This document shows, in pieces, positions 1-64,000 of a stretch of 64,000 nucleotides of DNA. Origin of the DNA: an uncultured Spartobacteria bacterium. GTDB lineage: Bacteria; Verrucomicrobiota; Verrucomicrobiia; Chthoniobacterales; Chthoniobacteraceae. How positions within the stretch are numbered: the stretch's first letter is position 1; every line of letters begins with the position of its first letter. The notes beneath the pieces are model-generated. The model saw only the letters and a program-made list of their open reading frames with translations. It made no database searches and was not told the DNA's origin. The DNA is taken from positions 1-64,000 of the forward strand of contig CAIRYQ010000010.1 of the NCBI GenBank assembly GCA_903882875.1, in the 5' to 3' direction. A program made the position numbers and the translations under genes.

Positions 1-149
1 GAATCCTCTGCTCGAACGCTACGCGATCTCACCCGTCGTTGAAGTTCCATGCGTTCGGTATCAGTAAGAATCAATGGTTGAATGGCCATTCGCCAATCTT
101 ATCTCATGTGTGGCCGAAGTCAATGTTACGTTGCACTAGGAACACGCCC

Positions 150-1037
150 GTGAACAAATTCACACCAATCTTCCTCACCGCCCTACTACTACCGCTGACT
201 GTCCTGCACGCTGCCGACGGACCGGCTGGCAAATCTTACGTTTACAAATATTCCGCGGGACAACCCCGCAAGATGGAAATCTATTTCCCGCCGAATCATG
301 ATCCGGCCAAAGCCAAAGTGCCGGGCATGATCCTCTTCCACGGCGGTGCCTGGCTTGCTGGTTCGCTGGACGAATTCCGTGACACCTGCGCCTACTTCGC
401 CAGCCGTGGTCTGGTCTGCGCCACTGCCGATTACCAGATGCTGAAGATGAGCAGGGCGGAGGCCGGCAAGCTGCCCCCCGGAGAGACGCACAAGCGGGTG
501 TGTGTCATCGATGCAAAGAGCGCCATCCGCTGGTTCAAGCAACACGCCGCTGAGCTTGGCGTGGATCCCACCCGCATCATCACCGGCGGTTCTAGCGCGG
601 GGGGCCATATCAGTGCTCTCGCCACCATGAATCAGGAACTGAGCGATCCCGCCGACCCCAAGGACATTGATACTGACGTCGTCGCCTATCTCTGGATCAA
701 CCCCGCGTTTAATGGCAACGACTCAAAAGCACCGGAGATTGACCTCATGCACCACCTGAAGGCCGAGCTTCCACCCACCGCCGTCTTCTTCGGCGAGTTG
801 GACGGATATAAGAAAAATTGGAACGAGGCCCAAGCGAAGTGGAAATCTCTTGGCACGAAGACCATCGAGTTGCAGATCGCTCCTGGCCAGGACCATGGCT
901 TCTGCAGCCACTACCCCGACTGGAATATCGCCACCACGATTGCCATGGACAGGTTTCTCGTGAAGCACGGCCTCCTCTCCGGCGAACCGACCCTGAAAAT
1001 GCCGGACAGCGGCGTGCATTACGTTCCCGCCCCCTGA
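150..1037 (+). CDS. Exported alpha/beta-hydrolase (acetyl-esterase/lipase-like)
   Basis: A 295-residue secreted esterase-like protein. The GTG at 150 was chosen because AGGA (138-141) lies 8 nt upstream and the product then begins with a clean signal peptide ending in LHAAD; an upstream in-frame ATG at 39 would add a long non-signal extension. The mature protein has an HGG oxyanion motif (residues 64-66), a GGSSAGG nucleophile elbow (Ser149) and a DHGF segment near the C-terminus that supplies the likely catalytic His. This is the pattern of the hormone-sensitive-lipase/acetyl-esterase group. It heads a long same-strand run of exported hydrolases, so removal of acyl groups from a polysaccharide is a reasonable but unproven role. 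The substrate cannot be read from sequence. Confidence 0.8.
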   Translation: MNKFTPIFLTALLLPLTVLHAADGPAGKSYVYKYSAGQPRKMEIYFPPNHDPAKAKVPGMILFHGGAWLAGSLDEFRDTCAYFASRGLVCATADYQMLKMSRAEAGKLPPGETHKRVCVIDAKSAIRWFKQHAAELGVDPTRIITGGSSAGGHISALATMNQELSDPADPKDIDTDVVAYLWINPAFNGNDSKAPEIDLMHHLKAELPPTAVFFGELDGYKKNWNEAQAKWKSLGTKTIELQIAPGQDHGFCSHYPDWNIATTIAMDRFLVKHGLLSGEPTLKMPDSGVHYVPAP

Positions 1038-1074
1038 GACCCAGAAATTACTCAGCGCAACATTACATGCCGGC

Positions 1075-1125
1075 GCGGCAGATTCCTGCTGTCTTCCCGT
1101 GAATCTAAAACCTGTGCCGATGAAA
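1075..1125 (+). repeat. Leader repeat, copy 1 (5' region plus start codon)
   Basis: The 51 bases ending just after the start codon at 1120 match, without gaps, the bases at 2314-2364 in front of the next gene (about 41 of 51 identical by eye). The copy contains AGATTC at about 1080-1085 and GAATCT at 1101-1106, an inverted repeat able to form a hairpin just upstream of the ATG. The similarity continues into the signal-peptide codons, where CTCACCGCCCTGCTGCT occurs in both genes. Confidence 0.7.
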
Positions 1126-2037
1126 GTCGCTTTCTCCATACTCACCGCCCTGCTGCTGTTCCCTCTGGCCGCGCTGCATGCTGCCGATGTGCCAAAGCCT
1201 GCGGGAAGCGATGCGGTTGCCAAACCGGTGACGTCCTCACGCTCGGGATTGCTACTGCAGCCCCCCGTGGATATATCCCACTTCACGCAGGAGGATTTTA
1301 CCGCATTCAGTGCGACTGTCGGGCCGGAGAAAATACGCAAGACCTGGACTTCTCCGGTCACTGCCCTGCCGCCTCACCCGCGCAAGGATGTGCGTGGCCT
1401 GACCGAAGACGAGGTCAAAGAATACATGGTGCGAGTGTGCCGCCTCTTCGATCAAGGGGCCTCCATTCCGGTTTCGGATGTTGGATTAATCAGCACCCAG
1501 GAAGATGTGGTCCGCCAACCCATGTTCAATCATGTGGCGGTTTTCTCCAATGCGGCAGCCCATATTTATCTGCTCGTGCAAAGGCAGGCTGATGGCAAGC
1601 AATGGGCATATTTCTCCATCGTGCAAGACCGGACCACGGAGCCGCCCGTCGATTACTACGCCCGGATCAAAGGCACGGAGGTAGAGTTCAAAGGGACGAA
1701 CTGTTATCGATGCCATTCCTCGGGTCCGCTGGCCATCCATCCGGCCCGCGCGGATCTTGTGAGTGATGCGGCGCTCGCCGTGGCCATCAGCAAGGACATC
1801 GTCGATCAGCCGCTATCGCGTTTTCATTTCCCTGAGAACGACCCGCCGCCGGATTATGGAAAACCCCTCGTGCTGAAAGCGTGCGTGAAGTGCCACGATA
1901 CCGATGGGGATCGCGCTCCGCTGTTCAAAGTCCATTCGCATCCCATTCGTGTGCTGGTTGACTTCGGTTACATGCCTCCGAATCATCACCTGACCCCGGC
2001 AGAGTTGGCAGAACTGAAATCGTGGCTCGATCACTGA
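1120..2037 (+). CDS. Exported dihaem cytochrome c-like protein
   Basis: A 305-residue protein. The ATG at 1120 is preferred over the GTG at 1099 because it gives a standard signal peptide ending LHAAD. The mature protein carries two CxxCH haem-attachment motifs, CYRCH (residues 195-199) and CVKCH (255-259). The second is followed by a typical monohaem-domain ending with a methionine in a GYMPP context, a plausible axial ligand. The region between residues 60 and 190 is not recognised. A periplasmic electron-transfer role beside secreted hydrolases is inferred. A repeated leader overlaps its start. Confidence 0.75.
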   Translation: MKVAFSILTALLLFPLAALHAADVPKPAGSDAVAKPVTSSRSGLLLQPPVDISHFTQEDFTAFSATVGPEKIRKTWTSPVTALPPHPRKDVRGLTEDEVKEYMVRVCRLFDQGASIPVSDVGLISTQEDVVRQPMFNHVAVFSNAAAHIYLLVQRQADGKQWAYFSIVQDRTTEPPVDYYARIKGTEVEFKGTNCYRCHSSGPLAIHPARADLVSDAALAVAISKDIVDQPLSRFHFPENDPPPDYGKPLVLKACVKCHDTDGDRAPLFKVHSHPIRVLVDFGYMPPNHHLTPAELAELKSWLDH

Positions 2038-2313
2038 TCCGGCGAGGAAACGAACGATGAACAGCGACACGACCATTTCCCTGCGCAGCGTCGGCTTGCT
2101 CTTCGGGGTGGCGTTTGCTGTTTGATGAAATCCGCGGGTTCAATCGTGCCGCCGGGATACTTGTCGATCGATCCATATTCCGCACATCTCACATCCACCT
2201 GTGTTTGCACCACCCCCTGCACTCGGCCGCTGACCGCAGCTGCACCGGATAAATCGACTCCGCCCGCTGAATCACGACACCTACCGCATTTGGCTCCCTA
2301 AGCATCGGCTCCT
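2038..2313 (+). other. Intergenic region without a convincing gene
   Basis: Between the dihaem cytochrome and the first beta-helix gene. Only very short reading frames are present: a 22-codon frame at 2057 whose C-terminal half is hydrophobic and signal-like, and a 58-codon frame at 2124. Neither has a recognisable domain. The 3' edge merges into leader repeat copy 2. CATCGGC (2303-2309) is complementary to GCCGATG (2355-2361), which includes the start codon of the next gene. Confidence 0.5.
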
Positions 2314-2364
2314 GCGGCAGATTCATCACGTCTTTACGCGAATCTGAAATCTGCGCCGATGAAA
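2314..2364 (+). repeat. Leader repeat, copy 2, with possible start-codon hairpin
   Basis: Ungapped second copy of the leader at 1075-1125. It has the AGATTC/GAATCT inverted repeat and also GCAGATT paired with AATCTGC. In addition CATCGGC (2303-2309) can pair with GCCGATG (2355-2361), which would place the start codon at 2359 inside a stem. No run of T follows, so this is not a terminator. Control of translation by folding is an inference. Confidence 0.6.
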
Positions 2365-4767
2365 CACCCACTCACCCTCCTCACCGCCCTGCTGCTGGCA
2401 CCACTTGCCGCACTCGACGCTGCTGAGTTCTACATCGCGCCAAACGGGAACGACACAAATTCCGGCTCCAAGGAACAGCCATTTGCCACTTTGGATCGAG
2501 CGCGGGATGTCGTCCGGGAACTGAACGCGGCGAAGAAATATCCCGCCGAGGGCGTCACCGTGTGGCTGCAAGGCGGCGTGTATTTGCGCGCGCGGTCCTT
2601 TGATCTTGATGAGCGCGATTCCGGCCAACCGGGTGCGCCGGTTGCTTATGCGGCGAGTCCGGGCGAGACCGTGCGGTTCGTCGGCGGGCGGACGATTCCG
2701 GCGTCGGCGTTTCATCCGGTGACGGATCGCGCGTTTCTGGATCGTGTGGTGAGTCATGCGGCGCGGCGGCATTTGTTGCAGGCGGATTTGAAGGCGCTGG
2801 GCATCACCGATTACGGCGAGTTGCAGCCGATGCATGCGTTGGATTTCGGTTCGCGGACTCATTACCTGCCCTCGCCGATGGAACTCTTCATTGATGGCAA
2901 AGCTGCGACGCTAGCGCGCTGGCCGAATCGCAATGATCAGACGCCTATGCTCGGCCTCGTTGAGAGTGCCATCCAGAACATCGAGCACGACGAGAAGGGC
3001 GGCGCGACGCAGTATTCCTCGATCACGTTCAAGGACGTGCCGACCAAATCCTGGGGCACGGATGGCGATGGCGATTATCCGGCCCTGTTTCCACAGCAGG
3101 CCATCGCGCACATGAGCGAGTGGGGCGCACTGGATGATGCGTATGTCGTCGGCGGACTCGTCCGCGCTTACGCGAACACGCGCCGCAAGATTGCGTCGGT
3201 GGATGCAAAGAAAGGCACCATCACTTTCGCCACGCCAGTCAAGGTCTGGCCGACTTACAAGGACATGGCGAAGTGGTTCTACTTTTCCAATCTGCCCGAG
3301 GAACTCGATGTGCCCGGCGAATACTATCTGGATCGCAAGACCGGTGTGCTCACGCTCTACCCGCCCGTCGGCTTCAATGACCAAAGCGAGGTCGTCGTCT
3401 CGATGCTCAATGACGTGCTGGTGGCGATGGAAGGCTGCTCGCATGTGCGGCTGCGCGGCCTCACGCTGGAAGCCACGCGCACGAGCGGTGTCTATATCGA
3501 GCGTGGCGAGGACTGTGTGCTTGAGCATTGCACGATTCGCAATGTCGGCATCGTCGGCGTGCAGATCGGCTTCGGCTGGGACGCGGGACTTGCGGGCGAA
3601 TGGGAAGCTGCATCGCCCGTCGGTGCCACCGCGCCGCCGGAGGTGCTGGCGGCGGGACCGGGCAAGCCATTGCCACGGTTGCCGGGTTCGTATCGGCATG
3701 TGCTCTGCACGGGAATGGAGCGGTTGCCTTCGCAAAATCGGCTGCCCGGTGCGACGGCGCTCGACCGTCAAGGCGGCCGCCACAACGGGCTCGATGGTTG
3801 CACGATTTACGACACCGGCATCGGCGGCGTGCTGCTCGGCGGCGGTGATCGCAAGACACTCACGCCGGCGGAAAACTTCGTGCGCAACTGCGACATCTAC
3901 CGCACTGACCGCCGCGTTCACATGTATGCGGAGTCGCTCGTCGTGGATGGCTGCGGCAATGTCGCCGAGGGCAATTATCTCCACGATAACTACGGCGGAC
4001 TGCTCTACTTCCTCGGCAACGATCACCTCATTCAATACAACGAAATCGCGCGCGGGCTCACGGCATCGAAGGACGGCGGAGTCGTCGAAACGCGGCAGAA
4101 TCCGAGCATGTTGGGAAACCGGATCCGCTTCAATTATTTCCACGACAACGAACGCGGCAGCCCGGATCACAACGCGGGCAACTGCACCATCTACCTCGAT
4201 AACAGCACCCACGGCGTCGAGGTTTTCGGCAACGTGTTTTATCGCAACATCGGCCGCACGGTGAAGCCATGGAGCCGCGCGATCCTCGGCATCACCGAGG
4301 GCCACAATCATGTGATCGCGAACAATCTCTTCATAGATAACCCCGGCGTGAAAACGAAGGACGGAGCTGATTTCGAAAAGACGCGGAAGACCTATCTCAG
4401 CAATGTCACCATGCTGACCAAGGATGTGGACGTGACCGCGCCGCCTTACTCCACGAGGTATCCCGAGTTCTATGCAACCTATCTCGGCGTCGCCGTGAAC
4501 AACGACCCCGACACGCCGCTCTACAACCGCGTCTTCAACAACGTTCTCATCGGCAACAACGAAGGTGTCGGCCCGTCGCGTTATCCCGACAAAGACTACC
4601 GGCATCACAACATCGAGATCGATACCGACCCCGGCTTTGTGGACGAGGCCGCAGGCAACTTCGCACTGAAGTCCGACTCGCGCGTGTTCAAGGAAATCCC
4701 CGGCTTTGAACCGATCCCGTTTGAGAAGATGCAACGCGCGAAAGCCGTTCTACAAACCCGACCATGA
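2359..4767 (+). CDS. Secreted right-handed beta-helix protein (GH141/GH120-like)
   Basis: An 802-residue protein with a signal peptide of the shared cluster type. The mature start has the signature of carbohydrate-active beta-helix proteins: FYIAPNGNDTNSGS, then PFATLDRARDVVRE, then a glycine-rich stretch where the backbone enters the helix. A segment reading ELDVPGEYYLDRKTGVLTLYPP-like (near residues 315-336) is shared with the next gene and is typical of this family. From about residue 350 to 740 there are repeated Asn/Gly/His-rich helix turns. The family contains glycosidases of several GH classes as well as epimerases and lyases, so the exact activity is uncertain. The stop overlaps the next start (ATGA). 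Confidence 0.75.
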   Translation: MKHPLTLLTALLLAPLAALDAAEFYIAPNGNDTNSGSKEQPFATLDRARDVVRELNAAKKYPAEGVTVWLQGGVYLRARSFDLDERDSGQPGAPVAYAASPGETVRFVGGRTIPASAFHPVTDRAFLDRVVSHAARRHLLQADLKALGITDYGELQPMHALDFGSRTHYLPSPMELFIDGKAATLARWPNRNDQTPMLGLVESAIQNIEHDEKGGATQYSSITFKDVPTKSWGTDGDGDYPALFPQQAIAHMSEWGALDDAYVVGGLVRAYANTRRKIASVDAKKGTITFATPVKVWPTYKDMAKWFYFSNLPEELDVPGEYYLDRKTGVLTLYPPVGFNDQSEVVVSMLNDVLVAMEGCSHVRLRGLTLEATRTSGVYIERGEDCVLEHCTIRNVGIVGVQIGFGWDAGLAGEWEAASPVGATAPPEVLAAGPGKPLPRLPGSYRHVLCTGMERLPSQNRLPGATALDRQGGRHNGLDGCTIYDTGIGGVLLGGGDRKTLTPAENFVRNCDIYRTDRRVHMYAESLVVDGCGNVAEGNYLHDNYGGLLYFLGNDHLIQYNEIARGLTASKDGGVVETRQNPSMLGNRIRFNYFHDNERGSPDHNAGNCTIYLDNSTHGVEVFGNVFYRNIGRTVKPWSRAILGITEGHNHVIANNLFIDNPGVKTKDGADFEKTRKTYLSNVTMLTKDVDVTAPPYSTRYPEFYATYLGVAVNNDPDTPLYNRVFNNVLIGNNEGVGPSRYPDKDYRHHNIEIDTDPGFVDEAAGNFALKSDSRVFKEIPGFEPIPFEKMQRAKAVLQTRP

Positions 4768-7214
4768 AACATACATTCCCCCTCACCTTTATCGGCGCGA
4801 TAGTATTGGCGGCGTCAGCCAGTGCAGCAGAGATCCACGTTCGACCGGAAGGTCCGGTGCGCACCTTGGCGGAGGCGCAGCACGAAGCGCGCCTCTCCAA
4901 GGCAACGGTCGTGCTCCATGCCGGGACTTATCATCTGTCGGAGGCCCTCGTGTTCACCAGCGAGGATTCAGCAACCGAATACCGCTGCGCCGAAGGAGCG
5001 AAAGTCATCATCAGCGGCGGGGTTAGACTGGATTTGAAATGGGAACCGTTTCGCGACGGCATCTACCAAGCGAAGACAAAGCCGGGCCTGCGGATCGAAC
5101 AACTTTTCGTCAACGGCCAGTTGCAGCATCTGGCGCGCTATCCAAACTTCGATCCAACGGCGACAAAACCCAAGCGCTTCGGGGCGGGCGCAAACTCGGA
5201 GCCTGACGCGCCAAAATTCAACGGTTCCTCGGGCGATTCGACCTCGATGCAGGGTGTCGCTCGCTGGGCGGATCCGAAAGGTGGCTATCTTCACACCATG
5301 CAGGCAGCCCTGTGGGGAAGCATGCATTACCGAATCCTCGGCAGGAAGGCAGACGGCACGCTTGAGCTGGAAGGCGGATGGCAGCACAACCGCCCGGACA
5401 AAGGCCCGCACAAGGACTTCCGGTTCGTGGAGAATATCTTCGAGGAGTTGGATGCGCCGGGCGAATGGTTCCAGGACACCAAGACTAACATCCTCTATTT
5501 CTATCCGCCCAAGGATGTGGACTTACAAACTGCGACGCTCGAAAGCGTCCGGCTGCGGCACCTCGTTGAATTTGCCGGGACGAAAGACCGCCCTGTGAAA
5601 TCAGTCTCACTGCGTGGGATGACCTTTACGGCGGCGGCGCGCACCTTCATGGAGAACAAGGAATCGCTGCTGCGATCCGATTGGACGATCTATCGCGGCG
5701 GTGCGGTGTATGTGCGTGGCGCGGAGGATTGCTCCATCGAGAACTGCGACTTCGAGCAACTCGGTGGCAACGCCATTTTCATCAGCGGCTACAACCGCAA
5801 CGTCGCGGTGCGTGGCTGCTTGATTCGCGAGTGCGGAGCGAATGGCGTGGCCATCGTCGGCGAACCGAAGGCGGTGCGCAGTCCCATGTTCTCGTGGGGG
5901 CCGGGCAATCCATACAGCGGTGGCAAGCCGCAGCTCGAACCACAGGAGATTGACCGCACAGCGGGTCCGCTGACTGAGGATTATCCAGCGAAGTGTCTGG
6001 TTGAAGATTGTCTCATCACGCGCATCGGGCGGATCGAGAAGCAGTCGGCCTGTGTGGAAATCTCGATGGCGCAGGACATCACCGTGCGGCGCTGCTCAGC
6101 TTACGACGTGCCGCGCGCAGGGATCAATATCGGCGATGGCTGCTGGGGCGGGCACGTTATCGAGTTCTGCGATGTCTTCGACACCGTGCTCGAAACCGGT
6201 GACCACGGCAGCTTCAATTCCTGGGGCCGCGACCGCTATTGGGGTGCCACGGGACGAATCTCGAAGCTGATCAATGAGGTCGTGCCTATCGCCGAATTTG
6301 CCTTCGCAGACGCGATGAAGCCGAACATCCTGCGCAACAACCGCTGGCGCTGTGACTATGGCTTCGATGTCGATCTCGACGACGGCTCCACGAACTACGA
6401 GATCACGAACAACCTCATGCTCGGACGCGGCCTGAAACTGCGCGAAGGCTTCCGCCGCATCGTGACGAACAACATCATCGTCAACAACACGCTGCATCCC
6501 CACTGCTGGTTTCCAGGCAGCGAAGATGTTTTCACCCGGAATATCGTGATGCGGCCTTACTCACCCGCTGCCATGCAGACCGACCTGTGGGGTAAGGCGG
6601 AAGATCGAAACAAGTGGGGCAAGGAAGTTGATCGCAACCTGTTCACGACTTCGGAGGCCGACCGCACCAAATTCGCGGCCAACGGATGCGACGCCCATTC
6701 GCTCGTCGGCGACCCGATGTTTGTTGATCCGACAAAGGGCAACTATCACGTCAAAGAAGACTCACCAGCACTGCGATTGGGCTTCAAGAACTTCGATATG
6801 GATCATTTCGGCGTGACCTCGCCGCGCCTGAAACGCATCGCGCGCGTGCCCGATTTTCCACAGGTCGAAAAGCCGCAGGCTTCGGTGGCAGACGCGAAGA
6901 AGCTCCGCGACTGGCAGGGTGCGAAACTGCGCGAACTCGGGGAGATGGAATTCTCCGCGCTCCAAATTTCCGAAAGCGACAAAGGCGTGATCCTCGCCGA
7001 GTGCCCTGCGGACAGCGCCGCCTACAAGATGGGCCTTCGTGCGGGAGACTTTGTGCAAAGCGTGGACGATCGCGTGGTGCGAAACGTCGAGGAATTCCTC
7101 GGAGCGGCGGGACGACTCACTTCCGACAAGGATACGAAGATCTCACTCCGACGAGCGCGACAGGAAATGGCCGTCGAGATGCGAGCGAATGGCAAAGAGC
7201 CGGAGAAGCCATGA
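4764..7214 (+). CDS. Secreted beta-helix protein with C-terminal PDZ domain
   Basis: An 816-residue protein that starts inside the stop of the upstream beta-helix gene (ATGA), so the two are translationally coupled. Signal peptide, then a beta-helix enzyme-like body with the same ELDAPGEWF...YFYPP signature as its neighbour. After a linker, residues from about 738 to 803 form a PDZ-like domain (GVILAECPADSAAYKMGLRAGDFVQSV is its core, followed by a VEEF helix and a final strand). A PDZ module on a beta-helix carbohydrate enzyme is unusual. It may anchor the enzyme to a protein tail or help assemble it in the periplasm. The substrate is unknown. Confidence 0.75.
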   Translation: MKHTFPLTFIGAIVLAASASAAEIHVRPEGPVRTLAEAQHEARLSKATVVLHAGTYHLSEALVFTSEDSATEYRCAEGAKVIISGGVRLDLKWEPFRDGIYQAKTKPGLRIEQLFVNGQLQHLARYPNFDPTATKPKRFGAGANSEPDAPKFNGSSGDSTSMQGVARWADPKGGYLHTMQAALWGSMHYRILGRKADGTLELEGGWQHNRPDKGPHKDFRFVENIFEELDAPGEWFQDTKTNILYFYPPKDVDLQTATLESVRLRHLVEFAGTKDRPVKSVSLRGMTFTAAARTFMENKESLLRSDWTIYRGGAVYVRGAEDCSIENCDFEQLGGNAIFISGYNRNVAVRGCLIRECGANGVAIVGEPKAVRSPMFSWGPGNPYSGGKPQLEPQEIDRTAGPLTEDYPAKCLVEDCLITRIGRIEKQSACVEISMAQDITVRRCSAYDVPRAGINIGDGCWGGHVIEFCDVFDTVLETGDHGSFNSWGRDRYWGATGRISKLINEVVPIAEFAFADAMKPNILRNNRWRCDYGFDVDLDDGSTNYEITNNLMLGRGLKLREGFRRIVTNNIIVNNTLHPHCWFPGSEDVFTRNIVMRPYSPAAMQTDLWGKAEDRNKWGKEVDRNLFTTSEADRTKFAANGCDAHSLVGDPMFVDPTKGNYHVKEDSPALRLGFKNFDMDHFGVTSPRLKRIARVPDFPQVEKPQASVADAKKLRDWQGAKLRELGEMEFSALQISESDKGVILAECPADSAAYKMGLRAGDFVQSVDDRVVRNVEEFLGAAGRLTSDKDTKISLRRARQEMAVEMRANGKEPEKP

Positions 7215-7248
7215 CAAAGCCGCTAAAACACAATTCACAAAACCGAAC

Positions 7249-8559
7249 ATGAAACATATTCTCACCCTCCTCGCCGCCCTGCTGCTCGCGCCTCTGGCCG
7301 CGCTGCACGCGGCGGATACGCCCGATCCTTTTGCCAAATATCTCGATGGCAAGGCCCCAGCGATCACGCGCGAAATTGCGCCAGTGCCTGACGACATCAC
7401 CGTGCGGCGTGTGTTGTTCCGCATCCGTGACAAAAACGAAGCGTATGCCGTCATCCCCACACCGAAGATGCCGGGCAAGCATCCGGGCATTTTGGTTTTG
7501 CACGGATCGGGCGGCAATGCGGAGGAAGAGAAGGCGATGGCTTGGGCGCAGCGCGGCTATGTCGCCGTCGCGCCGGACATGCCGGGGCTCTACAGCCCGC
7601 TCACGCATGGTGATCTGCCGATGAGCAAAGGCTACGCCGATGGCCGCTACACGATGCAGCCGGACACGACGAAGAGCGTCATCTTCGACGGCATGCTCGC
7701 TGCGATGAAAGCGCTCGATCTCCTGCGTGCACAGCCCGACGTGGACATGGCGAACATTGGCGTCTGCGGCGTTTCGTGGGGCGGCACGATGACGACGATG
7801 GTCTGCGGACTTGCGGGCGACAAAGTGAAGGCGGGCTTTGCCATCTACGGCTGCGGCTTCTTCGACAAAGGCGGCTGGCTTGGCGGCAAACCCTCGCCCA
7901 CAGCCAAGCCCGGCAGCCTTTCTGTGAACATGACCGCAGAAGAACGCGAGCGCTGGCTGCGCGATCTCGACCCCGGACGTCGCGCGCCAAACATGAAGGC
8001 CGCGTTTTTCCACGCCGCCGCCGCGAATGATTTCTTCGGCTGGCCCGACGCCGTGCAGGCCACGCTCGACGCGATCCCCGGCGAGAAGAACCATCTCTAC
8101 TCGCCGAACAGCAACCACAAGATTCTCGTCCCCGGCGGCACCGGCTTTGAAGGCATCAAGCAAGCGCCCGGCGCACCGCAACTCATCGGCAGTCGCGCGA
8201 ACTGGCTCGCGATGGAGGTTCCTTACTTTGACTATTACCTCAAAGGCATCGGCAAACCGTTCCCGAAGGTCAGCATGGAGAAGAGCAGCGACGCGCACCT
8301 CGCCCACTTCAGCGTCACCGCGCCGCACGCGCTGACAAAGACCGAAGTCTATTGGGCGAAAGCCTATCCCGCCGGAGCGGAGAACGATCCCGAACAACTG
8401 CGCAAAGCCGAACTAAAACGCGAATGGATCGCCACGCCCGCGACGAAAACCGGCGAAACGTATGAAGCAAAGCTGCCGCCCGAAGCCGTCGTGTGGTTCG
8501 CGCTCGTCTCGGATGACCGGCCCGTGACGGTGTCGAGCAATCTCATTCACATTCCATGA
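7249..8559 (+). CDS. Exported dienelactone-hydrolase-like alpha/beta-hydrolase
   Basis: A 436-residue protein. The ATG at 7249 gives a textbook signal peptide; longer in-frame starts run back into the upstream gene. The region just before the start (TTCACAAAACCGAAC then ATGAAACATA) closely resembles the region before the gene at 4764. The fold core has LHGSGG for the oxyanion hole and the nucleophile elbow GVSWGG. An Asp in the NDFFGWPDAV region and the His in NHKI are candidate triad members. The C-terminal ~110 residues form a beta-rich domain seen in PhoPQ-type or acetyl-xylan-esterase-like hydrolases. Probably an exported ester hydrolase acting with its neighbours. Confidence 0.78.
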   Translation: MKHILTLLAALLLAPLAALHAADTPDPFAKYLDGKAPAITREIAPVPDDITVRRVLFRIRDKNEAYAVIPTPKMPGKHPGILVLHGSGGNAEEEKAMAWAQRGYVAVAPDMPGLYSPLTHGDLPMSKGYADGRYTMQPDTTKSVIFDGMLAAMKALDLLRAQPDVDMANIGVCGVSWGGTMTTMVCGLAGDKVKAGFAIYGCGFFDKGGWLGGKPSPTAKPGSLSVNMTAEERERWLRDLDPGRRAPNMKAAFFHAAAANDFFGWPDAVQATLDAIPGEKNHLYSPNSNHKILVPGGTGFEGIKQAPGAPQLIGSRANWLAMEVPYFDYYLKGIGKPFPKVSMEKSSDAHLAHFSVTAPHALTKTEVYWAKAYPAGAENDPEQLRKAELKREWIATPATKTGETYEAKLPPEAVVWFALVSDDRPVTVSSNLIHIP

Positions 8560-9929
8560 GACGGACGATCACTTTCATTACTGCGCTGGTCGTGACATCG
8601 CTTGCCGTGATGCGAGCCGCAGAGGTCCCCAAGCCCAAACCCGTCAATCCCAACACCTGGATCAAAGCTGAGACCGACCACGCGGGTGCGATCTACCAGT
8701 GCGGGGAGAAAGCGATGTTCCGCGTGAGCCTGGCAGACAACGCACCGAGCGTGCCTGCCGAACTCGCATGGTCACTCACACTCGATGGCGCGAAGGTTTT
8801 GCAGCAAGGCACTGTCACGCTCAAAGACGGCGCGGCGACGGTGGAGGGAACCTTGGATCGACCCGGCGTGCTGCAATTCAAGGTAACGCCGACGGTGAAT
8901 GCGGATGCGCTCGGCATCGGCATGGCGGGTGCAGCTTTCGAGCCTTACCACATCGCACCCACAGCGAAACTTCCGGCGGATTTCGAGGCGTTCTGGACCG
9001 CGCAGAAGGCGGAGCTGGCGAAGATTCCTCTCGATGCGAGGATCGAACCAGTCGCGCAGGACAATGCGGCCATCGAACTCTTCGAGGTCAGCTTTGCCAA
9101 CATCAACGGTCTGCGCTCGCATGGGTATCTCGCCAAGCCGAAGGGCGCGACTTCGCTGCCCATCATGATTTCACAGCCGGGCATGGGCGTTCACCCAAAT
9201 GGCTTGAAGGAATCGCGCTGGGTCATTGGCAATGCGGCGCTGGGTTTTCTCGCGCTCGACATGAGCGCTCACGACATGCCGATGGAGCGGACTCCCGAGG
9301 ACGAGGCGCGGTGGAAGAAGTTCATGGGCTATCCCTACATCGGCAGCGACGACCGCATGACCTATTACTACCGGCAGGTCTTCACCGGCATGGTGCGCGG
9401 CATTGATTACATGACCTCGCGTCCCGATTGGAATCACAAGGCCATCATCAGCTCCGGCGGCAGCCAGGGCGGCGGCCTCGCCATCATCGCCGCTGCGCTC
9501 GATCCGCGCATCACCGCCGTCGTGAGCGTCGCGCCCGCGCTCGGCGAGCACACCGGCCCGCTCCACGGACGGCCCGATGCCGCACCGAGCAACCTCATCA
9601 TGGGCCGCGACAAGAAGACTCCTGATCTCAAAATTATCGCCGCCACCGCCTACTACGACACCGTGAATTTCGCCCGCTTCGTGAAGGTGCCCGTGCTCAT
9701 GAGCAGCGGCCTCATCGACACCGCCTGCCCACCCACGACCGTCCTCTCCATCTACAACACAATCCCCGGCCCCAAGCAGCTCGATCTCGCCCCGCTAATC
9801 GGCCACAACCAAGGCCCGCGCTTCAACGAGCTGCGCAACCGCTTCCTCATGGAACACGCAGGCATCGCCGACCCCTCTGGCAAAGCCACCGCTCCAACCA
9901 ACCTGGGCGCACCTATCGAAAAGAAATGA
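8556..9929 (+). CDS. Exported acetyl xylan esterase-like protein (CE7/AXE1)
   Basis: A 457-residue protein starting in the stop of the preceding gene (ATGA). A signal peptide is followed by an N-terminal Ig-like domain (about residues 30-125), then the CE7 core: PADFEAFWTAQKAEL at its start, the nucleophile elbow GGSQGGG, SGLIDTACPP carrying the acid, and LIGHNQG carrying the His. The family deacetylates xylo-oligosaccharides and cephalosporins. The last residues, APTNLGAPIEKK, are repeated at the end of the next, unrelated protein. A paralogue with the same Ig-plus-CE7 layout lies at 58505. Confidence 0.85.
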   Translation: MRRTITFITALVVTSLAVMRAAEVPKPKPVNPNTWIKAETDHAGAIYQCGEKAMFRVSLADNAPSVPAELAWSLTLDGAKVLQQGTVTLKDGAATVEGTLDRPGVLQFKVTPTVNADALGIGMAGAAFEPYHIAPTAKLPADFEAFWTAQKAELAKIPLDARIEPVAQDNAAIELFEVSFANINGLRSHGYLAKPKGATSLPIMISQPGMGVHPNGLKESRWVIGNAALGFLALDMSAHDMPMERTPEDEARWKKFMGYPYIGSDDRMTYYYRQVFTGMVRGIDYMTSRPDWNHKAIISSGGSQGGGLAIIAAALDPRITAVVSVAPALGEHTGPLHGRPDAAPSNLIMGRDKKTPDLKIIAATAYYDTVNFARFVKVPVLMSSGLIDTACPPTTVLSIYNTIPGPKQLDLAPLIGHNQGPRFNELRNRFLMEHAGIADPSGKATAPTNLGAPIEKK

Positions 9930-9931
9930 AA
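9886..9931 (+). repeat. Gene-junction repeat, copy A
   Basis: These 46 bases encode the C-terminal tail APTNLGAPIEKK of the CE7 esterase, its stop, and the overlapping ATGAAA start of the next gene. They match 11397-11442 without gaps at about 40 of 46 positions. At that second site they encode the same tail on a thioredoxin-fold protein and the start of the following gene. Confidence 0.75.
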
Positions 9932-11440
9932 CCTATCCTGCTCACCGCCCTTTTTCTCTTGCCGTTGAGTGCATTGCAATCTGCCGAACCACGGCTCAAA
10001 CCCAGGCTTCCCGCTCCGCTGTTGCTCATCAACGAATGGACCGAGCCTCGGCTTAAGCCCGGCGATCCCGCTCCGAAGCTGATTGCAACCGAATGGATAC
10101 AAGGCGGACCGATCAAGGAGTTCGCCAATGACAAGGCCTACCTTGTCGAGTTCTGGGCCACTCCCTTGTGGACTTGTGACGACAACATCCCGCATCTCAA
10201 TGCGCTATATCAAAAGTTCAAGGATAAGGGGCTCATAGTTGTCGGACAGAACGTCAATGCCAAGCTGGCGGGAGGCGATCCAACAAACGTCAAATCGCTT
10301 GTCGGGAAGAAGGCCAACACAAGGATCTATCCTGTCGCCTTGGATAGCGTGAACAAACTGCAAGGCACGATGATGGATACTTGGATGAGCGCTGCGGGTC
10401 AGACCTACCTCCCGTGTGCCTTCCTCGTTGGCAAGGATGGCAGGATAGCGTGGATCGGCAATCCTGCTGAAGTGACTGAAACGAAGATGACCTATCCTGC
10501 TGCCTTGGATGAGAAGATCGAAGAGCTTCTAGCAGGCAAATTCGATGTGGCGAAGGCGGCTTCCGAATTCCTGGCGGAACAGCAATCCGAACGAAAGGGC
10601 CATCTAAAACGCGTTGCCGAAGGTCTGCTTCAGAATGAGTCGCTTTCCGGTCAAGCGCTCGACAACGCCTATGAAATAGCCGTGAAGGCAAATGAAGGCG
10701 ACTTCAACAATGACGAACAGCGGGCAGGTCATCTCGCGGTTCTCGCGCGTGCAACGTTCATGAAAGGCGAGAAGGGAAAGGCCGTCGAACTGCAAGAGAA
10801 AGTCATCGCCTTAATGGTGGATGCCAAGACAGACAAAGCGGACATGGCCCCCTACCAAGTGACCCTGGAGAGCTACAAGGCGGGACATCTCCCGGCCATG
10901 CCCCAACAGGAGGCGGTGATCACGCTCAAAACGGGCGACGCTGCCCCAAAGCTGAACTGCGGAGCGTGGATTCAAGGAAAGCCAGTCACGGAGTTCGCGA
11001 AAGACAAAGCCTATCTGATCGAGTTCTGGGCGACTTGGTGTGGACCTTGCGTGGCTGGAATTCCTCATCTCAACGCCCTACATCTCAAGTTCAGGGACAA
11101 GGGATTGGTAGTGATCGGTCAGAACGTCGAGGGCAAAGATCAGACACCGGTAAAAGCCTTCGTCAAAAAGATGGCAGACAGGATGACCTATCCTGTCGTC
11201 TTGGATCACCTGAGCGCCTCCGGGCAAGGCTCGATGGGTAAGACGTGGCTAGACGCTGCCGGATTGAATAGCATACCGTCCGCCTTCCTAGTCGGCAAAG
11301 ACGGCAGGCTAGCTTGGATCGGCCACCCCAATGAACTGACAGAGAAGATGATCGAAGAGGTTCTGGCGGGCAAAGTCGATAGCTCGAAGCCCACCATCAC
11401 CGCTCCGACCAATCTTGGCGCACCTATTGAGAAGAAATGA
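9926..11440 (+). CDS. Exported protein with two TlpA-like thioredoxin domains, first one degenerate
   Basis: A 504-residue protein overlapping its upstream neighbour by ATGA. After the signal peptide, a 19-residue segment is tandemly repeated (DNA 9986-10042 and 10043-10099, 12 of 19 residues identical). Two thioredoxin/redoxin domains follow. The second has the active site FWATWCGPC. The first reads FWATPLWTC at the same place, so the first Cys is lost and only the resolving-position Cys remains. A helical, charged linker joins them. TlpA-type proteins keep exported cysteines reduced or assist cytochrome maturation; here the partner may be the nearby haem proteins. Codon use looks less G/C-biased at third positions than in its neighbours, which could mean later arrival. 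Confidence 0.8.
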   Translation: MKPILLTALFLLPLSALQSAEPRLKPRLPAPLLLINEWTEPRLKPGDPAPKLIATEWIQGGPIKEFANDKAYLVEFWATPLWTCDDNIPHLNALYQKFKDKGLIVVGQNVNAKLAGGDPTNVKSLVGKKANTRIYPVALDSVNKLQGTMMDTWMSAAGQTYLPCAFLVGKDGRIAWIGNPAEVTETKMTYPAALDEKIEELLAGKFDVAKAASEFLAEQQSERKGHLKRVAEGLLQNESLSGQALDNAYEIAVKANEGDFNNDEQRAGHLAVLARATFMKGEKGKAVELQEKVIALMVDAKTDKADMAPYQVTLESYKAGHLPAMPQQEAVITLKTGDAAPKLNCGAWIQGKPVTEFAKDKAYLIEFWATWCGPCVAGIPHLNALHLKFRDKGLVVIGQNVEGKDQTPVKAFVKKMADRMTYPVVLDHLSASGQGSMGKTWLDAAGLNSIPSAFLVGKDGRLAWIGHPNELTEKMIEEVLAGKVDSSKPTITAPTNLGAPIEKK

Positions 11441-11442
11441 AA
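11397..11442 (+). repeat. Gene-junction repeat, copy B
   Basis: Second copy of the junction sequence described at 9886-9931: the tail codons APTNLGAPIEKK, the stop, and an overlapping ATGAAA start. The six differences are scattered, mostly at third codon positions, so this is an older duplication maintained as coding sequence. Confidence 0.75.
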
Positions 11443-13323
11443 GGCTGCGCCGCACTTCACGTCGCCTTGCTGCTTGCGCCGCTCGCAGTTCACGCTGCCG
11501 ATGCACCACTCCCCGAGTCGCCTCTGGCGGGCGCGGTGGCGTATGCGCCGCATCCGCACTTCCGTTGGCAGCGTGAGGCGGATGTGAAGATTGATGAAGT
11601 GCATCGCATCCAGATTGCGCGGGATGAGGCGTTCGCGGAGGTGGTTTGTGATGACCGGCTGGAAGTGGTGTCGCGCTTTGTGCCGGTGAAGGCGCTGTCG
11701 CCGTCGAAGTATTGGTGGCGTATGCGGCGTGGTGATGGCGAATGGTCGCAGGCCGTGGCGTTTGAAGTCCGTGCGCCGGAGCAGCAGTTCACGATTCGTG
11801 CGGGCAGTGATGAGGCGACGGTGGCGCGGGTGTTGGAGGAAGCAGCGGCGAGTTCTCCAGCGCGGGTGGATTTCGAGCCGGGCGAGTATCGGCTCGCGCC
11901 GGCGGAAACTAAGAGTCTCGTGACGCTGGCGAAGGCGCACGATCTCATCATTGACGGACACGGCTCGAAACTCGTGCTCGCAGGCACGCTGCTCACGCTG
12001 AATGATTGCCAGCGCGTGACGCTCCAGCATTTCACGGTGACGGCGAACCGGCCGGGTCACACGCTGGTGCGGGTGTTGAAGAAGGACTCGGCGAACGAAC
12101 AGCTCATCGTGAAACCGGAGCCGGGCTACGATGCGGATGTGCCGCGCTACTTCAGCATGGAGGGCAGCGGCGGGAGTTTCCTCGGCTGCATGGATGCGAA
12201 GGATCACGGGAAGTATCTCGTCGGCGCGGGCATCTCGGCGCGCACAGTTAAGGTTGCACCAGCGAAGGATGAAGTGGGCGCGTTTGTGTTCAGCCCGGTG
12301 AAGGCGGCGACGCTGGATCTGATGCCGGTGGGCGCTGTCGCGGTTGTCACGTCGTATCATTGGCAATGGGTGCAAATGAACCGCACGGACGAATGCACAT
12401 TCAGCGATGTCACGGTGACGGATTTGCCCGGCGCGTTTTGCGGCGGCAGCAACAACTCCGCGCGCAGCTATCTCGCGTGCAAAGTGAAGCCGCGCTCGCC
12501 GCAGGATTACTTCGGCGGCCACGCGGCCACGGGCAGCGGACGCGTCGGCGAATGGATCGAGGGCTGCGAGTTCGAGTGCCTGCCGGACGATGGCCCGGCA
12601 GAGCAATCGTTTCGTCAGGCCATCAAAGGCGCGGACGGCGCGGATGCGATCCTGCTCGGTGGAAACGCCGTGCGCCAAGGCGACCGCATCGCGCTGGTGA
12701 ATGCGAAGAACGGCCTCGGCGTGTCGGCCATGGCGCAGGAGGTGAAAGGCGCGCGCGTGCAGTTGGATCGTCCGCTGGCGGAACTGCTCGCGGCCATCCA
12801 GCAAGATTCAGCGAGCGGCTGGAAGAGTGTATTCCTCTACTGCGATGCGCCGAGCAATGAAGACTTCGTCTATCGCCACAACCGCACCGTCGGCGGACGT
12901 GCGCATGGCGTGAAATTCAACGGCACCCGCGCCTGGATCGCGGACAATCATTTTGAAAACCTCAACGGCAACGCCGTGCTCGCGGGCTACACCTCCGAAG
13001 TCTCCGGCCACGGCGCGCGCGATGTCGTCGTCAGCGGCAACACCATCCTGCGTTGCGGCTGGACGCCAATCAACGTCTGGTCCACCTCCGGCCTCGGCGG
13101 CAACATCATCGTCCGAGACAACCGCATCACCGAAACCCGCGACGCCGCCATCGCCATCAAAGGCTGCGATGGCGTGAGCATCACCGGGAATGAGTTCACG
13201 TCCTCCACACCACCGAAGCAGGGTGCATGGATCACTGCTGAGAAGACGAAGGACTTGCGCGTGTCCGGTAACGAGCACACAGCCGAGGTGCCGGAGATGA
13301 AGGCCGATCCCGACCATCTTTGA
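11437..13323 (+). CDS. Secreted beta-helix protein with N-terminal Fn3-like domain
   Basis: A 628-residue protein that starts within the upstream stop (ATGA). Signal peptide of the shared type. Residues from about 22 to 110 look like a fibronectin-III/Ig-like module (HPHFRWQREADV at the start and a YWWRMRRGDGEWS strand). The rest is a right-handed parallel beta-helix with many short turns of the form DNHFENLNGNAV and VVSGNTILRCG. This architecture is common among polysaccharide lyases and glycosidases, but no family-specific catalytic motif can be seen. The next gene begins 17 bases downstream. Confidence 0.7.
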   Translation: MKGCAALHVALLLAPLAVHAADAPLPESPLAGAVAYAPHPHFRWQREADVKIDEVHRIQIARDEAFAEVVCDDRLEVVSRFVPVKALSPSKYWWRMRRGDGEWSQAVAFEVRAPEQQFTIRAGSDEATVARVLEEAAASSPARVDFEPGEYRLAPAETKSLVTLAKAHDLIIDGHGSKLVLAGTLLTLNDCQRVTLQHFTVTANRPGHTLVRVLKKDSANEQLIVKPEPGYDADVPRYFSMEGSGGSFLGCMDAKDHGKYLVGAGISARTVKVAPAKDEVGAFVFSPVKAATLDLMPVGAVAVVTSYHWQWVQMNRTDECTFSDVTVTDLPGAFCGGSNNSARSYLACKVKPRSPQDYFGGHAATGSGRVGEWIEGCEFECLPDDGPAEQSFRQAIKGADGADAILLGGNAVRQGDRIALVNAKNGLGVSAMAQEVKGARVQLDRPLAELLAAIQQDSASGWKSVFLYCDAPSNEDFVYRHNRTVGGRAHGVKFNGTRAWIADNHFENLNGNAVLAGYTSEVSGHGARDVVVSGNTILRCGWTPINVWSTSGLGGNIIVRDNRITETRDAAIAIKGCDGVSITGNEFTSSTPPKQGAWITAEKTKDLRVSGNEHTAEVPEMKADPDHL

Positions 13324-13340
13324 ATACGACAGAAAGAATC

Positions 13341-15527
13341 ATGAAACACACCCTCACCCTCATCATCGCACTGCTACTGGCGCATCAAGCCTTCGCTCTC
13401 GACCATTCGTCCGGCTTGGTGCCGAATGGGGATTTCGATCTGGAAGACAAAGGCACACTCGCGGGTTGGCTGCCCTTTGACACGGTGCCGGACATGGTGC
13501 CCAACAACGTGCATGGGGTTCCCAGCGGCTACTTTGAATTCATCTGGGACACGGCTTCCGATGGCGGCGGCAAAGGATCACTTCTGCTCAGGGGAAAAGG
13601 CAACCGCCTGCCAGTGTTCCCCGGTGTCTCGCCGCTTACGGCTCGCAGTGAGACGGTGGCTTACATCATCTCACCGAAGATGCCGGTGAAGGAGAATGCG
13701 GAATACAAGCTCACCTATTCCATCAAGACCAGCGGCATGGCCGATCCAGAGACGAAGCAACCCGCGCGCATCGCCTTCGAGTTCCGTTGTTACCAGGGCA
13801 ATGGCAAGCCTGGCTATGGTGCGCACAACGGGCGCGTGCTCAATCGCAGCGGGAAGGACAATGACAAGCAGCTCTCCAGTTTCGAGACACCCACGCACTC
13901 CGAAGACATCGCCGACTGGCAACACTGCGAAGCCGTCATCAAGACGCCGCCTGCCACTACGGATCTTGAGTTGCGTGTGCGAGCCATGTGCACGAAACCG
14001 GGACAGAAGTTCTCGGTCTGGATCGACAACATCAAGCTCGTGCCAGTCTCTGGCGAAGCCTTTGAAACGAAAACTCCCGAGACGTGGCAACCTCGCGCCA
14101 TGCCTCCGGCGATGACGCGTGGTTTGGCCACTGGCGACCTCGAACTTCTCGCGCCGCCGGTGCCCTATGGCAGCCGCATTCAGCGCACGATGAAACTCCT
14201 CGCGACCAGCACGCCCGAGCATCGGAACAAGGTGCGCATCCTTTGCTACGGTCAGTCAATCATGGCGCAGGCTTGGTGGCGTGTGATCCAGGCCGATCTG
14301 CATCAGCGCTATCCGAATGCCGATCTCGAAATGGTGAACCTCTCTCTCGGCGGCTTCATGTCGAATGACCTCATCCACTCGGCGGAAACGGACATGATTC
14401 CGTTTTATCCCGATCTGGTGCTCTTCCACGATTACATGCGCAATGGTCCCGAAGAAGTCGAAACGCTTTACGGCGGGCTGCACCACCGCACCACGGCTGA
14501 GATGCTCACGCTCACGCATCACGTCGCATTCCCCGGCACGACCAGCATCTTCACTTTGAATGCCCGCAAACACGACGAGGAAGCCGTCATCATCAATGAT
14601 ACGGCGAACAAACACGGCTTCGAGGTGGTGCAGATTCGCGAAAACTGGAAGCACCTCCTCGCCTTGCTCCATCCCGGCCAGGAACCGCGTCTGGCCGCGC
14701 AAAACTACCTTCAGGATCAGGTGCATCTCGCCAAACGTGGCGAGCAGCTCATGCAGCAAATCACAGCCCGTCACTTCGAATACCGGCCCGATCATAAGCC
14801 CACCTGGCTCGACAAGATTCGCGTGTATTCCCCCGATGGCGAGCGCTGGCCGCAGACCGGCGATGAGTATCCCAGCCAGGGCAAGCCGCTGACCAAGCCC
14901 TTGAAGTTTGAGTTCGAAGGCAATCGCATCGACCTCATCACCGCACCCGTCACCAGCACTCCAGGCAGTGCGAAGATCCTTATTGATGGCAAGGCCCCAT
15001 CGGCCATCCCCAACCTCTACACAGCAACACGGACCACTTTGGTCGAAGGCTCGCCGTGGCCCTACATCAAGCATGTGCAGACCAGCGGCCAACCTTTGCC
15101 GGAAGAATGGACGCTCACCTACACCAAGGTCACGCCGCGCAACCTGCCCGACGGCAAGCCCGACAACTTCGAGATCGAGTTTGACCTCACCGGCAGCATC
15201 ACAGGCCCCGACGGCAGCGGCAGCACACGTGAGCGCTTTGTCTCAAAGTCCGGCCGCATCACCATCGAGCCCGCATGGTTCCTGCCCGTCAACATCTGGG
15301 TTTCCACCAAGAACCAGCGCCCACTCGTCGGTGCCGTCGTGAATTGGAAAACGATCCTGATGGGCAACGATCAATGGAAACCGAAGTCCGGCATCGATCC
15401 TGCCATCGAGGACCGATTCGTCCTAGCGCAGGGCCTTTCTAACTCGAAGCACACACTCGAAATCATTCCCAACAACGATGGTTCTCTCGCCTTGCGTTGC
15501 CTCATTGTGCATCAGCCAGTTCGGTGA
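13341..15527 (+). CDS. Exported SGNH-hydrolase-like protein with N-terminal carbohydrate-binding-like domain
   Basis: A 728-residue protein. The ATG at 13341 is chosen over the TTG at 13320 because the signal peptide starts there and a purine-rich AGAAAG lies just upstream. Residues from about 22 to 240 form a jelly-roll, CBM-like domain (VPNGDFDLEDKGTLAGW). From about residue 295 the SGNH pattern appears: CYGQSIM (block I, Ser), NLSLGG (block II, Gly), DLVLFHDYM where block III normally has Asn, and DQVHL (block V, Asp/His). SGNH enzymes deacetylate sugars. The Asn-to-Asp change in block III weakens the oxyanion hole, so activity should not be assumed. The C-terminal ~200 residues are beta-rich and unassigned. 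Confidence 0.7.
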   Translation: MKHTLTLIIALLLAHQAFALDHSSGLVPNGDFDLEDKGTLAGWLPFDTVPDMVPNNVHGVPSGYFEFIWDTASDGGGKGSLLLRGKGNRLPVFPGVSPLTARSETVAYIISPKMPVKENAEYKLTYSIKTSGMADPETKQPARIAFEFRCYQGNGKPGYGAHNGRVLNRSGKDNDKQLSSFETPTHSEDIADWQHCEAVIKTPPATTDLELRVRAMCTKPGQKFSVWIDNIKLVPVSGEAFETKTPETWQPRAMPPAMTRGLATGDLELLAPPVPYGSRIQRTMKLLATSTPEHRNKVRILCYGQSIMAQAWWRVIQADLHQRYPNADLEMVNLSLGGFMSNDLIHSAETDMIPFYPDLVLFHDYMRNGPEEVETLYGGLHHRTTAEMLTLTHHVAFPGTTSIFTLNARKHDEEAVIINDTANKHGFEVVQIRENWKHLLALLHPGQEPRLAAQNYLQDQVHLAKRGEQLMQQITARHFEYRPDHKPTWLDKIRVYSPDGERWPQTGDEYPSQGKPLTKPLKFEFEGNRIDLITAPVTSTPGSAKILIDGKAPSAIPNLYTATRTTLVEGSPWPYIKHVQTSGQPLPEEWTLTYTKVTPRNLPDGKPDNFEIEFDLTGSITGPDGSGSTRERFVSKSGRITIEPAWFLPVNIWVSTKNQRPLVGAVVNWKTILMGNDQWKPKSGIDPAIEDRFVLAQGLSNSKHTLEIIPNNDGSLALRCLIVHQPVR

Positions 15528-15546
15528 AGGATTTCGCGCACTGACT

Positions 15547-17559
15547 ATGACGAGCTATCTTGCTATCCTCACCGCACTGCTGTTAGCGCCACTCTCTGCG
15601 GTGCATGCAGCCGAGCCCGTTCTCCACGACGACCTGCTGAAGTCCTACGTCGAGCGATTCAATGCGGATGATCGCGAGGTGTTCGCGGAGGCGTTTCCGA
15701 ATGCGAAGGCGCTGGAGTTTCTCTCGGCGAACATCCCGCTTTTCGAGTGTCCAGACAAGGAGCTGGAGCGCACGTATTACTTCCGCTGGTGGACGTTTCG
15801 GAAGCACTTGAAGCAGACGCCGGATGGCTTCGTCATCACGGAGTTCATGCCGAAGGTGTCGTGGTCGGGGAAATACAACACGATCAACTGCGCGGCGGCG
15901 CACCACATCCGCGAAGGGCGCTGGCTGAAGGACTCGACCTTCGTGCGCGAGTATCTCGACTACTGGCTGACCAAGGGCGGGCGCGTTCATGCCTACAGCT
16001 TCTGGGTGGCGGATTCGGTGATGGCGTGGTGCGATGCGACAGGTGATTACGCGCCGGCCAAAACGTGGCTGCCCGCGCTGATCAAGAACTACGAGTCGTG
16101 GGAAGCGAGCAGCCTCGATCCGGCGACGGGTTTGTTTTGGCAGTGGGACGGCACCGAAGGCATGGAAGGCAGCATCGGCGGCGCGGGCTTCCGGCCCACG
16201 ATCAATGGCTACATGTATGGCGATGCGCAGGCCATCGCGCGCATCGCGGAGATGTGCGACAAGGCGGACGTCGCCCGCGCGAATCGCGACAAAGCCGCGC
16301 GCATCAAGGAACTCGTGCAGACGCGGCTTTGGAATGAGCAGCACCAGTTCTTTGAAATCCGCCGCAATCCCTTTGGCCTCTCGCTTCTTCGCTGCTGGCT
16401 GAACAACGATGCGGCACTGACGAAATCCGCGAAGCTCACCGCCTCCGCGTCTGGCAAGCCCGACATCATCACTGATCCGCGTGTGCCAGTGAAGTCTTCG
16501 GATCAATCGCTGGGCACCTACAACTTCGCGCGTCACATCGGCACCGAGGAGTGGCTGCAATTTGAGCTGCCGCAGACCACGGAACTCACGAGCTGTCAGT
16601 TCTATCTCTTCAATGGCGGCATGTTCGTGTCGCCGGATGCGTGTCGCCTGCGCTACCGCATTGAGGGCGAGTGGAAGGACATCGCCAATGCGCGCGGCGA
16701 CATCGCGAAGTTCAATCGATGGAACACGCTCGCCTTTGCTCCCGTGCGCGCCGATGCGCTGAAGATTGAGTTCACGCTCCACGGCACTGACCGCAGCACC
16801 GCCCCGCTTTCCGAGGTGCGCGAACTCATCGGCTACGTGCCCTGGTGCTTCGATTTGCCCGACTCGAAGTTCGGCATCGCCTGGAAGCAACTCACCGATC
16901 CCAAGGGCTTCTCCGCACTTTTCGGACTCACCACCGCCGAGCAGCGGCACCCAGAGTTTGCGATTCAATACGACCGCCACGAGTGCCTGTGGAACGGCCC
17001 CATCTGGCCCTTCGCCACTGCGCAGACTCTCACCGCACTGGCGAACTACCTGAACCGCGAAGCGCATCCATCCGTCACACGCGGCGATTACTTTGCCGCG
17101 CTCAGCACCTATGCGCACAGCCATCGCCTGAAGCTCGCCGATGGCAAAGTCGTGCCGTGGATTGACGAAGACCAGAACCCCTTCACAGGCGACTGGATCG
17201 CCCGCACTTGCATTGAACGATGGGAAACGAAGGACCCGAAGAAATGGCAGATCAAAGGCGGCACGAGTGATCGCGGCAAAGACTACAATCACTCCACCTT
17301 CTGCGACCTCGTCATTAACGGCCTCATCGGCCTGCGTCCGCGCGGCGATGATGTGGTCGAAGTGAACCCGCTCGTGCCCGACGGCGCGTGGGATTACTTC
17401 TGCCTCGACCGCGTGCCATATCACGGCCGCACGCTCACGATTCTCTGGGACAAAACCGGCACTCGCTATGGGAAAGGCGCTGGCCTGCGCGTGCTCGCCG
17501 ATGGCAAAGAGATCGCGCACGGCGATGCTTTGACGCGAGTGAACGGGAAGCTGCCGTGA
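15547..17559 (+). CDS. Exported (alpha/alpha)6 glycosidase with inserted discoidin-like domain
   Basis: A 670-residue protein. The ATG at 15547 matches the signal peptide; a purine stretch GAAGGA lies about 15 nt upstream. The catalytic body resembles the MGH1/GH63-like (alpha/alpha)6 barrel: RTYYFRWWTFRKHL near residue 76, LFWQWDGTEGMEGSI near 196, and CLWNGPIWPFAT in the C-terminal half. Between these, residues of about 294-427 look like an inserted F5/8-type-C (discoidin) or galactose-binding module (WLQFELPQTTELTSCQFYL). Retaining a barrel around an inserted binding module is unusual. Likely a secreted exo-glycosidase; the linkage it cleaves is unknown. Last gene of the export run. Confidence 0.72.
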   Translation: MTSYLAILTALLLAPLSAVHAAEPVLHDDLLKSYVERFNADDREVFAEAFPNAKALEFLSANIPLFECPDKELERTYYFRWWTFRKHLKQTPDGFVITEFMPKVSWSGKYNTINCAAAHHIREGRWLKDSTFVREYLDYWLTKGGRVHAYSFWVADSVMAWCDATGDYAPAKTWLPALIKNYESWEASSLDPATGLFWQWDGTEGMEGSIGGAGFRPTINGYMYGDAQAIARIAEMCDKADVARANRDKAARIKELVQTRLWNEQHQFFEIRRNPFGLSLLRCWLNNDAALTKSAKLTASASGKPDIITDPRVPVKSSDQSLGTYNFARHIGTEEWLQFELPQTTELTSCQFYLFNGGMFVSPDACRLRYRIEGEWKDIANARGDIAKFNRWNTLAFAPVRADALKIEFTLHGTDRSTAPLSEVRELIGYVPWCFDLPDSKFGIAWKQLTDPKGFSALFGLTTAEQRHPEFAIQYDRHECLWNGPIWPFATAQTLTALANYLNREAHPSVTRGDYFAALSTYAHSHRLKLADGKVVPWIDEDQNPFTGDWIARTCIERWETKDPKKWQIKGGTSDRGKDYNHSTFCDLVINGLIGLRPRGDDVVEVNPLVPDGAWDYFCLDRVPYHGRTLTILWDKTGTRYGKGAGLRVLADGKEIAHGDALTRVNGKLP

Positions 17560-17565
17560 GCAGCA

Positions 17566-17600
17566 GCACGCTCTCAATGAGAGAATTGTGCGCTTTCTTT
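17566..17600 (+). terminator. Possible terminator after the export cluster
   Basis: An imperfect hairpin: GCAC (17566-17569), CTCTC (17571-17575), loop AAT, GAGAG (17579-17583), then GTGC (17588-17591), followed by a T-rich GCTTTCTTT. It lies between the glycosidase stop and the sigma-factor start. The stem is short and interrupted, so this is only a candidate. Confidence 0.3.
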
Positions 17601-17635
17601 GCTAATGACACGCGCAGGGCGGCTGTCCTGTATTG

Positions 17636-18178
17636 ATGACAGACGAACCCTCCACGCCGCCCGACGCACACACGCTGCATGTGCAGCAGTTGTTTGTGCG
17701 GCATCAGCAGGCGGTGCTGGGCTATGTGCTTTCGATCGAGCCGAACCTCGCGGATGCGCAGGACATCGTGCAGGAGGTGTTTCTCACGGTGAGCAGGAAG
17801 GCGGCGACGTGGACGGCGGGCACGGATTTTCTGGCATGGGTCTGCACGGTGGCGCGCTATGAGACGTTGAATTTCCAGCGCAGTCGCACACGGCGCGTGG
17901 GGCGGCTGGACGATGATGTGGTCGAGCTGCTGCACGCGGGCGGACCGGCAGACGAGGCGGTGCTTCAGCGGCGTCTGACGGCGTTGCAGCGGTGCATGGG
18001 GAGGCTCGCGCCGCGGGCGCGCGAATTGGTTGGGAGGCGGTATCACGGAGGGCAGATGCCGGAGCAGATCGCGCCGGCCGTCGGGTGGACTCCGAATGCG
18101 GTGCGCGTGGCCCTTGCCCGTGCGCGTGATTTTTTGCGCGAGTGCCTGGAGCAGCAGCTTTCCGCCACCGAATCATGA
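17636..18178 (+). CDS. ECF RNA polymerase sigma factor (Rhodopirellula/Verrucomicrobium type)
   Basis: A 180-residue sigma-70 family protein. The ATG at 17636 directly follows a TTG that could also start it. Region 2 is recognisable (NLADAQDIVQEVFLTV followed by WVCTVARYETLNFQR), and region 4 near the C-terminus has the helix-turn-helix pattern MPEQIAPAVGWTPNAVRVALARAR. Length and layout fit the ECF group common in planctomycetes and verrucomicrobia. Its stop overlaps the start of a FecR-type gene (ATGA), so the two are co-translated and the FecR protein is the likely cognate anti-sigma factor. The downstream DUF1552/DUF1592 genes are natural regulon candidates. Confidence 0.88.
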   Translation: MTDEPSTPPDAHTLHVQQLFVRHQQAVLGYVLSIEPNLADAQDIVQEVFLTVSRKAATWTAGTDFLAWVCTVARYETLNFQRSRTRRVGRLDDDVVELLHAGGPADEAVLQRRLTALQRCMGRLAPRARELVGRRYHGGQMPEQIAPAVGWTPNAVRVALARARDFLRECLEQQLSATES

Positions 18179-19521
18179 TGAACACGCGACGCCTCGAAGA
18201 ACTCACCGATGCCTGGCGAGATGGCTGTCTCACTGAGGCGGACGCGGCGGAACTCAGCGCGACCTTGCGCGAATCCGAGGACGCGAGGTGCATTTTTCGC
18301 GACGGGGCGCAGATGCACGGGTTGCTTCATCGCGCCGTGATGGCTGCGGCTGTGGTTGAGGCGAGCAGTCATCTTTCAGCGCCGCGCGAAGGTGTCCGCG
18401 CCGTGGCACGGCCTCGCTTCCTTCGTCTGTCGTGGGGTTCGCTCGCGGCAGCGGCAGCGTTGATTGTCTTCTGCGGGATCGCGCTCATTCAGTGGATGGG
18501 GCGCGGAGTTGAAATCGAGGTCGTGCAGCGGTCTTCCGGTGCCTCGGTTGAATGGAAAGCCGGGGACAAGGTGCGCGCAAAAGAACTGACGATAGTGCGC
18601 GGCACGATGCGGCTGCGGCTGGCGTCGGGCGTGGTGATGGATGTCACTGCGCCGGTGGAGATGAGGCTGCTCGACGCGATGCACGTGCGCGTGCTCTCGG
18701 GGCGCGTGACGGCGGACGTGGGCGAGCGCGGGAAGGGCTTTGTGATCGAGACGCCGGAGGCCCGCGTGGTGGATCTTGGCACGGTGTTTGGCGTGGATGC
18801 CTCCAGCGCGGCGAAGACGGATGTCGTCGTGTTCAAGGGGCAGGTCGAGGTCTTTGAAAAGGGCGCGAAGGAGCGTGTGGCACTGCTCAATCAAGGCGAG
18901 GGCTTGCGCGTGGAGCGCAATCGCCGCGCCTCGCGGATCGTGAACGTGACGGGCGTGGATGAAACCGGCGCATGGAGCGCACAGGAGCGCGCTGCGGAGA
19001 GCGCGGTGATCACTGCTGTAGGCGATAGCATGAGCGCGGATGACGAGCAGGCGAAAAAGTGGCCGTCATTGCGAAACTTTTACCGCATCGTGCCGCGCGG
19101 ATTGCGCGATGGGGCGCTGGCCTTTGCGGATGAGCTTGATCAATGGAGCGCGGTGCCGTCGTCGCTCGTGGGTGCGGATCTTGTGCGCACATTTTCCGTG
19201 GACGCATTCAACTGGTGGATGCGGATGACCGTGGCCATTCAGCGGCCGTGCGAAGTCTTTGTGTTCGTGGATGCGCGCAATGAAGTGCCTGCCTGGCTGT
19301 CGAATGAATTCACGAACACTGGCGAGACGATCACGCTCGACTGGCGGCGTCGCAGCGATCCGCACCAAGTCGCGCGAAAGCTGGAGTATGCGGTCTGGAA
19401 AAAGACGGTGACGCAAGCGGGCGAAGTGCAGCTCGGACCGCCCTACCCGAATCCGCCCGCAGACAAAATGAGCTTCAGCCCCAATCGCATGTTCGGCGTC
19501 GCCGCGAAGCCGCTGCGGTGA
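18175..19521 (+). CDS. FecR-domain membrane protein, putative anti-sigma factor
   Basis: A 448-residue protein, start overlapping the sigma-factor stop; a second ATG follows immediately. Residues 1-70 are a cytoplasmic anti-sigma-like helical region. A transmembrane helix lies at about residues 88-108 (LAAAAALIVFCGIALI). The periplasmic FecR domain follows, with the characteristic LSGRVTADV, GFVIETPEARVVDLGTVFGV and VFKGQVEVF segments. The remaining ~170 residues are an additional periplasmic domain of unknown type. Expected to hold the sigma factor at the membrane until an outside signal is sensed. Confidence 0.87.
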   Translation: MMNTRRLEELTDAWRDGCLTEADAAELSATLRESEDARCIFRDGAQMHGLLHRAVMAAAVVEASSHLSAPREGVRAVARPRFLRLSWGSLAAAAALIVFCGIALIQWMGRGVEIEVVQRSSGASVEWKAGDKVRAKELTIVRGTMRLRLASGVVMDVTAPVEMRLLDAMHVRVLSGRVTADVGERGKGFVIETPEARVVDLGTVFGVDASSAAKTDVVVFKGQVEVFEKGAKERVALLNQGEGLRVERNRRASRIVNVTGVDETGAWSAQERAAESAVITAVGDSMSADDEQAKKWPSLRNFYRIVPRGLRDGALAFADELDQWSAVPSSLVGADLVRTFSVDAFNWWMRMTVAIQRPCEVFVFVDARNEVPAWLSNEFTNTGETITLDWRRRSDPHQVARKLEYAVWKKTVTQAGEVQLGPPYPNPPADKMSFSPNRMFGVAAKPLR

Positions 19522-19572
19522 ATTTCAAAGCAACACCACTCCATCACTCCAACGCTCGATTTCTCCAAAGCC

Positions 19573-20853
19573 ATGAACACACCGCTCAACCGCCGCCACT
19601 TCCTCCGCAGCAGCACCGCGCTGATCGCGCTGCCGTTTCTCGAATCACTCGGCTTCCGCCGCTTCGCCTCTGCCTCGCAGATCCCCGCACGGCCGAAGCG
19701 CATGGTCTTCATTGGCATCGGCTGGGGCGTGACGCAGGAGACTTGGTATCCCGATGTGAAGCAGACGGGCGCAGAGTGGACGCTGCCCGAGGGATTGAAG
19801 CCGCTGGCGAAGCATCAGAAGGACATCACGATCATTCAGAATTGCTTCCACAAGCACTCCATCGATCCGCATTCGTGCAGCACGTTTTGGCTCACGGGCG
19901 CGAACAAGTTCGGCGTGCCGGGCAAGAGTTTCAGCAACACGATCTCGGTGGACCAGGTGGCAGCGGAGCAGTTCGGCAAGGACACGCGGTTCACATCGCT
20001 CGCGCTCAGTGGCTCGGGCGAGAGTCATGGCGCGGGTTTGTCGCTCGCGTGGAATCGTCAGGGCAAGCCGGTGGCGGGTCTCGACAATCCGGTCGCGGCT
20101 TTTCACAAGCTCTTCTCCGATGAGAAGACGTCGCTTGCGCAACGACAGGCGGAGTTGAAGCGCCAGCAGAGCGTGCTCGACACGGTGCTCGTGGATGCAC
20201 GCGCGCTGGGTCGGGATCTTGGCAAGGAGGACAACGACAAGCTCAGCGAGTATCTGGAATCCATCCGCGACATCGAGACGCAGCTCGCGAAGGAAACGCA
20301 GTGGCTCGATGTGGAGAAGCCGAAGCCTGGCCTGACCGAACCGAAGAATGGTGTGAGCGGTTTGAATGAAATCCGTCTGATGTATGACCTCATGGTCGCC
20401 GCGTTGCAGACGGATTCGACGCGCGTGGCGACGTATCGTCAGCCGGTGGATGTGTTGATCAAAGGTCTCGGTTTGAAGTTCGCCGGACACAACATCAGCC
20501 ACTACACGCCCGGCGCGCGCATGGAGGCCAGCCAGGCACGCGACCGCGGCCAGTCCGAGTTGCTCGCGCATTTCATCGAAAGGCTGAAGACCACGAAGGA
20601 GCCGGATGGCTCCACGTTGTTCGACCACGTCAGCGTCGCGCTCGGCACGAACGTGCGCAGCCAACATTACCTCGACAACTGCCCCACGCTGCTCACCGGC
20701 GGCGGCGCCGGCATCAAGCTCGGCCAGCACCTCGTGATGTCCGATTCGAAGACGCCGCTGTGCAATGTGTGGCTGACGTTGCTCAATGGCGTCGGCGTGA
20801 AATCGAAGTCGTTCGGCGACAGCACGGGAATTATCGAGCAACTCCGCGCTTAA
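19573..20853 (+). CDS. DUF1552 protein, Tat-exported
   Basis: A 426-residue protein. The N-terminus NRRHFLRSSTALIALPFLE is a twin-arginine signal. The body has the DUF1552 pattern, including a helical segment SEYLESIRDIETQL and TDSTRVATYRQPVD in the middle. DUF1552 is a relative of the DUF1501/sulfatase-like fold and typically sits next to a DUF1592-class cytochrome, as here (the next gene starts about 36 bases downstream). The biochemical role is unknown in the family. Confidence 0.85.
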   Translation: MNTPLNRRHFLRSSTALIALPFLESLGFRRFASASQIPARPKRMVFIGIGWGVTQETWYPDVKQTGAEWTLPEGLKPLAKHQKDITIIQNCFHKHSIDPHSCSTFWLTGANKFGVPGKSFSNTISVDQVAAEQFGKDTRFTSLALSGSGESHGAGLSLAWNRQGKPVAGLDNPVAAFHKLFSDEKTSLAQRQAELKRQQSVLDTVLVDARALGRDLGKEDNDKLSEYLESIRDIETQLAKETQWLDVEKPKPGLTEPKNGVSGLNEIRLMYDLMVAALQTDSTRVATYRQPVDVLIKGLGLKFAGHNISHYTPGARMEASQARDRGQSELLAHFIERLKTTKEPDGSTLFDHVSVALGTNVRSQHYLDNCPTLLTGGGAGIKLGQHLVMSDSKTPLCNVWLTLLNGVGVKSKSFGDSTGIIEQLRA

Positions 20854-20889
20854 GCGGACAAGGGGAAACCTTCTCAATCTTTGCTCTGC

Positions 20890-23445
20890 GTGAAATCGCT
20901 CTGCCTATTTTTGCTGTCCGCATCCCTCGTCCACGCCGCCACGGAAGCGGTGATGCCGGAGTCGCAGCGGGTGTTTTTCAAAAACTACTGCGTCTCGTGT
21001 CACAACGAGGAAAAGCACAAGGGCAAGGTGCGGCTCGACGACATTCCGTTTCGTATCGCCGACATCCCGACGGCGGAGCGTTGGCAGAAAATCCTGGGCG
21101 CCATCAACTCGGGCGACATGCCGCCCGAGGATGAGAAGCAACCGAAGCCGGAGGAAAAGGCGGCGTTTCTCGAAGTGCTCTCGAAGCAAATCGTCGTCGC
21201 GCTCAAGGCGCTGTCGGACACGGGCGGGCTTATCACGATGCGGCGGCTGAACCGTCGCGAGTATGTGAACACGATTCGCGATTTGCTCGATGTCGAGGTG
21301 CGTCCGAAGGATTTGCCGGCGGATGATGACGGCGGTTCGTTCGACACGATTGGCTCGGGCTTGTTCTTCTCCAGCGACCAGTTTCAGCAATATCTCAAGC
21401 TCGCGCGCATCGCGCTGGATGAGGCCATCGTGAGCGGGCCGAAGCCGAAGGCGAAAACGCAGCGGCGCGAGCCGGAGGTCGAGGCGAACAAGCACGCACA
21501 AGGTCAGCACGAACATTACGCGAAGGACAAAAAGAGATACGAGGACTGGAAGGCGTCCGGGAAGCCGCCGACTGATTTCGGTTTCGAGGATGAAGCTGAC
21601 GCGAACATCAAAATCGCGCTCGTGCGCGGCCACATGGCCGGCTTCACCAGTTACCTCGCGGAGCCAGCGACGAAAACGGGGCTCGTGCTCGAATCGTTCA
21701 TGGGCCTGCTCGGTCAGGATCAGACGCGGCTGCCGGGCAATGCCGCGCCCGGCGCGTATCGCTTGAGCATCCGTGCGGCGGCGATGGATCCCGCACATCC
21801 TTGTTTCATTGAGGTGGGCATGCACGGCAATGGTTCCGGCGTCGGTGAGATCGACATCCTTCGCTGCGTGAAAGTCACCGCGCCAATGGACGCACCGCAA
21901 ATCATCGAGGTGCCGTTCACGAACACCAAGTCCGGCAGCCACGTCGTCGCGGTGCGTGAGCGGCGGCACAACACATCGGACGCCGCGTATTTCATCGAGG
22001 GCCAGCGCAGCAAGGAGAACAACGGCAATGCCTATCGCGCGACGGCGTGGATTGACTGGGTCGAATGGGAAGGCCCGTTCGTCGAGCAATGGCCGCCGCG
22101 TTCGCACGAGCTGGTGCTTGGCAAAGAGGCGCTGCCCGCAAAGCCGAGCGCGGCGGACGCGCGGCGCATCATCGAGCGATTCGCCGAGCGTGCGTTTCGC
22201 GGTCGCGCGGTGACGCCGGAGTTCATGGAGCGATTGATGACGCACTTCGACGAGCGCATCGCCGCGGGCGAGACGTTCCTCGATGCCATCAAGACGCCGC
22301 TGAGCATCGTGCTCGCATCGCCGAGTTTTCTTTATATCGCGGAGAGCAGTTTGAGCTTCAGCCCGAATGGCAAAGAGAAGTCCGCGGCCAAGCCCGGGCG
22401 ACTTTCACAGACAGAACTCGCCACACGCCTCGCCTACTTCCTCTGGAGCAGCCCGCCGGACGAGGCGCTCATGCAACTCGCCCGCGATGGCAAACTCAGC
22501 GACGCATCGGTGCTCGCACGCGAGGTGGACCGGATGCTCGCGGACGAGAAGGTGATGCGTTTTATCAGCGGCTTCACGCATCAATGGCTGCACATGGTGC
22601 GGCTCGATTTTTTCCAATACAACCATCGCCTGCACCCTAGGTTCGACGGCAGCGTGAAGGAGTCCGCGCGACGCGAGGTTTATGAAACGCTGCGCGTCGT
22701 GTTGCGCGAGCGCCTGCCGCTCGGCGCGCTGTTGAAGAGCGACTTCGTCGTCGTGAACGACATCCTCGCCGACTACTACGGCCTCGGCGGCGTGAGCGAC
22801 GATGCTTTCCGAAAGGTGCCCGTGCCAGCGGGCGTGCCGCGCGGAGGCTTGCCAGGCATGGCCGCCATCCTCGCGATGGGCAGCGATGGCGACCGCACAT
22901 CGCCCGTCGAGCGCGGTGCCTGGGTGCTGCGCCATCTCATCAATGACCCGCCGCCGCCCGCGCCTGCGAATGTCCCGCAGCTCAGCCGCCTCGCAGGAAA
23001 GCTCATGCCCGCGCGCCAGCTCATGCTCGTGCATCAGGAGCAGCCGCAGTGCTCGCAATGTCATCGCCGCATTGACCCCATCGGCTTCGGTTTTGAGCAC
23101 TTCGATGCCGTCGGCCTCTGGCGCGAAAAGGAATACACCGAGATTCCGGTGCTCAACCAGTTCGCCCGCGAGACCAAACTCTTCCCCGTCGACACCAGCG
23201 GCACGCTGCCCGACGGCACCGCCTTCGATGGTTTCGAGCAACTGCGCGAGGCCATCGCGAAGCGCGAGGCTGACTTTGCGAAAGGACTCGTCGAGCACCT
23301 TATCGAGTTCGGCCTCGGTCGCCCGTGTGGCTTCTCCGACGACGACCTCGTGCAGTCCGTCTTGGAAAGCGCGAAGCCACAGCACTACACCCCGCGCGCG
23401 CTCATCCAGGCGCTTGTGAGCAGCAGGGAGTTTCACACCAAGTAA
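20890..23445 (+). CDS. DUF1587/1592/1588/1585 planctomycete-type cytochrome
   Basis: An 851-residue exported multidomain protein. The start is uncertain: GTG at 20890 gives a compact signal peptide, and a TTG at 20881 is also possible. Domain order: PSCyt-like cytochrome at the N-terminus with CVSCH, DUF1587 (MRRLNRREYVNTIRDLL), a carbohydrate-binding-like module near residues 220-400, DUF1595/1592 (LATRLAYFLWSSPPDE and AFRGRAV), DUF1588 (SPVERGAWVL then CSQCHRRIDPIGF, a second haem motif) and a C-terminal DUF1585. Always paired with a DUF1552 protein, as here. Probably a periplasmic haem protein of PVC-specific metabolism with unknown reaction. Confidence 0.88.
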   Translation: MKSLCLFLLSASLVHAATEAVMPESQRVFFKNYCVSCHNEEKHKGKVRLDDIPFRIADIPTAERWQKILGAINSGDMPPEDEKQPKPEEKAAFLEVLSKQIVVALKALSDTGGLITMRRLNRREYVNTIRDLLDVEVRPKDLPADDDGGSFDTIGSGLFFSSDQFQQYLKLARIALDEAIVSGPKPKAKTQRREPEVEANKHAQGQHEHYAKDKKRYEDWKASGKPPTDFGFEDEADANIKIALVRGHMAGFTSYLAEPATKTGLVLESFMGLLGQDQTRLPGNAAPGAYRLSIRAAAMDPAHPCFIEVGMHGNGSGVGEIDILRCVKVTAPMDAPQIIEVPFTNTKSGSHVVAVRERRHNTSDAAYFIEGQRSKENNGNAYRATAWIDWVEWEGPFVEQWPPRSHELVLGKEALPAKPSAADARRIIERFAERAFRGRAVTPEFMERLMTHFDERIAAGETFLDAIKTPLSIVLASPSFLYIAESSLSFSPNGKEKSAAKPGRLSQTELATRLAYFLWSSPPDEALMQLARDGKLSDASVLAREVDRMLADEKVMRFISGFTHQWLHMVRLDFFQYNHRLHPRFDGSVKESARREVYETLRVVLRERLPLGALLKSDFVVVNDILADYYGLGGVSDDAFRKVPVPAGVPRGGLPGMAAILAMGSDGDRTSPVERGAWVLRHLINDPPPPAPANVPQLSRLAGKLMPARQLMLVHQEQPQCSQCHRRIDPIGFGFEHFDAVGLWREKEYTEIPVLNQFARETKLFPVDTSGTLPDGTAFDGFEQLREAIAKREADFAKGLVEHLIEFGLGRPCGFSDDDLVQSVLESAKPQHYTPRALIQALVSSREFHTK

Positions 23446-23449
23446 CGTC

Positions 23450-26335
23450 ATGCGCAGGAACCTTCGGACTCTCGCCATCGCCACCCTCGCATCGCTCGGC
23501 GTCGCGTCATTGCACGCGCAAAAGGAGAGCACCCCCATTCCCGACGCGCTCAAGACACTCGTGCGCTCGAAGCGGCATCACGATGAAGTTCCGGCGGTCA
23601 GCATCTTCACCAAAGGCGGGCTGCCGGCGATTTCGCTCAGCACGCCGACGCCGCTGACGGACTCGCAATGGGCCGCCATCACTGCGATTCATCCGCGCGT
23701 GCTTCAGTTCAACGACCAAGCGCTCACCGACAGCGACATGGACCGTCTCATCGCGCTGGATCCCATCGAGGTATCGCTGCGCATCACTCCGCTCACTGGC
23801 AGCGGCGCGGCAAAGTTTGGCCGGATGCTGCATCTGAAAGTGCTGGAGACGCATCACATTCACACAGCAACACCGGAGGCGAAGGACGCACTGGCGCAGC
23901 ATCCGTCGCTCGAAGTGTTCCGCACGGCGGGCGAGTTCTGCATCGATGCCTTGCGCGCACCGAAGCTGAAGTCCGTGGAGCTCGCGGAGCAGGCGGCGAA
24001 CATCGCGCGCGTCGAGGAACTCGCGGCGCATTCGAAAATCGAAACGCTCAGCCTCTTTGCCCATCGCATCCTCACCGTGGACGATGCCTGTCTAGCCAGC
24101 GTCGCGAAAATCAAAACGCTCAAGACGCTGCGTCTGTCCTTCGTGCCGCTCACGTTCGACGGCGGATTGAAGCCCTTGCTTGAGTTGCCGAACCTCACGG
24201 AACTCAGTCTCTATATGGTAGAGGTGTCGGACGCCGATTTGCAGAAGTTCAAAGCCGCGCGTCCGCAGGTAAAAGTGAAGCACACGCCGATGACGCCGGA
24301 ATATCGCAAGACGCTCGATGACATCATTGCGAAGCAAAAGCACGCTGCGACGCTCGACACACCAACGCTCCGCGTCGAAGTCTCCGACAAGGACGGCGCG
24401 CTCATCATCACCGACCCGCGCAACAAACGCGTGTGGCAGCAGGTGCGCGCGGAGACGGACGAGGCTTTGAAACAACGCATCATCGGCTTCGATGCCGGGC
24501 GCAATGAACTCACGCTCGAATGCGGACTCGGGGGCATTCGCGCGGATGGCAAACGCGGTGTCGCACTGGCGCGCATCACACTGCGCATCCCACGCGGCAA
24601 GGCCGATGTGGAGATGACGCTGCAACTCGACACGAAGGAGCAGTGGCGGCAGGCGTCGTATCCGTATGTCTTCGCGCGCGACGGCGAGCGCGTGAGCAAT
24701 CTCTTCCCGCACTGCGAAGGCATGCTCGTGCCCGTGCGCAAGGCCGATCCCGACTGGCTCGCGCTGCCCGATGGCGACTTCTACGGCGGCGTGCATTCGT
24801 ATTTGATGTGCCTCGGCCTCGTGGACGAAGCGAGCGGCGAGGGTTTGCTCACGCTGCTGCCGGACATCGAGGCCACGATGCTCAAATGGCGCGACGTGCC
24901 GGTGAACACGCAGACCGTCGTCGCGCCGCAGCTCGTGTGTCGCGCGAACAATGGCGCGTTCGACCGCCCGTGGCGCATGACCTTTTCCTTCAGCGACAAA
25001 GGCGGCTACGTCGCGATGGCGCAGCGTTACCGCGAATTCTTCGCCGCGCAGGGGCTGCACAAAACGCTGCGCGAAAAAGCTGCCGAGAATCCCGCCGTGA
25101 ACGACATTCTCGGCGCGCCCACGTTTTGGGCCAACACACGAACGCCGAAACTCGCCGCCGACATGGCCGACGCCTTCCGCGCTGCCGGAGTGGACCGCTG
25201 CCTCTTCGCGATGTGCAACGTCCCTTTGCACAAACCCGACGTGCCCGATTGGGAGCAACAAATGGCCGATGCCATCAAGCACGTGCGCTCGCTCGGTTAT
25301 CACGTCTATCGCTACGACCAGTATCGCGATGCCTTCGAGCCGGACCCAGGCAAAGGCCACAGCCATCAAATCAACACCAACGCCTGGCCCGACAAACTCG
25401 TGCATCGCGCCGACGGCACGCGCGTCGCCGCCTTCGGCCCGCAGAGCGGCATCGTGTGCGCAAAGTTCTTCCTGCCGCTCGCGATGGAGACCTTCGACCG
25501 CGAGTTCCGCGACTTCGACTACAGCGCGCGCTTCGTGGATTGCCTCGGCTCCGTCGGCTTCAACATGGAAGCCGAGTGCTTCGACCCTGCGCATCCCTGC
25601 GACCGTTACTTCACGCGCCAGCAACGCAGCGCACTGCTCGCCGAAGTGTGCCGCCGCGGCAAACTCGCCGCCACCGAGTGCGGCATTGATTACCTCATCC
25701 CGCACACGCATTGGTTTGAAGGCACCAGCACGCTCGTGCGCTGGAAGGAGTTCTTCCTCGCGAAGCAAACCACGGAAAACATCGGCATCAATGACGCCGC
25801 CGGCGGCAAAGTCACCGACCGCATGAACACACTCGGCAAGCTCGAACCCACCGCGAAGGCTGACCTCACCCTCAGCATCAGCCCGCGCCACCGCATCCCG
25901 TTCTATTCGCTCTGCCATCACGACGAAGTCATCACCACCTGGCGCTGGGAAGACGGCATGGACGACCCGCCTGTGTATTGGCAACTGAAGAACCTCTGGT
26001 CCGTCCTCAGCGGCACCCCGCCCATGTATCGCACCACCGCCGACCACATCGCCAAGTATCGCGAGCAAATCACCCGCACGCAGCACTACGTCAGCGATTG
26101 GGTGAAGGAGGTCGCCCTCGACTCGATGACCAACCACCGCTTCCTCACCGAGGATCACAGCGTGCAGGAGACTGAGTTTTCTTCTGGTCGCGGCGTCGTG
26201 GTTAATTTCGGCGACACGGATTTCACCACGTCGGATAAGCAGGTCGTGAAGTCCCGCGAATATCTCATCTTTCGCAAAACGGAAGAAGGGCGTGCCTATC
26301 AATCGCCTCCGTATTCAAACGTGTTCGCACGCTGA
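23450..26335 (+). CDS. Secreted leucine-rich-repeat/glycoside-hydrolase-like fusion protein
   Basis: A 961-residue protein four bases after the DUF1592 gene. Signal peptide ends ASLHAQ. Residues from about 75 to 280 contain degenerate leucine-rich repeats (LKTLRLSFVPLTFDGGLKPLLELPNL is their clearest stretch). From about 330 onward the protein resembles large TIM-barrel glycosidase-like families (GH101/DUF5696-like): GGYVAMAQRYREFFAAQG, then GAPTFWANTRTPKLAADMADA, and acidic residues in the FVDCLGSVGF and CFDPAHPCDRYFTR region. Family assignment is tentative. The LRR part could bind protein or glycan and dock the enzyme. Confidence 0.6.
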   Translation: MRRNLRTLAIATLASLGVASLHAQKESTPIPDALKTLVRSKRHHDEVPAVSIFTKGGLPAISLSTPTPLTDSQWAAITAIHPRVLQFNDQALTDSDMDRLIALDPIEVSLRITPLTGSGAAKFGRMLHLKVLETHHIHTATPEAKDALAQHPSLEVFRTAGEFCIDALRAPKLKSVELAEQAANIARVEELAAHSKIETLSLFAHRILTVDDACLASVAKIKTLKTLRLSFVPLTFDGGLKPLLELPNLTELSLYMVEVSDADLQKFKAARPQVKVKHTPMTPEYRKTLDDIIAKQKHAATLDTPTLRVEVSDKDGALIITDPRNKRVWQQVRAETDEALKQRIIGFDAGRNELTLECGLGGIRADGKRGVALARITLRIPRGKADVEMTLQLDTKEQWRQASYPYVFARDGERVSNLFPHCEGMLVPVRKADPDWLALPDGDFYGGVHSYLMCLGLVDEASGEGLLTLLPDIEATMLKWRDVPVNTQTVVAPQLVCRANNGAFDRPWRMTFSFSDKGGYVAMAQRYREFFAAQGLHKTLREKAAENPAVNDILGAPTFWANTRTPKLAADMADAFRAAGVDRCLFAMCNVPLHKPDVPDWEQQMADAIKHVRSLGYHVYRYDQYRDAFEPDPGKGHSHQINTNAWPDKLVHRADGTRVAAFGPQSGIVCAKFFLPLAMETFDREFRDFDYSARFVDCLGSVGFNMEAECFDPAHPCDRYFTRQQRSALLAEVCRRGKLAATECGIDYLIPHTHWFEGTSTLVRWKEFFLAKQTTENIGINDAAGGKVTDRMNTLGKLEPTAKADLTLSISPRHRIPFYSLCHHDEVITTWRWEDGMDDPPVYWQLKNLWSVLSGTPPMYRTTADHIAKYREQITRTQHYVSDWVKEVALDSMTNHRFLTEDHSVQETEFSSGRGVVVNFGDTDFTTSDKQVVKSREYLIFRKTEEGRAYQSPPYSNVFAR

Positions 26336-26443
26336 AAATTGTCGGTTCGTTTCTGACGAGCAGTTGTCGATTCCACGAAACACGCTCCGCTCCTCAATTT
26401 GCAGTAGAGCGCACACTTGTGATGATATGATCTGTTCAGCCTG
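26336..26443. other. Convergent intergenic region, no clear terminator
   Basis: The plus-strand glycosidase gene and the minus-strand response regulator end facing each other across about 108 bases. No strong hairpin with a T-tract is visible on either strand. Confidence 0.4.
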
Positions 26444-27085
26444 CTAACGTTTCCCTTGGTTCAGTCGGGCAACCGCCTGCGCGCGGGACTGGACATGCAG
26501 CTTCTCATAGATTCGCTCGATGTGCGTGCGCACCGTGGAGTAGCTGATGACGAGTTTGTCCGCGATCTCCTTGTAGAGGTAGCCTTCGGATAGCAGTTGG
26601 AGGATTTGCGTTTCGCGCTCGGAGAGTGAAGCAGTGGCAACCGATGCGGCGGGGGCGGCGGCGGGTTTGTTGAACGCCTCGACGACACGGCGTGCGATCT
26701 GGCCGCTCATCGGTGCCCCACCGGCATAGACGTCGCGCACAGCGGCGAGGAGTTGCGCTGTGCGAATGGGCTTGAGCAGGTAGCCGCATGCTCCGGCGCT
26801 GAGGCTGCTAAAGATGGCGTCGCTGTCGTCGTAGCTCGTGAGCATGACGATTTGTGGCTTGGGAAGGATGGCGGCGAGTTCGCGCACGCAATCCACTCCG
26901 CTCATGCCGGGGAGGTGGATGTCCATGAAGATCACGCGCGGCTTGAGCGCCGGGATTTTTCGCAGTGCCTCCTCGGCAGTGGCGAATTGCCCGACGCATT
27001 CGATGTCATCCGCAGTGCCGAGCATCGCCGCGAGACTACGGCGGATGCGCGCGTCGTCTTCGACAATGGCTACGGTGATGGGCAT
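26444..27085 (-). CDS. NarL/LuxR-family response regulator
   Basis: A 213-residue regulator. Receiver domain at residues 1-120 with acidic EDD near residue 10, phospho-acceptor Asp in VIFMDIHLPGM, Thr/Ser in VMLTSYDD and Lys in YLLKPI. A linker rich in Ala/Pro is followed by a LuxR-type HTH (LSERETQILQLLSEGYLYKE, then YSTVRTHIERIYEKL) at about 150-210. It follows its kinase on the same strand with a gap of 7 bases. Expected to bind DNA after phosphorylation by the kinase encoded at 27093-28793. Confidence 0.93.
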   Translation of the reverse strand: MPITVAIVEDDARIRRSLAAMLGTADDIECVGQFATAEEALRKIPALKPRVIFMDIHLPGMSGVDCVRELAAILPKPQIVMLTSYDDSDAIFSSLSAGACGYLLKPIRTAQLLAAVRDVYAGGAPMSGQIARRVVEAFNKPAAAPAASVATASLSERETQILQLLSEGYLYKEIADKLVISYSTVRTHIERIYEKLHVQSRAQAVARLNQGKR

Positions 27086-27092
27086 GTTGAAT

Positions 27093-28793
27093 TCATTCGG
27101 GCTTCGCGAGAGGCACGGTCACGGAAATGCTCGTGCCTTTGCCGACTTCGCTTGTTCGTTCGAGCGTGCCGCCGATGCCGCTGATGCGCTGCATCATATT
27201 GCCTGTGCCATCGCCTGCGGCGGAAGGATCCGCGATGCCGCGTCCATTATCTTCGACGCGGATGTTGAGCCGATGATCGTGGATGCGGATGAGCAACCAT
27301 GCCTCGGTCGCGTGCGCATGTTTCACGATGTTGTGCAGCGCTTCTTTGACGGTGAGGAAAAGGTGGTGGCGCTGCGCGGAGGACAGAGCCGCATCGGGCA
27401 AAGCGGCGGGGATGTCGAGCCGACACGGAATCCCCGCCGCATTCAGGTAGTTCTGCGCGTAGTTGCTGAGGAAAGGCACGAAGCCCTTGAGCGAATCGTT
27501 CGCGGGATTCACGGCCCAGACCATCTCGTCCACCTGGCGCGTGAGATTCTGGGCAAGATCGAAAATTTGATCAAAGTGACACTTGGCCTTCACCGCGTCG
27601 CCCGCATCCGCCTGTGCGAGATCGCTGAGCAGTGCGAGGTGGGTGAGGTCGGCCCCGAGGTTGTCGTGCAAATCGCGCGCGATGCGGCTTCGCTCATGCT
27701 CGACGGCACGTTCGCGCTCCAGTGCATCGAGGCGGCGCTGCATGCGATTGCGTGTGATTTGGCGGACGATGAGCGAGATCGCCGCGGCAGCCAAGGCGGC
27801 GATGACGAAGGCAAAGAGCTTCGTTTCATAAAACGGCGGCACGACGATGATCCGCGTGATGCTCTCCGCGCCGACGGCTTTTCCCTCGATGGTGTGCGCC
27901 TGCAATTTCATTCGGTAGTCGCCCACCGGCAGATACGGATACGAGATGCGCGAGCTGCCGCCCCAGCCGATGGAATACGCTTCCTTCCACTCGATGACGA
28001 TGCGGCTGAATGAACTGAGCGCGGGATGCTGCAAACTCGTCGTGAGCCAGCCGCCAAACGCATCCGGTCGGTCGTCGCGCATGATGATCATCGGCGGCCT
28101 GCCCTCACGAGGAGCGATCTGTGCGATGCTCAGACTCGTGCCGTGCCGCGCCCATCCTGCTGGCGTGCCGGCGCTGGTTTGCATGAGCGATCCCTCGGCA
28201 GGGACGAGCGAGACGCGCTGGCTCGTCTGCTGTGCATCGCGGGGAATCAGTGTGATGCTGAGGTCGGCGATGGCATACACGCCCATCGTTTGCTGTGGAC
28301 CGGCGCTGCTCATCCAAATCTGCAAGCGCTCGGCTCCGGCAGGAATTTCCAGCGATTCCCTGCGCGCGGTGAAGCGCGAGGTCTGCACGTCGCCAGTCCA
28401 ACCCGAAGACTCGCCGTGAGCATCGAATTCCTCGCCAGAGATGGTGTTGTCCTTCGCATCATTGAAACGCACGGTGAAGCGCATCACGCCGATGGGATCG
28501 CGCCGATCACGATCCGCGCCTTCGAGCTGATAACGATAACGCAGCGGCTGTGTCGCGGGCGCAGACTGCTCGCTGAAGTCAATGTCGAGCATCCGCGTGT
28601 GCGCACGCACTTCGACGGCGGTTTTTTTGTCGTCAGGGACCGGCAAACGAATGCCGTCGGCCTCGATTTTCGAGATGGTGAATGGCTCGGCCGCTTGCGT
28701 GAATGAAAGCGCCATGAGAAGCGATACGCCGAGCAAACCCCGCCAGTGATGCTGGCGCTGAATGGTTTCGTGTTGGCTGCGATGTCGGGACAT
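27093..28793 (-). CDS. NarX/LiaS-type sensor histidine kinase with periplasmic sensor
   Basis: A 566-residue membrane kinase. The ATG at 28793 is chosen because it gives a signal/anchor segment (GLLGVSLLMALSFTQAAE) and clears the upstream cytochrome gene. The periplasmic part contains beta-rich sensor modules ending in a Y_Y_Y-type domain, then a membrane helix (LFAFVIAALAAAAISLIV). The HisKA_3 dimerisation motif is RSRIARDLHDNLGADL with the phospho-accepting His. The ATPase domain has EALHNIVKHA (N box) and VEDNGRGI (G1). It sits directly downstream of a DUF1501/PSD1 pair on the same strand, suggesting it regulates, or is co-regulated with, those genes. Confidence 0.9.
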   Translation of the reverse strand: MSRHRSQHETIQRQHHWRGLLGVSLLMALSFTQAAEPFTISKIEADGIRLPVPDDKKTAVEVRAHTRMLDIDFSEQSAPATQPLRYRYQLEGADRDRRDPIGVMRFTVRFNDAKDNTISGEEFDAHGESSGWTGDVQTSRFTARRESLEIPAGAERLQIWMSSAGPQQTMGVYAIADLSITLIPRDAQQTSQRVSLVPAEGSLMQTSAGTPAGWARHGTSLSIAQIAPREGRPPMIIMRDDRPDAFGGWLTTSLQHPALSSFSRIVIEWKEAYSIGWGGSSRISYPYLPVGDYRMKLQAHTIEGKAVGAESITRIIVVPPFYETKLFAFVIAALAAAAISLIVRQITRNRMQRRLDALERERAVEHERSRIARDLHDNLGADLTHLALLSDLAQADAGDAVKAKCHFDQIFDLAQNLTRQVDEMVWAVNPANDSLKGFVPFLSNYAQNYLNAAGIPCRLDIPAALPDAALSSAQRHHLFLTVKEALHNIVKHAHATEAWLLIRIHDHRLNIRVEDNGRGIADPSAAGDGTGNMMQRISGIGGTLERTSEVGKGTSISVTVPLAKPE

Positions 28794-28822
28794 GGATGCT
28801 GCGACCGTGCGCCGCGCAGGAG

Positions 28823-31800
28823 TTAATTCAAATACGTCGCCTCGTTGCAGAACAACAAAGCCTGCACGAGCGTCTCCCAAGGTGTCAGCGCGGTGCGTTC
28901 GACGAGCGTGCCTTCGTTGAGCACGGCGGCTTTGGCGGCGATGTCGCTGGCGTGTTTTTCTTTGTCGAGGAGTTCTTTGGCGCGTTGCTCGGCTTTGTCG
29001 AGGAGGGCGCGCTGTTGTTTTTCGAAGTCGGATTGCCGAGCGGTTTCAAGTTGGAGGAATTTGGTGGCCTTGGCGAGTTCGAGCGCATTCGGGGTGCGCT
29101 GGAAGACGACTTGGTAGATGGCGCGGACAACGTCGTCGTTGCGACGTGTGGCGAGCGCGGCTCTCACTTCATCGCGCGCCACGATGCGGCGCACGATGTC
29201 GATCGTGAAGGGGCTGTTCATCAAGAAGAGCGATTGCTGCGGGACGATGGTCGAAGTGCGACGCGTGTTCGGCTCGGTGGGATTGGCAAAGTCGAACTGC
29301 GTGAGCAACTCGGGCACGTTCGCGCGGTCGATGTAGCCGTAGATGCTGCGGCGGTGTGAATACGGCTCGCTCACGAGATTCACGGGCGGACCGTAGCGGG
29401 ATGCGTCGAGCGCGCCGGCCATCGTGAGCATCGAGTCGCGGAAGGCCTCGAAGTCGAGGCGGCGGATGTTCGCGCGCCAGAGGAGGAAGTTGCCGGGGTC
29501 GAGCTTCTGATACTCGGCGAGGTGCGGAGTGAGCGCGCTCTGCTGATACGCGGCGGAGAGCATGATGAGCTTGTGCAGCGGCTTCATCGTCCACGCGGGT
29601 TTGCCGGGCATGTCCTGCATGAACCACCACGCGAGGTAGTCGAGCAGTTCGGGGTGCGAGGGCGTGCCGGCGCGGCTGCCGAGGTCGTCGGGCGTGCGGA
29701 TGAGTCCTTCGCCGAAGAGCTGCATCCACGCGCGATTCACGGCGACGCGCGCGGTGAGCGGGTTGCTTTTGCTCGCGATGGTCTGCGCGAGTTCGAGGCG
29801 TCCGCTGCCGTGCGTGAAGGGCTTTGCGCCGCCGGGGCTGAAGGCTTCGAGGTAGCGGCGCGGCACGAGGCGTTTCGCGGCGGGGTCGCTGCTGAGCGGT
29901 CTGTTGCCGCGCGGATAAATCGGCGAGTCCATCGGCTGCGGCAAATCCTCCACGACCATCCCGCGCATCGGTCGCGCGGGGTTCGTGAGCTTGAACATGT
30001 TGATGCCGTTCACGCGGCCCACGGTTTCGAGTTCGCTGCCGCGCGCGTCGTGGCCGCGGCATTCTTCGAGGAGTTTCAGCTCGATGGAGTCGCCCGGCTC
30101 GCAATGCGTGTTGCCGCGCATCGGCAGCTCCGGCGCGATGAGCCGATACGGATACACGGCGAGTTCCATCAGCGGCAGGTCGCGATGGCCGACGACCTTT
30201 TCGCGCAGCTCCCAAATCTTCGTCGTCATGCCGCCGCCGGTTTTGATTTCGGCCACGAAGTCCTCGCACTTCGGGCCAACGGGCCTGCCCGCGATGGACG
30301 CGACCGTTTCCTGCCAGAAGCGCGCGAACAACTCCGCCGTGCCCTCGACATCCGCGGGCAGCGTTTTCTGCTTCTTGAAAAAGTCGAGCACCACCGGGTT
30401 GTAGCCCTTGCGTTTGCCGGACACGATTTCGTCGAAGTATTTGCGATTGCCCGCGGCACTGCTCTCCGCGAGCGCGACGAACGGGCCGAAGATGGGATCG
30501 CGTCCGTTGAATTTGAAATTCGGCGCAAACTCGCCGCGCAGCCAATACGTGTCGTCGCCCGCGAGCCCGAGCTTCACCTTCAGCGCTTCGAGCGCCTTGC
30601 GGTCGGCGTCGGACTCGAACTTTTTGGATGTCGCGATGGCCCACTGAAAATACTTCGAGGCGTTCGCACGCATCCGCGCGTTCTCGCGTTTCGCGATGTG
30701 CAGATACGCGGCCCACGCGTGGTCCTGCAGCTCGCGGAGTTTGCCCTCGTAGGTCTGAAACTCGCGCGACGCTGTGTTGCCGCCCCAGATGACCGGCCCC
30801 TCGGTCGGTTGCGTGGTGCTGCGGAAGACGCCGTGCAGCGCGTAGTAGTCGGCCTGCGTGACGGGATCGAATTTGTGATCGTGGCAGCGCGCGCACGCGA
30901 GCGTGAGCCCGAGCAAACCACGTCCGACGCTGTCAATGCGCTCGTTGATGATCTCGTCGGGATTCGACGACGACTGGCCGATGGTGATGAATGCGAGCGC
31001 GGCCCAGTTCATGTCCGGCTTGCTCGCGATTTGATCCGCTGCGAGCTGATGCAGGATGAACTGGTCATACGGCATGTCGTCGTTGAGCACCTTGATGAGC
31101 CAGTCTCGGTAGCCCCACGCATACGGGAAGCGCTGGTCGAAGCCGCGCTCCGGCACGCCGCCCGTGTCCGAGTAACGCGCCGTGTCCATCCAATGCCGCG
31201 CCCATCGCTCACCGTAGTGCGGATTTTTCAGCAGCTCGTCCACGACCTTCTCGAAGGCTTTAGGCGAAGTCTCTGCAACGAATGCACGAATCTGCTCCGG
31301 CGACGGCGGCAGCCCGATGAGATCGAAATACGCGCGGCGCAGCAGCGCCTCCTTTTTCCTGCGCACCTCGTCGGGCGTGCCCGTCTCCGGCTGCGCGGCG
31401 GGCTGCATGTTCTTCGCCTCCAGCTTCGCGAGCACGAAAGGATCAATCACACTCTTCACCCACGATCGGTCCTTCACCGCCGGCATCGGAGGCGCGGCCG
31501 TGATGGGCTTGAACGACCAGTGATCCAACACCGGCCGCACCGCGCTCATGTTCTTCTCACGCGGGTCCGGCGCGCCCATCGAAATCCATTGCTTGAGCGC
31601 CACGATCTGCTCCGCACTGAGATGTTTCTTCGGCGGCATCTGCGTGTCGCCGCGCCACTCGACTGCCGCGATCATCGGGCTGTCAGTCGGATTGCCCGGT
31701 TTCAGAATCGCGCCGTTCTCGCCCCCGCGCCGCATGTCCTCGCGATTGTCCATGCTCAGCCCGCCCTTCGTCTTCCCCTTCGCGGCGGAATGGCATTCGA

Positions 31801-31939
31801 GGCAATGCTCCGCGAGCAGCGGGCGGATTTTGCTTTCAAAGAAGGCGAGCTGGCCCGCAGTGGGCTTGGCTTCGTCAGCGCGCGCGAACGACGCGAACAC
31901 CAGCGTGGCAATCAACGAGACGAATGGAATAGGCTTCAT
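28823..31939 (-). CDS. PSD1 cytochrome (PSCyt1-DUF1549-DUF1553)
   Basis: A 1038-residue exported protein. Signal peptide, then a PSCyt1 haem domain with CLECH (residues 46-50) and the following NREDMRRGG and MPPKKHLS elements. DUF1549 covers about residues 160-380 (FDLIGLPPSPEQI, RHWMDTARYSDTGG), and a second haem-like motif CARCHDHKFDPVT is present. DUF1553 fills the C-terminal ~300 residues (LTARVAVNRAWMQLFGEGLI, RAWMQ to LDALLSAAYQQ-like segments). The family occurs mainly in PVC bacteria, paired with DUF1501 proteins; the DUF1501 partner is immediately upstream here. Function unknown; periplasmic electron transfer or polysaccharide utilisation is inferred. Confidence 0.92.
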   Translation of the reverse strand: MKPIPFVSLIATLVFASFARADEAKPTAGQLAFFESKIRPLLAEHCLECHSAAKGKTKGGLSMDNREDMRRGGENGAILKPGNPTDSPMIAAVEWRGDTQMPPKKHLSAEQIVALKQWISMGAPDPREKNMSAVRPVLDHWSFKPITAAPPMPAVKDRSWVKSVIDPFVLAKLEAKNMQPAAQPETGTPDEVRRKKEALLRRAYFDLIGLPPSPEQIRAFVAETSPKAFEKVVDELLKNPHYGERWARHWMDTARYSDTGGVPERGFDQRFPYAWGYRDWLIKVLNDDMPYDQFILHQLAADQIASKPDMNWAALAFITIGQSSSNPDEIINERIDSVGRGLLGLTLACARCHDHKFDPVTQADYYALHGVFRSTTQPTEGPVIWGGNTASREFQTYEGKLRELQDHAWAAYLHIAKRENARMRANASKYFQWAIATSKKFESDADRKALEALKVKLGLAGDDTYWLRGEFAPNFKFNGRDPIFGPFVALAESSAAGNRKYFDEIVSGKRKGYNPVVLDFFKKQKTLPADVEGTAELFARFWQETVASIAGRPVGPKCEDFVAEIKTGGGMTTKIWELREKVVGHRDLPLMELAVYPYRLIAPELPMRGNTHCEPGDSIELKLLEECRGHDARGSELETVGRVNGINMFKLTNPARPMRGMVVEDLPQPMDSPIYPRGNRPLSSDPAAKRLVPRRYLEAFSPGGAKPFTHGSGRLELAQTIASKSNPLTARVAVNRAWMQLFGEGLIRTPDDLGSRAGTPSHPELLDYLAWWFMQDMPGKPAWTMKPLHKLIMLSAAYQQSALTPHLAEYQKLDPGNFLLWRANIRRLDFEAFRDSMLTMAGALDASRYGPPVNLVSEPYSHRRSIYGYIDRANVPELLTQFDFANPTEPNTRRTSTIVPQQSLFLMNSPFTIDIVRRIVARDEVRAALATRRNDDVVRAIYQVVFQRTPNALELAKATKFLQLETARQSDFEKQQRALLDKAEQRAKELLDKEKHASDIAAKAAVLNEGTLVERTALTPWETLVQALLFCNEATYLN

Positions 31940-31948
31940 GGCGACAGT

Positions 31949-33379
<1,431 letters not shown>

Positions 33380-33411
33380 AGCGCGATGGCGGGGTGAAGT
33401 GCTGAAGTGCT

Positions 33412-33928
33412 TCAAACTTGTGGCAATGGACGGGAGCGACCGAGTTGGCGGTGCAAATGCAGCGTGGTCATGATCGCCAGGGGGAATGAACACGAGCCCC
33501 AATACCGACAGGGTGCTGTAGAGTGCATAGTCTCTGCCGGTCTTGAGTGGCTCGAAAACGTAGCCTGGCGGTTCGTCGATCTGCATCACGAAGCGGTAGT
33601 GCGTGCCGGTCAGTTTCATCACCCCCCAGTGGAGCCACGATGCCACAACTCCGAACAGGCCAGCCCCCAGCGGCAATGACAGCAATCCCAAGCAAACCGC
33701 CACCCAGCGGCGACTCGAAGCTAGTCCAGGCGCAAGCGCCATCGACACCAACACGCCAGTGATGGCACCTGCAATGACCACCGTCGCCGCCTCGCCGGGG
33801 CTCGACATCAGCTTACTGAAAAGGCCTGGAGCCATCGACCACACGGCACCATAGGCCGCTCCCCACAGCAAAGCGATCCTGAGACGATAATGGCTCGAAG
33901 GCGTGGTTTGATTGTCGGCGTGAGTCAT
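33412..33928 (-). pseudogene. Small integral-membrane protein, one-base frameshift
   Basis: A protein with about four hydrophobic helices (LLWGAAYGAVWSM, VVIAGAITGVLVSMAL, VAVCLGLLSLPLGAGLFGVV, TLSVLGLVFIP). At the run of five G (33480-33484, CCCCC in coding sense) the frame passes into non-natural sequence and continues into the DUF1501 gene. Removing one C restores PLAIMTTLHLHRQLGRSRPL followed by a stop at 33412-33414, a normal end for such a protein and clear of the DUF1501 start at 33379. So it was, or is, a separate gene of about 171 codons. The extra base may be a real mutation, phase variation in a short homopolymer, or a sequencing error. Confidence 0.72.
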
Positions 33929-33972
33929 GGATCGCTGTTGAATGGCGTGAAGGTAGAGAACGCAGCGGATGC

Positions 33973-34002
33973 CCGCATGTCGGTAGTTCTACCGACATGC
34001 GG
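33973..34002. promoter_or_regulatory. 30-bp perfect palindrome between divergent genes
   Basis: Two 14-base arms (33973-33986 and 33989-34002) that are exact reverse complements, separated by TT. The core reads CGGTAG TT CTACCG. It lies in the 108-bp gap between a minus-strand gene (start 33928) and a plus-strand gene (start 34037). No T-tract follows, so a terminator is less likely than a dimeric-regulator operator acting on both promoters, though an RNA stem-loop is possible. Confidence 0.6.
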
Positions 34003-34036
34003 CGGACTGCCGGGCTGACTATAGTTGCGGCTCAAA

Positions 34037-37000
34037 ATGAAAACTCCCATTCGCGTTCTGATGTCCGCCGCCACGTCGCTATTCGCTGCGATCTCGACGC
34101 TTGCCGCGCAAAATCCCGCGCCGTTGCCGCCGGCGGTCGTTGAGAAGCAGCCGAATCCGGTGAATGGTGAGCGGCCTTGGGTGGCGCTGCCGGAGTCTGA
34201 GGTCGCGAAGATTCGCGCGGCGCTGCCGGAGAGGGCGCAGGTCGCGCCCGCGAGGCCGCGGAAGCTGCTCGTGTTTTATCGCACGGATAATTACCCGCAC
34301 GCCTCGATTCCGCATTGGAACAAGTGCATCGATTTGCTCGGGGAGAAGACAGGCGCGTTTGCGGTCACGCTTTCGCAGAGCTACGCGGACCTCACGCCGG
34401 AGAACCTGAAGCAATACGACGCAATTTTTTTCAACAACACCTGCCGCATGAGCACGCCCGCGCCGGTGAAGGCTGCGCTGCTGGATTTCATCGCGAGTGG
34501 CAAGGGCTTCGCGGGCAATCATGGCGCGGGCGACAACTGGCACGACTGGCCGGAGGGAAAGGATCTCATCGGCGCGGAATTCGTCACGCATCCGTATGGG
34601 CGCATCCAGATCAAAGTGGACGACGCGGCGAGCCCGCTCACCGCGGCGTTCGGCGGGCGCGCGTTTGCGTATCAGGATGAAATCTACGCGTTCAAGGAGC
34701 CCTACAGCCGCGACAAGCTGCGCGTGCTGCTGAGCATTGATTATCCGAATTCGCCCGAGGTCGCGAAGGCCGAGCAGACGATGCTCAAGCGCGCCGCGGA
34801 GCCGAACGCGCGGCAGTTCGACAAGGACTCGCTCGCCGCCGTGCGCGCGGACAAGGACTACGCGCTCGCGTGGATTCGGCCGTGGGGAAAAGGGCGCCTC
34901 TTCTACTGCGCATTCGGTCATCGCGCGGAGGTGACGTTCGATCCAGCGATGGTGAAATTCTACCTCGCGGGCATCCAGTATGCGCTCGGTGATTTGAAGG
35001 CGGATGACGCGCCGTCCGGCCCCGCGCCCGCGCCCGCGCCTGCTGCGCCGTTGAAAACAGGAGCGGCGCCTGTGCAAAACCCTGCGGAGTCCGAGCAGGC
35101 GAAAATCGTTTTGCAGCACGTGCGCTTCGACTCGGCGTTCGAGTTCACGACGTTCGCCGCGCCGCCGATGGTGAATTCGCCGGTGTTCGTCTCCGCCGCG
35201 CCGGACGGCACGCTGTTCGTGTCGAGCGATGCGAATGGCAGCGTGGGCACGACGCGCGGCGTCGGACGCATCGTGCGCCTCCGCGACACGCACGGTGACG
35301 GCATCGCGGATGCCGCGAACGATTTTGCAAAAGTGGACGCTCCGCGCGGGCTCGTCGCGCATGGAAACACGGTCTTCGTGCTGCATCCGCCGCACATCAG
35401 CGCGTTCATTGACAAGGACGGCGACGGCGTCGCGGACGAGGAGCGCGTCATCGTGAAAAACGTCGGCTGGGGCTACGCGGACCGCCGCGCGGACCACGCG
35501 TCGAACGGTCTGGAGCTGGGCGTGGACGGCTGGCTCTACGCGGCGATTGGCGATTTCGGTTTCATGAAGGCCGAGGGCACGGACGGGCGCACGTTGCAAC
35601 TCCGCGGCGGTGGCGTGGTGCGCGTGCGGCCCGACGGCACGGGCCTCGAACTTTACAGCGCCGGCACGCGCAACATCCTCGAGGCCGCCATCAGCCCCTT
35701 GCTCGACGGCTTCGCGCGCGACAACACGAACGACGGCGACGGCTGGGACACGCGATTCCATCATTTCAGCGGACTCGAGGACCACGGCTATCCGCGCCTT
35801 TACAAAAACTTCGCTGACGAGGCGGTGAAGCCGCTCGCCGATTACGGTGGCGGCTCGGGCTGTGGCGCGGCGTGGGTCTCTGAGCCGGGCTGGCCCGACG
35901 CGTGGAATCACCGCCCGTTCACCGTGGACTGGGGCACGCAGTATGTCGCCGCGCATCCGGTGCGTGCGCACGGCGCGACATTTGTGGAGACGGAAAAGCC
36001 GCGCAACCTCGCGATGCTCAAGCCCGAGCTGAAGCCGAACGAAATCCGCGTGAATGCCTTTCGCCCGACCGACGTGGACGTGGACGCCCGCGGCTACCTC
36101 TACCTCGCGAGCTGGGTGAACGGCGGCTTCGGCGCGAGCGACAAGTGCGGCGTGATTTTCCGGATGCACCCGAAGGGCCACACGCCCGCGAAGCTGCCAG
36201 ACTTCGCGAAGGCGACGACTGTCGAACTTGCGAATCTGATGCTCTCGCCGAGCCATCGCACGCGACTCGAAGCGCAGCGCGTCCTGCTGCTTCGCGGCGC
36301 GGATGACGCGGCGTTGCGCGCGATGGAAAAAATCGCTGCCGACAAAACGGCCCTGCTCGAATCACGCGTCGCCGCGCTCTTCACGCTGCGGCAGGCGAGC
36401 GGGGAAAAGGCGTTCGCATTCCTCACGCGGCTCGCGTCGGATTCGTCCATTGCCGCGTGGGCCATCCGCGCGCTCGCCGACGACGAGCGTCTGGCCGCGC
36501 GCGTTCCTGCCGAGCCAATTCTCGCGGGCCTGAAATCCGCCGACGCACGCACGCGCCGCGAGTCGGTCTTCGCCATCACGCGACTCGGCCAGCCGAAGCT
36601 CGCGGCATTCATCACGCCGCTGCTCGATGACTCCGACGAAGTCGTCGCACACACCGCATTCCGCGCTCTGGCAAAACTCGGTGCCAGCGAGGTCTGCCTC
36701 ACCGTGCTCGACGACAGTTCCGCGTCGCAAGCGAAACGCACGGGAGCACTGCGCGCCCTGCAAACGATGCATGACGCGAAGGTGGTTGACAGGCTCATCG
36801 CGCGCGTCGCGAAAGAAACCGGAGCGCAGCGGCGACGCGATTTGATCTCGGTGCTGTGCCGCCTTTACAACACCGAAGGCGAGTGGGCTGGTGACAGTTG
36901 GGGCACCCGGCCTGACAGTCGTGGCCCCTACTACCAACCCGAGCCGTGGAGCGAGTCGCAGAAAATCGCCGACGCGATTTTGAAAACGATGGCAAAGCTC

Positions 37001-38179
37001 GACAGCGCGGATGCGACGTGGCTCGGAGGCGAACTTGCGCGCAACCGCGCCAACCTCAAGGACGCCACGCGCCAGCTCCTCGCGCGCGCCGAGCAGGACG
37101 CGAGCGTCCTTCCACCGCTCTTCCGCAACCTCGCCGACAGCGACGACGTTCCTGTGGCTGCGGTGCCGCTGCTCATCCGCGCTGCGACGGCGAGGGAGAC
37201 CGACCCGAAGCTGCGCACGCACGCGATCATCGCACTCACAAAGACCGACAGCCGCGAGGCGTTCGGCGCCGTCGTCGAGGGCATGACGCAGAACTGCCAC
37301 GACGGAATCCACGCCGCGCGCAAGGCGTTTCATGCGGCGCGCCACCTCGAAAACCACGTTGAGCTTTTCATCACCACCGCAAACTCCGACAAGCCGACGG
37401 CGCGCATCGCAGAGGAGGCCGTGATGCTTCTCGCCAGCCGCGTCTTCGGCGCACCGGAGGCGCGCGCCGCCGCACTCACAGCAATCGAGGAAAACTGGAA
37501 GCAAGGCCCGAAGCGCCAGGCCATGATGATTCTCGCTGCCCGCGAGACGAAAGCCGCACCCGCCGCGCGCCTCATCGAGCCGCTGCTGCGGAGCGAGGAC
37601 AAAAACCTCGCATCACTCGCCGACACGTATTTCAAGACCGCGCAGATTGACCCGAAGAAGGTCACGCAGGTCACGCCGCCCGACCAGCTCGTCGGCGCGA
37701 TGCCGCAGGAGCGCCTGCTCGCGGAGGTCGTGAAAATCAAAGGCGACCCCCGCCGCGGCGAGCAGCTTTTCACACAGCAGGGCTGCGTCGCTTGCCACAC
37801 GACGAAGCCCGAGCAGACGTTGAAAGGTCCCTACCTCGGCACTATCGCCGCGACCTACAAGCGCCGCGAAATCGCCGAGTCCATACTCGAGCCCTCGAAG
37901 TCCATCGCGCAGGGATTTACCACGAACATTTTCACGATGAAGGACGGCGGCGTCCAGGCCGGCTTCGTCGTGCGCGAGGCCGCGAGCACCGTCACCTTCC
38001 GCAATGCCGCTGCGCAGGAATTCACCGTCGCGCGAACCGACATCGCAAAGCGCGAAGTGCAGGACGGCGTCTCGCTCATGCCGCCCGCGCTCGCGGCGAA
38101 TCTGAGCGTTGAGGACTTCGCGTCGCTGCTCCGCTACATCGAGGAGCTGAATGAAAAGAATTCGCCGAAGGCTCCCTGA
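34037..38179 (+). CDS. ThuA / PVC-type haem-binding / HEAT / cytochrome c multidomain protein
   Basis: A 1380-residue exported protein. The ATG at 34037 precedes a signal peptide (AISTLAAQ end); a TTG at 34025 is less likely. Domain order: ThuA-like (trehalose-utilisation fold) at about residues 70-330 (KLLVFYRTDNYPHASIPHW, GNHGAGDNWHDW); a Pro/Ala linker; a PVC-type NHL/sorbosone-dehydrogenase-like beta-propeller at about 360-740 (LFVSSDANGSVG, VDVDARGYLYLASWVNGGFG); HEAT-like helical repeats at about 740-1210; and a C-terminal cytochrome c domain with GCVACH and LEPSKSIAQGF. It is the first gene of a three-gene module with the PSD1 and DUF1501 genes downstream. Probably periplasmic; the reaction is unknown. 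Confidence 0.85.
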   Translation: MKTPIRVLMSAATSLFAAISTLAAQNPAPLPPAVVEKQPNPVNGERPWVALPESEVAKIRAALPERAQVAPARPRKLLVFYRTDNYPHASIPHWNKCIDLLGEKTGAFAVTLSQSYADLTPENLKQYDAIFFNNTCRMSTPAPVKAALLDFIASGKGFAGNHGAGDNWHDWPEGKDLIGAEFVTHPYGRIQIKVDDAASPLTAAFGGRAFAYQDEIYAFKEPYSRDKLRVLLSIDYPNSPEVAKAEQTMLKRAAEPNARQFDKDSLAAVRADKDYALAWIRPWGKGRLFYCAFGHRAEVTFDPAMVKFYLAGIQYALGDLKADDAPSGPAPAPAPAAPLKTGAAPVQNPAESEQAKIVLQHVRFDSAFEFTTFAAPPMVNSPVFVSAAPDGTLFVSSDANGSVGTTRGVGRIVRLRDTHGDGIADAANDFAKVDAPRGLVAHGNTVFVLHPPHISAFIDKDGDGVADEERVIVKNVGWGYADRRADHASNGLELGVDGWLYAAIGDFGFMKAEGTDGRTLQLRGGGVVRVRPDGTGLELYSAGTRNILEAAISPLLDGFARDNTNDGDGWDTRFHHFSGLEDHGYPRLYKNFADEAVKPLADYGGGSGCGAAWVSEPGWPDAWNHRPFTVDWGTQYVAAHPVRAHGATFVETEKPRNLAMLKPELKPNEIRVNAFRPTDVDVDARGYLYLASWVNGGFGASDKCGVIFRMHPKGHTPAKLPDFAKATTVELANLMLSPSHRTRLEAQRVLLLRGADDAALRAMEKIAADKTALLESRVAALFTLRQASGEKAFAFLTRLASDSSIAAWAIRALADDERLAARVPAEPILAGLKSADARTRRESVFAITRLGQPKLAAFITPLLDDSDEVVAHTAFRALAKLGASEVCLTVLDDSSASQAKRTGALRALQTMHDAKVVDRLIARVAKETGAQRRRDLISVLCRLYNTEGEWAGDSWGTRPDSRGPYYQPEPWSESQKIADAILKTMAKLDSADATWLGGELARNRANLKDATRQLLARAEQDASVLPPLFRNLADSDDVPVAAVPLLIRAATARETDPKLRTHAIIALTKTDSREAFGAVVEGMTQNCHDGIHAARKAFHAARHLENHVELFITTANSDKPTARIAEEAVMLLASRVFGAPEARAAALTAIEENWKQGPKRQAMMILAARETKAAPAARLIEPLLRSEDKNLASLADTYFKTAQIDPKKVTQVTPPDQLVGAMPQERLLAEVVKIKGDPRRGEQLFTQQGCVACHTTKPEQTLKGPYLGTIAATYKRREIAESILEPSKSIAQGFTTNIFTMKDGGVQAGFVVREAASTVTFRNAAAQEFTVARTDIAKREVQDGVSLMPPALAANLSVEDFASLLRYIEELNEKNSPKAP

Positions 38180-38287
38180 AACGAGGGCCGATCATCACGC
38201 ATCATTCACCGCATGAATTCTCGCTGGCGACGGTTCTTCATCCACGCCAGCCGCCGGACTATCGAATCACCCACTTCTAAATCCATC

Positions 38288-41200
38288 GTGTCATCAAAGC
38301 TCTTCCTGCTGCTTCTCAGCGCCAGCACCGTCATCGTCACCGCCGCCGAGCCTGCGGCCACGCTCTCGTTCAACCGCGACGTGCGGCCGATTCTTTCCGA
38401 CAAATGTTTTGCGTGCCACGGCTTCGACACGAAGGCGCGCAAGGCCGACCGCAGGCTCGATACGCCGGAAGGTGCGACGGCGGAGATTGACGGCGTGCGC
38501 GCGATCGTTCCCGGTGACCTGACGAAGAGCGAGGCGTGGAAGCGAATCACCACCGACGACAAGGACGACGTGATGCCGCCGGCGAAGTCGCACAAGACCC
38601 TGAGCGCAGCGGAAAAGGAGATCATCAAGCGATGGATCGCCGAGGGTGCGAAGTATCAGAAGCATTGGTCGTTCGAGCCGCCGCAGCGCGCGCCGATACC
38701 GGTGGTGCAGGACAAGGCGTGGGTGCGAAATCCGATTGATGGCTACATCCTCGCGGGCCTCGAACGCGCCGGTCTCAAGCCGACACCCGAGGCGGATCGT
38801 CGCTCGCTCGCGCGCCGGGTGGCGCTCGATGTGACCGGGCTGCCGCCGACGCCGGAGGAGGTCGAGGCATTCGTGAATGATCCCGCGCCGGACGCCTACG
38901 AAAAGCTGGTCGCGAAGCTCATGGCCACGCCGCAGTGGGGCGAGCATCGCGGGCGCTACTGGCTCGACGCGGCGCGCTATGCGGACACGCACGGCATGCA
39001 CATCGACAACTACCGCGAGATCTGGCCCTACCGCGACTGGGTGATCGCGGCGTTCAATCGCAACATGCGGTTCGATCAATTCACGCTGGAGCAAATCGCC
39101 GGGGACCTGCTGCCGAACCCGACGCGCGAGCAGCTCATCGCGACGGGTTTTCACCGCTGCAACATGACGACCGCGGAGGGCGGCACCATCCCGGCGGAAA
39201 ACCTCGCGATTTACACAAACGATCGCGTGACGACCACGTCCTGGGTGTGGCTCGGGCTCACGGCGAACTGCGCGTCGTGCCACGACCACAAGTTCGATCC
39301 GATCACGATGAAGGATTTCTACTCGATGGCGGCCTACTTCCGAAACACGACGCAGCGCGAGAGCGACGACAATGTGAAGGACTCAAAGCCGGTGGTCTAT
39401 CTGCCCGCCACGGCGGAAGAGAAGCGGTATTCGGAGCTGCCGAAGCTCATCGCGGACGCGCGCGCGACGCTGGCAAAGCGGCGGACGGAGGCCGCGAAGG
39501 AATTCAGCGAGTGGCTGGCGGCGACGAAGTCCGAGGAGATCGAGGTCAGTTCCGCTTCGCTCGAAGCGGACTTGCCGCTCGCCGAGGGCACGGGCGTGGA
39601 GGTGCGCGGGGAGAGTCGCGCGAAGGAGGTTTCATTCAAGGCGACCGGCCCGATCGAGTGGCGTGACGGTGGAAAATTCGGACGCGCCCCGGCGTTCACG
39701 AACCATTCGCATTTCGACCTCGGCGATTTGGCGGGCTTTGATCGGAACCAGCCGTTCTCCGTCGGCGCGTGGGTGAATGTGCCGGCGAATTTCAAGGAAG
39801 GCGCGATTGTCGCGCGGATGGATGATCGCAGCGGGCTGCAAGGCTGGGAGCTGTTCGTGCAGAATGGAAAATTCGGCGCGCAGCTTGCGACGGCGCAGCC
39901 TGTGGGTGCGCTGCGCGCAGTCACGAGAAACGGGACTGTGCGCGCCGGACAGTGGCAGCATGTCCTGGCGACTTACGACGGCTCGGGGAATGCGGAGGGC
40001 TTCCGCATTTTCGTGGATGGCCGCGTGCAGCCGGTCGTGGCGCAGGGGAAGGATCTGAAAGGCACGACGCTCGCCGCAGTGCCGCTGCGCATCGGACAGC
40101 GCGAGACGAAGTCGAACTTCGAGGGCGGGCGGGTCCAGGGCGTGCGGGTCTATCTGCGCACGCTGAGCACGGGCGAGGCGCGCTCACTTCCGGATGAGCA
40201 AAACCTCCGCACCGCCTTTGCCGCCGCGCCCGAGAAACGCACGCCTGCACAGAAGGACGCACTGTTGAATTTCTTCTTGGACAATCACGACGATCTCTCG
40301 ATCGAGATTTCATTCCGGATCGAGGAACTCGAGGAGGAGAAGCTCGTGATCGAGCGCGGCGCGACCGTCTCGCTCGTCCAGGAGGAAAAGCCGGGTGAGG
40401 CGATGGCGAACATTTTGATGCGCGGCGCATACGACAAGCTCGGCGAGAAAGTGACCCCTGCGGGATTCAGTGCGCTGCACGCGATGCCGGCGGATGCGCC
40501 AAAGAACCGGCTCGGCCTCGCGCGCTGGATCATCGCGCCGGAAAACACGCTCACCGCGCGCGTGACGGTGAACCGCTTCTGGCAGGAAGTTTTCGGCACG
40601 GGCCTCGTGAAGACCGTGGAGGACTTCGGCGCGCAAGGCGAGCGGCCGTCGAATCCGGAGCTGCTCGACTGGCTCGCGGTGGAATTCCGCGAATCCGGAT
40701 GGGATGTGAAGAAGATGTTCACGCTCATCCTCACATCGGCGACGTATCGGCAGTCGTGCGTGATCACACCGGAAAAATTGGAGAAGGATTCGCAGAACCG
40801 CCTGCTCTCGCGCGGGCCACGATTCCGCATGGATGCGGAGATGATCCGCGACTACGCGCTCGCGGCGAGCGGCTCGCTATCGCCGAAAATGGGCGGGCCG
40901 GGGACCAAGCCGTATCAGCCGTCGAACATCTGGGAAGTCGTCGGCCTCGGCGGTGCGCGCTACACGCAGGACACTGGCGAGAATTTGTATCGCCGGACAA
41001 TCTACAACTTCTGGAAGCGGCAGTCGCCGCCGCCAAACATGGAGCTCTTCAACGCGCCGGCGCGCGAGTCCTGCACGGTGCGCCGCGAGCGCACAAATAC
41101 GCCGATCCAGGCGCTCGTGACGCTGAACGACCCGCAGTTTGTCGAGGCCGCGCGCCGGCTCGCGGAGTCGGCGTTGAAAAAGGGCGGTGATCCGGCTGCG

Positions 41201-41440
41201 GCGATTTCGCTGATGTTCCGTCGCGTGCTGCTGCGTCCGCCGAGCACTGCGGAAGCGGCGGTCGTCGCGCAGACTGCGAGCGATCTCGAAGGTGAGTTCG
41301 CAGCGAATCCGGAGCGGGCAAAAGCCTTCCTCGCCATCGGTGAAAGCAAAGCCGATCCCGCGCTGCCCGCGCCGCAGCTCGCTGCGCTCGCGATGGTCGC
41401 CAGCCAGATTCAGAATCTCGACGAAGCCCTCAACAAGTAA
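38288..41440 (+). CDS. PSD1 cytochrome with inserted LamG-like domain
   Basis: About 1050 residues. GTG at 38288 gives a compact signal peptide (FLLLLSASTVIVTAAE); an ATG at 38213 would add a 25-residue Arg-rich extension and cannot be excluded. PSCyt1 has CFACHGFD, then DUF1549 (LDVTGLPPTPEEV, RYWLDAARYADTHG) with CASCHDHKFDPIT. A laminin-G/concanavalin-like module is inserted around residues 480-640 (FSVGAWVNVPANFKEGAIV, GWELFVQNGKFG). DUF1553 follows (LTARVTVNRFWQEVFGTGLV, TPIQALVTLNDPQFVEAARR). The LamG insert suggests glycan binding. The DUF1501 partner begins 9 bases after the stop. Confidence 0.9.
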   Translation: MSSKLFLLLLSASTVIVTAAEPAATLSFNRDVRPILSDKCFACHGFDTKARKADRRLDTPEGATAEIDGVRAIVPGDLTKSEAWKRITTDDKDDVMPPAKSHKTLSAAEKEIIKRWIAEGAKYQKHWSFEPPQRAPIPVVQDKAWVRNPIDGYILAGLERAGLKPTPEADRRSLARRVALDVTGLPPTPEEVEAFVNDPAPDAYEKLVAKLMATPQWGEHRGRYWLDAARYADTHGMHIDNYREIWPYRDWVIAAFNRNMRFDQFTLEQIAGDLLPNPTREQLIATGFHRCNMTTAEGGTIPAENLAIYTNDRVTTTSWVWLGLTANCASCHDHKFDPITMKDFYSMAAYFRNTTQRESDDNVKDSKPVVYLPATAEEKRYSELPKLIADARATLAKRRTEAAKEFSEWLAATKSEEIEVSSASLEADLPLAEGTGVEVRGESRAKEVSFKATGPIEWRDGGKFGRAPAFTNHSHFDLGDLAGFDRNQPFSVGAWVNVPANFKEGAIVARMDDRSGLQGWELFVQNGKFGAQLATAQPVGALRAVTRNGTVRAGQWQHVLATYDGSGNAEGFRIFVDGRVQPVVAQGKDLKGTTLAAVPLRIGQRETKSNFEGGRVQGVRVYLRTLSTGEARSLPDEQNLRTAFAAAPEKRTPAQKDALLNFFLDNHDDLSIEISFRIEELEEEKLVIERGATVSLVQEEKPGEAMANILMRGAYDKLGEKVTPAGFSALHAMPADAPKNRLGLARWIIAPENTLTARVTVNRFWQEVFGTGLVKTVEDFGAQGERPSNPELLDWLAVEFRESGWDVKKMFTLILTSATYRQSCVITPEKLEKDSQNRLLSRGPRFRMDAEMIRDYALAASGSLSPKMGGPGTKPYQPSNIWEVVGLGGARYTQDTGENLYRRTIYNFWKRQSPPPNMELFNAPARESCTVRRERTNTPIQALVTLNDPQFVEAARRLAESALKKGGDPAAAISLMFRRVLLRPPSTAEAAVVAQTASDLEGEFAANPERAKAFLAIGESKADPALPAPQLAALAMVASQIQNLDEALNK

Positions 41441-41449
41441 CCACGCGCC

Positions 41450-42928
41450 ATGAACTGCAACTCGCACCTCTTCGCAAATCTCCCCGCCGAGACACGCCTC
41501 GCGCTCACGCGACGCCAGTTTTTTGCGCGCGGGCGCAATGTCCTCGGTGCCGCTGCGCTCGGCTCGCTGCTGGGCGAAAATCTCACCCGCGCGCTTGCTG
41601 GCGAAGGCAAGCCGGCGCTGCCGCATTTTCCGGCGAAGGCGAAGAATGTGATCTATCTCCACATGGTCGGCGGGCCATCGCAGATGGACCTCTACGACTA
41701 CAAGCCGAAGATGGCGAAGATGTATGACAAGGATCTGCCCGACAGCATCCGCAACGGGCAGCGGCTCACCGCCATGACGAGCGGGCAGGCGCGGTTTCCG
41801 ATTGCGCCGTCGAAATACAAATTCAGCCAGGCGGGAAATTGCGGGCTGTGGATGAACACGGAGCTGCTGCCTTTCACCGCGAAGAGCGTGGACGACATGG
41901 CGTTCATCCGCTCGATGTTCACCGAGGCGATCAACCACGAGCCCGCGATCACCGAGATGCAGACCGGCTCGCAGATTGCAGGAAGACCGTGCGCGGGCTC
42001 GTGGGTGAGCTACGGACTCGGCTCAACGAATCAAAACCTGCCGACCTTCGTCGTGCTCGTCGCGAAGCCGACCAATACGGAGCAAGTCCAGGCGATCTCT
42101 GGGAAGCTGTGGTCGAGCGGCTTCCTGCCCGGCGAACACGCGGGCGTCAGCTTCCGCAGCTCCGGCGATCCGATCCTCTACATCAACAACCCCGACGGCA
42201 TCACACCGGAGATGCGCCGCCGCCAGCTCGACGGCCTGAGCCAGCTCAATGAGATGGCCTTCCGCGCCGTCGGCGATCCCGAGACGCACACGCGCATTCA
42301 GCAATACGAGATGGCCTTCCGCATGCAGGCCAGCGTTCCCGAGCTGACCGACCTGAGCAAAGAACCCGCGCACATTTTTGAACTCTACGGCGACGAGGCG
42401 AAGAAGCCCGGCAGCTTTGCCAACAGCGTGCTCATGGCCCGCCGTCTTACCGAGCGCGGCGTGCGCTTCGTGCAAATCTATCACAACAACTGGGATCACC
42501 ACTCCAACGTCGGAGGACGCATGCCCAGCCAGTGCAAGGACGTTGACCAGCCGACGCACGCGCTGATCGAGGACCTCAAGCAGCGCGGCCTTTTCGACAG
42601 CACACTCATCATCTGGGGCGGCGAATTCGGCCGCACGATCTACTCGCAGGGCGGCCTCACGCACGAAAACTACGGACGCGACCATCACCCGCGCTGCTTT
42701 ACGATGTGGATGGCCGGCGGCGGCGCGAAAGGAGGCGCAATCCACGGCGAGACAGACGACTTCTCCTACAACGTCGTGCGCGATCCGGTGCATGTGCGCG
42801 ACTTCCACGCTACGGTGCTGCACCTGCTCGGCATCGATCACGAACGCTTCACCTATCGCGCCCAGGGCCTCGACTTCCGCCTCTCCGGTGTCGAGAAAGC
42901 GAGCGTCGTGAAGTCGATCGTCTCCTGA
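41450..42928 (+). CDS. DUF1501 protein, Tat-exported
   Basis: A 492-residue protein. The twin-arginine signal TRRQFFARGRNVLGAAALG lies about 20 residues in. DUF1501 motifs: VGGPSQMDLYDYKP, YGLGSTNQNLPTFVV, RRLTERGVRFVQIYHNNWDHH, LIIWGGEFGRT, and the ending YRAQGLDFRLSGV. Third gene of the first copy of the haem-protein/PSD1/DUF1501 module. The family is related to sulfatases by fold, but sulfatase activity is not shown for it. Confidence 0.92.
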   Translation: MNCNSHLFANLPAETRLALTRRQFFARGRNVLGAAALGSLLGENLTRALAGEGKPALPHFPAKAKNVIYLHMVGGPSQMDLYDYKPKMAKMYDKDLPDSIRNGQRLTAMTSGQARFPIAPSKYKFSQAGNCGLWMNTELLPFTAKSVDDMAFIRSMFTEAINHEPAITEMQTGSQIAGRPCAGSWVSYGLGSTNQNLPTFVVLVAKPTNTEQVQAISGKLWSSGFLPGEHAGVSFRSSGDPILYINNPDGITPEMRRRQLDGLSQLNEMAFRAVGDPETHTRIQQYEMAFRMQASVPELTDLSKEPAHIFELYGDEAKKPGSFANSVLMARRLTERGVRFVQIYHNNWDHHSNVGGRMPSQCKDVDQPTHALIEDLKQRGLFDSTLIIWGGEFGRTIYSQGGLTHENYGRDHHPRCFTMWMAGGGAKGGAIHGETDDFSYNVVRDPVHVRDFHATVLHLLGIDHERFTYRAQGLDFRLSGVEKASVVKSIVS

Positions 42929-43507
42929 GTCATGAAAAGGACTGCGGTCGTGAAGATGCGCCGTGCTGGTCGGATTCCGGATCGGAGCAAGATTCCCTGC
43001 TAAGGATCTCCGTTCGCCGTGCAGTTCTTTGCCGACATGAGTCCTCCCGACGAACAACAGCGCACGTTTAGCCGCTTTCCAAGCGTGCCACCGGTTCGCG
43101 TTTCTAGGATTTTGCCGTCATCGGCACCGGTGCGGTTTCGTCGTTTAGTCGCGGCATCCACCCAATCCTTGCGGACAGATTTTTTGCGTGCCAAGGCTTT
43201 CATTTCCCCAGCGCATCTCTTGTCGGCGGCTACGGAATCAGGCGCGGCCAGCACATCGTCGTCTCCGAAGAGACGCGGCTCGGCAACTCGTGGGTCACAC
43301 TGCTGCAAGTCAGCAGGCAGCAGCCTCAATGTGAAGCGTCACGGCTACCGCAACGGGCCTTTCAATGTGCTCATCGCATCACCGGACGAGGCCCGAGCGG
43401 CGCGACACGCTCTTGGCTCAAGCTTGAGAAAGTTTGTAACGCTCGTGCAGTCGCGGGTGTAGTCCGGTGTGATCTCCCCATTCTCCAACCCTCATTCGTC
43501 CTGTTCC
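42929..43507 (+). other. 579-bp intergenic region with gene debris
   Basis: Separates the two copies of the three-gene module. A 147-codon reading frame at 43019-43462 has Ser/Arg-rich, protein-unlike composition and no domain. In another frame, around 43131-43200, the translated sequence resembles the start of a PSCyt1 domain (listed separately). No convincing intact gene, RNA or terminator is visible. Confidence 0.5.
43131..43200 (+). pseudogene. Possible remnant of a PSCyt1 cytochrome domain
   Basis: Read in the frame of 43146, the DNA encodes FSRGIHPILADRFFACQGF. The intact PSD1 protein at 38288 has FNRDVRPILSDKCFACHGF at the equivalent place. About half of the residues agree, including PIL, D, FAC and GF, but the first haem Cys and the haem His are replaced. 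The flanking sequence does not continue as a PSD1 protein. It looks like a decayed fragment of a third cytochrome copy; chance similarity cannot be fully excluded. Confidence 0.35.
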
Positions 43508-46102
43508 GTGAAAACTAATCCTCATTCCAGATTTTTCGCATTTGCACTCCTCTTCGTCGCCAACCTCCCAGCATGGAGTGACATGCCGCCGAAGGGAAAC
43601 GTCACCAAGCCCGAAGCCCTCGACACGCTTCCCGGTTTCAAAGTCGAGATCGTCCGCGTCGCTGATGCGGCCACGGAAGGCTCATGGATTTCGATTGCGA
43701 AAGATCCGAAGGGCCGGCTGCTCGTCGGCGGCGAGCGCAAGGAGCCGATTTCACGGCTGACGATCGCGGATGGTAAAGTGGCGAAGGCGGAGATTCTCAA
43801 GATTCCCCTCGGAGAGGTGATGGGCATGCTTTTCGCGTTCGACAGCCTTTACATCAATGGTCGCGGCAATGCGCCTGATGGTCACGAGGTCTTCGGTCTC
43901 TGGCGTTGCCGCTCCACGAAGGGCGGCGATGAGTTCGACAAGATCGAGCTGCTGCGGGAATGGAAGGGCGGCGGAGGCGATCATGGCGCTCACGCCATCT
44001 TGCTGAATCCGGACAAAAGGCATCTCAACGTGCTTTGCGGAAATTTCGTGGACGTGCCGGCGGATGTGCTGCCCACCTCGCCTCATCGCAACTATGCGGA
44101 TGATCTGGTGCTGCCACGCGCGGAGGATGGCAATGGCTTCGGCGCGGGACGCAAACCGCCGGGCGGGTTTGTCGTCCGCATGGATCCGGACGGCGGCAAC
44201 TGCGAGCTGGTGGCGAGCGGCGAACGCAACACCTATTGCGTGGCCTTCAATCACGATGGCGAGTTGTTCGGCTTCGACAGCGACATGGAATGGGACTGGG
44301 GGACACCTTGGTATCGGCCCGTGCGCGTATTCCATGCGACGAGTGGTGCGGATCACGGCTTCCGCGAGGGCGCGAGCAAGTGGCCCGAGTATTACCACGA
44401 CAGTCTGCCTGCGACGGTGACGATCGGCATCGGCTGCCCGACGGGTGTGGCGTTCGGCACGGGCGCGAAATTCCCCGCGAAATACCAGCGCGCTTTCTTC
44501 ATTCAGGACTGGACCTATGGCCGCCTCATCGCCGTGCATCTCACGCCGCTGGGCGCGAGCTATGGTGGAACTTGGGAGAACTTCGTCGCGCCGAAATCGC
44601 TCCGTGAAAAATCCGGGAAGACGCCGCTGAACATGACCGGTCTCGTCATCGGCGACGATGGCGCGATGTATTTCACCGTCGGCGGACGGCACACGCAGGG
44701 CGCGCTCTTCCGCGTCACTTACACAGGCACGGAGCCGACGACGCCTGCGGACCTGCACGACTCGAACGGCAATGATGCGCGCGCGCTCCGCCACAAACTG
44801 GAATCCTTCCACGGGCATGAAGACGCGAACACCGTGGATATCGCGTGGCCTCAACTGGCTAGTGAAGACCGCTTCATCCGCTACGCCGCGCGCATCGCGA
44901 TCGAGAGCCAGCCCATCGAGAAGTGGAAAGCGCGCGCCTTGGCGGAAACCAATCCCACGGCTGCGCTGACCGTGCTGCTTTCCGTGGCGCGCCTCGGCGG
45001 GACAGCCTCCCAGTCCGAACTTTTCGCTGCGCTGAAAAAGTTTCCGCTGACGGCACTCAAGGGTGAAGCGCAACAGCTTGAGAAGCTGCGCGTGATCGAA
45101 GTTGCCCTCAGCCGCCAGGGCAAGCCGGCTACCGAACTGGCCGCACCGCTCATCGCCGAACTCAGCCCGCTTTTCCCCGCGGCCACGGTCGCGCTCAATC
45201 GCGAGCTTTGCCAGATCCTGCTCGCGCTGGATGCACCAGACACCATTGGCCGCACCCTCAAGCTGGTGACTGCCGCAACCACGCAGGAAGAGCAGCTCAA
45301 CTACATCGTCGCCCTGCGCACGATCACGACCGGCTGGACCCCGGAACTCCGCCGCGAGTATTTCACATGGTGGACCATCAAGCGGAACATCACCCAGCAT
45401 CCCGATTACGTGCTCCGTTGGTTTGCCGATGCGGGGCGCGACTACAACGACGGCGCCAGCTTCAATAACTTCCTGGTGAAAGTGCGCCGAGCCGCCATCT
45501 CGACGATCCCGACTCAGGAAGTAGCGGCCTTTCAATCGGTTCTCGACTCATGGGCGGAGCCGCTGCCGAAACTGCGCACCTCAAAGAAGCAGCGCGCCTT
45601 CGTCCAGGAGTGGAAAATGGCGGATTTGGAACCGGACCTCGCGCAAGTGGGCAAGGGCAGAAATTTCGCGCAGGGCCAGGATGCCGTCTTCGCCACCCAA
45701 TGCCTCATGTGCCACCGGATGGGCGAAGAAGGCGGCTCTGTCGGTCCCGAACTCACTGCCATCGCCAGCCGCTTCTCGCGACGCGACATTCTGGAATCCA
45801 TCCTCGAACCGTCCAAGGTCATCTCCGAGCAGTATGCGAACACCGACCTCGTGCTGAACAATGGCGAGACGCTCTCAGGCCGCATCGTTTCGGAGAGCGG
45901 TGGAAGGATCGTGCTCCGCCCCAGCATGCTTGCTCCCGAGATGCGGGAGATCAGCAAGGCGGACATCAAGTCGCGCGAGGTGTCGAAGGTTTCTCCCATG
46001 CCTCCGGGATTGGTGAACATGCTGACCAAAGACGAAATGCTCGACCTGCTGGCCTATCTCGAAGCCGCCGGTCACGCGGATGGCGCGCCCTTCAAAAAAT
46101 AG
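43508..46102 (+). CDS. PVC-type haem-binding protein (propeller, HEAT-like, cytochrome c)
   Basis: An 864-residue exported protein. The GTG at 43508 gives a signal peptide ending LPAWSD; a GTG at 43469 would add 13 residues. N-terminal beta-propeller of the PVC/sorbosone-dehydrogenase-like type at about residues 30-420 (ISIAKDPKGRLLVGGERK, AFNHDGELFGFDSDMEWDWG), then helical repeats, then a C-terminal cytochrome c domain with CLMCHRMGEEGGSVGPELT and ILEPSKVISEQY. It resembles the second half of the 34037 protein but lacks its ThuA domain. First gene of the second three-gene module. Confidence 0.88.
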   Translation: MKTNPHSRFFAFALLFVANLPAWSDMPPKGNVTKPEALDTLPGFKVEIVRVADAATEGSWISIAKDPKGRLLVGGERKEPISRLTIADGKVAKAEILKIPLGEVMGMLFAFDSLYINGRGNAPDGHEVFGLWRCRSTKGGDEFDKIELLREWKGGGGDHGAHAILLNPDKRHLNVLCGNFVDVPADVLPTSPHRNYADDLVLPRAEDGNGFGAGRKPPGGFVVRMDPDGGNCELVASGERNTYCVAFNHDGELFGFDSDMEWDWGTPWYRPVRVFHATSGADHGFREGASKWPEYYHDSLPATVTIGIGCPTGVAFGTGAKFPAKYQRAFFIQDWTYGRLIAVHLTPLGASYGGTWENFVAPKSLREKSGKTPLNMTGLVIGDDGAMYFTVGGRHTQGALFRVTYTGTEPTTPADLHDSNGNDARALRHKLESFHGHEDANTVDIAWPQLASEDRFIRYAARIAIESQPIEKWKARALAETNPTAALTVLLSVARLGGTASQSELFAALKKFPLTALKGEAQQLEKLRVIEVALSRQGKPATELAAPLIAELSPLFPAATVALNRELCQILLALDAPDTIGRTLKLVTAATTQEEQLNYIVALRTITTGWTPELRREYFTWWTIKRNITQHPDYVLRWFADAGRDYNDGASFNNFLVKVRRAAISTIPTQEVAAFQSVLDSWAEPLPKLRTSKKQRAFVQEWKMADLEPDLAQVGKGRNFAQGQDAVFATQCLMCHRMGEEGGSVGPELTAIASRFSRRDILESILEPSKVISEQYANTDLVLNNGETLSGRIVSESGGRIVLRPSMLAPEMREISKADIKSREVSKVSPMPPGLVNMLTKDEMLDLLAYLEAAGHADGAPFKK

Positions 46103-46115
46103 ACCCTGCACGACC

Positions 46116-49100
46116 ATGCAAACACTTCACGCTCGTCAGCCACGTTGCGTCGTTCATTTCTCGCTGTCGGTTGGTTTGCTTTTTTCGCAGGCTGCCTTCG
46201 CGGCGGAACAAGGCCCGCCTTCGCCGGAAGGCATCGCCTTTTTCGAGCAGAAGATCCGGCCGGTGCTCGCGGACTCGTGCTACAAATGCCACTCCGTCGC
46301 GGCGAAGGCGCAGGGCAAGCTGAAGGGCGGACTTTTCCTCGATACGCGTGAAGGCGTGCTCGCGGGCGGGGACACCGGGCCGTCGGTGGTGCCGGGAAAG
46401 CCGGACGCGAGCTTGCTGGTGAAGGCAGTGCGATGGAGCGACCCGGATGTGGAGATGCCGCCGAAACACAAGCTCCCAGAGCCTGTCATCGCGGATTTTG
46501 CGAAGTGGGTCGCGATAGGCGTGCCCGATCCGCGGACCGGCGCGCAGGGAAGTGCGAAGCGTGAAATCAATGTCGCACAAGGCCGTGAGTTTTGGTCTTT
46601 CAAGCCGCTCGCACATCCGTCTCCGCCCGAGGTGAAAAACGCCGCGTGGGTGCGCTCGCCGGTGGATCGTTTCATTCTCGCAAAACAGGAAGCGGCAGGC
46701 GTGACGCCCTCCGCGCCGGTGAGCCGGGAGAAGCTCGCACGCCGCGCGTATTTCGATCTCACGGGTCTGCCACCTTCGCCGGAGGAGCTGGCCGATTTTC
46801 TGAAAGACGAATCGCCCGACGTCTTTGCAAAACTCGTGGACCGGCTGCTCGCGAGCCCGCGCTACGGCGAGCGCTGGGGGCGTCACTGGCTGGACCTCGT
46901 GCGTTACGCGGAGAGCGGCGGATACGAATTCGACGGGTATCGCAACGGCGCGTATCACTACCGCGACTGGGTCATCCGCGCGCTGAACGACGACATGCCC
47001 TACAGCGATTTCGTCCGCTGGCAGCTCGCGGGGGACAAGATCGCACCGGGAACTTACGTCGGCGAGGCGGCGACGGGATTCCTCGTGGCGGGGCCGTATC
47101 CGGGGCAAATCACGGCGAAGACCGAAGAGCGCATCCGCTACGATCAACTCGACGACATGCTGTCCACGATCGGGAGTTCGATGCTCGGTCTCACGGTGGA
47201 ATGCGTCCGCTGTCACGAGCACAAATACGATCCGATTCCGCACGCCGACTACTACGCGCTCGCCGCGACGCTCGCGGCAACCTCGCACGGCGTCGAGTTG
47301 GTGGATGCCGATCCTACGGCGACAAAGACGGCGCTCGATGCCCACGCCGCCGCCCATGCACCGTTGCTCGCCGCATTGCGGAAATTCGAGGCGGAGGAAC
47401 TGCCAGCACGCCTCGAAAAATGGCAGCGCGAGGAGATGCCCGCGCTTTCCTCGACCGCGCGCTGGCAGACGCTCGATCCGATCGAGGTGCGCGCGGACAA
47501 AGCGTGGCTCGACGCGGAGGCGGACGGTTCGGTCACTTTCGCGGGGAGGACCAAGGCCGTGCAAAACCGTCCGGGCCGCGCGCAGGGCACGGACGATCCG
47601 AACAACATCACCTACACGATCACCGCGCACACTTTTCAGAGGAACCTCGCGGCGATTCGGCTCGATGCGATCGCGGACAGGAAGTTTCCGAAGTCCGGCC
47701 CTGGCCTGGCGGCCGACGGCAGCTTCAATCTCGTCGAGTTCAGCGTCACCGCTTCGCCGCTCGATGCGGGCAGCGCTGAGAAGCCTGTGACGCTGAAGCT
47801 CGTCCCCGCGCAGGCGCGTTTCGCGGAAAAGGCGATGCCGATCCAAAACAGCGTGGATGGAAACCGCACGACTGGCTGGCGCGCGAAGGACAATCCGGGA
47901 GTGGACAATGCCGCCGCGTTCGAAATCGCCGGCGGATTCCCCGGCTTCGATGGCGGCACCGTGATCACATTTCACATCGAGTTCCGCACCGACGCGATCG
48001 GGAGGCTGAGGCTCGCGATGACGAATTCGCCGCTGCCCGCACGCCCTGCTGAAAATGGAAAGCCTGCGGCGGAGATTCCCGACGCGCTCGGCGGCGGGAC
48101 AGACGTGCAGCACTTGCGCGATCTGCGCGCGATGCTCGACGCGAAACTCGTGGCGGCGGCACGACCTGATGCGATGCGGTGGATGAGCCGGTTCGATTGT
48201 GAGGGGAAGGCGCTTTTTGACACCGTCGCCGATCATGCGCGGCAGGCGCCGCGCCCGAAGCTCTCGGAGGTCTATACGACGCTCCAAGGCGGACGTGATG
48301 TGTTCCTGCTTCGGCGCGGCGATGTCGGCAACAAGGAGGGCAAGGCGGCACCGGGATTCCTCCAGGTGCTCGCGACCACGGAGCCGGGCCGCTGGCTCGC
48401 GCCGCCGGAGCGCGACCCGCGCGTCGCACTCGGGGACTGGATCGCCGACGCCGAGCACGGAGCCGGGCATCTGCTCGCGCGTGTGATCGTCAATCGTGTC
48501 TGGAAGTATCATTTCGGGCGCGGAATCGTCGCCACTCCGAATGATTTTGGTGCCCAAGGCGCAAGGCCGACACACCCCGAGTTGCTCGACTTTCTCGCGG
48601 GCGAACTCATCCGCAGCGGATGGAAGCTGAAGCCGCTACACCGCCTGATGATGCTCAGCGCCGCGTACCAGCAGGGCGCGGACGCAAACGCGCAAAATCA
48701 GCAGCGCGATCCCGACAACAAGCTGCTGTGGCAGCGCCCGGCGCACCGACTGGAGGCGGAGGCGATCCGCGATGCGCTCCTCAGCGTCGGCGAAAAGCTC
48801 GACCCGAAAATGTTCGGCCCAGCCGAGGGAACCGTGGAGTCGGCGCGGCGCAGCGTTTACCTGCGGGTCAGGCGCAGCGAACTCATCCCGTTCCTCACGC
48901 TCTTCGACGCGCCGGACGCGACACGCAGCATGGGCGATCGCGGCGCGACCACGCTGCCGACCCAGGCGCTCACGATGATGAATTCCCCATTCGTCCGCGA
49001 CATCGCCGCACGGCTTGCCAAGCGCGCACTGGCCAAAGGCGGCACGCCGGAAGCCGCGATTGACCACATGTTCCAGATCGCCTTTTCGCGGCTGCCCTCC

Positions 49101-49247
49101 GGTGCAGAGCGCACGAAATTCGGCGCTTACTTTTCGAGGCAGAAGGAATTGATAGGCGGCACCGATCCGAAGCTCGCCGCCGAGAAAGCCCTCGCCGCCA
49201 CCTGCCTTGTTGCGCTGGCGACCAACGAGTTCATCTACGTCGATTAG
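46116..49247 (+). CDS. PSD1 cytochrome (PSCyt1-DUF1549-DUF1553)
   Basis: A 1043-residue exported protein. The ATG at 46116 follows the upstream stop by 13 bases and gives a signal peptide ending AAFAAE. PSCyt1 has CYKCHSVAAKAQGKLKGGL and the MPPKHKLPE segment. DUF1549: FDLTGLPPSPEELADF, RHWLDLVRYAESGG, and CVRCHEHKYDPIPH. A beta-rich insert of about residues 460-670 looks like a galactose-binding-like module. DUF1553 follows: LLARVIVNRVWKYHFGRGIV, LPTQALTMMNSPFVRDIA. It pairs with the DUF1501 gene 32 bases downstream. Confidence 0.92.
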   Translation: MQTLHARQPRCVVHFSLSVGLLFSQAAFAAEQGPPSPEGIAFFEQKIRPVLADSCYKCHSVAAKAQGKLKGGLFLDTREGVLAGGDTGPSVVPGKPDASLLVKAVRWSDPDVEMPPKHKLPEPVIADFAKWVAIGVPDPRTGAQGSAKREINVAQGREFWSFKPLAHPSPPEVKNAAWVRSPVDRFILAKQEAAGVTPSAPVSREKLARRAYFDLTGLPPSPEELADFLKDESPDVFAKLVDRLLASPRYGERWGRHWLDLVRYAESGGYEFDGYRNGAYHYRDWVIRALNDDMPYSDFVRWQLAGDKIAPGTYVGEAATGFLVAGPYPGQITAKTEERIRYDQLDDMLSTIGSSMLGLTVECVRCHEHKYDPIPHADYYALAATLAATSHGVELVDADPTATKTALDAHAAAHAPLLAALRKFEAEELPARLEKWQREEMPALSSTARWQTLDPIEVRADKAWLDAEADGSVTFAGRTKAVQNRPGRAQGTDDPNNITYTITAHTFQRNLAAIRLDAIADRKFPKSGPGLAADGSFNLVEFSVTASPLDAGSAEKPVTLKLVPAQARFAEKAMPIQNSVDGNRTTGWRAKDNPGVDNAAAFEIAGGFPGFDGGTVITFHIEFRTDAIGRLRLAMTNSPLPARPAENGKPAAEIPDALGGGTDVQHLRDLRAMLDAKLVAAARPDAMRWMSRFDCEGKALFDTVADHARQAPRPKLSEVYTTLQGGRDVFLLRRGDVGNKEGKAAPGFLQVLATTEPGRWLAPPERDPRVALGDWIADAEHGAGHLLARVIVNRVWKYHFGRGIVATPNDFGAQGARPTHPELLDFLAGELIRSGWKLKPLHRLMMLSAAYQQGADANAQNQQRDPDNKLLWQRPAHRLEAEAIRDALLSVGEKLDPKMFGPAEGTVESARRSVYLRVRRSELIPFLTLFDAPDATRSMGDRGATTLPTQALTMMNSPFVRDIAARLAKRALAKGGTPEAAIDHMFQIAFSRLPSGAERTKFGAYFSRQKELIGGTDPKLAAEKALAATCLVALATNEFIYVD

Positions 49248-49279
49248 AACGCCCTTCATTTCTCCACGACTCCACTCCC

Positions 49280-50740
49280 ATGTTCAGCCACCACACACCA
49301 GGAGAGCTCGTTCTTCCCACGCGCCGCAAATTCCTCCAGCAAGTCGGACACGGCTTCGGATCGCTCGCACTCGCGGCGATGCTGAACGAGCAGACCCGCG
49401 CCGCCGCCGCGGTCAATCCATTGCTCCCGCGCCGCCCGGATTTCACTCCGCGCGCACGGGCGGTCATCTGGCTCTTCATGACTGGCGCGCCTTCACAGGT
49501 GGACACATGGGACTACAAGCCGGAGCTGCAAAAGCGGCATGGCCAGGTGCTGCCGGGCAGCGATCCGCAGACGGGATTTTTCAAGACCAGCGGCAAGTGT
49601 CTCAAGTCGCCATTCGGCTGGCAGCAGCATGGACAGAGCGGCACCTGGGTGTCGGACATTTTTCCAAATCTCGCGCGACACGTGGACGACATGACGTTCA
49701 TCCATTCGTGCTATCTCAAGGGGAACAATCATGCGCCTGCCGCAATCGAACTGATGTGCGGCACGAACGTCCCAGGCCGGCCTAGCACCGGCGCATGGGT
49801 CACCTACGGCCTCGGCACGGAGAACCAAAATCTCCCCGCATTCGTCGTGATGCACGACCGTAAGCCGCGCGGTGACGACCAGATCTGGTCGGCTGGTTTT
49901 CTTCCAAAGACTTTCCAGGCGCTCGCGCTTGATGCGCGACGAAAGGAGGCGATCGACAACCTGCTGCGGGCGAAGGAGGAGACTGACGCGCAGCAGCGGA
50001 CAGCGCTCGATTTGTTGCGTGACGTGAACACCGCCCACGCGCAGGTCCGGCCCACGCAGGCCGACCTCGCCGCACGGATCAACAGCTTCGAACTCGCCTA
50101 CCGCATGCAGACCGCCGCCCCCGAGGCGCTCGATTACCAAAGCGAGAGTGAGGCGACCAAGAAGCTCTACGGCATCGGCGAAAAGAACACCGAGACCTTT
50201 GGCCGACAGTGCCTCATCGCGCGGCGATTGGTCGAACGGGGCGTGCGCTACATCCAGATTTTCGCAGGCAAAGGCACCGGCGGCGACGGCTCGGTGGACG
50301 ATGTGCCGTGGGACGGCCACAACAACATCGAGGCCAATCACCGCTCGTGCGGCGCGGCGACCGATCAGCCCGCCGCAGCGCTGCTCGCGGATCTCAAGTC
50401 TCGTGGGCTGCTCGATTCCACGCTCGTGATCTGGGGTGGCGAATTCGGCAGGACGAGCGATGCGCAAGGCACCGTCGGCCGCGATCACAATCCGCACGCC
50501 TTCACGACATGGATGGCGGGCGGCGGCACGCGCGGCGGCGGATTCCACTACGGAGCGACGGATGAGTTCGGCTACAAGGCGGTGGAGAACAAAGTCCACG
50601 TGAACGACCTCCACGCGACGATCCTCCACCTCCTCGGCCTCGATCACGAGAAGCTCACCTATCGTTACAACGGCCGCGATTTCCGCCTCACCGATGTCGG
50701 CGGACACCTGCTGCGCGAAGTCATCGCCGGGGACATTTGA
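49280..50740 (+). CDS. DUF1501 protein, Tat-exported
   Basis: A 486-residue protein. Twin-arginine signal TRRKFLQQVGHGFGSLALA. DUF1501 motifs: TGAPSQVDTWDYKP, YGLGTENQNLPAFVV, RRLVERGVRYIQIFAGKG, LVIWGGEFGRTS and the ending YNGRDFRLTDVGGHLL. Last gene of the second module and of the conserved chromosomal block; accessory DNA begins just after it. Confidence 0.92.
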   Translation: MFSHHTPGELVLPTRRKFLQQVGHGFGSLALAAMLNEQTRAAAAVNPLLPRRPDFTPRARAVIWLFMTGAPSQVDTWDYKPELQKRHGQVLPGSDPQTGFFKTSGKCLKSPFGWQQHGQSGTWVSDIFPNLARHVDDMTFIHSCYLKGNNHAPAAIELMCGTNVPGRPSTGAWVTYGLGTENQNLPAFVVMHDRKPRGDDQIWSAGFLPKTFQALALDARRKEAIDNLLRAKEETDAQQRTALDLLRDVNTAHAQVRPTQADLAARINSFELAYRMQTAAPEALDYQSESEATKKLYGIGEKNTETFGRQCLIARRLVERGVRYIQIFAGKGTGGDGSVDDVPWDGHNNIEANHRSCGAATDQPAAALLADLKSRGLLDSTLVIWGGEFGRTSDAQGTVGRDHNPHAFTTWMAGGGTRGGGFHYGATDEFGYKAVENKVHVNDLHATILHLLGLDHEKLTYRYNGRDFRLTDVGGHLLREVIAGDI

Positions 50741-50753
50741 GCACGTCCATCAA

Positions 50754-50930
50754 ATGAACCACCTCATCCAGTCAATCCTCGGAATCATTACCCTCTTATC
50801 GAGCTGCGTCGTCGTGCAGGGAGCAGAATGCGGCAAGCTCGCCATCGGCTATGTTATCAGCAGCGCCCAGGAAGGATGCGCGCTCAAGCCACTCGACCAG
50901 CCAATCACCTCCGCGCCACGCTGCAACTAA
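50754..50930 (+). CDS. 58-residue signal-peptide-bearing small protein or gene remnant
   Basis: ATG at 50754, 13 bases after the DUF1501 stop. The first ~25 residues form a good signal peptide (LIQSILGIITLLSSCVVV core, cleavage near QGAE); only about 33 residues follow, with three Cys. No family recognised. It may be a genuine small exported protein, or the 5' end of a larger exported-protein gene cut off where the accessory region begins. Confidence 0.4.
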   Translation: MNHLIQSILGIITLLSSCVVVQGAECGKLAIGYVISSAQEGCALKPLDQPITSAPRCN

Positions 50931-51344
50931 CCTAGTTCAGGAAATCAACCGGCGCTCCTAACCGGAGGCTGCTTCTTGCAAAATAGGCATCACCGACCTA
51001 GGCCATTTTTGGGGTGCAGTTTTCTGCAAGTAGCGGAATTCACCAAGGGACTCCGTTCTAATTTTTCCTAAAATGGGTGGCGGTAATTTTTCAGAAGCGG
51101 GTCACCCGGCATGCGTGGGTCGGAAGTCGACCGTTACATCGTTCCCACAAATCAGCCGTCTCCATTTACCGCGCGGTTTGCGTAAGGGCTCCTTGAAACA
51201 AGGACTCGCACCTTCGTGGCATGTCCATCGAAGGCAGATGAGGAGGAAGCAGAACAAGCAAATCCACCGTGCGTTTCAACTTGCGCTCAAACGGGCGCAC
51301 ATGCCGAACCCTCTGCCGATACTGCTCATGCCGCGCGCAGCGGC
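50931..51344. other. Non-coding stretch at left edge of accessory region
   Basis: About 414 bases that are more AT-rich than the flanking chromosomal genes. One small inverted repeat, TGCAG TTTT CTGCA, lies near 51016-51029. Reading frames across it have unlikely composition. It may contain the promoter of the XRE gene at 51345. Confidence 0.4.
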
Positions 51345-51674
51345 ATGCTGTATAAGAACCTCATCGGAGCGGAAATCAGGAAAAGGCGGGACCGCCTCGG
51401 TTGGAGTCAATCCGACCTGGCGGTGAGGTTGCAGCTTGCCGGTTGGGATATCGATCGCAGCCAACTTTCAAAGATCGAATGCCGCTTGGTTCATGTCAGC
51501 GATTTCCAACAACTGTATTTCGTGCGCGTTTTCAAAATAAGCCTCGACGAGCTTCTGCCCAACGTCGATCCGCTGGAGAAGATTAACGACTTTTTGGCGC
51601 GAACGATGGAGCGAAAACGGGCTCCAATTCCGAGAGGCAAGAAGCCGAAGGCAAGGAAACCAACGCAGAGTTAG
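51345..51674 (+). CDS. XRE-family HTH regulator, copy 1
   Basis: 109 residues. The ATG at 51345 starts right before the HTH. The motif is LIGAEIRKRRDRLGWSQSDL, then AVRLQLAGWDIDRSQLSKIE, a Cro/CI-type helix-turn-helix with a slightly long turn. A basic tail (RGKKPKARKP) follows. The gene 158 bases downstream encodes a clear paralogue. Likely an element-encoded repressor. Confidence 0.75.
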   Translation: MLYKNLIGAEIRKRRDRLGWSQSDLAVRLQLAGWDIDRSQLSKIECRLVHVSDFQQLYFVRVFKISLDELLPNVDPLEKINDFLARTMERKRAPIPRGKKPKARKPTQS

Positions 51675-51831
51675 AGCCGGACATTTTAGTGACCTCGCCG
51701 CGCCAGTTGCCGCCGCCAGAACAATCCGAATCGGAACGATTGGATTGAGACGATATTCCTGCGGCGGTTTCCCTCAGTTGGCGGGCAAATCATGCGCCAG
51801 AAGCAGCGCAAGGCGCGGATGATTCGGTGTT

Positions 51832-52155
51832 ATGAGTCTCCGCATGATGAAGATTTTCACGCATCGAAATCTAGTTGGACCAATCATCGGCCGGTTGCGG
51901 CGGAAGCGAGGTTGGACCCAGGCCGATTTTGCCGTTCATCTTCAGCTTGCCGGTTGGAATATCAGCCGCAGCGGAGTGGCAAAAATCGAAGCGCAGCTCG
52001 TGCATGTCGGCGACCGCGAAATTTGCTACCTGCGGCAAGTCTTGCGGGTGGACGTGAAAGAGCTGTTTCCACGTTTCGATCCTCACAAATCCATTCGCGA
52101 AGGAATAGCCGAGTTGTTGAGCAAAGAACCTGTCGGCGAAATGGTCGCTAATTGA
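51832..52155 (+). CDS. XRE-family HTH regulator, copy 2
   Basis: 107 residues; ATG at 51832 (another at 51847 is possible). LVGPIIGRLRRKRGWTQADF, then AVHLQLAGWNISRSGVAKIE, closely parallels copy 1, including the LQLAGW turn and the downstream LVHV segment. The two genes therefore arose by tandem duplication. Two related repressors side by side next to an integrase suggests control of a mobile element. Confidence 0.75.
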   Translation: MSLRMMKIFTHRNLVGPIIGRLRRKRGWTQADFAVHLQLAGWNISRSGVAKIEAQLVHVGDREICYLRQVLRVDVKELFPRFDPHKSIREGIAELLSKEPVGEMVAN

Positions 52156-52202
52156 CGCGTTTCGCGATTCACGCTCGGACATTCGATTTTCAGAACGACC
52201 TG

Positions 52203-52469
52203 ATGCTACGCGTCGAAATTCCAGATGACCTCCTGATCCGTGCCGTGAGTGACGCGGTCGAGCGCCAACTTTCGCGAATCAATGAATTCACCGGCTACGT
52301 CGATCTAAAGGGAGCCTGCAAATTCTTGTCCGTAGGCGAATCGCAGTTCAAGGAATGGGTGAGGATCGGCTACATCCACCCGCGTAAAGTCAGCTCGCAC
52401 CTCGTGCGTTACCGGCTCAAAGAACTTGAGAATTTTATGGAGGACTTCCTGATCAAAGCTCGGGTTTAG
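52203..52469 (+). CDS. Excisionase-like HTH_17 DNA-binding protein
   Basis: 88 residues from ATG 52203; a TTG at 52152 overlapping the upstream stop would extend it. The core YVDLKGACKFLSVGESQFKEWVRIG then HLVRYRLKELENFM has the pattern of MerR/excisionase-type winged helix proteins. Its stop overlaps the stop of the opposing integrase gene by 4 bases. Proposed role: directionality factor (Xis) or repressor for the integrase. Confidence 0.65.
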   Translation: MLRVEIPDDLLIRAVSDAVERQLSRINEFTGYVDLKGACKFLSVGESQFKEWVRIGYIHPRKVSSHLVRYRLKELENFMEDFLIKARV

Positions 52470-53680
52470 GCGGCGCGGCGGTGTGATGACTTTTGGGTGT
52501 TGTCCGCAGCACGAGTCTCCGTTGGGAGCACGGAGAACCAATCCGCCGCCTGTTTTTCCGTCACCAGTTCTCGATAATTCCGGAACAGCATCGTGGGCGA
52601 ATTTCCCATCTCTAAAGCCACCCGCGCCGCGTCTTTGATGTCGGCCAGCCGGTAGCTCGCGTAGCTGTGCCGCAAGGCGTTCGGCTTCCAGATGAATTCA
52701 ATGACCTCATTGCCTTCCTTGATGCTGCTTTTGCAAAACTTCTGTCGAGCCTCGCAGAGGGCATCGTTCCGTGTGTAGCCGACGACGTGGCCGGACTTTT
52801 GCCGGAGTGGCGTGAGCCAGGCCGTAAGCGCAGGCAGCAGTGGTACGAGCCGACGCGAAGCAGTCTTGGCCTTTTCAGCCGCGACCTCAATAAAGCCTTG
52901 ATCAAAGCGAATGTCGCCCCAATCAAGTCGCATGATTTCCTGACTGCGCAGGCCAGCCAGCGCACCAATGGCAAAAAATGGCAGCAGCTTTTCCGGGGCA
53001 TTCGAGAGCAGTAATCGCAGTTCACGAGGCGTGTAGATTTCAATCGCTCCTTCCCCCGAGTTCGCCGCCGCTACGTCCTCAACGACAGTCGGCTCATTCC
53101 TTGGCAGGTAACGCTTACCGCGGGCGTACCGGAAAAGCTGGAGAACGGCATTGCGGTAGTTGTTCCTTGTGCGCCCACTGACATTGAGGCCGTTCAACCA
53201 GACTTCGATTTCGTGCGTGCTGATTTGATCGATACGACCGGGAAACGCCGCAGCGAATTTGTTCATCCTGTATTTTCGATCCTCCAGATGGAAAAAGCTC
53301 ACACCTTCGACACGCTTTGAAGTGAGAAATTCTTCGGCAACTTCCGCAGCCGTTTTTGTGATGATGCGCGGTGTCTTGCCGCGTCCTGCAATCCACTCCT
53401 CAATCGCAGTCAGCAGAGACACGCCAAACGGCACGAGCTTGCCTTTGGCGAGTCGGTAATCCTCGACCTCCGCGAGTGTCATCGGTTTCTCGTGCGCTCG
53501 GCCCGAGGCAATTTGAGCAATGAGCCTTCGTGCTTCGATTTTTGCTGCGTCGAGGGAGGTGCGAGTGATTCTTTTTCGCGTCTTTCCGAGCAGAGTGGTG
53601 ACGCAAAAGCGCCCGTCGGAGAATTCGTAAATCGGGACGGAGATATTTCCCTCTTTGACATCGATGCGTTTCGTTTTCAC
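52466..53680 (-). CDS. Tyrosine recombinase / integrase
   Basis: 404 residues. The N-terminal SAM-like core-binding domain lies at about 108-195 (AEEFLTSKRVEGVSFFHLED, then RTRNNYRNAVLQLFRYA). The catalytic domain has Arg245 (LAGLRSQEI), probable Lys272, NALRHSYAS with Arg337 and Asn334 in place of the usual first His, MGNSP with Asn360 where His/Trp is usual, and nucleophile Tyr369 in LFRNYREL. Such substitutions occur in this integrase group, so activity remains plausible. A tRNA 3'-end fragment lies about 75 bases upstream of the start. Confidence 0.88.
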   Translation of the reverse strand: MKTKRIDVKEGNISVPIYEFSDGRFCVTTLLGKTRKRITRTSLDAAKIEARRLIAQIASGRAHEKPMTLAEVEDYRLAKGKLVPFGVSLLTAIEEWIAGRGKTPRIITKTAAEVAEEFLTSKRVEGVSFFHLEDRKYRMNKFAAAFPGRIDQISTHEIEVWLNGLNVSGRTRNNYRNAVLQLFRYARGKRYLPRNEPTVVEDVAAANSGEGAIEIYTPRELRLLLSNAPEKLLPFFAIGALAGLRSQEIMRLDWGDIRFDQGFIEVAAEKAKTASRRLVPLLPALTAWLTPLRQKSGHVVGYTRNDALCEARQKFCKSSIKEGNEVIEFIWKPNALRHSYASYRLADIKDAARVALEMGNSPTMLFRNYRELVTEKQAADWFSVLPTETRAADNTQKSSHRRAA

Positions 53681-53754
53681 GGGGAAAGAATCTGCCGCCG
53701 TGTCACGGAATTGTCACGCCAAATCCAAAATGGCCCTGGAAGCCGCATGGAATA

Positions 53755-53777
53755 TGGCGACCCTAACGGGATTCGAA
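53755..53777 (-). other. tRNA 3'-end fragment, candidate attachment-site core
   Basis: On the minus strand these 23 bases begin TTCGAATCCCG and end GTCGCCA. They fit the T-loop, the 3' T-stem strand, the acceptor strand, a discriminator base and encoded CCA of a tRNA. The bases before the T-loop are not a matching T-stem, so no complete tRNA is present. A free tRNA 3' end beside an integrase is the classic core of an att site. By orientation, the fragment would be the end opposite an intact tRNA, but no intact copy was found in this window. Confidence 0.6.
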
Positions 53778-54098
53778 AACTCGCTACTTTTTCCCCAGTT
53801 TGCATAAGTTTGCTCGCTGCTGCCACTTGCTGCGCACCTGGTTTTTGATCGATCGGCAAGAATGTGCAGAATTCGGCAACCAATCCGTCGTGAATTGTCG
53901 TGAAAAAAATGAGCGCGACATTGATGAACGAACGATGCGCTGACCACGCGGTCTCGATGAGGTCCGAATCCAAAAAAACTTTTGACAGGGGCCTGATCGT
54001 CGTTATCGTCATAGAAGTGACTGGAGTTCCGCGGGCCAAGTTGGCGGCGGGGTTCGCACTCACAAAGTTCTGCCTCGCTTCACCCGTGGAAGCGAGAG
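53778..54098. other. Region between integrase promoter side and HTH gene
   Basis: No convincing gene. Reading frames on both strands run through the tRNA fragment or lack domains. A possible promoter (TTGACA, listed separately) lies near its right end. The sequence is visibly more AT-rich than the flanking chromosome. Confidence 0.4.
53982..54009 (+). promoter_or_regulatory. Possible sigma-70-type promoter
   Basis: TTGACA at 53982-53987 followed 16 bases later by TATCGT (54004-54009). The -35 matches consensus, while the -10 is poor. It points toward the HTH and Rep genes. Confidence 0.3.
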
Positions 54099-54425
54099 TT
54101 GGGGCGAAAAGGATCAGGGCAGATCAGGATCTACGTTCGTAATCAAAACTTACGAGCGTCTCAAAAATCAAGATTGGTTCTCCTGACAAAAAAAGAAATC
54201 GCTGCCCGATACAGAGCATCGCTGCGGACAATCGGCAACTGGACTGGCCGGTTTTTACCGTCAATCAAGATCGGTGGGAAACGTCTGTATGACGCCGCCG
54301 CATGCGATGAAGTGGTTCGTGCTTTCGAGCACCGGCCCCGCCTGTCGAGGCAAACTGACAGGGACTGGCAAGCGCACAACCATGTCGATTCCGACAAGCG
54401 CGACAGCGAAGTCGAGGAACGATGA
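54099..54425 (+). CDS. Excisionase/MerR-like HTH protein upstream of Rep
   Basis: Up to 108 residues. Start uncertain: TTG at 54099, or TTG at 54174 directly before the HTH. The HTH core is LLTKKEIAARYRASLRTIGN, then GRFLPSIKIGGKRLYDAAA, typical of HTH_17 excisionase-like proteins. The tail is polar. A hairpin (54133-54159) lies in the possible extended 5' part, which favours the shorter protein. It is followed closely by the Rep gene and may regulate it. Confidence 0.55.
   Translation: MGRKGSGQIRIYVRNQNLRASQKSRLVLLTKKEIAARYRASLRTIGNWTGRFLPSIKIGGKRLYDAAACDEVVRAFEHRPRLSRQTDRDWQAHNHVDSDKRDSEVEER
54133..54159. repeat. Inverted repeat near HTH gene start
   Basis: ACGTTCGTAA (54133-54142), seven-base loop, TTACGAGCGT (54150-54159): complementary with one G-T pair. 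Just upstream, GATCAGG occurs twice within 20 bases (about 54111-54130). Could be an operator for the HTH protein or part of a replication region. Confidence 0.4.
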
Positions 54426-54454
54426 AGCCCAATCGGGATTCTGGAACAGTCACA

Positions 54455-54482
54455 CCCAGCCGCCGTCCCCTCGGCGGCTGGG
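54455..54482. repeat. Strong hairpin immediately upstream of Rep
   Basis: CCCAGCCGCCG (54455-54465), loop TCCCCT, CGGCGGCTGGG (54472-54482): a perfect 11-bp stem ending 3 bases before the GTG of the Rep gene. No T-tract follows. It could control Rep translation or be a nick-site or origin hairpin. Confidence 0.55.
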
Positions 54483-54485
54483 ATC

Positions 54486-55643
54486 GTGGCGACCTACCAA
54501 TTCCGTGTGACATGGTTCCACGATGCCTCGGGCTCGGTGGCGCAATTCGCGCCAACCGCCCTGTGGCGAGGATTTCGATGCCGAGGTTCTCGGCGGACAC
54601 GCAAATGCAGGAAATTGCCTTCTTCAAAAATCCAGCAACATACCCCCGACTGGGCCGCACGGCCTTCTCTTCTAGGTAATAATTCATCAAACACCCCACC
54701 ACCCAGCCTCCGCCCGCCTCCCTTCGAGGCAGGCTTCGTCCCGCCTGAATACCACGGTCGCGAACGTCAGTGGGAGCGGCGAAACTGCCCATCACACCGG
54801 CGAAAAGGTATCGTCGTCCTTAAGAACGCCATCGCCACTCTCCTTGAGAGGGAACCCTTGAGCCATGCCGGCGTGTTGCTCTTGAGGTTGACCGGCGAGG
54901 TGAGCAGTGCTGCCGCCAGAAAGCGGTTCGGAAAAATTACCTACACCCTGAACAAGCTTTTCAAATACCACTGCGGTGCCCTTGAGTTTGGCCGCGATGG
55001 CAGACTCCACATTCATCTTCTCGTCGTGGCGCAGAACGACATTGCTTCGGGTTTTGACAGGACTGCCTATCGGCAGTTTTGCCTTTTGCAGAAAGGCGAA
55101 CTCAACAGTTGTTTTTCCCCGGAAGAGAGGGCGGCATACAGACGGGAACTCCCGGCCAAGTTCAACCCGAACGAAAACTTGCGCAGGATTCGCGAGCAAC
55201 TGAACACCCGATTCGCGAACGGATCTCACGGCTTTAAGGAAGTGCGCATTCAGGATCTTGCGCCCATCATTGAAAATGCTGAGGCGGTTTCAAACTACCT
55301 CACGGCGGATCTCTACAAGCGCTCATCCGACTTCCAGCGTTACGTGAAACGGACTCGCATGATCGTGCTCCCCAGAAAAGTCCCCCGCAAAATGAACCGT
55401 TCGTTTTCATGGAACAACCGGCGGGGAAAACTGCACCGGAAAAAAGTGGGCACAATCGCCGGCTACCTCGGCCTAGACCGGGATGGCTTGAAAGTCAGGT
55501 TCGGAACCAGGGATTGGATGAAGAAAGTCGGCGCTCTCATCGGGTTGATTGAGCAAGCGCAACCGCTTTGGCCTGACATGTTTCCTTACCATTTCGACCC
55601 GGTCGTGTTCTGTCTGAATGTTGTCCGGAGCCGCGGATGGTAA
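54486..55643 (+). CDS. Candidate HUH-type replication initiator (Rep)
   Basis: 385 residues from GTG 54486; the N-terminal ~80 residues are Pro/Arg-rich and the true start may be later, although few in-frame alternatives exist. HUH-like features appear in order: a motif-I-like strand (AGVLLLRLTGEV, near 128-139), GRLHIHLLVVA with His-x-His at 175-177, and the helix AVSNYLTADLYKRS with Tyr271 and Tyr277 in the place of the nucleophile tyrosines. HUH endonucleases nick and join single-stranded DNA in rolling-circle replication of plasmids and phages. Strong hairpins flank the gene on both sides. The family call is by motif only. Confidence 0.55.
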   Translation: MATYQFRVTWFHDASGSVAQFAPTALWRGFRCRGSRRTRKCRKLPSSKIQQHTPDWAARPSLLGNNSSNTPPPSLRPPPFEAGFVPPEYHGRERQWERRNCPSHRRKGIVVLKNAIATLLEREPLSHAGVLLLRLTGEVSSAAARKRFGKITYTLNKLFKYHCGALEFGRDGRLHIHLLVVAQNDIASGFDRTAYRQFCLLQKGELNSCFSPEERAAYRRELPAKFNPNENLRRIREQLNTRFANGSHGFKEVRIQDLAPIIENAEAVSNYLTADLYKRSSDFQRYVKRTRMIVLPRKVPRKMNRSFSWNNRRGKLHRKKVGTIAGYLGLDRDGLKVRFGTRDWMKKVGALIGLIEQAQPLWPDMFPYHFDPVVFCLNVVRSRGW

Positions 55644-55690
55644 GGCGTCTTCCCACGCCCGTTGAGGGACTTCCCGATACCAAAAAAAGG

Positions 55691-55729
55691 ATTGAGCTGA
55701 GCGGCGGCGCAGCCGCCGTGAAGCTCAAT
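55691..55729. repeat. Long GC-rich hairpin downstream of Rep
   Basis: ATTGAGCT (55691-55698) pairs with AGCTCAAT (55722-55729). Inside it GCGGCGGC pairs with GCCGCCGT (one G-T), with GA opposite GA between the two stems and a GCA loop: an 18-position stem. It starts 47 bases after the Rep stop. It might terminate Rep transcription or belong to a replication origin. An imperfect second hairpin (TCCTGG ... CTAGGA) follows near 55786-55812. Confidence 0.5.
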
Positions 55730-55989
55730 TTGTGCGAACTGAGCGTGCCTCTCGGAGCCGGCTTGGGCAGTTTGCCGATGGGATGTCCTGGTTGAGCGAA
55801 GCGAGACTAGGACTCTCATCAGGCAAATGGTTACACCGGTTCCGGGTAGGTCCGGTCAGTGAGCACCGTCGTAGCAAGCGGACCACGTTTCACCTCAACC
55901 GGCATCAGGGTTTTGCGGTGCTGGCGACGGCCTTCGCCGATACTCGCAAGCGCATGTAATTTTCCGCATCCTTCTTCCTCAATCGCCGC
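55730..55989. other. Non-coding or unassigned stretch after Rep
   Basis: About 260 bases. A 75-codon reading frame (55732-55959) is Arg/Ser-rich without a domain and is not supported. Several short imperfect inverted repeats are present. Group II intron domain V was looked for and not found. Confidence 0.35.
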
Positions 55990-56085
55990 ATGAAACGCCT
56001 TTCCGGCCTGTTCCTGCCAGCCGGCCTCGTATTGCTGGCCCAGTTTGCGGTTCTTGCAGACGACGCGCTTACCCCTCGGCCATAA
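55990..56085 (+). CDS. 31-residue signal-peptide-only ORF, probable truncated gene
   Basis: ATG at 55990, stop TAA at 56083-56085. The product is MKRLSGLFLPAGLVLLAQ followed by FAVLADDALTPRP: a complete signal peptide with cleavage near LAD and only about eight residues after it. It looks like the 5' end of an exported-protein gene separated from its body, similar to the short ORF at 50754. A real micro-peptide is less likely. Confidence 0.35.
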   Translation: MKRLSGLFLPAGLVLLAQFAVLADDALTPRP

Positions 56086-56161
56086 AGTTGTACGGCCAGA
56101 CGAAAGTTAATCTTCCCCGCTGAGCGAATTTTTCACGGACTCCGAATGAACTGAAACGAAG

Positions 56162-56794
56162 TTATGGCGCACCGCGTGCCACGCCTTTTGTGCTTTTGAT
56201 AAGTTGTCGCAGCGACGACTCAGACTCTTTTCCCCAGTTAACCAGTGGCCGATGCGGGAAGCGGTGCGGAGCGCCGAGCATGCCGACATCAATGCCCTTC
56301 CACGCTTGGAACTCCTCTTTGCTGCCGAGGGTGACCTTGAGGGATGCGGAGAGCCCGAGCTTCGTCACCGCCTCACCGATTGCCCGTTCAAAAATGTAGG
56401 CCGCTTCTGTGAGGCGACCTTTGTGGAGGGCTGCCAACAGCACGGCGAGATAACGGTCAGATAGCAGGGTCAGGAGGAACACGAGGGAATCTTCAGAGTA
56501 CTGACGTTCCCGATCCAAAACGAAACCCTTGGATGCGGTCGAATATCGCCTGCCCAGCAAGTCCTTCGGCTTTCCCTTTTTCGACATGATGCTCTGGGGG
56601 TCAACGCCGTAGAGAATCATCAACTGGGTTGCAAAGCCTTCGTCAACCGTGCGAGCCCCCGACTCCCAAGATTTGTAGGTCGTGGCCGGAATGCGGATCT
56701 TCTTTTCCAAAAAGTCTGAGAATTCCTTTTGGGATTTTCCGAGGGCCTCGCGAAAAAGGCGCAGCGGTGTCTTGTGTTTGGGCAGGCGTGGCAT
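56162..56794 (-). CDS. XRE-like HTH protein with C-terminal domain of unknown function
   Basis: 210 residues. The N-terminus (LRLFREALGKSQKEFSDFLE, then IPATTYKSWESGARTV) is a Cro/CI-type HTH. Residues ~70-210 have no recognised domain; they are mixed helical and may sense or dimerise. Divergent from the ParB-like gene, with 179 bases between the starts, so it may repress that promoter. Confidence 0.65.
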   Translation of the reverse strand: MPRLPKHKTPLRLFREALGKSQKEFSDFLEKKIRIPATTYKSWESGARTVDEGFATQLMILYGVDPQSIMSKKGKPKDLLGRRYSTASKGFVLDRERQYSEDSLVFLLTLLSDRYLAVLLAALHKGRLTEAAYIFERAIGEAVTKLGLSASLKVTLGSKEEFQAWKGIDVGMLGAPHRFPHRPLVNWGKESESSLRQLIKSTKGVARGAP

Positions 56795-56973
56795 CGTGAA
56801 TCAACGGGTAGGATACATGTGTCTCTTAAACAACTTCTTCTTCATCCGGAAATGACTACGGTCGGAAAGTCGGTCAGCACCTTCGAGTGCAATCAAGCAT
56901 TATAAAAAAACCATCCGGCCATATCCGACACCCGTCACGGGCCGGTCATCAAAACGCGGCGGGTTACAACAAC

Positions 56974-58314
56974 ATGAGCAAACACCAAAAGGCCCTCAAC
57001 GAGGGCATCACCACCAAGGACTCCACCCTCGCGGGTAGCGCTGTGGAAGACGCCGCCACGGCCCCTACAGCCCCCGGGGATCATCCACAGCCGACTGCAG
57101 GTCGCTCGAACGAACAATGGCCCATTGACGACATCAAGCCGCACGCCATGAACGCCACGCTCTACGGCGATACCTGCGACCGGGCACTCATCGAGAGCAT
57201 CAAAGAACATGGCATCCTTGACCCCTTGGTCATCCTGCCCGACGGCACCCTCCTCGGCGGACATAGAAGGCTGGCGGCGGCACACCAACTGGAAATGACG
57301 ACTGTTCCGGTCCACATCATGCCGGTCTCCGATGAGCGCGACCCAGTCGGTGTCATCATCGGGCTCAACGTCAATCGCCCCAAGACCCCCACGATGAAGG
57401 TAAGGGAATACGCCGCGCTCATCGAGATCGAGGCCAGGAAGGCCAAAGGCCGACAAGGCCGGCGGAACATCCTGCCAGATTTGGCAGGAAGTGCCCGGGA
57501 GATCGCCGCCCTCAAGGTCGGGTTGAAACATGCGACCGCCGAGAAAGGTCTGAAGGTCATCGCCGTCATCGACAAGCACACCGGTGCCGCGGACGCCCGT
57601 GCTCTCCTGGATCTCATGAATTGCCGGAGCGTCGATGCCGCCTTCAAACAGGGACAGGCGCTTGGATGGATCAAGCAGATGCCACGTAAGCCAAGAGCGG
57701 GAGGAAAACCGCAGTCCAGTCCGAAAGCAGAACTGCAGACCAAACCGAACAACGAGAGACCACTCATCACGGAGCCGGAGGCACCACCAGCGAACGTGGA
57801 TCAACCCCTCGAAGGTGTCACGCCGCCGGCATCACCCGTGGGTGACACTCAGCCTGGATCGCAGGGCGCCGAATGTATGGTACCGGACGTCCCTCCGGCC
57901 GAGGGGCTGACGCATGATGCCGCCCAAACGCCGGACTCAGGTGCCGTAAATGAGGCACCAACCACGGATGCTCAGGTCATCACCACGGCCAAGGCCAAGT
58001 CCCAAAAACACCTCGCCGAACAGTTCCCGTTCAACTTCGCCGAAGACCCTGGCTTGATTGTCGATGGATGGTGCGACGGGGTTATTGATCAACAGCGGGT
58101 TCGTGAGGTGGTCGCGAGCTTTGCTGAAAACCTGAAGGGCGACAGCCCGCAGAATGTCACCGAGACCCAGCGCTTCACCGTGCAACTTGCGACGTTCGTC
58201 AACAGTATCGTTCCGGCCAACGCGACTGCAGCCACTTTGCGCAACCTCCTCGATGCAGCCGAGTGGATGTCCAAAACGATCGACGCCATATCAAGGACAA
58301 GGATTCGGCGCTGA
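56974..58314 (+). CDS. ParB-like nuclease/partition-domain protein
   Basis: 446 residues from ATG 56974 (an upstream ATG at 56887 is possible but adds a basic extension). The ParB N-terminal domain at about 45-170 has IDDIKPHAMNATLYGD, LIESIKEHGILDPLVILPDG and the CTP/DNA motif GGHRRLAAAHQ. A central helical part follows, then a Pro/Thr-rich disordered stretch (~265-370), then a C-terminal helical domain. No ParA gene adjoins it. It may be a plasmid- or element-type ParB/KorB-like regulator rather than a chromosomal segregation protein. Confidence 0.75.
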   Translation: MSKHQKALNEGITTKDSTLAGSAVEDAATAPTAPGDHPQPTAGRSNEQWPIDDIKPHAMNATLYGDTCDRALIESIKEHGILDPLVILPDGTLLGGHRRLAAAHQLEMTTVPVHIMPVSDERDPVGVIIGLNVNRPKTPTMKVREYAALIEIEARKAKGRQGRRNILPDLAGSAREIAALKVGLKHATAEKGLKVIAVIDKHTGAADARALLDLMNCRSVDAAFKQGQALGWIKQMPRKPRAGGKPQSSPKAELQTKPNNERPLITEPEAPPANVDQPLEGVTPPASPVGDTQPGSQGAECMVPDVPPAEGLTHDAAQTPDSGAVNEAPTTDAQVITTAKAKSQKHLAEQFPFNFAEDPGLIVDGWCDGVIDQQRVREVVASFAENLKGDSPQNVTETQRFTVQLATFVNSIVPANATAATLRNLLDAAEWMSKTIDAISRTRIRR

Positions 58315-58504
58315 CCTTCGGCCATCGATCGCTCACCACCAATTTGCGCTTCATCGTGAGCGGCAACGATTGCTCCATTCTTCTTAACCGCACTCTGGAC
58401 TGCGGGGCTTGCGATGCTTACACTCTTCAATCTCGGAGCAAAACTGAAAACGTGAGCGCGCTTGGAACTTGTCTCTGGAATCTGTCTGTCCAAGGTTTCC
58501 CGTG
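58315..58504 (+). other. Intergenic, right edge of accessory region
   Basis: 190 bases between the ParB-like gene and the CE7 esterase. No gene, hairpin or att-like sequence seen. Confidence 0.4.
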
Positions 58505-59797
58505 ATGAAGCTTCGACTCCTCCCCGCGCTCGCACTGTCCCTTTTCGTTTCCGCCGCCTTCGGAGCTGAAGCGCCGGTCTCCGCACTCGTGCTCAAGGCG
58601 TCAGTGGATCACAAGGATGCCATCTACAAGGCCGGCGAGACCGTGACCTTCACCATTGAGGGGACCGTGGACGGAAAGCCTGCTCCTGATGGCAAGGTCA
58701 CCTGCGTGCTGTCCAAGGATGGCGTCCAACCGCAGCCTGCCACGACGCTCGCGTTGAAGGACGGCAAGGCCACGCTCACGGGGTCGTTGAGTGAGCCCGG
58801 ATTCCTCTCGATGCGCGCTACTGCCGACAAGGCATCGGCGATGGCTGCTGCGGCCGTTGATCCGCTGCAAATCAAGCCCAGCATGCCCGTGCCGGATGAC
58901 TTCGACAGCTTCTGGGCAGTTCAAAAGGAAGCGCTGCGCAAGGTGCCCGCGAAGGCGGTGCTCACGCCCGTGAAGGCACCCGCCAATGGCGTGGATGCGT
59001 TCGACGTGCAAATCGACTGCCTCGGCGCTCCGGTCTCCGGCTACTTCGGCAAGCCGCACAATGCGAAACCGAAGTCGCTGCCGGCCATCCTCTTCACGCA
59101 CGGTGCAGGAGTGGGCGGCTCGAACCTCGGCGCGACCTCGTGGGCGGCCAACGAAGGCGGCATGCTCGCGATGGACATCAACGCACACGGGATCGCCAAC
59201 GGGAAGCCGAAGGAGTTCTATGACGAGCTGGCCAACGGAGCCCTCAAGGACTACCGCTACGTGGGCCGCACGGATCGCGAACTGAACTACTTCAAGGGCA
59301 TGCTCCTGCGGCTGATCCGCGGAATTGACTTCCTCACCTCACAGCCCGAGTGGGACGGCAAGACCGTGATCGTCTATGGTGTCAGTCAGGGAGGGTTCCA
59401 AGCGCTGGCGGCTGCCGGTCTTGATGAGCGTGTAACATTCATCTGCGCCGGGGTGCCTGCCGGCTGCGATCACACCGGCGTCACCGTTGGCCGCATCAAC
59501 GGTTGGCCGAAGCTCGTTCCCAACGGTGCGGACGGCAAACCCGACCCCGCCGCCCTACAGACGGCGCGCTACTTCGACTGCGTGAATTTCGCGCGGCGCG
59601 CCAAGTGCAAGGGAGCCGCCGTGACGGTGGGCTTCATTGATGTCACATGCCCGCCGACGAGCGTTTTCGCCGCCTTCAACGTCCTGAGCATGCCGAAAAA
59701 GATCCACAGCGACGTCCTCTCCGGCCATACGAGCACCCCGGAGGCGAGCAAGTTCATGCAGGAAGCCGCCTTCGAGCATGTGCGGGCGATGAAATAG
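58505..59797 (+). CDS. Exported acetyl xylan esterase-like protein (CE7), second copy
   Basis: 430 residues. The ATG at 58505 (GTG at 58502 adjacent) gives a signal peptide ending AAFGAE. Ig-like domain at about 27-125 (DAIYKAGETVTFTIEG), then the CE7 core: PDDFDSFWAVQKEAL, YGVSQGGFQALAAAG (nucleophile), VGFIDVTCPPTS (acid), SGHTSTPEAS (His). The arrangement equals that of the esterase at 8556, so the two are paralogues. It is outside the main export cluster and has a different signal peptide. Confidence 0.85.
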   Translation: MKLRLLPALALSLFVSAAFGAEAPVSALVLKASVDHKDAIYKAGETVTFTIEGTVDGKPAPDGKVTCVLSKDGVQPQPATTLALKDGKATLTGSLSEPGFLSMRATADKASAMAAAAVDPLQIKPSMPVPDDFDSFWAVQKEALRKVPAKAVLTPVKAPANGVDAFDVQIDCLGAPVSGYFGKPHNAKPKSLPAILFTHGAGVGGSNLGATSWAANEGGMLAMDINAHGIANGKPKEFYDELANGALKDYRYVGRTDRELNYFKGMLLRLIRGIDFLTSQPEWDGKTVIVYGVSQGGFQALAAAGLDERVTFICAGVPAGCDHTGVTVGRINGWPKLVPNGADGKPDPAALQTARYFDCVNFARRAKCKGAAVTVGFIDVTCPPTSVFAAFNVLSMPKKIHSDVLSGHTSTPEASKFMQEAAFEHVRAMK

Positions 59798-59827
59798 CTC
59801 TGCCGGGACGCCGGCCCTGACTACCCC

Positions 59828-60028
59828 ATGGACGATGTCGCTTCCCCATGCATCCGTGTTTGCCGGATTGATGAAATGACCGGTCTTTGCATTGGATGTT
59901 CACGTACGCTGCCGGAGATTGCCTCGTGGGGTGAATTGGCCGTCGCGGAGAAAACTCGCATCATCTCAAGTCTTCCTCATCGGGCTGCCGCGCACGCCGC
60001 AATACTCCCAGCCCGAGAATCGAAATGA
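59828..60028 (+). CDS. DUF1289 small cysteine-rich protein
   Basis: 66 residues. [19 protein letters not shown] followed by [10 protein letters not shown] matches the DUF1289 pattern with four Cys (8, 12, 21, 24) spaced as a potential metal site, then an E-I-x-x-W helix. A widespread small family of unknown function, often described as Fe-S-like. It starts 30 bases after the esterase stop. Confidence 0.85.
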
Positions 60029-60220
60029 TGAGGAGCCCTGCTTCCATCTCCACAACTCGCTCAGATTCGAGGCGTGAAGGGAATGTTTGAAAGCCTTGTT
60101 CCACACCGGGAAGTGGGCCACAAAGACACAGTTCATAGGGTTCAAGTCGGAGTGGCGTCTGACAGGTTGAAAAAAGGCCAACAGGGAAGACTCCAAGGAC
60201 ACATTGCGGAGGAAAACAAC

Positions 60221-60251
60221 AACCCGCTGCAGTGGGGCCGCAGCGGGTTGC
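60221..60251 (-). terminator. Rho-independent-type terminator for the SRAP operon
   Basis: CAACCCGCTGC (60221-60231), nine-base loop, GCAGCGGGTTG (60241-60251): a perfect 11-bp stem. On the minus strand it is followed by TTGTTTTCC, so it fits a terminator for the minus-strand genes ending at 60311. On the plus strand the tail is not T-rich. Confidence 0.65.
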
Positions 60252-60310
60252 CTCCGGTCTCACCTGATTTTCGCAGGTTCAAGTCATCCGAACTCTGACG
60301 ATGACGTCGG

Positions 60311-60991
60311 CTAAAACAGCTCCGGGCCGTCGTCCGGAGCGGGGCTCTTTGACGGACGGGTGATCATGAGCTTAGGCGTAGGCGGGATTTCTTCGTAGAG
60401 CAATGCGTCGGCGGGGAGGCCGCGGCAGAGGTGCATGAGGTGGTCGTCAGCCAGCGGCTCATCGCCGAGCCAGGCGAGGGCGTCGGCAGGGTCGAGCACG
60501 ACGGGCATGCGATCATGGAATTGCGCGGCCGTGGTGTTTGGTTCGGTCGTGACCATGGCGAAGCCGGTGGAACCGGAGCCGTCGGGATCCGCGTCCCACA
60601 GGCCCGCGACGAAGAACCATGTGTGCTCTTTGACGGTAAAGAGGACTTCGCCCTTTGCGCCGACAGGGCCGAGGCCAGGCTCGTAATAGCCGGTGGTGGG
60701 GATGAGGCAGCGGCGCTTCGCGGCGGATTGTTTCCATGTGGGCTTGGTGAGCAGGCCATCGCGACGGGCGTTGGTGATGAACTGCGGTTTCTCTCTGGCG
60801 TAGAAGGGCCACACGCCCCATCGCATTTCAACGAGGACAGGTCCGCTGTCTTCACGCCGGATGATACGCGCCTTGCGCTTGGGGTAGATGTGCCCCTGCA
60901 AGGTGGGATTGCCGGGGATGTAGAGGCCGGGCACGGACACCCGGACGGCTTCTTCCCACAGTTCCATCTGGTCGCGGTAGTGGTTGCACAT
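60311..60991 (-). CDS. yedK: SOS response-associated protein, SRAP/YedK/HMCES family
   Basis: 226 residues. The start at 60991 is fixed by the family rule that the mature protein begins with Cys2: it reads MCNHYRDQ. Other catalytic or binding residues are present: Asn74 in NARRD, Glu104 in RCLIPTTGYYEP, His159 in FHDRMP. SRAP proteins crosslink through Cys2 to abasic sites in single-stranded DNA and protect them. The C-terminus ends DDGPELF, which loosely resembles a beta-clamp-binding tail. The gene starts 4 bases after the upstream gene on the same strand, and both lie divergent from lexA. Confidence 0.93.
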   Translation of the reverse strand: MCNHYRDQMELWEEAVRVSVPGLYIPGNPTLQGHIYPKRKARIIRREDSGPVLVEMRWGVWPFYAREKPQFITNARRDGLLTKPTWKQSAAKRRCLIPTTGYYEPGLGPVGAKGEVLFTVKEHTWFFVAGLWDADPDGSGSTGFAMVTTEPNTTAAQFHDRMPVVLDPADALAWLGDEPLADDHLMHLCRGLPADALLYEEIPPTPKLMITRPSKSPAPDDGPELF

Positions 60992-60995
60992 GGCG

Positions 60996-61601
60996 TCAGG
61001 CAGCGCCCGCGGGGTGCAGGCCGGGGAAACGATACACGGTGAGCTGCATCGTTGCGCCGTCGAGCACTTCTTCGGGCATGCCGGAATCAATGGCGCGCTT
61101 CAGCGCAAGGCGGAAGGAGCCGGCAGTCTCTCCGGCAGCGCCGCCCTCGACTTCGACGACACCCGTGAAGTGGCCGCGCAGGTGTCGGGGAAAGGCGGGC
61201 GCGAAAGTGAAGACGACGGGTTTTGGGAAATACAGGTCGAGAGGTGGGGACATGCGGAGATTCACGGCCTCCTCGAAGCGGAACTGAAAGAGGGCTTGGA
61301 ACGGGCCGGTCTGGCTGAACTGATCGAGCGCCTCGGGACTGGGCGCTTCTTCGGCGGCGGCGTCCACCTCGTAAATGAAATCGCAGCAAGCCATGAGCAC
61401 TTGGTCGGCGAATTCCTCGAGGGACTCGTGCTCGTCGGCATCGAAGTCTGCGCTGACCAGGACGCCGAGGCGTTTCTCATCGGGGCCAGCGAATGGATCC
61501 GGGATGGAGAGGGTGACCTTGTCGCGCGGCAATGGATCGGGGACGTACGGGAGCATTTCTGCGACTGTCATGCCGACGACGATCTCTGCGAACTGTTGCA
61601 T
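60996..61601 (-). CDS. Unknown 201-residue protein co-operonic with SRAP
   Basis: 201 residues from ATG 61601. Not recognised. The N-terminal half is acidic (VSADFDADEHESLEEFADQ) with a CC pair at residues ~71-72. The middle is Phe/Pro-rich (QFSQTGPFQALFQFRFEEA, DLYFPKPVVFTFAPAFP). No signal peptide, membrane helix or known DNA-binding motif. The stop is 4 bases from the SRAP start, and the operon is divergent from lexA across a 155-bp gap holding a LexA-type palindrome. A role in the DNA-damage response is inferred from position only. The opposite strand is also open over this interval, but its product lacks any supporting context. Confidence 0.7.
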   Translation of the reverse strand: MQQFAEIVVGMTVAEMLPYVPDPLPRDKVTLSIPDPFAGPDEKRLGVLVSADFDADEHESLEEFADQVLMACCDFIYEVDAAAEEAPSPEALDQFSQTGPFQALFQFRFEEAVNLRMSPPLDLYFPKPVVFTFAPAFPRHLRGHFTGVVEVEGGAAGETAGSFRLALKRAIDSGMPEEVLDGATMQLTVYRFPGLHPAGAA

Positions 61602-61723
61602 GGGTGACTCCTATCGCGACGAACCCGAGCTCGCAAGCGGGCACGTCGCGAGATGGAATTGCTGCCACGCGGATGCGACATGAAGGCATCTGGGAAACTT
61701 GAGTTGACGTGAGGTGACGCGGC

Positions 61724-61747
61724 GATACCGTTCATTTGAACGGTATC
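61724..61747. promoter_or_regulatory. LexA operator (24-bp palindrome)
   Basis: Two 11-base arms, GATACCGTTCA and TGAACGGTATC, separated by TT: a perfect palindrome whose core CGTTC-ATTT-GAACG fits the Verrucomicrobia LexA motif TGTTC-N4-GAACA, with the outer T/A replaced by C/G. It ends 9 bases before the lexA ATG, so binding would block lexA expression (autoregulation), and it lies 123 bases from the divergent operon start. A TTGACG (61704-61709) upstream could be a -35 element. Confidence 0.85.
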
Positions 61748-61756
61748 CCGCGCACC

Positions 61757-62365
61757 ATGCTTACAGATCGACAACGAGAGATTTTGGACTTCATCCGCGA
61801 GGCACGCCGGTCACGCGGAGTCACGCCAACGAGCCGGGAGATTCAGCAACACCTCGGCCTCGCCAGCCAGTCCACGGTGATCGACCATCTGCGTGCTCTT
61901 GAAAACAAGGGTGCGCTGAGACGTGAGCCCCACAAGGCACGTGGATTGGTGCCCACCGACGAATACCGCGCTCAGCGGATGATCGAGATCCCAATTTACG
62001 GCACCATCCCCGCCGGGCTGCCCGCCGATGAGAGCCAGCAAGCCGATGGCTGCGTTTCGGTGGACGTGGAGACGCTGCGGCTTCCCAAAGGGGCCCGTGT
62101 CTTCGCCCTCAAGGTCCGTGGCGATTCGATGAATGGTGCCGGCATTCTGCCGGGTGACATTGTGGTGCTGGAATTCAAGGAGGCGAAGTCCGGTGACATC
62201 GTTGCCGCTCTCATTGATGGCGAGACGACGCTGAAGCGCTACGTGGTGCAGCGCGGCAAGCCGTTCCTCAAGGCGGAGAATCCGCGCTACACAAATCTCA
62301 TCCCGGCACAGGAACTCGTCATCCAAGGCGTGCAGATCGCGCTGTTGCGGGTGCTCAAACGGTAA
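61757..62365 (+). CDS. lexA: LexA repressor (SOS regulator, S24 self-cleaving)
   Basis: 202 residues, the usual LexA length. The ATG at 61757 gives the conserved start MLTDRQREILDFI; a TTG at 61736 lies inside the operator and is rejected. Winged HTH at residues 1-65 (PTSREIQQHLGLASQSTVIDH). Cleavage site Ala86-Gly87 in YGTIPAGLP, catalytic Ser124 in RGDSMNGAGI and Lys160 in ETTLKRY. RecA-stimulated self-cleavage should release the operator directly upstream. It is followed by a translesion-polymerase fusion gene 110 bases downstream on the same strand. Confidence 0.97.
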   Translation: MLTDRQREILDFIREARRSRGVTPTSREIQQHLGLASQSTVIDHLRALENKGALRREPHKARGLVPTDEYRAQRMIEIPIYGTIPAGLPADESQQADGCVSVDVETLRLPKGARVFALKVRGDSMNGAGILPGDIVVLEFKEAKSGDIVAALIDGETTLKRYVVQRGKPFLKAENPRYTNLIPAQELVIQGVQIALLRVLKR

Positions 62366-62382
62366 CAGCCCGTGAAGCGGCT

Positions 62383-62392
62383 CCGTTCATTT
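62383..62392 (+). promoter_or_regulatory. LexA half-site-like sequence upstream of the polymerase gene
   Basis: CCGTTCATTT is identical to the left half of the lexA operator (61728-61737) but is followed by CTCCGG instead of GAACGG. It may be a weak or decayed operator, or chance. Confidence 0.3.
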
Positions 62393-62475
62393 CTCCGGCC
62401 CGCAATCGGCTGGTGCGGCCCTGCCCGCAACCCGCGGTCGCAGCAGCTCGAACGTCCGCTCCACTACCGACGCAA

Positions 62476-64000
62476 ATGATCGTTCACCTCGACGCCGACG
62501 CATTTTTTGCGTCCGTCGAGCAGGCCGCCGATCCGAAGCTGAGAGGCAAGCCGGTGGCGGTCGGCGGCGACAGACGCGGCATCATCGCCTCGGCGAGCTA
62601 CGAGGCGCGGAAGCTCGGCATCTACACGCCGATGCCCACGGCACGGGCGCGGAAGCTGTGCCCGCGGCTCATCGTGCTGCCGGGTGATTTCGAGAAATAC
62701 GAACAGTTCTCGAAGTTCATGTTTTCCTACGCCTACGACTTCACACCCGAGGTGGAGATCGCATCGATCGACGAGGGCTATTTCGATTTGCGCGGCCATC
62801 ACAAACACCCGCCGCGTGAGGTCGCGGAAATCATCCGGCGGGCGATCCGGCAGAGCCTGAAGATCACCGTGTCCGAGGGCATCGCCTCGAACAAACTGAT
62901 CTCGCAGGTCGCATCGAAGCTCCGCAAGCCGGCGTGCTTTCTGGAAGTTCCGGATGGTGAGGAACGAAGCTTTCTCGCTCCGCTGCCGAACAAGTGGCTG
63001 CCCGGCGTCGGGCCGAAACTCGCGGGCACGCTGAATACGGCCGGCCTCGCCATCATCGAGCAAATCGCAGGCATGCCCGCCGACATGCTGGCGCTGCTCG
63101 TGGGAAGCTACGCACCGCAGCTCCGGGCATTTGCAAACGGTGTGGACGAGCGCCCCGTGGTGCGTGAGCCATCGGATGCCAAGAGCTACGGTGAGCAGGA
63201 CACCTTCGCCGAGGACGTGACGGACGAGGCATTCATCTTCGCCAAGCTCCGCAGCATCGCGGACCGGCTTGCGGCAAAGGTGCGTGAGGACGGGAAGAGC
63301 TTTCGCACGGTGACGCTCAAGCTCCGGTACAACGACATGCAGGACGTCACCCGGAGCGTGAGTCTTGGGGAGCCCGCGGATCTCGAACAGGACATCTACC
63401 CGTTGCTGCCGGCGCTTGTTCGCAAGGCATGGGATCGCCGCGTGAGCATCCGCATGGTGTCGCTGCGACTGTCGGGCATCTACGGCGGCATCTTCCGCAG
63501 CGAGCTGGCGCTCGATGAGCAGAGCCGCAAGCGCGAGAACGAGCAGCGGCTCGCGAAGGTGATCGACGGCCTGCGCGGCGACCACTCGATCATGCGCGGC
63601 CATGATCTGTGGCTCAAACAGCGGGAGGGAAAGCCACGCGCCGACACTGAGCGAACGCACACGCGAAAGCCGGTCACACCGACGAAGTCCCGCGTCCGCG
63701 ATTTCGTTCCGCTCAACGTCAAAAGCCATTACGACTTCCTCGATTCGGCGCTCTCGATTCCGGCGATCATCGAGGCAGCGCAAGAGACGGGAGCGAAGGC
63801 GCTCGCCATCACCGATCCCAATTTGCACGGGGCGGTCGAATTCTTCACGGCGGCACGCGACGCCGGGATCAAACCCATCATCGGCGCGGAGGTCACCAGT
63901 GATGGCCATCCGCTGAATCTCTACGTTGAAAATGCACAGGGCTACGCGAACCTCTGCCGACTTCTGACTTCGCCAGCCATTACGGCCGCGTTGTTGCAAA
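62476..64000 (+). CDS. Y-family DNA polymerase (DinB-like) fused to DnaE-type PHP domain; runs off the window
   Basis: At least 508 residues, open at the window end. Residues 1 to about 355 are a Y-family polymerase: MIVHLDADAFFASVEQ at the start (catalytic Asp6), YEARKLGIYTPMP, and IASIDEGYFDL with Asp99/Glu100, so the polymerase residues are intact, unlike ImuB. Helix-hairpin-helix (LPNKWLPGVGPKLAG) and little-finger regions follow. After a basic linker (~380-409), residues 410-508 match the PHP domain that begins C-family polymerases (FVPLNVKSHYDFLDSALS, AITDPNLHGAVEFF, IKPIIGAEV). The metal-binding His-x-His is replaced by Pro-x-Asn, so the PHP is probably inactive. The remainder of a DnaE polymerase is expected beyond the window. 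Confidence 0.9.
   Translation, partial: MIVHLDADAFFASVEQAADPKLRGKPVAVGGDRRGIIASASYEARKLGIYTPMPTARARKLCPRLIVLPGDFEKYEQFSKFMFSYAYDFTPEVEIASIDEGYFDLRGHHKHPPREVAEIIRRAIRQSLKITVSEGIASNKLISQVASKLRKPACFLEVPDGEERSFLAPLPNKWLPGVGPKLAGTLNTAGLAIIEQIAGMPADMLALLVGSYAPQLRAFANGVDERPVVREPSDAKSYGEQDTFAEDVTDEAFIFAKLRSIADRLAAKVREDGKSFRTVTLKLRYNDMQDVTRSVSLGEPADLEQDIYPLLPALVRKAWDRRVSIRMVSLRLSGIYGGIFRSELALDEQSRKRENEQRLAKVIDGLRGDHSIMRGHDLWLKQREGKPRADTERTHTRKPVTPTKSRVRDFVPLNVKSHYDFLDSALSIPAIIEAAQETGAKALAITDPNLHGAVEFFTAARDAGIKPIIGAEVTSDGHPLNLYVENAQGYANLCRLLTSPAITAALLQ

Follow-up and report, generated by a model that had tools for sequence, protein, structure and literature searches.

A LexA-linked fusion of Y-family and C-family polymerases in a predicted self-regulated translesion cassette of Verrucomicrobiota

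Main

Insertion opposite a DNA lesion and extension beyond it are usually split between enzymes that swap at the primer end. Near the end of a 64,000-nucleotide stretch of Verrucomicrobiota DNA (the window), a lexA gene precedes a gene joining a Y-family polymerase (PolY) to a C-family polymerase (DnaE), with an SRAP gene and a gene for a 201-aa protein on the opposite strand. This arrangement raises the question of which of these genes belong together, how they would be controlled and whether both halves of the fusion are likely to be active.

Results

At positions 60311-64000, the gene order is SRAP (−), the 201-aa gene (−), a palindrome, lexA (+) and the polymerase fusion (+) (Table 1). The original prediction had named these genes and strands, a LexA-type palindrome and a polymerase fusion, and the sequence bears out each of them. 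The palindrome (GATACCGTTCA-TT-TGAACGGTATC) is without mismatch, none of 300 Markov-resampled versions of the upstream sequence reached its score, and a perfect match to its core is unique in 5.78 Mb. As a predicted operator, it lies at lexA's own candidate promoter, while the start of the 201-aa gene is ~134 bp away. The element GAAACTTGAGTTG, ~63-66 nt before lexA, is also present in two other copies of the cassette, on contigs C111 and C59; a search of the locus for a sigma-70-like promoter found none. The hairpin past the SRAP gene is weak evidence of a terminator, with 2 such sites in the scanned region against 1.4 expected.

Table 1. Coordinates of features at the locus (positions in the window)
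Feature	Position	Strand	Basis or remark
Terminator-like hairpin past SRAP gene	60218..60252	−	15-pair stem, then T-rich tail; weak
SRAP gene, 226 aa	60311..60991	−	PF02586 match, E 1.7e-34
201-aa orphan gene	60996..61601	−	Stop 4 nt before SRAP start
GAAACTTGAGTTG element, candidate -35 region	61694..61706	+	Common to C111 and C59 copies
24-bp perfect palindrome, predicted LexA operator	61724..61747	.	Core CGTTC-N4-GAACG
lexA, 202 aa, winged HTH and S24 autoprotease domain	61757..62365	+	PF01726 E 7.5e-22, PF00717 E 1.4e-20
PolY::DnaE fusion gene	62476..64000, contig to ~66573	+	Cut by window end; frame from GTG 62413 is 1386 aa
Active-type Y-family (Pol IV-like) polymerase region	62476..63480	+	Domain match, catalytic residues
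RecA-N-terminus-like motif, residues 372-401 (...LAKVIDGLRGDHSIMRGHDLWL)	63526..63615	+	By-eye comparison with own RecA
Variable linker joining the two polymerases	63616..63702	+	Copy comparison
C-family (DnaE) part, beginning: PHP domain	63703..64000	+	First His pair lost

In the contig, the fusion is a single 1386-aa frame with all expected domains (IMS, IMS_C, PHP, Pol III alpha, finger and HHH_6). Translation probably starts at ATG 62476 rather than at GTG 62413, because M22 is the first methionine common to the copies, frame starts aside. The Y-family residues D27, D29, D120 and E121 are kept in all 31 full-length fusions, as are D739, D741, D890 and the GS pair of the C-family half and, judged by eye against own RecA, the RecA-N-terminus-like motif before the linker. 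Only 10 of 31 retain the HxH pair of the PHP exonuclease, so we make no claim of proofreading. Nor do we claim a beta-clamp motif: QGYLF is present in the window copy's DnaE part, but this region could not be aligned in all 31.

These residue counts bear on an alternative explanation, that an ordinary SOS-induced Pol IV was fused by chance to a DnaE copy and that only one half works in vivo. Such an arrangement has a parallel in ImuA-ImuB-DnaE2, where the Y-family half acts as a scaffold. The Y-family member there is described as catalytically dead (PMC6511836), and the linker, spanning 21 to 133 residues across fusions, suggests that no fixed geometry is needed. However, both catalytic sets are complete in 31/31 fusions, and between the two copies in this genome PolY has the lowest dN of the parts compared (0.018-0.019), which makes a single working half improbable.

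Across genomes, the fusion was found in one frame at 33 of 49 loci and in 4 of 387 sampled genomes of the phylum, and the predicted protein is a clade-wide Verrucomicrobiota enzyme, scattered through the phylum; two congeners (G417 and G418) have an imu-type cassette rather than the fusion. The DnaE parts of the fusions form a single clade (100/100), outside both ImuB-linked DnaE2 and DnaE1, whose sister group (96/93) comprises Bacteroidota dinB-linked DnaE plus a Desulfosarcina DnaE. The PolY tree was poorly resolved, with several long branches, and was set aside. Directly upstream of the fusion stands a LexA with its HTH in 20 of 31 cases and an HTH-less S24 protein in 3; among the remaining 8, a TGTTC-N4-GAACA palindrome lies where the fusion begins in 5.

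Besides the window copy (contig C10), the same assembly holds another intact copy, one that is truncated and a 3′ remnant. These other copies, like that of G415, lack both SRAP and the 201-aa gene, and homology between the C10 and C111 copies runs from lexA to the fusion only, which marks SRAP as an addition; the portable unit is lexA plus the fusion. Could these copies reflect contamination by a congener rather than duplication in one cell? The assembly comprises 129 contigs, with contamination put at 1.92%, C81 is a tetranucleotide outlier, and tetranucleotide profiles fail to separate the assembly from congeners (0.71-0.76 for window pieces versus G415). Yet C111 and C59 resemble window pieces (0.64-0.76) nearly as window pieces resemble one another (0.73-0.80), and one other assembly also contains two SRAP-S24-PolY loci (L066 and L110). 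We therefore consider contamination unlikely.

We then examined the minus-strand arm. The SRAP start is the ATG at 60991 (MCN), with the open frame continuing upstream of it, and the protein keeps the complete SRAP/YedK active-residue set (Cys2, Asn74, Glu104 and His159), which we take to be catalytic. Judged from the 4-nt gap, the 201-aa gene is probably cotranscribed with SRAP; its G+C by codon position (0.72/0.43/0.76) resembles lexA's (0.68/0.42/0.72). Searches of Pfam, NCBIfam, PHROGs and PADLOC gave no match for the 201-aa protein, and it had no relative among 387 genomes of the phylum other than its own, nor among viral contigs, plasmids, phages and genome contigs. Its sole weak relative in the family (1 of 39 others) is a 113-aa ORF in G403 (32% over 53 aa), downstream of a DUF72 gene, and its single-sequence fold was uninformative (pLDDT 37.3).

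The original prediction had singled out this protein as the piece without precedent and placed all four genes under one operator. Neighbourhood comparison found no conservation of that set: the 201-aa gene is absent at all 49 polymerase loci compared, and just 3 of the 31 full-length fusions have SRAP as a neighbour, in only three of the genomes examined. With neither conservation nor a database match, we no longer regard the 201-aa protein as central; it is the fused polymerase and its LexA partner that lack a clear precedent. What stands is a LexA-operated lesion-tolerance cassette, whereas the four-gene unit does not, as SRAP and the 201-aa gene are missing from other copies. Joint control of the four genes is suggested by two divergent arms flanking a 155-bp gap with one palindrome, and SRAP is a recurrent partner of such lesion-tolerance modules, adjoining the fusion in two further genomes of Verrucomicrobiota (G187, and both loci of G427) and lying beside unfused dinB-dnaE on two Bacteroidota plasmids. 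In G187 and G427, however, the operator is placed after the SRAP gene and there offers no obvious control of it, and with the scarcity of both minus-strand genes elsewhere, co-control of all four seems rather unlikely.

LexA scored 152.9 bits against TIGR00498 (cut-off 110.95) and has the Ala-Gly cleavage site and the Ser/Lys pair. No site within 2 mismatches of the C10 operator core was found before recA or on the recA contig C12, weaker sites falling outside this threshold, so the window LexA may serve as a private repressor and not as an SOS master. Among cassette LexAs, the DNA-binding domain evolves fast and operators vary. Between C10 and C111, dN is 0.231 for the HTH part and 0.055 for the C-terminal part. 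We rejected recombination (a domain swap) as the source of the HTH divergence, since HTH dS (1.39) is only modestly above C-terminal dS (1.04) while the dN values are far apart; we read this pattern as faster amino-acid change, a reading that is not firm because dS is near saturation. Co-variation of operator and HTH is suggestive only: r = 0.38 in 21 cassettes (3/2000 permutations), 0.24 with overall LexA distance allowed for (113/2000) and 0.03 in all 39 LexAs with a called operator (704/2000), the automatic calls being noisy (p < 0.05 in 19/33 cassettes and 10/29 non-cassette LexAs). One palindrome missed by the automatic call, TGTAT-AAAC-ATACA before a small Cdd1 gene in G415, was seen by eye.

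The S24 partner outlasts its DNA-binding domain in some lineages. In four genomes the HTH is gone but an S24 protein of 138-208 aa persists beside the fusion, and six subdivision-6 loci have, immediately ahead of PolY, an S24-fold protein of 105-115 aa that lacks the DNA-binding domain, the cleavage site and the catalytic Ser and Lys. S24 genes without the DNA-binding domain, those of subdivision 6 included, are still under purifying selection. For the 105-aa subdivision-6 protein, Pfam recognized 0 families and one relative appeared at E 0.16; our own profile linked it to S24 (E 1e-8 to 1e-5), and its predicted fold matches S24, from an input alignment that included clear S24 proteins. Retention of S24 proteins beside the fusion, together with a C-terminal domain that is kept while the DNA-binding domain and operator change quickly, leads us to propose tentatively, as a possibility we hold somewhat short of probable, that LexA doubles as a UmuD-like subunit: a repressor that after cleavage would activate or manage the enzyme. 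In sequence, the S24 protein tested is nearer to LexA than to UmuD.

Discussion

We consider it likely that lexA and the fusion form a self-regulated SOS translesion cassette in which LexA represses a single-chain, two-polymerase enzyme and SRAP guards abasic sites. LexA bound to the palindrome over its own promoter would keep lexA and the polymerase gene off; on DNA damage, RecA filaments would stimulate LexA self-cleavage and the enzyme would be made. One chain would then unite an active Y-family polymerase, a putative RecA-docking motif and an active DnaE2B-like C-family polymerase. From the presence of two active sites, we infer that insertion opposite the lesion would fall to the Y-family half and extension to the DnaE half, with no exchange of partners. 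SRAP, divergent along with the lineage-specific 201-aa protein, would guard abasic sites, with any control of this arm by the operator being conjectural.

Among the published systems closest to the cassette is the DnaE2B-PolY-RecA module of Bacteroidetes (Timinskas et al. 2026, PMC12926913), which likewise pairs an active Y-family polymerase bearing a RecA-NT motif with an active DnaE2 outside the ImuA/ImuB group. Its DnaE proteins are the nearest relatives in our own tree, on which a tentative placement of the fusion in group DnaE2B rests. That module consists of two proteins, whereas here there is a single 1386-aa frame, and the predicted fusion is a one-chain version of it. None of the 11 module types is given as a fusion in the portions of that article compared here, and the word 'LexA' is absent from its main text as compared. 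The literature compared, which excluded the key 2016 Verrucomicrobia LexA paper and the PMC12926913 supplement, yielded no description of the fusion. Like the lexA-imuA-imuB-dnaE2 cassette, the locus combines a Y-family member and a DnaE2 in an operon linked to LexA, but its Y-family half keeps the catalytic residues, its DnaE belongs to another clade and no ImuA was seen in the fusion neighbourhood. An association of SRAP with DinB, LexA and, in some cases, DnaE was described in 2013 (Aravind et al., PMC3765255); the partner set is identical, although the passages compared mention neither a fusion nor a divergent layout. As in Pol V (UmuD′2-UmuC-RecA), an S24 protein immediately precedes a Y-family polymerase that carries a RecA-binding-type motif, and HTH-less versions of 138-150 aa exist; unlike Pol V, the cassette has a Pol IV-like polymerase half joined to DnaE. 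UmuDAb of Acinetobacter is also an S24 protein with a DNA-binding domain and a repressor role, linked to an error-prone polymerase. It is presented as a UmuD turned repressor that could not replace UmuD (PMC4807011), whereas the LexA proposed here would additionally serve the polymerase.

With both active sites on one natural chain, polymerase hand-off becomes open to testing within a single protein. LexA and its operator also differ between copies inside one assembly, a kind of difference put forward as a step in LexA motif evolution (PMC8565304). If the UmuD-like reading is true, one gene would serve as both repressor and polymerase subunit, and its repressor half would become dispensable once the host LexA takes over the operator. 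Repressor evolution would then be tied to mutasome evolution.

A lexA-polymerase cassette present in several copies

The four features of the original prediction (SRAP gene, 201-aa gene, palindrome, and lexA with the polymerase fusion) are all real and were confirmed in the sequence. The polymerase gene runs past the window end as a single 1386-aa frame, ending near 66573 of the 81.6-kb contig (C10). A domain search placed a Pol IV-like Y-family polymerase (PolY) at residues 22-356, followed by a short motif and linker and then by C-family PHP, palm/NTPase, finger, HhH and OB parts, the OB match lying slightly below its cut-off. Each half has its own match among solved structures, one to DNA polymerase IV and the other to DNA polymerase III alpha.

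The proposal that the four genes form one unit is not supported, as the repeated copies in the assembly (5.78 Mb, 129 contigs, completeness 96.18, contamination 1.92) span lexA to the fusion, without SRAP or the 201-aa gene. Contig C111 carries a second intact fusion with lexA, its protein 90% identical to that of C10, and at the nucleotide level the two are homologous (84% over 4842 columns) from the start of lexA to the stop of the fusion. Contig C59 has lexA and then a PolY gene interrupted after 55 residues; C81 retains a 3' fusion remnant with stops. SRAP and the 201-aa gene lie outside this repeated unit because each occurs once in the genome. No PF01726 lexA genes other than those of C10, C111 and C59 were found in the assembly. 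Of nine congeners, G415 has one, adjoining its fusion; in two others a weak PF01726 match lies next to an imu-type cassette, and the remaining six lack any. Contamination by a congener, from which composition does not separate the assembly, is an unlikely source of the several cassettes.

Separately, an apparent integrated element lies 5' of the locus, and a CRISPR-Cas operon lies 3' of the cassette (Table).

Table. Coordinates and features of the locus, its surroundings and related loci
Feature	Location	Strand	Remarks
SRAP gene	window 60311-60991	-	
201-aa gene	window 60996-61601	-	
Palindrome	window 61724-61747		
lexA	window 61757-62365	+	
Apparent integrated element	window 51216-58314		by eye; includes XRE-like genes
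Integrase-like gene	window 52466-53680	-	identity by eye
ParB-like gene	window 56887-58314		identity by eye
Fic-like protein, then type I-G CRISPR-Cas operon	L002:9365-20000 (C10 about 69364-79999)		Cas3, HEAT-CxxC-PD-DEXK protein, Cas8g, Cas7g, Cas5/6g, Cas4-Cas1 (PADLOC models)
DUF72 gene	L035:2713-3636		near C111 cassette
DUF72 gene	L060:5069-6103		adjoins the one relative, a weak one, found for the 201-aa protein
DUF72 gene	L213:2186-2992		within Desulfosarcina operon
Fusion C-terminal remnant	L039:5923-6045 (G387)		41 residues, 80% identical
HTH-less S24	G187 and G427		150 aa; two loci in G427
HTH-less S24	L080		138 aa; fusion cut by contig end
HTH-less S24	L088		208 aa; N-terminus unrelated

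Optional neighbours

SRAP was found in 9/35 fusion or PolY genomes searched and in 4/40 family genomes, and adjoins the fusion only in the window, G187 and G427 (on the fusion strand in the latter two); this makes it a recurrent partner, though not an obligatory one. Several optional additions occur, among them the 201-aa gene. In G415, a Cdd1 helix-hairpin-helix gene sits between a TGTAT-type palindrome and lexA. DUF72 is a possible further partner.

Divergence of LexA and its operators

In the window genome, the C10 operator core, CCGTTCA-NN-TGAACGG, is matched perfectly only by its own site, with a single mismatch once, inside a predicted gene, and with two mismatches at 37 sites, giving 39 sites versus 12 for the reversed pattern. 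No SOS gene was evident at the 13 of the 37 two-mismatch sites inspected. The C111 operator, AGTGTAT-N4-ATACACT, recurs with one mismatch at C59 and with two at one further site. Neither operator was found on the recA contig, where the C10 core was sought to two mismatches.

The C10 and C111 LexAs share 91% of C-terminal residues and 60% of those in the DNA-binding domain (HTH). Across 24 fusion-linked LexAs, mean identity is 0.479 for the HTH and 0.650 for the C-terminal part (ratio 0.737); for 32 LexAs not directly 5' of PolY, the values are 0.592 and 0.640 (0.922). Cassette operator cores are diverse (CGTTC, TGTAT, TATTC, TATAC, TGTCC, TGCCT, TGCTT and others). Some pair with recognition-helix patterns (S[MV]K with TAxxC, SKT with TGTCC), the statistical link being only moderate. 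This divergence is in keeping with the duplication model for LexA-motif change outlined in PMC8565304.

In four LexAs, those of sister-genus loci L040-L042 and that of L043, the HTH is more conserved than the C-terminal part (ratio 1.164). A Limisphaera MAG (L081) has tandem TGTTC-N4-GAACA palindromes 5' of lexA.

An S24 partner upstream of the fusion

An S24 (LexA/UmuD-type autoprotease) protein lies directly upstream in 23 of the 31 full-length fusions, 20 with an HTH and three without. The HTH-less proteins keep Ala-Gly, Ser and Lys in alignment, with dN/dS of about 0.06 between G187 and G427. Those of G187 and G427 are preceded by the palindrome TGTTC-TAAA-GAACA and that of L080 by TGTTC-AATA-GAACA; a 2016 study of Verrucomicrobia LexA reportedly described an operator of this TGTTC-N4-GAACA type. 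A full LexA is encoded separately, at another place in G187. At six subdivision-6 loci, the protein 5' of PolY is 105-115 aa long, lacks the cleavage site and aligns with Ser replaced by Gln and Lys by Thr (dN/dS 0.02-0.16, some dS saturated). The structure predicted for one (pLDDT 82.9, pTM 0.70) matches LexA C-domains (E 1.9e-6) and UmuD' (E 1.6e-5).

These findings suggest that the partner, which persists next to this polymerase even where DNA binding and self-cleavage have both been lost, may have a structural role like that of UmuD'. Counting against this role, eight of the 31 full-length fusions lack an immediately upstream S24 gene, and five of the eight carry a TGTTC-N4-GAACA palindrome at their start instead. 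The one S24 sequence compared also resembles LexA more than UmuD, and the known hybrid UmuDAb failed to replace UmuD (PMC4807011).

Distribution, ancestry and proposed mechanism

Three fusions used as queries against one genome per species (84,980 species) returned 49 loci, all titled as Verrucomicrobiota-type or plain 'bacterium' MAGs. Both polymerases share one frame in 33 (31 at first, two resolved later), four in subdivision 6 have separate PolY and DnaE genes, and 12 have PolY only, some being contig-end cuts. The fusion occurs in 4/387 genomes of an even phylum sample, once as two contig-edge pieces, and in 2/40 family genomes. Unfused dinB-dnaE pairs of Bacteroidota were among the best plasmid matches; of three annotated loci inspected, two have SRAP alongside and two a repressor-type gene. 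A Desulfosarcina locus reads lexA-DUF72-PolY-DnaE.

In the DnaE tree, fused DnaE form one clade (100/100) that includes the separate subdivision-6 DnaE, is sister (96/93) to Bacteroidota and Desulfosarcina DnaE, and falls outside ImuB-linked DnaE2 and DnaE1. Judged by this placement and the distribution, the cassette would be the DnaE2B-PolY-RecA kind of module outlined in PMC12926913, in single-chain form. A partial literature search found no report of such a single chain, and an earlier mention is possible.

Elsewhere, the remnant in G387, from another genus and without a fusion, suggests past gain and loss. Sister-genus loci L040, L041 and L042 have lexA-PolY followed by a 5'-3' exonuclease-like gene, without DnaE. 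The G415 fusion (L065) carries a 51-residue in-frame insertion (TGILPV... type) at about residues 640-690, which resembles the translation of a short genomic repeat.

All 31 full-length fusions retain the catalytic Asp and Glu residues of each polymerase family, as well as the Y-family steric-gate aromatic. The first two PHP histidines are left in 10/31, which makes proofreading doubtful in most fusions. The motif before the linker, R-x-L-A-x-x-V-D-x-L-R...I-x-R-G-H-D-L-x-L, resembles the N-terminus of the organism's own RecA (LDMVLQTIVKEYGDGAIMRLGD) and appears, by eye, to correspond to the RecA-NT motif known from mutasome Y-family members (PMC6511836). We propose that LexA cleavage would switch on the cassette and that its fusion product would dock RecA, the Y-family site inserting and the C-family site extending.

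Follow-up and report, generated by a model that had tools for sequence, protein, structure and literature searches.

Translesion synthesis is usually pictured as an exchange of polymerases on the clamp, and the rules that set inserter and extender apart are unclear. The closest described systems combine the relevant proteins in different ways. In the Imu mutasome (ImuA-ImuB-DnaE2), the Y-family homologue is dead and DnaE2 is the sole catalytic member (PMC3919608, PMC12926913). Bacteroidetes encode an active PolY and a DnaE2(B) as separate neighboring genes (PMC6511836, PMC12926913), e.g., in an operon of Cellulophaga algicola (PMC6511836), and keep this module under non-canonical LexA-like repressors (PMC8565304); a DnaE2B-PolY-RecA mutasome is a published prediction (PMC12926913). 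In Geobacter, a lexA-imuB-C-polY operon places lexA upstream of an active PolY (PMC6511836).

The window (i.e., the whole 64,000-nucleotide stretch analyzed here) comprises bases 1-64000 of contig C10, which ends at 81,557 and belongs to a draft genome of 5.78 Mb in 129 contigs. An open frame running off the end of the window had been read as a live Y-family polymerase tethered to what should be a whole C-family polymerase. When the contig was extended beyond the window, the frame proved stop-free from its ATG at 62476 (with an alternative start, GTG, at 62413) to a stop ending at 66573, confirming a single unbroken frame of 1365 aa; neither a stop nor a missing C-family domain, which would have left only a PHP fragment attached, was encountered past 64000. 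A domain search of the extended protein returned all four domains expected by the original prediction in this one ORF, and Pfam orders the whole as IMS, IMS_C, PHP, DNA_pol3_alpha (residues 614-872), finger (876-1038), HHH_6 (1112-1195) and an OB domain (1278-1344) that scores slightly below the cut-off, with the protein ending soon after (see the table for the coordinates). The C-family part spans ~960 aa, versus 1222 aa for the same genome's own DnaE1 (on contig C11). Neither half reaches the NCBIfam equivalog cut-offs of its familiar counterpart, be it Pol IV (DinB; best 263.4 vs 389, nearest miss PRK02406 at 252.2 vs 256) or replicative DnaE1 (621.9 vs 1002, with the PHP HxH lost). No enzyme of this layout was found in the papers searched, and the PolY-DnaE2 fusion is thus apparently undescribed so far.

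Table. Coordinates of the fusion gene, its parts and its upstream operon elements (window positions unless marked as contig positions)
Feature	Position	Strand	Basis or remark
Presumed LexA operator: palindrome GATACCGTTCATTTGAACGGTATC over the promoter of lexA and the fusion	61724..61747	.	11-bp arms
lexA, 202 aa: LexA DNA-binding domain and S24 peptidase (Ser, Lys, Ala-Gly site)	61757..62365	+	TIGR00498, Pfam, alignment
polY-dnaE2 fusion gene, 5' part	62476..64000	+	Stays in frame up to contig position 66573; 1365 aa overall
Y-family catalytic domain (IMS, residues 5-148; D6, D99, E100)	62488..62919	+	Pfam; residue invariance
Little finger (IMS_C, residues 236-335)	63181..63480	+	Pfam
Degenerate clamp-motif position SELALD, residues 342-347	63499..63516	+	Bacteroidetes PolY2 has QIDLF there
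RecA-NT-like helix motif RLAKVIDGLRGDHSIMRGHDL, residues 358-378	63547..63609	+	Family alignment; predicted helices 348-369 and 375-383
Flexible tether between the polymerases, residues 388-407	63637..63696	+	pLDDT <50; inside the fastest-evolving segment
PHP domain start, degenerate metal ligands (residues 413-520, past the window end)	63712..64000	+	Pfam, alignment
C-family core	contig 64315-65091	+	Downstream of the window

The catalytic residues of both halves were compared across 85 fusion proteins (73 distinct). As the original prediction had it for this one protein, the Y-family acidic residues are in place: D99 and E100 are invariant throughout, and D6 is invariant in all 81 proteins that reach that position. 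The C-family aspartates D718, D720 and D869 are likewise invariant in the aligned set. The metal ligands of the PHP domain had been described as degenerate, correctly so, with N-V-K in place of the HxH site in the window's fusion; these ligands vary freely among fusions, and PHP nuclease proofreading has therefore probably been lost. Between the two copies of the gene carried by this genome (A and B), dN/dS is 0.03 for the Y half, 0.105 for the C half and 0.16 for the linker; both active sites are intact and under purifying selection. A structural model of residues 1-1195 (mean pLDDT 84.4, pTM 0.61) renders both polymerase cores confidently and predicts disorder at residues 338-346 and 388-407, portraying two firm bodies joined by a loose tether, whose mutual docking is left undefined at this pTM. 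In a Foldseek search, the two halves of the model find their best PDB matches in Pol III alpha and Pol IV, respectively one polymerase per half, in agreement with the sequence search. Sequence, conservation, selection and the predicted model all support a live Y-family polymerase tethered to a whole C-family polymerase core.

In the Bacteroidetes PolY, the little finger is followed by QIDLF and then by a segment of the kind termed RecA-NT in published work. By alignment, the second of these parts is retained in the fusions, where it approximates RLAxVVDxLRxxxGxxxILRGHD, and the Q of the first is gone from most of them. The RecA-NT-like segment gives a weak profile match to the PolY of Adhaeribacter (E 0.0046); a profile search of the motif against this genome's own RecA yielded no match above noise, so a role in RecA binding is suggested by the position of the motif and by the published relatives. 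Between the HhH and OB domains, in the position that QVSLF occupies in DnaE1, a loose pattern picks out a QGxLF-like clamp-type motif in 57 of the 85 fusions; this motif is lost in family f6. The fusion may bind the clamp.

These features bear on whether both active sites matter in the cell. Conceivably, the Y half serves mainly as a targeting or RecA-binding platform, as ImuB does, and leaves synthesis to DnaE2, or the reverse holds. The precedent of the Imu mutasome, with its dead Y homologue and DnaE2 as the only catalyst (PMC3919608, PMC12926913), speaks for such a division, as does the clamp motif, degraded in the Y half yet, in many members, still present as QGxLF in the DnaE half. However, a mere platform sits poorly with Y-family catalytic residues that are invariant in every fusion covering them, in the very half that is most constrained, and with C-family aspartates that are equally invariant; we thus regard a single working site as rather unlikely and favor two active polymerases.

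The prediction had called for a survey of Verrucomicrobiota, and the fusion proved recurrent there. A GTDB scan using one genome per species (84,980 species) confirmed 232 relatives, of which the best 80 were examined; an ORF check showed every one of the 80 to be a fusion. Verrucomicrobiota titles belong to 78 of them, and the other two sit on a MAG whose title, Klebsiella pneumoniae, is most likely wrong. Among the 80 are loci of the isolate Brevifollis gellanilyticus and of the single-cell genome SCGC AAA164-E04. Within a sample of the class, the fusion is present in about 40 of 384 genomes, counted among the matches listed with long frames. A further phylum sample added one unfused relative (44% identity); since the genomes listed there are mostly of the same class, absence of the fusion outside Verrucomicrobiota is no more than likely. 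No fusion was found in viral contigs, the best phage records matching the DnaE part only, and none among the best plasmid matches examined, all of which are separate genes. This recurrence disposes of the concern that the gene is a chimeric assembly or hides an overlooked stop or frameshift. Such a concern is natural for a draft genome in 129 contigs; set against it are a second full copy in the same genome (on contig C111, 91% identical), scores of independent assemblies, isolate and single-cell ones included, in which the frame is equally unbroken, and the low dN/dS, making an artefact vanishingly improbable.

Several members depart from the common form. In three loci (L045 of genome G056, L038 and L039), loops and linker of the fusion genes contain in-frame insertions of a repetitive kind (GIGILPMMGGGH..., GTSGSLVRAVKSG...), as though the reading frame could accommodate an interspersed repeat; an intein was considered for the longer member in G056 and rejected upon inspection, the insert being a repeat-like stretch. 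Brevifollis harbors a second, partial fusion-like DnaE piece (G507:C22, ~60917-62092) that is 73% identical to the window's protein, against 65% for its own full fusion, a difference that suggests horizontal transfer.

In a tree of the C-family half, all fusions together with the split genes of lineage f44 form one clade (support 100), joined next by two unfused Verrucomicrobial genes and then by DnaE2 of Bacteroidetes and Desulfosarcina (support 99); ImuC/DnaE2A and DnaE1 are placed elsewhere. The Y-half tree agrees broadly with this picture, with long branches. The ImuA-ImuB-DnaE2 system, initially taken as the nearest known relative, is thereby displaced: the DnaE half groups with the Bacteroidetes DnaE2, whose partner is an active, separately encoded PolY. 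What the Imu system shares with the fusion is an SOS-type operon linking a Y-family protein with DnaE2; it differs in its dead ImuB with an ImuB-C domain, in the presence of ImuA and in a DnaE2 of the A clade. The canonical Imu components were considered as partners of the fusion and rejected, as they were not found for it: in this genome the ImuA search matched only the RecA gene, below the cut-off, and Pfam detects no ImuB-C domain in the fusion. Among nine genomes tested, ImuB-C occurs in the window's alone, away from the fusion, as a stand-alone (DUF6504) protein whose neighborhood showed no polymerase gene (G000:C50; L211:5220-5711, - strand). Brevifollis has a separate ImuB-ImuC-like pair besides its fusion, so the two systems are not mutually exclusive. 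The Geobacter operon, which also sets lexA upstream of an active PolY, differs from the fusion in using ImuB-C and lacking DnaE2.

The nearest system is instead the predicted DnaE2B-PolY-RecA mutasome of Bacteroidetes. Both combine an active Y-family polymerase with an active DnaE2, their DnaE halves are sister groups (99), the segment after the little finger of the fusion aligns with the RecA-NT-type segment found there in PolY, and the gene order is the same; Bacteroidetes plasmids with a related DnaE2 also carry dinB and dnaE as adjacent separate genes in the order of the fusion halves. The Bacteroidetes version consists of two proteins under LexA-like repressors, with a canonical QIDLF in PolY, whereas the fusion is a single 1365-aa polypeptide under a true LexA, with a degraded PolY clamp motif. 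Given an active, separate PolY in the sister group, the fusion can be viewed as a covalent version of this mutasome.

It could then be asked whether the fusion is merely a joined operon without added mechanism, its enzymes as independent as the Bacteroidetes pair. That dinB and dnaE are adjacent yet separate in Bacteroidetes is compatible with this idea, as are the variable, disordered tether and the f44 lineage, which keeps split genes of 52-57% identity. In f44 the order is an S24-like gene, polY, a gap with an opposite-strand crcB-like frame, and dnaE2, and the data fit a later fission and a sister position to the fusion about equally (AU p 0.58 and 0.46). Genome G092, of the window's own family, encodes lexA-polY (384 aa) without a DnaE half (L050, L214); it also has a second, ImuA-like match, with a divergent Y-family gene and one resembling DnaE2/ImuC in the vicinity. 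As the halves are separate or missing in close relatives (f44, G092, G011), tethering is not essential everywhere. Nonetheless, the fused state is maintained across many families and among paralogues, beyond what a neutral joint would lead one to expect, and we consider a joint without consequence somewhat unlikely, retaining the view that the tether contributes to function.

The fusion lies in an operon behind lexA, whose product scores 151.6 bits against TIGR00498 (cut-off 110.95). The palindrome preceding lexA is perfect over its arms, and none of 2000 shuffles produced an equally good one; its core, ACCGTTCNNNNGAACGGT, has no other occurrence in the genome even when one mismatch is allowed. 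Sister loci have palindromes of their own in the same place, and TGTTC-N4-GAACA, which we take to be the published Verrucomicrobia LexA motif, is present in 25 of 92 upstream regions. A lexA or S24 gene stands immediately upstream in 92 of 122 fusion loci, a count in which some loci were fetched twice from different collections and several of those without the upstream gene end at a contig edge; lexA is not the gene immediately before the fusion in families f6 and f12. This arrangement suggests expression from a LexA-controlled operon and, by extension, SOS induction. Divergent from lexA and the fusion lies an SRAP gene (SOS response-associated peptidase, HMCES/YedK type; 60311-60991, - strand; PF02586, 119.9 bits), separated from lexA by a 201-aa open frame with no Pfam match (60996-61601, - strand). 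Beyond the window, the contig carries Type I-G (I-U) CRISPR genes (C10 ~70141-75000; L004:14142-19001) for Cas3g, a HEAT/PD-DEXK protein and Cas8g/Csx17.

The lexA-fusion unit could alternatively be a mobile mutagenesis cassette, with a private LexA that controls only itself, outside the host SOS network. Several observations lean this way: the two full copies match (84% DNA) over lexA and the fusion only, with unlike flanks; each box, allowing at most one mismatch, occurs only before cassette lexA genes, the palindrome of copy B differing from the window's and being common to copy B and a truncated third lexA; and no clear palindrome precedes recA. The third cassette (G000:C59; L212:3740-5164) is decayed, its LexA reading GASM for GDSM and TALKR for TTLKR, and its polY ending after residue 55, followed by unrelated sequence. 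Yet no transposase or integrase was identified beside the unit, and in genomes G262 and G403 the operon LexA is the only S24 protein found, hence likely the general SOS repressor there. A private, mobile unit thus seems fairly improbable to us, and a LexA that answers to the host SOS response is the reading we keep.

The S24 partner itself varies. The operons of the Brevifollis group and of f39 encode an S24 protein that has no DNA-binding domain but retains Ser, Lys and the Ala-Gly site, all of which are missing from the 105-aa S24-like protein of the split f44 lineage. All seven tested genomes whose partner lacks the DNA-binding domain have another lexA elsewhere. Conversely, if the two additional lexA cassettes in the window's genome are left out of account, a second strong LexA DNA-binding domain is absent from nine genomes with LexA in the operon; the exception is G475, whose operon LexA is joined by two more elsewhere. 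Gene order and domain loss, with the S24 core kept without repressor function, suggest a UmuD-like role. Pol V (UmuD'2-UmuC-RecA) likewise has a Y polymerase beside an S24 protein, and some relatives approach it in that the S24 protein paired with their fusion lacks the DNA-binding domain; Pol V differs in having no C-family polymerase, and in the window the S24 partner is a complete LexA. That even a full operon LexA acts as repressor and then, once cleaved, as a UmuD'-like subunit of the one-chain, two-site enzyme is a conceivable but unlikely extension.

Taken together, these results make it likely that the locus encodes a single-polypeptide translesion polymerase, in which an active DinB-like PolY, a RecA-NT-like segment, a tether and an active DnaE2B-type polymerase follow one another under LexA control. 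In such a scheme, a RecA filament on damaged DNA would trigger LexA cleavage, whereupon the fusion would be made; its Y half would insert opposite the lesion, and the tethered C half, with a proofreading-dead PHP domain and often a QGxLF clamp-type motif, would extend the mispaired end without a second recruitment, the DNA being handed over between the two active sites.

In this conserved natural protein, an active Y-family polymerase is held close to an active C-family one at a fixed 1:1 ratio. Point mutations in a single purified protein may therefore tell insertion from extension, and the fusion offers a natural way to study how damaged DNA passes between polymerases. It also indicates that a DnaE2 system can function without ImuA and ImuB, and the series of S24 partners, from full LexA to forms without the DNA-binding domain, suggests a testable path from LexA to UmuD.
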